This document shows, in pieces, positions 1 to 24,386 of a stretch of 24,386 nucleotides of DNA. A model generated the notes under the pieces. That model did not search any database. It was not told the origin of the DNA and worked only from the letters and a program-made list of their open reading frames with translations. The stretch comes from a virus. A program made the translations under genes and the position numbers. Every line of letters begins with the position of its first letter. Position 1 is the first letter of the stretch. The stretch is from the IMG/VR virus record IMGVR_UViG_3300037961_002207, positions 1-24,386 of that record. One strand, given 5' to 3'.

Positions 1-156
1 GAAAAGTTTTGGGATCATGCTCATAAGATTATTGGTGATTGTGAATCTCATAAAGAGTTTAAAGAGTTAATGTTTAAATTTGATAATAAATTTTTAACAA
101 CTTTTAACTCACTATCTTCTGAACTAGATATGTTCTGGGATGAATTTTGGAGTTAG
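1..156 (+). CDS. C-terminal end of an unknown phage protein (partial)
   Basis: An open frame runs from the left edge to a TAG stop at 154-156 and gives at least 51 residues. The start lies outside the window. The visible tail is rich in charged and aromatic residues and ends with the aromatic pattern DMFWDEFWS. I recognise no domain. The next gene begins 12 bases after the stop with its own ribosome-binding site, in the same direction, so this is probably the last part of an upstream gene of the same transcription unit. Its function cannot be judged from this fragment. Confidence 0.6.
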   Translation, partial: EKFWDHAHKIIGDCESHKEFKELMFKFDNKFLTTFNSLSSELDMFWDEFWS

Positions 157-168
157 AAAGGATTTAAT

Positions 169-390
169 ATGGAATTTAAAGTTGATAAAAATGTGCCTAT
201 GCCAACAGCAGGGAATGCACAACAACCGAAATATAATTTTATTGTTGAAATGGAAATAGGTGATAGTTTTGAAGTGAATAAAAAATCATTGGCTAACGCA
301 ATACAACAATATAGTTCTAGAGTTCACAAAGTTAAGTTATCTCAAAGAGCAATGGGTGATTCTAAATGGAGATTATGGAGAGTTGAATGA
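169..390 (+). CDS. Small conserved-type phage protein, function unknown
   Basis: This gene encodes 73 residues. The start is supported by AGAAAGGA about 6 bases upstream of the ATG. The sequence has a proline-rich N-terminus (KNVPMP), a central MEIGDSFEV segment and a C-terminal WRLWRVE. That arrangement recalls a widespread family of small phage proteins, which I remember under a DUF7303-type label; the name is from memory and unverified. I know no function for the family. The stop overlaps the next start in an ATGA arrangement, so the two genes are probably translationally coupled. It lies upstream of the terminator at 668-707 and so belongs to the earlier module, not the structural one. 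Confidence 0.7.
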   Translation: MEFKVDKNVPMPTAGNAQQPKYNFIVEMEIGDSFEVNKKSLANAIQQYSSRVHKVKLSQRAMGDSKWRLWRVE

Positions 391-635
391 ACGATTTCGA
401 AGTAATTAATAAATTGGTCAAGGATAAAGATATTAAACAGATGACCATGAAACAGTTGTCAATGCTTGCAGATAGACTTCAAGAAGAAATACGTGAGAGG
501 TTTAAAGATCAATACTGTATGCAACAATTGTTCCCAACTGAATATCATATTTGCAGGTCTTTATATTTTGGAAAAGGTAAAAGAAGAAATAAAGCTTGGC
601 TTGAACAAAATAAAATGTATAGTGAAAATATATAA
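387..635 (+). CDS. Small unknown protein, last gene before the terminator
   Basis: This gene encodes 82 residues and starts at an ATG that overlaps the upstream stop by four bases. The N-terminal half looks helical and charged (KQMTMKQLSMLADRLQEEI). The C-terminal half has two cysteines and a basic patch (GKGKRRNK). I do not recognise it. An ORF in another frame covers 466-663, but it starts inside this gene and has no ribosome-binding site that I can see. The gene is followed within about 30 bases by a strong intrinsic terminator, so it is the last cistron of its operon. Confidence 0.6.
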   Translation: MNDFEVINKLVKDKDIKQMTMKQLSMLADRLQEEIRERFKDQYCMQQLFPTEYHICRSLYFGKGKRRNKAWLEQNKMYSENI

Positions 636-667
636 AAAAATATCATATTTCTCCCTTCTCTAAACTT

Positions 668-707
668 ACCCCACTTTTATTTCCTTTCTAGTGGGGTTTC
701 TTTTTTT
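668..707 (+). terminator. Strong rho-independent terminator between modules
   Basis: The inverted repeat ACCCCACT (668-675) pairs with AGTGGGGT (690-697) to form an 8-bp GC-rich stem with a 14-base loop. A T-rich run (697-707, broken by one C) follows at once. It separates the small upstream genes from the packaging genes and is the clearest transcription stop in the window. The rest of the gap (708-762) holds the ribosome-binding site of the next gene. A promoter for the structural genes would be expected there, but I see no convincing -35/-10 pair. Confidence 0.88.
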
Positions 708-762
708 GTCGTTATAAGTTATATGTTAAATTACAGCTAACCTACTGCAAGAAAGGTAAGAC

Positions 763-1221
763 ATGAAAAAGAAAATGGGTAGACCAAAATTTGAAATAAC
801 TGAAGCCATTTGTGCAAAGGCAGAGCACCTTGCATCAAAAGGTTTAACTGTCGATCAAATAGCTGCTGTCTTTGGTGTTTCTGACGCAACGATATATGAA
901 AGACAAGCTGAAAATCCTGACTTTTCTGACGCATTAAAAAGAGGTCGTGCTTCTGGCATTGTCAATGTAACAAATGCCTTATATGAAAAGGCAACTGTCG
1001 ATAAAGATAATACTGCTATGATCTTTTGGTTAAAGAATAGAGCAGGATGGGTTGATAAACAGGAAACAAATACTACTATAGAACAAAGACATATTATAGA
1101 TTTATCTAGGATTGATAATGAACAACTTGCCCAACTTGAACGAGTTCTTGAGCAATCTGTCACTGGAACAAGTAAGAGCAGAGAAATACCGAAGGTCATT
1201 GAAGGAGTTCACGAAGGCTAG
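763..1221 (+). CDS. terS: Terminase small subunit
   Basis: This 152-residue protein is the likely DNA-recognition subunit of the packaging motor. It binds the packaging site on the phage genome and hands the DNA to the large subunit. The N-terminus begins with a basic MGRPKFE stretch. A helix-turn-helix of the terminase/transposase type follows at about residues 18-48 (LTVDQIAAVFGVSDATIYER). Around 85-98 is the AMIFWLKNRAGWVD segment typical of phage small terminases, where it lies in the oligomerisation region. The start is supported by AAAGG six bases upstream of the ATG; an internal ATG at 775 is a weaker alternative. The 3' end overlaps the large subunit gene by about 104 bases in another frame. 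The neighbouring large terminase supports the assignment. Confidence 0.87.
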   Translation: MKKKMGRPKFEITEAICAKAEHLASKGLTVDQIAAVFGVSDATIYERQAENPDFSDALKRGRASGIVNVTNALYEKATVDKDNTAMIFWLKNRAGWVDKQETNTTIEQRHIIDLSRIDNEQLAQLERVLEQSVTGTSKSREIPKVIEGVHEG

Positions 1222-2626
1222 TTGGAGTTCCATAGAGCCTGGAGTTGAGTTTCAAAACAATTGGCACATTGATGCAATCAGTGAACATCTGCAAGCTGTC
1301 GTTGATGGTGATATCAAAAGACTAATTATTAATGTACCACCAAGACATATGAAGTCTATTTCAGTTGCAGTTGTGTTACCTGCTTGGACTTGGACTAGAC
1401 AGCCTGAGAAAAAATTCTTATATGCTTCTTATGCCAGTTCATTGTCAATAAGAGATAGTGTGAAGTGTCGTAGATTATTAGATAGTCGATGGTATAAATC
1501 TCATTTTGGTGATTCGTTTCAGTTAACTTCTGATCAAAATCAAAAGCAAAGATTTGAAAATGATAAGACTGGAGCTAGGATTGCAACATCTGTTGATGGT
1601 GCATTGACTGGTGAAGGTGGTGATATTATAGTTGTTGATGATCCACATAATGTCAGAGAGAGCGAATCAGCTACAGTTCGTGAAAGTGTTCTTGACTGGT
1701 GGGATCAAGCGATGCAAACAAGACTGAATGATCCAAAGACTGGTGCATTCATAATTATTATGCAAAGAGTACATGAAAAAGATTTAACAGGACATATATT
1801 AGCGAATCAATACGATGAATGGGATCATTTATGCTTACCTGCTCGATATGAAATCGGACATCCGACACCGACAAGATCATCACTTGGCTTCTCCGATCCA
1901 AGAACAAAAGAAGGAGATTTGCTGTGGGAAAAGAGGATTGATGAAAAAACTCTTGTTAATATTGAAAAGAGTCTTGGGAGTTACGCATCAGCAGGTCAGT
2001 TGCAACAAAGACCGATGCCCAAAGGTGGTGGCATTCTAAAAGCAGAATGGTGGATGCCATATGAAAGTCCAGACTTACCTGACATAGAATATGTGTTACA
2101 ATCTTATGATACTGCTTATAGCACCAAAGAAAAAACATCCTATTCTGCCAGAACTACTTGGGGGGTGTTTAGAAAAAATGGTCAGATAAATGCTTTAGTG
2201 TTGGAAATGTGGTATGATAGAGTACCTTATCCAGAACTTAGAAAACTTGCACAGGAAGCTTATGAGGATTATGAACCTGATGCTGTATTGATAGAAAAGA
2301 AGGCATCTGGTCAAAGTTTATTACAAGATTTACGTATGGCAGGTGTACCAGTTATTGAATATTTACCTGATAGAGATAAGGAAGCTAGAGCACATGCATC
2401 GTCTGCTTTATTAGAAGATGGAAGAATTTGGTATCCTTCCAACAAAAAATGGTGTAAGGATTTAATTGATATATGTGCATCTTTTCCTGCTACTGACAAT
2501 GATGATATTGTTGACACTTGTACACAAGCTTGGTTAAGATTACGCAAAGGTTGGTTTGTTAGTCATTCACAAGATGACTTTGAGGATGATATTGAGGAAA
2601 GTAAAAGGATAACATTATATGGTTGA
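1118..2626 (+). CDS. terL: Terminase large subunit (packaging ATPase and nuclease)
   Basis: This protein powers DNA translocation into the prohead and cuts the concatemer. With the ATG at 1118 it is 502 residues. The AGG at 1108-1110 is well placed for that start, while a TTG at 1112 would add only two residues. Motifs in order: a phage-type Walker A, VPPRHMKS, near residue 73 with Met in place of the usual Gly; Walker B with IIVVDD near 170; a coupling motif IIIMQRVHEKDLTG near 212; and an RNase H-like nuclease with Asp in SYDTAYS (about 331), Glu in LIEKKASG (about 393) and Asp in DNDDIVDTCTQAW (about 463-466). All key acidic residues are present. It overlaps terS by about 104 bases and the portal gene by 8 bases, so the three are one coupled unit. 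Confidence 0.95.
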   Translation: MNNLPNLNEFLSNLSLEQVRAEKYRRSLKEFTKASWSSIEPGVEFQNNWHIDAISEHLQAVVDGDIKRLIINVPPRHMKSISVAVVLPAWTWTRQPEKKFLYASYASSLSIRDSVKCRRLLDSRWYKSHFGDSFQLTSDQNQKQRFENDKTGARIATSVDGALTGEGGDIIVVDDPHNVRESESATVRESVLDWWDQAMQTRLNDPKTGAFIIIMQRVHEKDLTGHILANQYDEWDHLCLPARYEIGHPTPTRSSLGFSDPRTKEGDLLWEKRIDEKTLVNIEKSLGSYASAGQLQQRPMPKGGGILKAEWWMPYESPDLPDIEYVLQSYDTAYSTKEKTSYSARTTWGVFRKNGQINALVLEMWYDRVPYPELRKLAQEAYEDYEPDAVLIEKKASGQSLLQDLRMAGVPVIEYLPDRDKEARAHASSALLEDGRIWYPSNKKWCKDLIDICASFPATDNDDIVDTCTQAWLRLRKGWFVSHSQDDFEDDIEESKRITLYG

Positions 2627-5030
2627 AATCCCTTTCGCAGAAGGTGCTCCACCAGATGATTTGCAAGTCGAATCAGTTGGTGATGATGTTTTAATTGGTG
2701 ATCCAGATTTAGATGCAGAGGTTGAAAAGGAAGATAGTTCTTTTGATGAAAACCTTGCAGAAGGAATGACTGATACTGAGTTACTAAGAAAAGCATCAGA
2801 ATTAATTAAATATTATGAAACTGACAGAGAAGCTAGATCCGAATGGGAAGAACGATATAAAAAAGGTCTAGAAACATTAGATCCAGATGGTGGTTTAGAA
2901 GAAAGTGAAGATGAACGTGCCAGTCGTGGATTAAGTGTAGTTGTACATCCATTGATAGCAGAAGCAGCCACGCAATTTAATGCAAGAGCTATTGCAGAAT
3001 TATATCCATCAGGTGGGCCTGTTAAGACTGTTATTGTCGGTGAAGCTAATGAAGAAGCTGAAAATCAGGCACGTAGAGTTAAAGACTTTATGAATTATCA
3101 GATTACACAGGAGATGCCAGAATACTTTCCAGAACTTGATCAGATGTTATTTCATCTGCCATTAGTTGGTCATACATTCAAAAAAGTATGGTGGGATGTC
3201 AATTTAGATAGACAATGTTCTCAATTTGTTAAGGCAGAAGATTTTGTAGTCGCACCAGAAAGCAAAGATTTACATACATCGATTCGATATACCCATGTGA
3301 TTCGTATGCCAAGAAACGACTATGAAAAATATGTCGATGCAGGTTATTACATGCAAACAGTTGAAACAAATAGTAATATAGACCCTTCTGGAGATATTGT
3401 TGGTCAAGTCGAGGGTGTAGATCAATATGCAACCGAATCAGAAGATCATGTTGTCACTTTGTTAGAAATGCATGTCTATGAATATTTTGATGATGAAGAA
3501 ACAGAAGTTGGTATGCCATATGTCGTAACGATTGATTACGATAATCAGAATGTTGTTAGCATTCGTAGAAACTGGAATGAGGATGATGAAAAGAAATTAA
3601 AAAGAGATTGGTTTGTCAGCTATAAGTTTTTACCTGGTTTAGGGTTTTATGGTTTTGGTCTTTATCATGTGATCGGTGGATTAGGAAAAGCAGCTACTGG
3701 ATCACTAAGAGCATTACTTGATTCGGCTGCATTTAGTAATATGCAAGGTGGATTTAAGTTAAGAGGTCGTGTTAATGGTGGTGAAATACAAGTCAATCCT
3801 GGTGAGTTTGTTGATTTAGATGCTACAGTTGACGATGTAAACAAGGCTATTATGCCATTGCCATTTAAAGAACCTAGTGGATCTCTGTTTAATTTATTAG
3901 GATTTATTGTTGATGCAGGTAAAAGATTTGCGAATACTGCTGATTTAAATGTCGGTGATGTAAATCCAAACGCACCAGTTGGTTCGACAGTTGCTTTAAT
4001 AGAACAAGGATCAAAAGCATTTTCTGCAATTCATAAAAGATTACATTATTCACAAGGTCAAGAATTTAAATTAATTGCCAAATTGAATGCTGAAAATTTA
4101 GAAGAAAGCTTTACGTTTGCTTTGGCAGGTGCCAGCTCTCAAATATTCGCAGCTGATTTTAATGAAAGAGTTGACATTGTTCCAGTTAGTGATCCAAACA
4201 TCTTTTCTAGCACGCAACGTATTGCTCAGGCACAATCTATTCTACAGATGGCAAGATCAGCACCTCAGTTGCATGATTTATATGAAGCCTATAAAAGAAT
4301 GTATGAAGCTATAAGAATTCCTAACATTGATGAAATATTAAAAACACCACAAGAAGCTAACAGAATGGATCCGATAGATGAAAATATGTCGGTATTATAT
4401 GGCAAACCAATAAAAGCATTTATAGAACAAGATCATGATTCTCATATTGCTGTTCATGTGCAGTTTTTACAAGATCCATCATTAGGAGGTAATCCTGCAA
4501 TGAAAGGTGCAACACCATTAATTATGGCACATATCGCAGAGCATGTTGCGTTGTTGTATCGTACAAGAATGGAAGCTAGTATTGGCATTCCGATGCCAGA
4601 ACTGCCAGATTTCAAAGATCCTAAATACAAAGGCAAAGATATTAATCCAGAACTTGACAACTTAATTAGCCAGAGAGCAGCACAAGTTGTACAACAAGCA
4701 CCTCAAATGCAACAAATAACAGCATTTAGAGATGCCCAACAAAGACAACAGCAACAAAATCCTTTACAATATGCCCAACAACTTGCACAACTCGAAGCTC
4801 AAGCACTTAAAGCCAGAACACAATCTGAAATACAAGCAGATCAAGCAAAAGCTGCATCAGATATCAAAATTAAACAAGCTGAAGCAAGACAAGATATGCA
4901 AATCGATGCAGCCAAAGCACAAGCAGATCTTCAAGCTAAAATTGCAAAGTTAGAAGCTGATCTAAAATTAGAAAGAGAAAAGACAGCAGCAAAGATACAA
5001 ATGGAAGCTATGAAAAATGCGAATAAGTGA
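2619..5030 (+). CDS. Portal protein, probably of the P22-like type
   Basis: This 803-residue protein is the likely dodecameric ring through which DNA enters and leaves the capsid. Position directly after terL (8-base overlap, AAAAGGA upstream) and size suit a large portal. An acidic N-terminal leader (about 1-50) is followed by a helical segment and a conserved-looking stretch with GLSVVVHPLIAEAATQFNAR (about 104-123), of a kind I associate with P22-type portals. The last 120 residues or so are almost entirely Gln/Ala/Lys/Glu with heptad spacing, so a long helix is likely; the P22 portal carries a C-terminal helical barrel at the same place. The family label is from memory. Injection or scaffolding proteins are less likely because no other portal is present. 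Confidence 0.85.
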   Translation: MVEIPFAEGAPPDDLQVESVGDDVLIGDPDLDAEVEKEDSSFDENLAEGMTDTELLRKASELIKYYETDREARSEWEERYKKGLETLDPDGGLEESEDERASRGLSVVVHPLIAEAATQFNARAIAELYPSGGPVKTVIVGEANEEAENQARRVKDFMNYQITQEMPEYFPELDQMLFHLPLVGHTFKKVWWDVNLDRQCSQFVKAEDFVVAPESKDLHTSIRYTHVIRMPRNDYEKYVDAGYYMQTVETNSNIDPSGDIVGQVEGVDQYATESEDHVVTLLEMHVYEYFDDEETEVGMPYVVTIDYDNQNVVSIRRNWNEDDEKKLKRDWFVSYKFLPGLGFYGFGLYHVIGGLGKAATGSLRALLDSAAFSNMQGGFKLRGRVNGGEIQVNPGEFVDLDATVDDVNKAIMPLPFKEPSGSLFNLLGFIVDAGKRFANTADLNVGDVNPNAPVGSTVALIEQGSKAFSAIHKRLHYSQGQEFKLIAKLNAENLEESFTFALAGASSQIFAADFNERVDIVPVSDPNIFSSTQRIAQAQSILQMARSAPQLHDLYEAYKRMYEAIRIPNIDEILKTPQEANRMDPIDENMSVLYGKPIKAFIEQDHDSHIAVHVQFLQDPSLGGNPAMKGATPLIMAHIAEHVALLYRTRMEASIGIPMPELPDFKDPKYKGKDINPELDNLISQRAAQVVQQAPQMQQITAFRDAQQRQQQQNPLQYAQQLAQLEAQALKARTQSEIQADQAKAASDIKIKQAEARQDMQIDAAKAQADLQAKIAKLEADLKLEREKTAAKIQMEAMKNANK

Positions 5031-5220
5031 TGTATTAGCTTTAAGACCAGTTGACCCAAGTCAATTTGGAGGTATTCAACCACCTATGCAACAAGGAGCA
5101 GATCCTAGAATGCAACAGATGATGATGCAAAAAATGATGCAAGACAAGCAAGCTAAAGATAGAAACTTTGGTGCTTTAGGTAATTTACTTGCATTTCTTC
5201 AACAAACAGGGAGAAGATAA
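5017..5220 (+). CDS. Small Met/Gln-rich unknown protein
   Basis: This gene encodes 67 residues and starts at an ATG inside the last codons of the portal gene (14-base overlap); GGAAG about ten bases upstream may serve as its ribosome-binding site. The middle is unusually rich in methionine and glutamine (QQMMMQKMMQDKQ), and the C-terminal part (FGALGNLLAFLQQTG) looks like an amphipathic helix. I do not recognise a family. It shares its stop with the start of the next gene (TAATG), and this dense coupling favours a real gene. A minor head-associated role is possible from position alone. Confidence 0.6.
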   Translation: MRISDVLALRPVDPSQFGGIQPPMQQGADPRMQQMMMQKMMQDKQAKDRNFGALGNLLAFLQQTGRR

Positions 5221-7004
5221 TGGCTATACCTAACATCGATTCTATGACACCAGAACAAGCCAGAGCTTACATTTCATCTCTTGCACCAACAACTAGAGGA
5301 ACTTCAGGAGATTACTCTGATATAGATTCATTTAGATCATATACTTTTTCTGATCCTAATTATCAATTTGAAGATTTTAGACAATTAGCAGAAATCGCAG
5401 GATATGGTAAAGAAGATGAATTAGCTTCTGCTATGAACATTAGTTCTGGAGCTGGACCTGACACATTTAGAATTGCTGATCCATTAGACATGGGAACTGA
5501 TACAGGTGCATTAAGTAATTTAGATGATGGTGTTCAATTAAGTCCTTTAAATACTACTTTTGAAGAAGATGTTCTTCCTGCTAATAATGTTGCTGCAACA
5601 GCAAATTTACCAGTTGCTCAAGATTTAGGTGAAGATGGAAGTCCACAACCAACACCTACAACTTTATATGGTAGTGATTACAGTTTAGAAAATCTTGTTG
5701 GTGGTCAGGTGGAAAGATTATATTTAAAAGATCCATCAACTGGTAAAATTTACGATTATAATTATTCAGAAAATGAATTTGCAAATAATATTGCACCACC
5801 TCCTGACTTACAATTTGATGATTTACAATTAGTAAAAGCCATAGGAAGAAATAGGAATGACAATACTTTTGGTGTTGATATAGATCCAACAAAATATGCT
5901 TTTGGTGGTCGCAACACTCCAGAAAGATCTGCACAGCTTACAGCAGAAGCAAATAGAGAACCAGGATATGAAAAAGGTGGTGGTGGTTTATTTTATGAAT
6001 ATAATAACAGAACATATTATACACCAGATAATACTGGCACAAGCATACCAGTCGGATCAACAAATATAGGAAGAACTACTGATAGTGATCTTCAATTAGA
6101 TAAAACATTTGAAGGATATGTAGCTTCTGGAGATGTTAGAGATGGTGTTACATATACTAGTAAAGGACCACCTTCAGCTTCTGGTAAAACGATGCCACCT
6201 GCGACAGACAGTTTTTTAGAATCAATCGGAACTAACACACCATACAATATTGGTAAGGCTCTGGGTTTAGGTGATTTTATTTTATCAAGTCCACCATCTA
6301 ATCGTTTTAATTTAGAACCATTTTTTAATCAGGCAGAGTCACAAGGTTTAGATCCTTTTTTAAAATCTCAACAAAGAGACACATTGCAAATGATTAAAGA
6401 TGGTAATTTTTTCACAGCATTAGCAGGTGGTGTACAAGCAGATCCAAATTTCCAAAATATAATTAATGGTTTCACTAGTATTGATGAGTTATATCCTACT
6501 TTAACAGGTCAAGAAGGTTTAAACGAAGTTTTAAGTCAATTGCAAGGATTAGATGACAATGATCCAACAACAGGAATAGATCCTTCATTTGAAGTAGATC
6601 CTTTTGATACTGATTCAAGTTCACAAGTGGCATCTATTTCTGGTGATGATGAAGGTACAGATCCTGACGAAGATCCAGATGCAGATCCTGAAACACCAGA
6701 AGCAACAGACCCATTTACAGTCAGAGCTTTTAAAGGTGGTGGTCTTGGACCATATGCAACTAATTATATATTCCAAAGATTCGGGTATAGACCACAACAA
6801 ACTATTGATTTAAATTTAACTTATGATCCAGTAGAAAAATTATATTTCTTTGAAGATGGTAGTCCAGTAGATCCTAAATTTTTAGAAAACATGCAACTTA
6901 CTAGACTTGACGAAGATGGCAATGTTGTTTATGATGAAGAAAACAATCCAGTTACAATGCCCAGAGTAGTTGTAAACGAAGATGAAACAACCAGCGAGGA
7001 ATAA
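5220..7004 (+). CDS. Large acidic unknown protein between portal and capsid genes
   Basis: This gene encodes 594 residues, with an AGGGAGA site just upstream of a TAATG-coupled start. I recognise no domain. The sequence is polar, rich in Asp, Asn, Pro, Thr and Gly, and I see no cysteine. About residues 445-500 form a low-complexity acidic stretch with repeated DPD/DPE units (GTDPDEDPDADPETPE). The N-terminal TPEQARAYISSLAPTTRG and the FRQLAEIAGYG segment look helical. The region after 500 looks folded again (GPYATNYIFQRFGYRP). Its position between portal and scaffold suggests a virion or head-assembly protein, but this is inference. Nearly all its arginines are AGA, unlike the capsid genes. 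Confidence 0.7.
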   Translation: MAIPNIDSMTPEQARAYISSLAPTTRGTSGDYSDIDSFRSYTFSDPNYQFEDFRQLAEIAGYGKEDELASAMNISSGAGPDTFRIADPLDMGTDTGALSNLDDGVQLSPLNTTFEEDVLPANNVAATANLPVAQDLGEDGSPQPTPTTLYGSDYSLENLVGGQVERLYLKDPSTGKIYDYNYSENEFANNIAPPPDLQFDDLQLVKAIGRNRNDNTFGVDIDPTKYAFGGRNTPERSAQLTAEANREPGYEKGGGGLFYEYNNRTYYTPDNTGTSIPVGSTNIGRTTDSDLQLDKTFEGYVASGDVRDGVTYTSKGPPSASGKTMPPATDSFLESIGTNTPYNIGKALGLGDFILSSPPSNRFNLEPFFNQAESQGLDPFLKSQQRDTLQMIKDGNFFTALAGGVQADPNFQNIINGFTSIDELYPTLTGQEGLNEVLSQLQGLDDNDPTTGIDPSFEVDPFDTDSSSQVASISGDDEGTDPDEDPDADPETPEATDPFTVRAFKGGGLGPYATNYIFQRFGYRPQQTIDLNLTYDPVEKLYFFEDGSPVDPKFLENMQLTRLDEDGNVVYDEENNPVTMPRVVVNEDETTSEE

Positions 7005-7008
7005 TAAA

Positions 7009-7437
7009 ATGCCAAATAATGATAAAATGGACATGATGAATAAACTTTTAAGAAATGAATCTGGTTCTGCTATTACTTCAGAGGAACAAGATATTATGAG
7101 TTCTATAATTAAATTAATAGAACAAAGAACAGGAGAAAAATTAACACCTGAATATTATGAAAAAATTAGAGAGATGATAATGGGAACATCTATGCAACCA
7201 ACAGAAAATATGAGAGATACTGGTGCTGTTATGTCTCCAAATGAAATGATGAAAATGCAAACTGGTGTTGCTGCACCAATCGAAACAGCTAGAATGGAAT
7301 CTGGTTCTGCTTTATCGCCAGATGAAATTGAAAATATGATGACTCCAGCAGTTGATCAAGGAGTGATGGAGATGATAAAGGCTTCAAGACAATATGGCAG
7401 TTTGCCAAACCCAATGCGAAGAATGAAAGGAGAGTAA
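7009..7437 (+). CDS. Methionine-rich repeat protein, function unknown
   Basis: This gene encodes 142 residues from the ATG at 7009, which has GAGGA about eight bases upstream. An in-frame ATG at 6982 would lie inside the previous gene and is less likely. The protein contains three to four degenerate copies of a motif of about 14 residues: RNESGSAITSEEQDIM (15-30), then almost back to back RDTGAVMSPNEMMK (69), MQTGVAAPIETAR (83) and MESGSALSPDEIEN (96). About 15 percent of residues are Met. The middle (about 32-58) looks helical. I do not recognise a family. It is followed after one base by a gene with a good ribosome-binding site. Confidence 0.68.
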   Translation: MPNNDKMDMMNKLLRNESGSAITSEEQDIMSSIIKLIEQRTGEKLTPEYYEKIREMIMGTSMQPTENMRDTGAVMSPNEMMKMQTGVAAPIETARMESGSALSPDEIENMMTPAVDQGVMEMIKASRQYGSLPNPMRRMKGE

Positions 7438-7438
7438 A

Positions 7439-7708
7439 ATGGCTGAAGTTAATGTAGAAAATATGGAAGAAAATGCAGATCTTTTTGTTGAAAAAATGGG
7501 TTTTGCACATGACCACGAAGGTTTAGAAATGACCGACGAACAACTTGTAAACTTTTTATTATTATGCCATCAAATGCAATATGGCGTTGGTGAAGAGGAA
7601 GAAGAGACAGTCGAAGAAGAGCATGAGGATGGTGTTAAAATAAAAGTCATGAAAGTTGGCTCAGGTGACGATGTTCATCATATGATGAATGAATTGTTAG
7701 GAGGATAA
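7439..7708 (+). CDS. Small acidic unknown protein
   Basis: This gene encodes 89 residues; GAAAGGAGAG lies just upstream of the ATG. The protein is strongly acidic, with EENADLF near the N-terminus and a run of Glu around residues 54-65. It also has several His and Met residues (HDHEG, LLLCHQMQYG, DVHHMMNELLGG). The ends look helical. No family is recognised. It directly precedes the series of very basic mini-proteins, and the contrast in charge is notable. A role binding basic partners is only a guess. The stop is followed after one base by the ATG at 7710. Confidence 0.65.
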   Translation: MAEVNVENMEENADLFVEKMGFAHDHEGLEMTDEQLVNFLLLCHQMQYGVGEEEEETVEEEHEDGVKIKVMKVGSGDDVHHMMNELLGG

Positions 7709-7709
7709 T

Positions 7710-7829
7710 ATGCCATTTAGCAAATACTCACCTAAACAAAAGAAGTTGGCAAGAGTCGCAAAGCCTAGAACAAAGATAACTGGTGCTGATTTTAAAAAAC
7801 TGAAAAAGAATAAAAAAAGGAAAACATAA
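7710..7829 (+). CDS. Basic 39-residue mini-protein
   Basis: A 39-residue ORF starts at 7710 with AGGAGGA only a few bases upstream (7700-7706), inside the end of the preceding gene. The product begins MPFSKYSPKQKKLARVAKPR and ends in a lysine-rich tail (KKLKKNKKRKT). The tail could bind nucleic acid. No other domain is visible. The stop codon shares its last base with the next ATG (TAATG). Good translation signals and placement in an unbroken chain of similar small genes support a real gene, but the function is unknown. Confidence 0.6.
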   Translation: MPFSKYSPKQKKLARVAKPRTKITGADFKKLKKNKKRKT

Positions 7830-7981
7830 TGGCTGGTAGAAAAGGACTATATGCCAACATAAATGCTAAGAAAAAGCGAATAAAAGCTGGATCTGGTGAG
7901 AGAATGCGTAAACCAGGAACAAAAGGTGCTCCTAAAAAATCTGACTTTAAAAATGCGAGGAAAAGTGCCAAGAAAGTTTAA
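7829..7981 (+). CDS. Conserved-type basic 50-residue mini-protein
   Basis: This ORF starts at the TAATG overlap at 7829 and gives 50 residues: MAGRKGLYANINAKKKRIKA, then a GSGERMRKPGTKGAP segment and a KKSDFKNARKSAKKV tail. I recognise this layout (GLYANI, basic helix, GSGE-MRKPG-KGAP) from small proteins in many marine phages, including myoviruses of cyanobacteria. I know no function for it. AAAGGAAAAC lies just upstream. The high positive charge suggests contact with DNA, RNA or an acidic protein. The 3' end overlaps the next gene by 17 bases. Confidence 0.72.
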   Translation: MAGRKGLYANINAKKKRIKAGSGERMRKPGTKGAPKKSDFKNARKSAKKV

Positions 7982-8147
7982 AAAAGTTGCTAAAACCAAA
8001 AAAGGTGTTCCTAAAAAATACCTGCAAGGTGCAAAAAATCCTAAAGCAAGAGAAAAAGAAATAAAAAGAACAGCAAAACTTTATAAAGCTGGTAAATTAA
8101 CTCCTGCTATGATGGATAGAATCAGTAAAAAAAGGAGCAAAAGTTAA
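7965..8147 (+). CDS. Basic 60-residue mini-protein with GTG start
   Basis: The best start is the GTG at 7965, preceded by GCGAGGA. An in-frame ATG at 7896 would overlap the upstream gene heavily and adds an unrelated-looking N-terminus. The 60 residues run from PRKFKKVAKTKKGVPKKYLQ through GAKNPKAREKEIKRTAKLYK to AGKLTPAMMDRISKKRSKS. The middle is a clear charged helix. I have seen this VPKKYL-GAKNPKAR-EIKRTAKLYK pattern in other marine phage genomes, where it is of unknown function. It ends in a TAATG overlap with the next gene. Confidence 0.68.
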   Translation: MPRKFKKVAKTKKGVPKKYLQGAKNPKAREKEIKRTAKLYKAGKLTPAMMDRISKKRSKS

Positions 8148-8404
8148 TGGCAGAGAAAAAGAAAAAACCAAAAGGAAAATATTCTTCAATTCCTGGAGCT
8201 GGAAGATACTCTAAATCTAAACTTGATCAGGTTTACAAAAGAGGATTAGGAGCTTATTATTCTTCTGGAAGCAGACCAAAAACATCAGCTCATCAATGGG
8301 CAATGGGTAGAGTGAAATCCTTTGTCACAGGAAAAGGTGGTGCAAGAAAAGCAGATTCTGATTTAATAAAAGGGAAAAAGAAAAGTGGCAAAAAAAGCAG
8401 TTGA
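8147..8404 (+). CDS. Basic conserved-type phage protein (DUF5824-like, from memory)
   Basis: This gene encodes 85 residues and starts at a TAATG overlap, with AAAAAAAGGAG upstream. Flexible lysine-rich ends flank a compact core: YSKSKLDQVYKRGLGAYYSS, then GSRPKTSAHQWAMGRVKSF, then GKGGARKADSDL. This core (Tyr-Arg-Gly-Leu-Gly-Ala-Tyr, Ser-Ala-His-Gln-Trp, Arg-Val-x-Ser-Phe) is a pattern I remember from phages and large algal viruses, possibly catalogued as DUF5824; the label is unverified. The function is unknown to me. The core looks like a small helical domain. The 3' end overlaps the next small gene by 20 bases. Confidence 0.75.
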   Translation: MAEKKKKPKGKYSSIPGAGRYSKSKLDQVYKRGLGAYYSSGSRPKTSAHQWAMGRVKSFVTGKGGARKADSDLIKGKKKSGKKSS

Positions 8405-8540
8405 AGCACCTAAAGGATTTCATTGGATGAAGTCTGGTAATGGATTTAAATTAATGAAAAATCCTGTTGGTGGTTATAAACCACACAAAGGAGCAAGTAA
8501 AAAAGCTAGTTTTGAAATCCAAAAGGTTCATAAAAAATAA
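8385..8540 (+). CDS. Basic 51-residue mini-protein with GTG start
   Basis: A GTG at 8385, preceded by AGGGAAAAAGAAAA, opens a 51-residue frame ending at TAA 8538-8540. The product has APKGFHWMKSGNGFKLMKNP, then YKPHKGASKKASFEIQKVHKK. The HWM/FKLMK and KGASKKASFEIQ-HKK elements look like a small conserved beta-type domain that I have met in marine phage mini-proteins, function unknown. It overlaps the upstream gene by 20 bases and the downstream ATG by one base. An internal ATG at 8427 would remove the conserved-looking APKGFHWM, so GTG is preferred. Confidence 0.62.
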   Translation: MAKKAVEAPKGFHWMKSGNGFKLMKNPVGGYKPHKGASKKASFEIQKVHKK

Positions 8541-8842
8541 TGGCGAAAGATTCTAGATTAGAAAGAGCAGGTGTATCTGGTTATAACAAACCTAAAAGAA
8601 CACCTAATCATCCTACAAAATCTCATATTGTTGTTGCTAAAGAAGGCGACAAAATAAAAACAATAAGATTTGGTCAACAAGGAAAAAAAGTAGGATCTTT
8701 AAAAGGAACTGCAGGTAAACCGAAAAAAGGAGAATCCAGCAGGATGAAAGCTAAAAGAAAATCATTTAAGGCAAGACATGCAAAAAATATAAAAAGAGGT
8801 AAAATGTCTGGTGCTTATTGGGCAGATAAGGTTAAGTGGTAA
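8540..8842 (+). CDS. Basic conserved-type phage protein (DUF6321-like, from memory)
   Basis: This 100-residue protein begins at a TAATG overlap. The sequence MAKDSRLERAGVSGYNKPKR, PNHPTKSHIVVAKEGDKIKT, IRFGQQGKKVG and the C-terminal KSFKARHAKNIKRGKMSGAY-WADKVKW is very characteristic. I recognise it as a conserved family of phages and large eukaryotic viruses that I remember as DUF6321; the name is unverified. I know no established function. It combines a short beta-rich segment (IVVAKEGDKIKTIRFG), a flexible KPKKGESSRMKAK linker and a basic C-terminal helix. The strong charge suggests nucleic-acid binding, which is inference. It is the longest member of the basic mini-gene chain. Confidence 0.82.
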   Translation: MAKDSRLERAGVSGYNKPKRTPNHPTKSHIVVAKEGDKIKTIRFGQQGKKVGSLKGTAGKPKKGESSRMKAKRKSFKARHAKNIKRGKMSGAYWADKVKW

Positions 8843-9033
8843 TGGCGAAAGCAGCAATTAAAAGAGTCGCAGCAGCAGAGATAAGAGCTGCCAAAAGTTT
8901 TTTAAAACGCAGAGGAATAGATTCCGACGAAGTGTCTCCTCGTAAATTTGCCAAAGCAGCAAAAGAACTTGACAAAAGTTTTAATGAGACTTTAAAAATA
9001 TTAGCAAGAGAGCTGTCTGGAGGTCAAGTTTAA
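8842..9033 (+). CDS. Small basic helical unknown protein
   Basis: The ATG at 8842 shares a base with the preceding stop (TAATG) and gives 63 residues. An in-frame ATG six bases upstream is possible but less natural. The protein looks wholly helical: AKAAIKRVAAAEIRAAKSFL followed by KRRGIDSDEVSPRKFAKAAK and a more acidic, leucine-containing C-terminus (ETLKILARELSGGQV). No family is recognised. It is the last of the basic mini-gene chain and passes by TAATG overlap to a gene of different character. Confidence 0.65.
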   Translation: MAKAAIKRVAAAEIRAAKSFLKRRGIDSDEVSPRKFAKAAKELDKSFNETLKILARELSGGQV

Positions 9034-9398
9034 TGGAAGATCCTAACTTAGGAAAAGACAGACCTTTAAGAGAACAATCTATAGATAAAGTTGCAGGTGC
9101 TTTGCAAAATATTGGTTTTGATCAATACTCTTCTTACAAGACAGCTCGTCAATTATTAGGAAATCCAACAGCACAAAATATTTCAGAATCAATAGGTGTT
9201 TTAGATTTTACTCCCCTTCAGATACCTTTTGCTATACAAGAAGCAAAAAGAGCATTTGACAAAGGCGATTATGTAGAAAGTGCTTTGACTGGTGGTTTTT
9301 CTGCATTAGAAACTTTGCCTTTTATGAAATTAGTATCACCACCAGTTAAAAGTTTTTTCAAAAATTTAGGAAGTAAAATTAATGTCAGCGAAAAGTAA
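9033..9398 (+). CDS. Unknown 121-residue protein
   Basis: The start shares a base with the previous stop; GGAGGTCAAG lies about 8 bases upstream of the ATG. The N-terminal half (DRPLREQSIDKVAGALQNIG, then YSSYKTARQLLG) is polar and helical. The C-terminal half carries a mildly hydrophobic stretch (GVLDFTPLQIPFAIQEAKRA, and GGFSALETLPFMKLVSPPVK). I do not recognise it. The pattern of helices linked by small hydrophobic segments resembles fragments of large phage internal proteins. It overlaps the next gene by 17 bases in another frame, so the pair could be a split form of a longer protein in relatives; this is inference. Confidence 0.65.
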   Translation: MEDPNLGKDRPLREQSIDKVAGALQNIGFDQYSSYKTARQLLGNPTAQNISESIGVLDFTPLQIPFAIQEAKRAFDKGDYVESALTGGFSALETLPFMKLVSPPVKSFFKNLGSKINVSEK

Positions 9399-10074
9399 AG
9401 CAATTTTACAACTTGGTGGTGAGGCAGTTAGATGGTTACAATCTTTGGCCAGTAAATTAGGTTATGAAAAAGGATCACAACCTTTAGAATCTCTTGCTGA
9501 GCAAACTGGTGATAAATTAAAAAATTTATCAGAACAATATCCCGAAGCTTTTAGAATGTATTCACCTGAGGCATTATTTGAAGTTTTAAGAGAAGCTCAA
9601 AAAGGAGATTCTGATTTAGCAATAATGGATCCTGAAATATTTAGAAAATTAGCTGCAACGATAGATATAAATAATCCAATTACAGCAGATATGGTTAGAG
9701 AAACTGTTGATCAATACATAGATGACATAAGATTTAATGTTCCTTTAAGTAATACAATAGGAAATATTCCTTATTTACAATATACAATGCCAACTGATAG
9801 AATAGCACAAGTTATTGCTCATGATGGTAGACATAGAAATAGAGCTTTAGAAGAACTAGGATCGGAATCATTAGTAAGGATTGCTCCATTTTTTGATTCT
9901 AAAACACCATCTTTAAGCAAAATTGGTGAGCCAGTCGATTTATATTCTGAAGTAAGTCCAATGCAAAAAGGTGATGAAGGTGGCAAAAAAATAGGAAGTT
10001 CTAAAGATTTATTGAAGCTTTTGTCTGTTTTCGGTGCTTTACCATTTATAACAGGAGAACAAACAGATGAATAG
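9382..10074 (+). CDS. Unknown protein with a ParB-like HDGRHR motif
   Basis: This gene encodes 230 residues, with AGGAAG about eight bases before the ATG. The N-terminal 60 residues look helical. SPEALFEVLREAQKG and a middle region lead to IPYLQYTMPTDRIAQVIAHD, then GRHRNRALEELG (about 149-160) and a short strand (SLVRIAPF). The HDGRHR-x-RAL-x-x-LG motif resembles the box of ParB/Srx-type domains, whose members bind nucleotides or cleave DNA. The same motif occurs inside large phage polyvalent or internal virion proteins. Whether this copy is an enzyme is not shown. It lies between portal and scaffold genes, and its last codons overlap the next ORF by eight bases (ATGAATAG). Confidence 0.7.
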   Translation: MSAKSKAILQLGGEAVRWLQSLASKLGYEKGSQPLESLAEQTGDKLKNLSEQYPEAFRMYSPEALFEVLREAQKGDSDLAIMDPEIFRKLAATIDINNPITADMVRETVDQYIDDIRFNVPLSNTIGNIPYLQYTMPTDRIAQVIAHDGRHRNRALEELGSESLVRIAPFFDSKTPSLSKIGEPVDLYSEVSPMQKGDEGGKKIGSSKDLLKLLSVFGALPFITGEQTDE

Positions 10075-10207
10075 AAGTCAATTTAGTAAATTATTAAAAG
10101 GAGGTGATTCTAAAATGATGCATGGTAAAAAGAAAATGGCCAAAGGTAAAAAGAAAATGATGGCTAAAAAGAAAAAAATGACTAAAGGTAAAAAGAAAGG
10201 ATATTAA
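10067..10207 (+). CDS. Lysine/methionine-rich mini-protein with two possible starts
   Basis: From the ATG at 10067 the frame gives 46 residues: MNRSQFSKLLKGGDSKMMHG followed by KKKMAKGKKKMMAKKKKMTK and GKKKGY. The C-terminal 30 residues are nearly all Lys, Met and Gly in an irregular K-K-K-M repeat. An in-frame ATG at 10115 lies ten bases after an exceptionally strong Shine-Dalgarno sequence, so a 30-residue form from that ATG may be the main product. The basic character matches the chain at 7710-9033. No domain or function can be named. Confidence 0.6.
   Translation: MNRSQFSKLLKGGDSKMMHGKKKMAKGKKKMMAKKKKMTKGKKKGY
10098..10107 (+). promoter_or_regulatory. Near-perfect Shine-Dalgarno inside a mini-gene
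   Basis: AAGGAGGTGA at 10098-10107 matches the full 16S rRNA anti-Shine-Dalgarno complement. It lies about seven bases before an in-frame ATG at 10115. It is much stronger than the sites of most neighbouring genes and suggests translation of the short basic protein from the internal start. Confidence 0.65.
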
Positions 10208-10327
10208 ATGTCGGAAAAAGATGTTGTTATACATGTAACTGGCGTATCTATGTCAGGAGGTGTAAAAAATGACAGTAACAGATCTGCTCCAGAAAATAAA
10301 AGCAAACCTGAAGCAAAGAAAGACTGA
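10208..10327 (+). CDS. Possible 39-residue mini-protein overlapping the next gene
   Basis: An ATG directly after the preceding stop (TAAATG), with AAAGGA seven bases upstream, opens a 39-residue frame: MSEKDVVIHVTGVSMSGGVK, then NDSNRSAPENKSKPEAKKD. The N-terminal half could form a strand and the C-terminal half is disordered and charged. It overlaps the next gene by 59 bases in another frame. That gene has its own strong ribosome-binding site. It is uncertain whether this ORF is a gene or only leads translation to the next start. Confidence 0.42.
   Translation: MSEKDVVIHVTGVSMSGGVKNDSNRSAPENKSKPEAKKD
10255..10262 (+). promoter_or_regulatory. Strong ribosome-binding site fixing the start at 10269
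   Basis: AGGAGGTG at 10255-10262 is spaced six bases from the ATG at 10269. It decides the start of that small gene in a region where two frames overlap. Confidence 0.7.
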
Positions 10328-10466
10328 AATCGGAATGAGTATGGTTGAAGGTCGAATGGCTGACCTTCAATCGTATCATAAACACGTCGGTGTCGCTGAA
10401 GGATTACAACAATCCATTGAGATTATCGATGAAACATTAAAAAAATTAAATGAAGAGGATGAATAA
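10269..10466 (+). CDS. Small coiled-coil-type phage protein, unknown
   Basis: This gene encodes 65 residues with an optimal ribosome-binding site. The sequence MTVTDLLQKIKANLKQRKTE ... MADLQSYHKHVGVAEGLQQS ... IEIIDETLKKLNEEDE is helical throughout with heptad-like spacing. A small helical hairpin or coiled coil is the natural guess. Small proteins of this look are often found next to capsid-assembly genes in phages, without a known function. The stop is one base before the start of the co-chaperonin gene, which suggests they are expressed together. Confidence 0.68.
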   Translation: MTVTDLLQKIKANLKQRKTEIGMSMVEGRMADLQSYHKHVGVAEGLQQSIEIIDETLKKLNEEDE

Positions 10467-10467
10467 C

Positions 10468-10866
10468 ATGTCTCATCAACATGAATATAAGGATGAAGAT
10501 ACAGAAGCCACGATAACTTCTGATCTTTTGCCAGTGCCTTTAAACTGGAAAGTTCTAATAAAACCTAATCAAGCAAAAACAAAAACAGAAGGTGGTTTAA
10601 TTTTAACTGCACAATCTAAAGACAATGAAGATTATTTGATTGCTTCTGGAAAAGTTGCTGCAATGGGTGATTTAGCTTATCGTGATCGTGACACAGGTAT
10701 TTCTTGGAAAACTAATGCTATTCCTAGAGTAGGAGACAGAGTTACATATGGAAAATATGCTGGTCAAAAAATAACAGTTAATGGTGTTAAGTTTTTATTG
10801 CTTAATGATGATGAAATCACATCTATTTTGCAAGAGGGAACTGATATCATGGCTTATGTAACGTAA
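10468..10866 (+). CDS. GroES-like co-chaperonin
   Basis: This gene encodes 132 residues from the ATG at 10468, which has GAGG nine bases upstream; an earlier in-frame ATG at 10459 lacks spacing. The protein shows the Cpn10 layout: VPLNWKVLIKPNQAKTKTEG and GLILTAQSK (the EGGLIL element corresponds to the GroES mobile loop that contacts GroEL), then IASGKVAAMG, VGDRVTYGKYAGQKITVNGV and FLLLNDDEITSIL. GroES proteins cap the GroEL cavity in the cytoplasm. Phage versions such as T4 gp31 help fold the capsid protein. No GroEL is present, so host GroEL is presumably used. Between the mobile loop and the VGD motif there is a longer segment than in the bacterial protein. The gene stands next to the scaffold and capsid genes. 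Confidence 0.88.
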   Translation: MSHQHEYKDEDTEATITSDLLPVPLNWKVLIKPNQAKTKTEGGLILTAQSKDNEDYLIASGKVAAMGDLAYRDRDTGISWKTNAIPRVGDRVTYGKYAGQKITVNGVKFLLLNDDEITSILQEGTDIMAYVT

Positions 10867-10881
10867 ACTTGGAGTCGTACC

Positions 10882-11787
10882 ATGGAAAAAGAAGAAGTAG
10901 AAAAAGAAATAGAAGCTGAAATTAAAAAAGCTAAAGGTGAACCAGAAGATTTCCAAATAGAAATAACTGATGATCCTGTTGAAGAAGCGAAAGATGTCGC
11001 TGAAGAGAAAAAAGTTAAAGAAGATCAGAAACCTCAAGAAGATCCTGAGTATGGTCAAAAAGTGCAAAAAAGGATTGCTAAATTAGTTGAGCAAAGAAGA
11101 GCTGCAGAATTACAAGCTAAAGAAATGCAAGAGCAGAACAATCAACTTAATGCTAGATTGTCTCGTCTTGAACAAGGTTCAGAAAAAAGTGCAGCAGATC
11201 AATTTAAAGCAAGATACAATCAAACTAGACTTGCACTTAAAAAAGCAGTTGAAGAAGGTGATACTGAAGCTCAAATTAATTTTCAAGAACAATTAGCTGA
11301 TATGAGAGCAACAATAAGAATTGCTGAAATTCAAAGACAACAAAAAGCACAACAGAATACTTCTCCAACAGTAGGCAAAGCACAACAAACTGTTCAAAAT
11401 CCTGCACCACCTAAAGCTATTGATTGGTGGCAGAAAAATAATTGGTTTAATTCACCAGGATTTGAACGAGAAACTGCTGCTGCAAGAGCAATAGATGTTC
11501 AACTTGATGTAGAGGGATATGATAAAAATTCAGACGAATATTACGAAAATTTAAATTCTCGTTTACTTTCTGTCTTTCCCGAGTTAAACTCATCTGCAAG
11601 TCCGAGTAAACCGAAGGTGAAAAGTAGACCACCTGTCGCTCCAACTACTGGCGCACCTCAAAAATACAAGGGCAATAGAGTGCGTATGTCTCAAGATCAA
11701 TTGAGAATGGCTAGAGAACTTGGAATAACAGATGAAAGTAGTCTTAAAAAATATGAAGCTGAAATCAGAAAACAAGAGAGGAACTAG
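10882..11787 (+). CDS. Probable capsid scaffold protein
   Basis: This 301-residue protein is highly charged, with an acidic Glu/Lys-rich N-terminus (1-60) and a long predicted coiled coil (about 55-160: QKRIAKLVEQRRAAELQAKE onwards). A Gln/Pro-rich linker follows, then a conserved-looking segment (IDWWQKNNWFNSPGFERETA, near 180-200) and a basic C-terminus. Acidic coiled-coil proteins ending in a basic helix just upstream of the decoration and capsid genes are typical scaffolds, where the basic end binds the capsid protein. The WW-x-NNWFNSPGFERET segment also occurs in marine phage proteins I remember in this position. Start context is TTGGAG before the ATG. Assignment rests on composition and position, not on an enzyme motif. 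Confidence 0.72.
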   Translation: MEKEEVEKEIEAEIKKAKGEPEDFQIEITDDPVEEAKDVAEEKKVKEDQKPQEDPEYGQKVQKRIAKLVEQRRAAELQAKEMQEQNNQLNARLSRLEQGSEKSAADQFKARYNQTRLALKKAVEEGDTEAQINFQEQLADMRATIRIAEIQRQQKAQQNTSPTVGKAQQTVQNPAPPKAIDWWQKNNWFNSPGFERETAAARAIDVQLDVEGYDKNSDEYYENLNSRLLSVFPELNSSASPSKPKVKSRPPVAPTTGAPQKYKGNRVRMSQDQLRMARELGITDESSLKKYEAEIRKQERN

Positions 11788-11789
11788 TT

Positions 11790-12269
11790 ATGGTTGAGAA
11801 AAGAAATGTGCGTGCAAACGAAATAAGAGATTCTATAAGACAGCAAAAGCCTGCTGTTTCATGGAAACCTCCGTCATTGTTGGATGCTCCAGAATGTCGT
11901 CCAGGATATGTTCAACGATGGATAACTACCTCGATTCAGGGTAAAGAAACTCCAGATAATGTATACAAACGTATGCGTGAAGGCTGGAATCCACGCTCTG
12001 CTGACTCAGTGAAAGATAAGCGATACCCAACTATCAATCACGGTGAGTGGAAAGGCTGTATAGGAATTGAAGGAATGTTGCTTTGCGAAATGCCAGAAGA
12101 AACCCATAGGTCTATGAAGGCATATTACAATCAAAGAAACTCAGAGCAAAATGAAGCAGTTGCTACAGACCTTGATGCGTTAGGACGAAAAACAGGACAA
12201 CCTATTTATCAAACTAGGGAGTCTACTTCGAGTCGTGGTAGAGATTTATCTATCATGGATGATAAATGA
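11790..12269 (+). CDS. Conserved-type phage protein next to the capsid genes, unknown
   Basis: This gene encodes 159 residues, with GAGAGGA upstream of the ATG. The sequence WKPPSLLDAPECRPGYVQRW, then NVYKRMREGWNPRSADSVKD and KGCIGIEGMLLCEMPEETHR is distinctive. I recall similar proteins between scaffold and capsid genes of marine podoviruses, without a known function. A charged helix follows (KAYYNQRNSEQNEAVATDLD), and the tail is Ser/Arg-rich. Arginine codons are mostly CGN here, unlike the AGA-rich unknown genes upstream. A minor capsid or assembly role is inferred from position only. Confidence 0.72.
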   Translation: MVEKRNVRANEIRDSIRQQKPAVSWKPPSLLDAPECRPGYVQRWITTSIQGKETPDNVYKRMREGWNPRSADSVKDKRYPTINHGEWKGCIGIEGMLLCEMPEETHRSMKAYYNQRNSEQNEAVATDLDALGRKTGQPIYQTRESTSSRGRDLSIMDDK

Positions 12270-12293
12270 AACTTAATTTTGTAGGAGCAAAAA

Positions 12294-12845
12294 ATGGCTA
12301 ATGTAAATGCAGCCTTTGGGCTGGTCCCAATCCGCCATATGAGTGGTAATGCTCCTCGTGCAAATAAATACACAATTACAAGTGGTTTGGCAGAGAACAT
12401 CTTTACAGGTGATCTTTGCATTCTTACAGCAGATGGTGTAATTACACCTCATACTGCTACAGAAACAAACAACATTGGTGTATTTGCAGGAGTGAGTTAT
12501 ACTGCATCAGATGGTTCTTATGTCTATAGCGAGTATTGGCCAAGTGGCACAACAGCTACAGAGATAATCGCTTATGTTTATGATGATCCTTATATCGTCT
12601 ATAAAATACAATCAGCTGGTACTCCAACTCAAGCAAGCATTGGCGAGTGTGCTGATGTTGTTGCAGGAGCAGGATCTACAACAACTGGTCGTTCAGGTTT
12701 TAGTTTAAATGGTACTATGAGTAATGGTACAGCTACATGTAAAATATTAGCTTTACATGATACACCTGATAATTCAATGGCGCAGTATGCTGTCTTAGAG
12801 GTGCTTATTAATGAGCATCTTCTAAAAGCAACTGCTGGTATATAG
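12294..12845 (+). CDS. Capsid decoration/cement-type protein
   Basis: This gene encodes 183 residues, with TAGGAGC seven bases before the ATG. The N-terminus MANVNAAFGLVPIRHMSGNA, then NKYTITSGLAENIFTGDLCI and GVFAGVSYT is typical of a family of phage structural proteins found immediately upstream of the capsid gene in marine phages. The rest is beta-rich with many Gly, Thr and Ser. Such proteins coat or stabilise the capsid surface. I infer that role from family resemblance and position; the exact attachment is not visible. The stop is followed after 13 bases by the capsid gene, whose ribosome-binding site (GGAGGG) lies in the gap. Confidence 0.75.
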   Translation: MANVNAAFGLVPIRHMSGNAPRANKYTITSGLAENIFTGDLCILTADGVITPHTATETNNIGVFAGVSYTASDGSYVYSEYWPSGTTATEIIAYVYDDPYIVYKIQSAGTPTQASIGECADVVAGAGSTTTGRSGFSLNGTMSNGTATCKILALHDTPDNSMAQYAVLEVLINEHLLKATAGI

Positions 12846-12858
12846 GAGGGCATGAATA

Positions 12859-13770
12859 ATGGCAATGAATAGAGCACAATTTGCTAAAATGCTCGAACCA
12901 GGATTGAATACTCTTTTCGGTCTTGAGTATGATAGCTATCCTCCTGAATACACAGCAGTATTTTCTTCAAATACTTCAAGTAAAGCTTTTGAAGAAGATG
13001 TGTTATTGGAAGGCTTCGGAAATGCACCAACAAAAGCTGAAGGTGCAGCAATATCTTATGATAGTGCGAGTCAACAATGGACTGCACGCTATCAGCATGA
13101 AACTATCGCTTTAGCGTTCTCAATTACTGAGGAAGCAGAAGAAGATGGTCAGTATGGGTCAATTGCTTCAAGATATACTAAAGCACTTGCACGCTCAATG
13201 GCTGCGACCAAAGAGCTAAAAGCTGCAGATATTTTGAATAATGCGACAACTGCTGGTACTTATGCTGGTGGTGATGGAGTTGCTTTGTTAAGCACATCAC
13301 ACCCAACAAGAAGTGGAAATCAAAGTAATACTTTGGCAACAGCTGCAGATCTTTCTGAAACTTCATTAGAGTCTATGCTAATACAAATAGCAGACATGAA
13401 GGATGATAGAGGTCTAAGAGTTGCTGCACAAGGTACAACTCTTGTTATTCCAACTGCATATACCTTTACAGCTGAGAGACTTTTAGAATCTCAGTTAAGG
13501 ACTGGAACAGCAGACAATGATATCAATGCTATCCGATCAGGTGGTTATTTACCTAAAGGATATCATGTAATGCGTCGTCTATCTGATTCAGATGCATTTT
13601 TCATTTTGACTGATGTTCCTGATGGAATGAAAATGTTCCAAAGGACTCCTATGAAAAAAGGTATGGAAGGTGACTTTGAAACAGGAAATGTTCGTTATAA
13701 AGTAAGAGAAAGATATTCTTTCGGTTTTACTGATTGGCGTGGCATATTCGGTTCTGAAGGAGCTGCATAA
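12859..13770 (+). CDS. Major capsid protein (HK97 fold, Mu gpT-like)
   Basis: This 303-residue protein probably forms the icosahedral shell. It begins AMNRAQFAKMLEPGLNTLFG and contains the ITEEAEEDGQYGSIASRYTK helix, the LLSTSHPTRSGNQSNTLATA loop, GTTLVIPTAYTFTAERLLES and the C-terminal RYSFGFTDWRGIFGS. These match the Mu gpT-like group of HK97-fold capsid proteins as I remember it. GGAGGG lies about eight bases before the ATG at 12859; a second Met six bases later is a possible alternative. There is no N-terminal delta domain or protease site that I can recognise, and a separate scaffold is encoded upstream. A terminator-like hairpin lies directly downstream, as often seen after capsid genes. 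Confidence 0.9.
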   Translation: MAMNRAQFAKMLEPGLNTLFGLEYDSYPPEYTAVFSSNTSSKAFEEDVLLEGFGNAPTKAEGAAISYDSASQQWTARYQHETIALAFSITEEAEEDGQYGSIASRYTKALARSMAATKELKAADILNNATTAGTYAGGDGVALLSTSHPTRSGNQSNTLATAADLSETSLESMLIQIADMKDDRGLRVAAQGTTLVIPTAYTFTAERLLESQLRTGTADNDINAIRSGGYLPKGYHVMRRLSDSDAFFILTDVPDGMKMFQRTPMKKGMEGDFETGNVRYKVRERYSFGFTDWRGIFGSEGAA

Positions 13771-13777
13771 AAACTAG

Positions 13778-13803
13778 AGGGAGAGTGAAAGCTCTCCCTT
13801 TTA
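13778..13803 (+). terminator. Hairpin with short U tract after the capsid gene
   Basis: AGGGAGAG (13778-13785) pairs with CTCTCCCT (13792-13799). A T-G pair may close the stem under a GAAA tetraloop (13787-13790). Four to five T residues follow. The stem is strong but the T tract is short, so it may terminate only part of the transcripts. Confidence 0.68.
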
Positions 13804-13813
13804 ATCTTACTGA

Positions 13814-13825
13814 CAGCGAAAGCTG
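13814..13825 (+). other. Second small GAAA-loop hairpin
   Basis: CAGC (13814-13817), GAAA, GCTG (13822-13825) forms a 4-bp stem with a GNRA tetraloop, 12 bases after the longer hairpin and before the ribosome-binding site of the next gene. It has no T tract. It might protect a processed mRNA end or be chance. Confidence 0.4.
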
Positions 13826-13851
13826 ACATTTGCCAAGACAGGAGATATAAA

Positions 13852-14319
13852 ATGGCTAAATCGACTTTTTCTGGTCCAGTTGTATCAAACAATGGGTTCA
13901 TACAAGCTGGGTCAAATAATATTGTAGAAATTACAGCAGACACAACATTAACATTTAATGATCATGCAGGTCGCATTATTGAAGTTAATGATGCAGATGG
14001 TGTTATTACACTACCATCAATTAAATCAGGTGAATTAGGTGCTAAATATACTTTTTTCATTGGAACTGCTATAACAGGAAAAATCAAAACAGATGGAACT
14101 GATAAATATGTTGGTTCAATAATGGTAGGTGTTGATGATGGTTCGAAAAAAGCATTTGTTCCAGGAGCAACAAACGATGTTATCGATATGAATGATGGCA
14201 CTAAAGGTGGTAAAGTTGGTTCTTTTATAGAGATAACTGCATTAGCAACTGCGGAATATATGGTACAAGGTCTTTTGATAGGCTCTGGTTCAGTAGCAAC
14301 ACCATTCGCAGATAGTTAA
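13852..14319 (+). CDS. Virion structural-type protein, probably decoration
   Basis: This gene encodes 155 residues, with AGGAGA about seven bases before the ATG. It begins MAKSTFSGPVVSNNGFIQAG, a start I know from small structural proteins directly behind the capsid gene in marine phages. The rest is beta-rich and glycine-rich (AGRIIEVNDADGVITLPSIK, YTFFIGTAI) and ends with EYMVQGLLIGSGSVATPFAD. The 'disappear from the grid' pattern of strand-loop-strand with Asp/Gly turns fits a capsid-surface or fibre protein. No catalytic residues are visible. The role is inferred from position and resemblance. Confidence 0.68.
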   Translation: MAKSTFSGPVVSNNGFIQAGSNNIVEITADTTLTFNDHAGRIIEVNDADGVITLPSIKSGELGAKYTFFIGTAITGKIKTDGTDKYVGSIMVGVDDGSKKAFVPGATNDVIDMNDGTKGGKVGSFIEITALATAEYMVQGLLIGSGSVATPFADS

Positions 14320-14331
14320 TAGGAGAAACTA

Positions 14332-14745
14332 ATGGCTGATATTACATCTTCAACAAAGATATCAGAAAGCACTAATGAAGTTGTTTATGCTTTCCAATAT
14401 CAATATGTTGATACAGGAAATGAAAGTGCAGTTTCTAAAATAGATGTTTCTGCACTTGCTGCAAATGCAGATGGTAATGCTTGCACAGGCATTAGAATTG
14501 TAGAGTGTTGGTGGGTAATATCAGCTATGACAGTTGAAATATTAGCTGCAGCAGATACTGATGTTATTATTATGCATTTAACTGAAGGACAATCTGGTTA
14601 TCAAGATTTTTCTAAATTTGGTGGATTACCTAATAGCAAGTCTTTTGGCACTAATGGAACTGGTGATATTAAATTTACAACCACTGGTGCAGGTGCAACA
14701 GGAGATGCATATCAAATTGTAATTAGAGGGATTAAACAGTACTAA
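14332..14745 (+). CDS. Unknown probable virion protein
   Basis: This gene encodes 137 residues with AGGAGA before the ATG. The sequence is rich in Thr, Ala and Gly and looks like beta strands joined by short loops (VVYAFQYQYVDTGNESAVSK, TGIRIVECWWVISAMTVEIL, YQIVIRGIKQY). No known domain is recognised. Expressed between a decoration-type protein and a head-tail connector, and coupled to the latter by a TAATG overlap, it is probably part of the particle. A role in head decoration or head closure is only a guess. Confidence 0.62.
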   Translation: MADITSSTKISESTNEVVYAFQYQYVDTGNESAVSKIDVSALAANADGNACTGIRIVECWWVISAMTVEILAAADTDVIIMHLTEGQSGYQDFSKFGGLPNSKSFGTNGTGDIKFTTTGAGATGDAYQIVIRGIKQY

Positions 14746-15410
14746 TGGCAACTTCTGGAACAGTAGCATTTAGACCGAATATTGAAGAAATAATATCAGA
14801 GTCTTTTGAACGATGTGGCATTGATACTCAAACTAGGACTGGGTATTTTGCAAAATCTGCAAGAAGGAGTTTAAATCTACTGTTTTCAGAATGGGCAAAT
14901 AGAGGAATCAATTATTGGGCAGTTAGCAACAACACACTATCTTTAACAAGTGGAACATCTAATTATGCATTACCTCCAGGAACAATAGATATTATAGATG
15001 CTGTAATTAGAGAAAATGATACAGATCAAATGATTAATAGAGTTTCCATAGCAGAATATAATCAAATTCCTAATAAAACGGAAACAGGAAAACCAAATCA
15101 ATATATGATCGATAGGCAATACACTCCGCAAATTTATTTTTGGCAAGTTCCAGACGCTTCATACAGCATGGTTTATTGGGCAGTAAATCAACTTGATGAT
15201 GTGACTTTATCTAATCAAGATGCAGATGTTCCTTATCGTTGGACAGATTGTATTTGTGCAGGATTGGCTGCGAAATTATCTTTAAAATATGCTTCTGATA
15301 GATATCAACTTTTAAATGACGTTTATGAAAAATCTTTTAGTTTTGCTTCTTCAGCAGATAATGATGGTGTTAATTTGAGGGTTCAACCGACAGCGTTGAA
15401 TTTAATTTAA
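14745..15410 (+). CDS. Head-tail connector, P22 gp4-like (tail accessory factor)
   Basis: This gene encodes 221 residues and starts at a TAATG overlap. The N-terminal part (IEEIISESFERCGIDTQTRT, then ARRSLNLLFSEWANRGINYW) has the helical EWANRGINxW pattern found in P22 gp4-type connector proteins. They bind below the portal and close the head. It is followed by LPPGTIDIIDAVI and a region with PQIYFWQVPD and YSMVYWAVNQLDD, then a C-terminal helix pair (AGLAAKLSLKYASDRYQLLN). The P22-type portal upstream fits this call. The family name is from memory; an alternative is another adaptor family of the same place. Confidence 0.76.
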   Translation: MATSGTVAFRPNIEEIISESFERCGIDTQTRTGYFAKSARRSLNLLFSEWANRGINYWAVSNNTLSLTSGTSNYALPPGTIDIIDAVIRENDTDQMINRVSIAEYNQIPNKTETGKPNQYMIDRQYTPQIYFWQVPDASYSMVYWAVNQLDDVTLSNQDADVPYRWTDCICAGLAAKLSLKYASDRYQLLNDVYEKSFSFASSADNDGVNLRVQPTALNLI

Positions 15411-16084
15411 TGGCTAGAAATGCAAAAGGTAAAAAATCTTATGCAATAAGCGATAGAAGTGGTTTTAAAGTTAGATACACTCAACTTAAAACTACATGGG
15501 ATAATTTACGTGTCGAGCCTGAAGAGTTCGAACCAAAGCATCCACAATTAACTCCTGCTAAAAATATAATAGATGCAACTAGTTTATTTAATCCAAGACC
15601 AGATAACGATCCTGAAAATTCAACTATTTTCATAAAATATAATTATGATTGGTCTGTAGATCCAAAGACTATAAATAAATCTCCAAGCTGTATAGGTGGT
15701 GTAGGAAAAGCTTACATAATAAAATTTGAGGGAAATGGTGGTACAGGTGGCGTAGGAAATTCAACTTTATTTCTTACTGAAAATGCTACAAGCACTGGTG
15801 GCACAGGTGCTGTAGGAAATGCAACTCCATTTCCTGCTCCAAGTGGTGTATCTGGTACAGGTGGTTTAGGTTCAATTGGAATTTCTATGACTAAAACTGG
15901 TCAGACAAGTTCTGGTGGTACAGGTGCTGTAGGAAATCATGGACAATCGAATGATGAAGAGATACATTTAAGTATTAATGAAACTGGATTAGGTGGCACT
16001 GGTGGTGTAGGTTCAGGTTATGAAGTGCAAACTGATTTCGGTTGGGGTCATGCAGGTTGGGATACAGGAAGTTGGGGTAAATAA
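15410..16084 (+). CDS. Structural protein with glycine-rich 20-residue repeats
   Basis: This gene encodes 224 residues and starts at a TAATG overlap. The N-terminal 70 residues (MARNAKGKKSYAISDRSGFK, VRYTQLKTTWDNLRVEPEEF, PKHPQLTPAKNIIDATSLFN-PRPDN) are of a type I recall from marine phage virion proteins near the connector. From about 108 to 202 there are five copies of a GGTGxVGN motif, mostly 20 residues apart, with short strand-like segments between. The C-terminus is Trp/Gly-rich (DFGWGHAGWDTGSWGK). Glycine-rich repeats of this kind occur in phage tip or fibre proteins, where they can pack as polyglycine II helices. The function is not proven; a connector-associated or tail role fits the position. 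Confidence 0.7.
   Translation: MARNAKGKKSYAISDRSGFKVRYTQLKTTWDNLRVEPEEFEPKHPQLTPAKNIIDATSLFNPRPDNDPENSTIFIKYNYDWSVDPKTINKSPSCIGGVGKAYIIKFEGNGGTGGVGNSTLFLTENATSTGGTGAVGNATPFPAPSGVSGTGGLGSIGISMTKTGQTSSGGTGAVGNHGQSNDEEIHLSINETGLGGTGGVGSGYEVQTDFGWGHAGWDTGSWGK
15731..16015 (+). repeat. Coding glycine-rich repeat, five GGTGxVG units
   Basis: Within the gene at 15410-16084, units start near residues 108, 128, 148, 168 and 194. The first four have an exact period of 20 residues (60 bases). At DNA level, copies such as GGTGGCACAGGTGCTGTAGG recur with only third-base changes. Confidence 0.75.
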
Positions 16085-16710
16085 TGAATTACACTTCTTT
16101 AAAGAATCAATTACAAAATTTTTTAGAAAATGATAGTGCTGAATTTGTTGCATCTATTGATGACATTATAATACAAGCTCAACATTTAATTTTTCAAAGG
16201 TTGCCAAATTTACCTTGTTTTCGGTTTAAAGCAACTGGCACTACAGTAGTAGGAACTTCAGATTATTTAATTGCAGATGCTAGATTAATTCGTAATGTTT
16301 TTTATATAAATAACAGCTCCGAAACTGTATATTTAAACCATAGAGTAGATTCTTATTTACGAGATTATTGGCCAAATAGCAGTTTAACTGGTGAACCAAT
16401 TATGTATTCCACTATAGAAGCAGGAACAGGTGGAACAGGAATTACGTTAGCACCAACTCCTAATTCTACTTATAATTATGGAGTTGACTATGTTAGACCA
16501 TTAGCAGATCTTAGTAGTAGCAATACAACTAATTGGTTAACTAATAATGCAAAAAATTTATTGTTGTCTGCTGCTCTTTATGAAAGTTCTGCTTTCCTTA
16601 AGGATGAAAATACGTTAAAAGTATACAAAGGACAATTTGACGAGTCTGTACAATTAGCAGCACAAGAAATGAACAGAGATTATGCATCAGAATATGACGG
16701 AGGTATCTAA
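16084..16710 (+). CDS. Probable phage adaptor/connector protein
   Basis: This gene encodes 208 residues at a TAATG overlap. The first 40 residues (MNYTSLKNQLQNFLENDSAE, IDDIIIQAQHLIFQRLPNLP) form helices, followed by beta segments (FRFKATGTTVVGTSDYLIAD) and a conserved-looking NYGVDYVRPLADLSSSNTTN. The C-terminus is a helical bundle (NNAKNLLLSAALYESSAFLK, VYKGQFDESVQLAAQEMNRD). This helix-strand-helix layout is known from phage adaptor proteins that join the portal ring to the tail. I have seen the family in marine phages (possibly DUF6682; unverified). The neighbouring gp4-like gene supports a connector role. Confidence 0.7.
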   Translation: MNYTSLKNQLQNFLENDSAEFVASIDDIIIQAQHLIFQRLPNLPCFRFKATGTTVVGTSDYLIADARLIRNVFYINNSSETVYLNHRVDSYLRDYWPNSSLTGEPIMYSTIEAGTGGTGITLAPTPNSTYNYGVDYVRPLADLSSSNTTNWLTNNAKNLLLSAALYESSAFLKDENTLKVYKGQFDESVQLAAQEMNRDYASEYDGGI

Positions 16711-17157
16711 ATGGCTATAACTCAAGCAATGTGTACATTATTTAAAAAAGATTTGTTACTAGGTGATCATCATCTAGATACAGATGATATCTATATTGCA
16801 CTATATACTAGTTCTGCATCTTTAGATGCTACAACAGATGGTTACACTACATCTAATGAAATAACTAATACTTCTGGTACTGCATATACAGCAGGTGGTA
16901 AAGCTTTATCTAGTAAAGCAGTAACAGAAAATAGCACAAGTGGTATATTCGATGCAGCTGATCCAGAGTGGACTGATGCAACTTTTACAGCTAGAGGTGC
17001 ATTGATTTATAATAAAACTTTAGGAGATGCTTCATCAAACTCTAGAGGTGCAATAGCAGTTTTAAATTTTGGTGGAGATTTCACAGTTTCAGGTGGTACT
17101 TTTAAAATAGTTTTTCCTGCTGCGACTGCTAATAATGCAATAGTTAGGATAGATTAA
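16711..17157 (+). CDS. Small beta-rich virion-type protein
   Basis: This gene encodes 148 residues, with GGAGG eight bases before the ATG, directly after the previous stop. An N-terminal helix (QAMCTLFKKDLLLGDHHLDT) leads to IYIALYTSSASLDATTDGYT, then many Thr/Gly/Ala-rich strands ending in FKIVFPAATANNAIVRID. Similar proteins occur in marine phage tail regions, where they are called structural without a defined role. No enzyme motif. TAATG overlap with the next gene. Confidence 0.68.
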   Translation: MAITQAMCTLFKKDLLLGDHHLDTDDIYIALYTSSASLDATTDGYTTSNEITNTSGTAYTAGGKALSSKAVTENSTSGIFDAADPEWTDATFTARGALIYNKTLGDASSNSRGAIAVLNFGGDFTVSGGTFKIVFPAATANNAIVRID

Positions 17158-17645
17158 TGGCTACATATGTAAATAATTTAAGATTAAAAGAAATTGCGAC
17201 TGGAGATGAATCTGGTACTTGGGGTACATCTACAAATACCAATCTTGAATTAATTGGTCAGGCAGTTGGTTTTGGAACAGAAGCCATAACAACAAATGCA
17301 GATACTCACACTAGCACAGTTGCAGATGGTTCAGCAGATGAAGCTAGAGCTATGTATATTAAATATACTGGTGCATTAGATTCAGATTGTACAATTACAA
17401 TTGGACCGAACACTAATAAAAGAGTTCATATAATCGAAAATGCTACTACGGATTCTGGTTCATCTGGACCTTACAATATAATTATAAGTCAAGGAAGTGG
17501 TGGTAATGTTACAATACCAAATGGTGTTAAAAAACTTCTTTATTTAGATGGAGCAGGCTCTGGTGCAGCTGTATTAGATACAGGTATTTCATCAGCTGCA
17601 GCTTCAACTGGAAAAGCAATCGCAATGGCAATGGTATTTGGATAA
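17157..17645 (+). CDS. Fibre-associated virion protein
   Basis: This gene encodes 162 residues at a TAATG overlap. The N-terminal MATYVNNLRLKEIATGDESG, TWGTSTNTNLELIGQAVGFG is a very common opening of phage tail-fibre or baseplate-type proteins in marine phages; it probably folds as a capping or attachment module. Beta-rich Thr/Gly/Ser repeats follow (ARAMYIKYTGALDSDCTITI, GPNTNKRVHIIENATTD). The C-terminus is Ala/Ser-rich (SSAAASTGKAIAMAMVFG). No catalytic motif. Part of the receptor-binding assembly is inferred. Confidence 0.68.
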   Translation: MATYVNNLRLKEIATGDESGTWGTSTNTNLELIGQAVGFGTEAITTNADTHTSTVADGSADEARAMYIKYTGALDSDCTITIGPNTNKRVHIIENATTDSGSSGPYNIIISQGSGGNVTIPNGVKKLLYLDGAGSGAAVLDTGISSAAASTGKAIAMAMVFG

Positions 17646-17659
17646 TAAGGAGATAAAAA

Positions 17660-18034
17660 ATGGCAGCACCAAATATAGTAAATGTTGCAACAATTACAGC
17701 AAAAACAGATACACTTAAACTGACAGGTACAAGTGCAGTTGCATTGTTGAGTAATGCAGCTTCATCTGGCAAAGTACTAAAAGTAAATTCTCTTGTGGTA
17801 GCGAACATAGACGGAACAAGTGCAGCTACAATTACTGTAGGTATATATCCTCAAGATGATATTGGTGGTACTCCAGTTTTATTAGCTTCTACAATTTCAG
17901 TACCTGCTGATGCTTCTTTAGTTGTAATAGATAAAAATATGGGTTTATATTTAGAGGAAGATACTTCTATCGGAGTTACAGCAAGTGCAGCTGATGATCT
18001 AGCTTGTACAATAACATATGAGGAATTAAGCTAG
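17660..18034 (+). CDS. Small beta-rich virion-type protein
   Basis: This gene encodes 124 residues with AAGGAGA about seven bases before the ATG. The sequence is a series of short strands with Thr, Ala, Val and Gly (MAAPNIVNVATITAKTDTLK, VLKVNSLVVANIDGTSAATI, SVPADASLVVIDKNMGLYLE), ending in DDLACTITYEELS. Proteins of this kind accompany tail-fibre genes in marine phages; no function is known to me. A jelly-roll-like fold would be natural. It precedes the large repeat genes and is separated from them by a ribosome-binding site of its own. Confidence 0.64.
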   Translation: MAAPNIVNVATITAKTDTLKLTGTSAVALLSNAASSGKVLKVNSLVVANIDGTSAATITVGIYPQDDIGGTPVLLASTISVPADASLVVIDKNMGLYLEEDTSIGVTASAADDLACTITYEELS

Positions 18035-18044
18035 AGGATTTTAA

Positions 18045-19568
18045 ATGGGTACTCGTAATAAAGGTGGATTAGTCGGTGGATTCGACCAATTAAGAGCACC
18101 TGATGCACCTACAATAACTTCTACTTCAGCAGGGGATGCAAGTTTACAAATTGCTTTTACAGCACCAAGTAATGTTGGTGGTGGAACAATTACAGGTTAT
18201 ATTGCTTTTGCAACAAATGTACCACAAGAACCAGTTTTATACACAGTTACAGTTCAAGATGTTAGTGGTAACAAATATTTTATAGATTCATCTCAACAAG
18301 CAACTTTAACTTTAGTTAAAGGTCATACTTATACATTTGATTGGTCAGCTGCTACCTCTCATCCTTTAAGACTTTCTACCACTTCTGATGGTACACATAA
18401 TAGTGGTAGTGAATATACAACTGGTGTTGTCAAAGATGATAGTGCTTACACTACAAAAATTACTGTAGATGCAGGAGCACCTTCTACTTTATATTATTAT
18501 TGTCAAAATCATTCTGGCATGGGTGGAAGTGCAAATGTTCAAGCTTATGTACATTCTTCTGCAACTGGCACTTCTAGTCCTATAACTGTTGGATCTTTAT
18601 CTAATGATATTAGTGCAACTAGTTATTTAGCTGCACAGAATGTATTTGGTGTTAGTCCAAATGCTGTAGGATCTTCTGGCACACCTACAGGTTCATTAGC
18701 TATGTTTTTTGGTGGTTATAGTACAGCTAGTTCTGCAAATGTAAATCATATTCAACAATTAGATATGACTTCTTCAAGTAACGCTACAGATTTTGGAGAT
18801 ATAGCATCAGCTAGAAGCTATAAATCTGCTGTTGGCACACCTACTAGATGTGTAGCAGGTGGTTTTGATAGTACTTCAGGGGAAGTACAATTAGAATATG
18901 TAAATCCAGCTTCAGCAGGTAATTCTCAAGATTTTGGATTGTTATCTCTAGCTAATAACAATGCAGGTGCATTTGGTAACTCAACTTATGGAGTTTTTGC
19001 TCCAAATAACAATGGAGCAAAACGTGATTTTATGCGTATAACTATTGCATCTGGAGGAAATTCTAGTGATGTAGGTGATTTAAATTTAGAAATATATAAT
19101 TTTGGTGGTGGTATTAGTAATGGTACAATTGGTTTAGTTTTTGGTGGGTATGATAGTCAAGCAGGTGGTGTTACAAATGCAATCTCACAAAAAAATATAA
19201 CTTCAAGTGGTATATCCACTGATTTTGGTAATTTGACACAAGCTAGACAAATGTTACAAGGTTCTTCTAATTCAACTAGAGGTGTTATGGGTGGTGGTGG
19301 TTCTACGGATATTATTGATTATGTCACCATAGCTAGTGCAGGAAACGCCACCGATTTTGGAAATTTGACTGCTGTTAGAGAAAGAGTTGCTAGTGCAGCA
19401 AGCTCTACTAAAGCTGTTTTTGCAGGTGGACAAGAATCTTCTGCATCTGTAGATAAAATAGATGTTATAACTATAGCAGCGACTTCAAACGCTACTGATT
19501 TTGGTGATTTAATAGCTGCATTGGATGGTGTTGCAGGAACTGGTACTAGACATGGGGGTATTTCATAA
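18045..19568 (+). CDS. Fibre protein: FN3 split by a cupredoxin-like domain, then kelch-like repeats
   Basis: This gene encodes 507 residues with AGAGGAT before the ATG. Residues 18-57 look like the first half of a fibronectin III domain (APDAPTITSTSAGDASLQIA, FTAPSNVGGGTITGY) and 170-214 like the second half (TGTSSPITVGSLSNDISATS, AQNVFGVSP). Between them (about 58-168) is a cupredoxin-like domain: VLYTVTVQDVSGNKYFID, GHTYTFDW, SHPLRL (His106) and YYYCQNHSGMGG (Cys153, His156, Met159). That is a candidate type 1 copper ligand set. Residues 215-507 hold six kelch-like repeats of about 47 residues built on NATDFGxL. The domain calls come from reading the sequence. An appendage that contacts the host or environment is the likely role. 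Confidence 0.75.
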   Translation: MGTRNKGGLVGGFDQLRAPDAPTITSTSAGDASLQIAFTAPSNVGGGTITGYIAFATNVPQEPVLYTVTVQDVSGNKYFIDSSQQATLTLVKGHTYTFDWSAATSHPLRLSTTSDGTHNSGSEYTTGVVKDDSAYTTKITVDAGAPSTLYYYCQNHSGMGGSANVQAYVHSSATGTSSPITVGSLSNDISATSYLAAQNVFGVSPNAVGSSGTPTGSLAMFFGGYSTASSANVNHIQQLDMTSSSNATDFGDIASARSYKSAVGTPTRCVAGGFDSTSGEVQLEYVNPASAGNSQDFGLLSLANNNAGAFGNSTYGVFAPNNNGAKRDFMRITIASGGNSSDVGDLNLEIYNFGGGISNGTIGLVFGGYDSQAGGVTNAISQKNITSSGISTDFGNLTQARQMLQGSSNSTRGVMGGGGSTDIIDYVTIASAGNATDFGNLTAVRERVASAASSTKAVFAGGQESSASVDKIDVITIAATSNATDFGDLIAALDGVAGTGTRHGGIS

Positions 19569-20539
19569 TGCCTAATTACTCTGGGGTGTGGGATTTAAGA
19601 CAACAAGGTGTGGCTGTTAAAGGTGATAGATGGGAATCAGCACCTGAAAATGTTTTTATTTCTGGTGTTACAAGTAGAAGAGCAAATGAAAAAATTAATT
19701 TGTTGTCAAGTGGTGGAGCAACAGATTTTGGAGAAATAAGATCTGGAGCAGGTCAAGCAGATGGAGATTTTTCAGCTAGGGCAGGTTTTGGTAATGGAGT
19801 AAGAGGTATTTATACTGCTATTGCCAATAATTATGGTGGAACGACTGATATAGAATATTTTACATTTGCATCAACAGGTGCTTCTCAAGACTTTGGAAAT
19901 TTAACAGTTGCAAATTCTGTTGGATCTGGATTAAGTAATAATACTAGGGGAGTTATAACCAGTCATAATTCTACTGATACTATGGATTACATCACTATAA
20001 ATTCACTAGGGGATGCAACAGATTTTGGAAATTTAGCTACAGCTTCTGCTTATGGTGCAGCTTGTTCTTCTACAACTAGAGGTCTTATCGCAATAGGTTA
20101 TAATGGTAGCACTTATAATAATGATACTGTTAATTATATTACTATAGCATCAGAAGCAAACGCTACTGATTTTGGAAATTTAAGTCAAGCTAGAAGTTTT
20201 TTAGCTTCTTCATCTAGCACTACCAGAGGTGTATTTGGAGGTGGTAATGATGGTGGCACTTCTTATAACATAATCGATTATTTTACAATAGCATCAGAAT
20301 CAAACGCTACTGATTTTGGAGATTTAACTATAACAAATAGAGTTAATGCTTCAGGCTCTGGTTCGACTAAAGCTATTTTTGCAAGTTCTAATGCAGGTAC
20401 ATCTGATGCTGAAAGAAGTTTTATAAATAGAATAACTATAGCAACAACTGCAAATGCTAGTGATTTTGGAAATTTAAGTTATAAAAATGCAGTTTTAAGA
20501 ACAGCAGCAGGTGATTCTACACCATCACAAAAAGGATAA
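19568..20539 (+). CDS. Six-repeat kelch-like fibre protein, paralogue of the upstream gene
   Basis: This gene encodes 323 residues and starts at a TAATG overlap. It has no FN3 or cupredoxin part. It starts MPNYSGVWDLRQQGVAVKGD, RWESAPENVF and then has six repeats of 44-55 residues, each containing NATDFGNL or a variant (Asp-Phe-Gly at about 53, 108, 152, 201, 249 and 299) and ending near TTRGVFGGG-type strands. This is the same unit as in the C-terminal half of the preceding gene, so the two arose by duplication. Kelch-type repeats form beta propellers, and six repeats would fit one six-bladed propeller; this is inference. A surface-binding appendage is likely. Confidence 0.75.
   Translation: MPNYSGVWDLRQQGVAVKGDRWESAPENVFISGVTSRRANEKINLLSSGGATDFGEIRSGAGQADGDFSARAGFGNGVRGIYTAIANNYGGTTDIEYFTFASTGASQDFGNLTVANSVGSGLSNNTRGVITSHNSTDTMDYITINSLGDATDFGNLATASAYGAACSSTTRGLIAIGYNGSTYNNDTVNYITIASEANATDFGNLSQARSFLASSSSTTRGVFGGGNDGGTSYNIIDYFTIASESNATDFGDLTITNRVNASGSGSTKAIFASSNAGTSDAERSFINRITIATTANASDFGNLSYKNAVLRTAAGDSTPSQKG
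20144..20320 (+). repeat. Pair of 33-base direct repeats in kelch-like repeats
   Basis: The 33-base segments 20144-20176 and 20288-20320 differ at one base (G versus T at the twelfth-thirteenth position). They encode IASE-NATDFG in neighbouring repeats, 144 bases apart. Shorter matches (ACGCTACTGATTTTGG) recur at 19489 in the preceding gene. Confidence 0.72.
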
Positions 20540-20542
20540 ATT

Positions 20543-22606
20543 ATGACAAGATATTTAGGTGGATTAATTACAGCAGACGAAACACAATCACTTCCTTCTA
20601 ATAACTTTGAAGATACATCAGCTCCAGGAATATGGACATTAAGTGAAGCTGAAATGTTAAATAAACAAGGTCTTTGGCCAACAGCAGGAGTTGCGAATCC
20701 TTCAACACAAATAGAAAATATATTTAGTACTGATACTTTTTTTGATTCAAATAACGCAGCTGATGATGCAGGTAGAACGATTACTAATGGAATTAATTTG
20801 TCAGGAGAAGGTGGATTAGTATGGGTAAAAAGCAGAACTTCTGCACAAGATCATTCTTTAACTGATACTGTAAGAGGTGCATCTGTAAGGTTAAGCACAA
20901 ATACTACAGGTGCAAATGCAACAGGATCAAAATATGACAGAGTTGATCAATTTAATAGTAATGGTTTTAGATATCCAAATGGATTTGCAGCAGCTCAAGA
21001 TTACGTTGCTTGGACATTTAGAAAAGCACCAAACTTTTTTGATATTGTAAGTTGGTCTGGAAATGCAACAGCAGGTAGACAAATTAGTCATTCTTTAGGT
21101 TCTTTACCTGGAATGATAATAGTAAAAAATTTAACTGTTGCAGGAAATGGTTGGTATATTTATCACAGATCAACAGGAAAAGCTAAATATTTACTTTTTA
21201 CTACTGATGGTGAATTAAGTTCAACAACTGAATGGAACAATACTGATCCAACAACTACACATTTTACAGTTGGTAGTGGTGGTGGAGTTAATGGAAATGG
21301 ATCAAATTATGTAGCCTATCTTTTTGGACATGACACTTCATCTGATGGGATGATACAATGTGGCACTTATAGTGGTAATGGTTCTACTACTGGTCCAACA
21401 GTTAATTTGGGATTTGAACCACAATGGGTTATGGTGAAACAGACTAATGCTATTGGTCAATGGTGGAATATAATTGATTTTATTCGTGGGTTTACTACTT
21501 TTAGTGGTTCACAGACACTAGGAGCAAACGATGATGATGCTGAGTATGTAAATGCTAATCTTGGTTCTAGTACACCTATATTATCGCCAACACCTACAGG
21601 ATTTCAGGTAAGAAGTGCTCAGGCAGCTACAAATCAAGGTGGTGGTGGAACTTATATTTATGTAGCTATTCGCAGAGCACCAATGGCAACACAAACTGTT
21701 GCTTCAAATGTTTTTGAAGTATCAAGTTCTGGATCAAGCTCTCCACCACCAAGATTTAATGCTAGTTTCCCAGTTGGCATGGCATTACACAAAATAATAG
21801 ATCAAACAACTAATTGGAATTTATTTGCTAGAGAATTTGCAACTGATATGTTAGAAGTTGACACTACAAATTCTTTAAATACATCTTATCCAAATGATAC
21901 ATTTGATTTTACTAATGGATATAATGATCAAACAACAGTTGATGTAGATGACATTTCATGGATGTGGAGAAAAGCAAAAGGTTATTTTGACGTAAGAGTT
22001 TATGATGGCACAGGAAGTGTTACAACTCATGCTCACAATTTAGGTGTAGTTCCAGATATGATTTGGTTTAAATTACTTGATTCTACAGGTGGATTTACAA
22101 GAGGTTGGGTTGTAACTTCACTTCATTTACCGAATGCAACTGCAACAAATGACACAACACTTTATTTAAATACAAATGCAGCTGAAGTTGATGAAGCAAT
22201 TATGAACGATACTGGTCCTACATCAAGTGTATTTTCTGTAAGTGCAGATGCTCATGTCAATAATAGCACTAGCAGATATGTAGCTTTCCTATTTGCAAAT
22301 CTGGATGGAGTAAGTAAAATTGGTACTGTTTCTCATACAAATGGGTCAGCAACTGCTGTTGATTGTGGATTTACAACTGGTACACAATTTTTATTATTAA
22401 AAAGAACTGATTCGGTAGGAGATTGGGAAATTTTTGATCCAGAATCAAATTTATTAAATGGTAATTATAAACAGGTATTAAATTCAACTGCAGCTCAAAC
22501 TACACAAAATACTATTGATACAGGTGGTTCATCTCCTGCTAATGGATTTCAAATTGCTAGTGGAGCTACAACAGGAACATATTTTTATTATGCAATAGCA
22601 ATATAG
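20543..22606 (+). CDS. Large modular fibre protein with six related modules
   Basis: This gene encodes 687 residues, with AAGGA before the ATG. The N-terminal 60 residues (MTRYLGGLITADETQSLPSN, then GIWTLSEAEMLNKQGLWPTA) look like an attachment region. After that come six modules of about 100 residues, each ending in a VAW-type segment: VAWTFRKAP (155), VAYLFGHD (257), YVAIRRAP (373), ISWMWRKAKG (471), VAFLFANLD (580) and YYAIAI (681). Modules 1-3 and 4-6 look like an internal duplication. Each begins with a pattern such as PGMIIVKN or PDMIWFKLLD. I recall such modules in marine phage tail fibres (DUF7483-like; unverified). Surface binding is the likely role. Confidence 0.74.
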   Translation: MTRYLGGLITADETQSLPSNNFEDTSAPGIWTLSEAEMLNKQGLWPTAGVANPSTQIENIFSTDTFFDSNNAADDAGRTITNGINLSGEGGLVWVKSRTSAQDHSLTDTVRGASVRLSTNTTGANATGSKYDRVDQFNSNGFRYPNGFAAAQDYVAWTFRKAPNFFDIVSWSGNATAGRQISHSLGSLPGMIIVKNLTVAGNGWYIYHRSTGKAKYLLFTTDGELSSTTEWNNTDPTTTHFTVGSGGGVNGNGSNYVAYLFGHDTSSDGMIQCGTYSGNGSTTGPTVNLGFEPQWVMVKQTNAIGQWWNIIDFIRGFTTFSGSQTLGANDDDAEYVNANLGSSTPILSPTPTGFQVRSAQAATNQGGGGTYIYVAIRRAPMATQTVASNVFEVSSSGSSSPPPRFNASFPVGMALHKIIDQTTNWNLFAREFATDMLEVDTTNSLNTSYPNDTFDFTNGYNDQTTVDVDDISWMWRKAKGYFDVRVYDGTGSVTTHAHNLGVVPDMIWFKLLDSTGGFTRGWVVTSLHLPNATATNDTTLYLNTNAAEVDEAIMNDTGPTSSVFSVSADAHVNNSTSRYVAFLFANLDGVSKIGTVSHTNGSATAVDCGFTTGTQFLLLKRTDSVGDWEIFDPESNLLNGNYKQVLNSTAAQTTQNTIDTGGSSPANGFQIASGATTGTYFYYAIAI

Positions 22607-22613
22607 GTTTAAA

Positions 22614-23438
22614 ATGAATTTAACTTTAAAAAACATACAAACAGCTTTATCTGAAGTAAAACCAGAATATAAAACTATGTTAAAAAACATAGATAAGAAT
22701 ATGCCTATGGTGCAACAGGCATCTAGTAATTTTTATAAATCACATTCTCAATTTATGGGTGTTACTTTAGATGTTACTGCTATTACACCAATAAGGTCTA
22801 TCAAGCACACTTTAGCAGAAGTTGATAAAACAAAAAGTGCTTTACAAGAAGCACAAATACGGATGAAGAAAAAATCTGTAGAATTAAAAATGAAACAACG
22901 TGAATTATTAGAGTGTCAAGATGATTTGCAAAGAGAAATGTTAGAAATAGAAATACTTGAATTACAAACACATTCTGTAAATTCACAAAATTATGTACAA
23001 GGTGCTATTAGAAAACTAAACTTTTTTATTAATCAATATAACTCTTTACTGAAACATTTAGGTGTAGATGAAATAACAGAGGAAATGTATGAAAGAGAAG
23101 AAACCAGATATCATATAATGACAGCTATGAAACAAGCTTTGACTAGTGCTAGACCAAGAGGTGGAGTTATAGATGAAGGTAATATGATTTATATTTTTGA
23201 TTTAGGTATTAGTGGTGCTCAAGCACAAGCTGAAGTCTTTGCCTATTTGCAAACAGAAAATGAATTGATGAAAAATGGTAAAGCACCTACTCATGAGATG
23301 ACAATGCGTTGGTTAGAAAAATGTGCAGATAAATGGGAAAAAGATCCAGAAATATTTGCAAATCGCAGAGGTTTTACATTATTAGACAAACAATCATTAA
23401 CAAACACAAAAAAATTAGAAAATAAAAAGAAACATTAA
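22614..23438 (+). CDS. Coiled-coil protein of unknown function before the lysis genes
   Basis: This gene encodes 274 residues with TAGGT before the ATG. A polar N-terminus (1-60) is followed by a long coiled coil (about 62-150: IKHTLAEVDKTKSALQEAQI, MKKKSVELKMKQRELLECQD and further). A region from about 155 contains RYHIMTAMKQALTSARPRGG, VIDEGNMIYIFDLGISGAQA and QAEVFAYLQTENELM, then a helical tail and lysine-rich end. I remember similar proteins in marine phages next to fibre or lysis genes but know no function. No membrane segment is visible. Its place between fibres and holin leaves structural or assembly roles open. Confidence 0.66.
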   Translation: MNLTLKNIQTALSEVKPEYKTMLKNIDKNMPMVQQASSNFYKSHSQFMGVTLDVTAITPIRSIKHTLAEVDKTKSALQEAQIRMKKKSVELKMKQRELLECQDDLQREMLEIEILELQTHSVNSQNYVQGAIRKLNFFINQYNSLLKHLGVDEITEEMYEREETRYHIMTAMKQALTSARPRGGVIDEGNMIYIFDLGISGAQAQAEVFAYLQTENELMKNGKAPTHEMTMRWLEKCADKWEKDPEIFANRRGFTLLDKQSLTNTKKLENKKKH

Positions 23439-23439
23439 A

Positions 23440-23841
23440 ATGAGTTTACTTAACAACTTAATTGGTCCTGCAACAGACTTATTAGATAAATTTATAGAAG
23501 ATAAAGATCAAAAAGCAAAATTAGCACATGAATTGGCAACGATGGCAGATAAACATGCACAAGAAATCGCACTTGCACAAATCGCAGTTAATAAAGAAGA
23601 AGCTTCTTCTGGAAGCTTTTTTAAAGGTGGCTGGCGTCCTTTCATTGGTTGGGTCTGTGGGATTGCTTTTTTCTATCATTTTATTTGCCAGCCTGTTATT
23701 ATTTTTATAGTTGCTATAATAGGTTTGCAAATGCCTAGTTTGCCAGAGTTTGAAATGGGAACATTACTTACAGTGTTAGGTGGTATGCTAGGAATAGGTG
23801 GTTTAAGAACATATGAGAAACAGAAAGGATTAACGAAATAA
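23440..23841 (+). CDS. Holin with three membrane segments (GTA-type 3TM holin)
   Basis: This 133-residue protein has an amphipathic N-terminal helix (about 10-50: DLLDKFIEDKDQKAKLAHEL, HAQEIALAQIAVNKEEA), then GGWRPFIGWVCGIAFFYHFI, a second hydrophobic segment (VIIFIVAIIGL) and a third (LLTVLGGMLGIGGLR), ending TYEKQKG. The WRPFIGW and GMLGIGGLRTYEK elements match the holin family known from gene transfer agents and alphaproteobacterial phages. Holins open the inner membrane so that the endolysin reaches the cell wall. The endolysin gene follows after one base. The basic C-terminus after the last segment is typical. The ribosome-binding site is weak, so coupling to the upstream gene is likely. 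Confidence 0.87.
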   Translation: MSLLNNLIGPATDLLDKFIEDKDQKAKLAHELATMADKHAQEIALAQIAVNKEEASSGSFFKGGWRPFIGWVCGIAFFYHFICQPVIIFIVAIIGLQMPSLPEFEMGTLLTVLGGMLGIGGLRTYEKQKGLTK

Positions 23842-23842
23842 A

Positions 23843-24313
23843 ATGGCTTTTTCATTATCAAATAGATCTAAAAGTAAATTAGAAGGTGTCCATCCAGACA
23901 TGGTAAGTGTTGTTGAGACAGCAATCACTCTAACTAAAGTTGATTTTGGTGTAACCTATGGTGTAAGAACTTTAGAAGAACAGAAAAAATTGTATAATTC
24001 AGGAAGATCTCAAACTATGAATTCAAAACACCTTAAACAAGATTCGACTGGCTATTCACATGCTGTTGATGTTGTTGCTTATGATGGATCAGATGTTGTC
24101 TGGGAGCTAAATGTTTATGATGATATTTGCGATGCATTTAAAAAAGCAGCAGAGATGCATGGTGTTGCAATAAAATGGGGTGCAGCATGGTCAGAAGGTG
24201 ATATACGATCTTATCCTGGAACAGCAGAAGATGCAATGATGAAATATGTAGATTTAAGACGTAGTGAAGGAAAAAGACCATTTATAGATGGTCCACATTT
24301 TGAATTAATATGA
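23843..24313 (+). CDS. Endolysin, M15 family zinc peptidase
   Basis: This 156-residue protein probably cleaves peptide cross-bridges of the cell wall (L-Ala-D-Glu or D-Ala-D-Ala type). The M15 zinc site is visible: SKHLKQDSTGYSHAVDVVAY supplies His63 and Asp76, and GPHFEL supplies His152. The segment VTYGVRTLEEQKKLYNSGRS precedes it, as in related enzymes. The spacing between the first His and the Asp is 13 residues, longer than the common SxHxxGxAxD form. WGAAWSEGDIR and YVDLRRSEGKRPFIDGPHFE resemble phage M15 endolysins I know. There is no signal peptide, so it depends on the adjacent holin. The stop overlaps the next ATG by four bases. Confidence 0.86.
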   Translation: MAFSLSNRSKSKLEGVHPDMVSVVETAITLTKVDFGVTYGVRTLEEQKKLYNSGRSQTMNSKHLKQDSTGYSHAVDVVAYDGSDVVWELNVYDDICDAFKKAAEMHGVAIKWGAAWSEGDIRSYPGTAEDAMMKYVDLRRSEGKRPFIDGPHFELI

Positions 24314-24386
24314 CATTACAACTACTACAATTTAATGCAGGTATCGTAAAAGATATTTCAGAATACACAGCAGGAAAAAATGGACC
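24310..24386 (+). CDS. Start of a structural gene, possibly P22 gp10-like (partial)
   Basis: An ATG at 24310 overlaps the endolysin stop (ATGA) and opens a frame that runs off the right edge, giving MTLQLLQFNAGIVKDISEYT and AGKNGP. The opening L-x-FxxGIxxDxxEY resembles the start of phage head-completion proteins of the P22 gp10 type, which I recall as beginning with a GV-x-x-E-x-T-x-Y segment and leading to a W-x-D/G-x-x-VRFR region. Only 25 residues are visible, so this is tentative. A gp10-like protein would fit the P22-type portal and gp4-like connector upstream. Confidence 0.5.
   Translation, partial: MTLQLLQFNAGIVKDISEYTAGKNG

Follow-up and report, generated by a model that had tools for sequence, protein, structure and literature searches.

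The window, i.e., the complete stretch of 24,386 nucleotides of viral DNA that was analyzed here, encodes a tail-fiber/adhesin-type protein in which an FN3-like domain is split by a cupredoxin domain and followed by six repeats of ~47 residues, each with (T/Q/S)D(F/V)G at its end (Table 1). A sequence-only reading of this DNA had already called the product a phage fiber protein; this designation is deduced from gene position and domain make-up. It contains 2 cysteines, one of which lies inside the cupredoxin domain (Cys153), and on reading the 507 residues no HxH motif of the kind found in iron-binding tail fibers was encountered. The repeats, which here occupy positions 18777-19568, also occur, again six in number, in the protein encoded at 19568-20539. 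Both arrays are probably beta-propeller-like, and no Pfam family was assigned to the repeats in either of them. Directly downstream, a tail-fiber-type protein (20543-22606) contains DUF7483 (E 3e-77). Furthermore, a GroES-like co-chaperonin (Cpn10, E 5e-14) is encoded at 10450-10866, as is also the case in Roseobacter phage CRP-902 which, together with CRP-901, is the nearest phage by terminase (about 80%).

Table 1. Positions in the window of the cupredoxin domain, its predicted copper ligands, and the genes and domains discussed together with it.
Feature	Position	Strand	Basis or remark
SU10-type adaptor	14745..15410	+	Pfam SU10_adaptor 5e-12; homologues in three related phage contigs have the module at the N-terminus
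Protein without cupredoxin in the window	15410..16084	+	59 homologous ORFs in related loci carry the module, mostly C-terminally
Tail-fiber/adhesin-type protein, 507 aa	18045..19568	+	Interrupted FN3-like domain and cupredoxin, then repeats
FN3-like domain, N-terminal half, residues 17-56	18093..18212	+	Joined halves match L441
Cupredoxin domain, residues 58-168	18216..18548	+	AlphaFold2 model, PDB and viral fold matches
His106, predicted copper ligand 1 (CAT)	18360..18362	+	Invariant column; pairs with the copper His of plastocyanin
Cys153, predicted copper ligand 2 (TGT)	18501..18503	+	Invariant column; sole Cys of the domain
His156, predicted copper ligand 3 (CAT)	18510..18512	+	Invariant column
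Met159, predicted axial copper ligand (ATG)	18519..18521	+	Invariant column; one Leu variant in L118
FN3-like domain, C-terminal half, residues 167-215	18543..18689	+	Joined halves match L441

The structure of residues 54-174 was predicted with AlphaFold2 from an input alignment of 33 relatives from viral contigs, yielding a beta-rich model with a pLDDT of 93.4 and a pTM of 0.84. In a Foldseek search against the PDB, the top match was a three-domain copper nitrite reductase (best E 9.8e-05, TM about 0.5), and further matches comprised a multicopper oxidase, rusticyanin, pseudoazurin, plastocyanin, amicyanin, and AcoP. VIA-align likewise placed a nitrite reductase first (2dv6 residues 24-137, Z 9.8, rmsd 2.7, 97 aligned residues), followed by rusticyanin (Z 8.4); small two-domain laccases and a domain of coagulation factor VIII come next. 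Within a viral structure library, 61 fold matches at E <= 0.001 were obtained, chiefly to cyanophage structural proteins; in the same library, the model also matches small proteins named "beta-sandwich" that bear the labels Pithovirus LCPAC and Marseillevirus LCMAC. Both the model and its fold matches correspond to a Greek-key beta-sandwich of the cupredoxin type, and it is nearly certain that residues 58-168 adopt this fold. The strand-rich, cupredoxin-like domain proposed in the sequence-only reading is thereby borne out, with rusticyanin and plastocyanin, to which it had looked for comparison, among the structural matches.

At the level of sequence families, the domain stays below the cut-offs of established copper proteins, scoring 17.8 bits with Pfam PF00127 (Copper-bind; cut-off 21.2), for which its relatives are below the cut-off as well, and 13.9 bits with the plastocyanin equivalog TIGR02656 (cut-off 87.85). 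A profile built from 17 diverse relatives (A1) retrieved plastocyanin first (E 0.0011), followed by nitrite reductase, rusticyanin, pseudoazurin, and amicyanin, and in the profile alignment the four ligands of the domain pair with those of plastocyanin. The narrower profile A2 (33 sequences) matched no PDB chain at E <= 0.1, and the sequence link to plastocyanin therefore comes from the more diverse A1. CBM_4_9 was rejected as the family of the domain, as its 17.8 bits are less than the 25.9 required and cover 47 residues, while the fold search leads to cupredoxins; among the relatives, 1 of 17 matched CBM_4_9 at E <= 0.01. The short Cys-x2-His-x2-Met spacing had given rise to doubt over copper binding, which can be set aside, since a copper nitrite reductase of solved structure has the same spacing in its C-terminal part (FDYICTLHPWMKGTI), as does amicyanin (Cys92, His95, and Met98). 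Counting against a copper site, the first ligand His is followed by Pro in the phage domain, where Asn is usual.

In the model, His106 immediately precedes a strand, Cys153 closes the penultimate strand, and His156 and Met159 belong to the loop that leads into the final strand, which reproduces the type 1 order of His, Cys, His, and Met with the last three at this loop. Judging from this topology, the four residues would meet at one site. The invariant columns of A1 are T, F, H, Y, C, H, and M, and those of A2 are F, H, C, H, and M, so that the ligands make up four of the five; if columns were drawn at random, the chance that all four fall within five invariant columns of 108 is about 1e-6. 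Moreover, in relatives with identities as low as about 24%, the ligand columns, including the loop His and Met, are better conserved than almost every core position. To avoid circularity, the ligand columns were masked in the profile and all fetched ORFs were searched. This revealed a complete H-C-H-M set in 337 of the 340 distinct domains whose alignment spans all four positions, a count that leaves out 42 hits ending before the Cys-His-Met loop (many of them copies with long insertions in T4-like cyanophage structural proteins) and that leans to retention, as some loci were fetched by patterns containing the Cys-His loop, a bias that the masked profile and second copies reduce without removing it. 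The three exceptions have Leu for the axial Met (L118), the Met one residue later (L089), or have lost all four ligands together (L491).

Among the early-ending hits, the copies of P-HM2 (L519) and S-RIM2 (L520) lack both the first His and the Cys-His-Met loop. The full ligand set is absent as well from the copy of S-H9-2 (L093), which was read in two pieces, and one S-RIM2 protein (L091) contains a third copy, which has kept the His and lacks the loop. The ligand-free domain of L491 (3925-5007) is found at the N-terminus of an SU10-type adaptor and represents a natural scaffold-only version. The losses are thus mostly all-or-none, as expected for one shared site. In the cellular relatives examined, all four ligands are kept throughout. 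The sequence-only reading had pointed to an apparently complete ligand set; this agrees with what is found across the homologues, in which ligand loss is rare.

The regions flanking the cupredoxin, when joined without it, align as one stretch to a homologue in locus L441 (49% over 81 columns, E 3e-14), which places the domain inside the FN3-like domain. Since the FN3 part of an AlphaFold2 model of residues 1-229 has low confidence (pLDDT 30-50), this insertion is read from the uninterrupted relative. The capsid protein of L441 is 89% identical to that of the window phage; there, the cupredoxin is found instead on a homologue of the window gene at 15410. Other carriers among the relatives are homologues of the gene at 14332 and proteins related to that at 20543. 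CRP-902 gave no match to the cupredoxin domain, and eleven relatives by capsid, each with 5 kb or more of downstream sequence, show no copy of it; with several near relatives lacking it, the module is dispensable. The same module is therefore present on different virion proteins and missing in close relatives, as is characteristic of exchangeable virion decorations. This shows that it moves between virion genes and that its carrier protein in the tail region differs among relatives.

The domain is widespread in marine phages. A tblastn search of a phage collection identified 260 records carrying it, with Synechococcus, Cyanophage, Prochlorococcus, Pelagibacter, Marine, uncultured, or plain phage names, and scans of viral contigs with single queries yielded 151 to 453 relatives per query. 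Isolates that carry the domain include S-TIM5, HTVC028P, S-ShM2, and P-HM2. In phages of Synechococcus, Prochlorococcus, and Pelagibacter, the relatives are located in structural proteins, nearly all with the ligands, and the record annotations of the module proteins examined read hypothetical, tail fiber, or structural protein. Two candidate sources of the domain were discarded: a plasmid-borne copper resistance protein, as the plasmid search gave no match to the domain, and the viral nirK nitrite reductase, which is a full enzyme gene (PMC8115048) and differs from the phage domain.

A genome collection contributed 21 cellular relatives, chiefly from Marine Group II archaea and also from SAR86, Photobacterium, and others. 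Profile searches detected the domain in one archaeal family (15 of 79 genomes) and in the SAR86 order (38 of 81 genomes), numbers that count as presences only, with absences carrying no weight. The Marine Group II proteins (L097, L099, L104, L106, and L534) combine a lipobox signal, collagen-like Gly-x-x repeats, and a terminal cupredoxin, and the SAR86 carriers comprise short lipoproteins as well as longer exported proteins. The tree computed from viral and cellular copies has little resolution and gives no direction of transfer; within it, the cell copies fall among the phage copies with about four changes. It should be noted that locus L095, on a contig binned as Maricaulis sp., holds capsid and tail genes of the window's phage group and is thus probably a misbinned phage contig. 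Likewise, the zero branch length between the copies of the domain in L100 (Acidiferrobacter) and L102 (Euryarchaeota) suggests misbinning.

With the ligand order, the model, and the conservation described above, it is quite likely that residues 58-168 carry a true type 1 copper site, predicted to be displayed on the virion. We further consider it probable, with less assurance, that the domain is an exchangeable tail-region module of a marine phage akin to the Roseobacter phages CRP-901 and CRP-902, and that it depends on an intact type 1 copper site to do its job. The apo domain would fold in the host cytoplasm during assembly; because virions assemble in this copper-poor compartment, copper would be loaded after lysis, from seawater or at the cell envelope. 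The copper-filled site would then be required for the job of the module, the likeliest of which would be contact with the host or a particle surface. By analogy to the Ig-like, FN3, and BACON domains that are shuffled among virion proteins, a role in surface contact appears most likely. The cellular copies, in which lipobox, collagen-like stalk, and terminal cupredoxin occur together (Marine Group II) or which are short lipoproteins (SAR86), were counted as support for the copper module. Against it count that phage proteins are synthesized in the cytoplasm, which holds little free copper, and that relatives can dispense with the module. A broader version, in which working type 1 centers on the particles of several unrelated marine phage groups would take up copper outside the cell and use it for docking to the host surface or for electron exchange with it, with the same module on the stalks of SAR86 and Marine Group II, is in our view unlikely.

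Several other explanations have to be weighed against a copper site that is required for surface contact. Copper may simply make the domain stiffer and give the tail protein protection in seawater, without any surface or redox role. Type 1 copper stabilizes cupredoxins, and the presence of the module on several different virion proteins fits such a function as well; yet this would leave unexplained why the module moves while module-free relatives persist and why it is used on cellular lipoprotein stalks, and we regard stabilization as the sole function as somewhat unlikely. Going further, the robust fold could serve as a scaffold that holds no copper in life, the four residues being kept for folding or through recent common descent. 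The persistence of copies without the four residues (L491, L519, and L520) and the travelling of the domain among virion proteins in the manner of a generic decoration would agree with this. However, the ligands outlast nearly all core positions at such low identity, even in the loop, losses are concerted instead of scattered, and the cellular lipoprotein copies retain the full set, all of which makes a bare scaffold quite unlikely.

Two more specific uses of the metal can be envisaged. The module might offer copper as bait to a receptor for copper uptake or handling in the outer membrane, i.e., a copper version of the proposed iron "Trojan horse" of phage tails. Iron on HxH motifs of tail fibers has been proposed as an attachment aid of marine phages (PMC11705849), and all 260 phage records are named as marine cyanobacterial, Pelagibacter, marine, uncultured, or unnamed phages; however, the fusion of the module to an adaptor near the head-tail joint, a poor spot for receptor binding, renders this very unlikely. 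Alternatively, the site could act in electron transfer between the particle and either the host surface or reactive oxygen species, for sensing, as a trigger, or for protection. While its ligand set is that of electron-transfer cupredoxins, it has no known partner and no known second copper center, and a redox role is highly improbable. Contact with a surface through a copper-filled module is the reading that we prefer.

If a complete, conserved copper site on virions proves true, copper would be a working part of some of the commonest viruses in the ocean, the idea of metal on phage tails would be widened from iron to copper, and phage tails would be connected with a surface-protein family of marine microbes that are abundant and for the most part uncultured. 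The spread of the domain on marine viruses and on microbial surface proteins hints that virus particles use copper in a way that has been overlooked. A literature search, from which subscription journals were largely absent, found no paper that pairs a cupredoxin with phage tails or a tail fiber, which in itself does not prove novelty. Within the same scope, nothing linked a blue copper or plastocyanin domain with cyanophage, and nothing relevant was obtained for cupredoxin combined with cyanophage or bacteriophage. The nearest published idea is that of iron on tail fibers (PMC11705849). The insertion into an FN3-like domain, the movement between virion proteins, and the wide spread in marine phages and microbes go beyond the sequence-only reading.

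Compared to known systems, the phage domain shares its fold, the ligand order, and the Cys-His-Met of the last loop with type 1 cupredoxins such as plastocyanin, rusticyanin, pseudoazurin, amicyanin, and the N-terminal domain of the Hyphomicrobium nitrite reductase, and with amicyanin also the C-x2-H-x2-M spacing. It differs from them in its location in a tail protein, in the Pro that takes the place of Asn behind the first His, in scoring under the Pfam cut-off, and in that no electron partner is known for it. Ig-like, FN3, and BACON domains are likewise small beta-sandwich modules that are found on several virion proteins and are variably present among close relatives; however, they are without a conserved metal site, whereas the phage cupredoxin keeps a complete ligand set. 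In the HxH iron-binding tail fibers of T4 (gp37) and alterophage R22Y, iron is held between His pairs of the fiber trimer (PMC11705849). Common to these fibers and the phage cupredoxin is a metal, predicted or shown, on a tail fiber, which in the latter would be one predicted copper site in a single folded domain. Finally, the lipoproteins of SAR86 and Marine Group II, whose copies in the latter are about 45-53% identical to the phage domain, have the same four ligands and are exported and likely displayed; unlike the phage copy, they are cellular and lipid-anchored, with the archaeal ones held on a collagen-like stalk.
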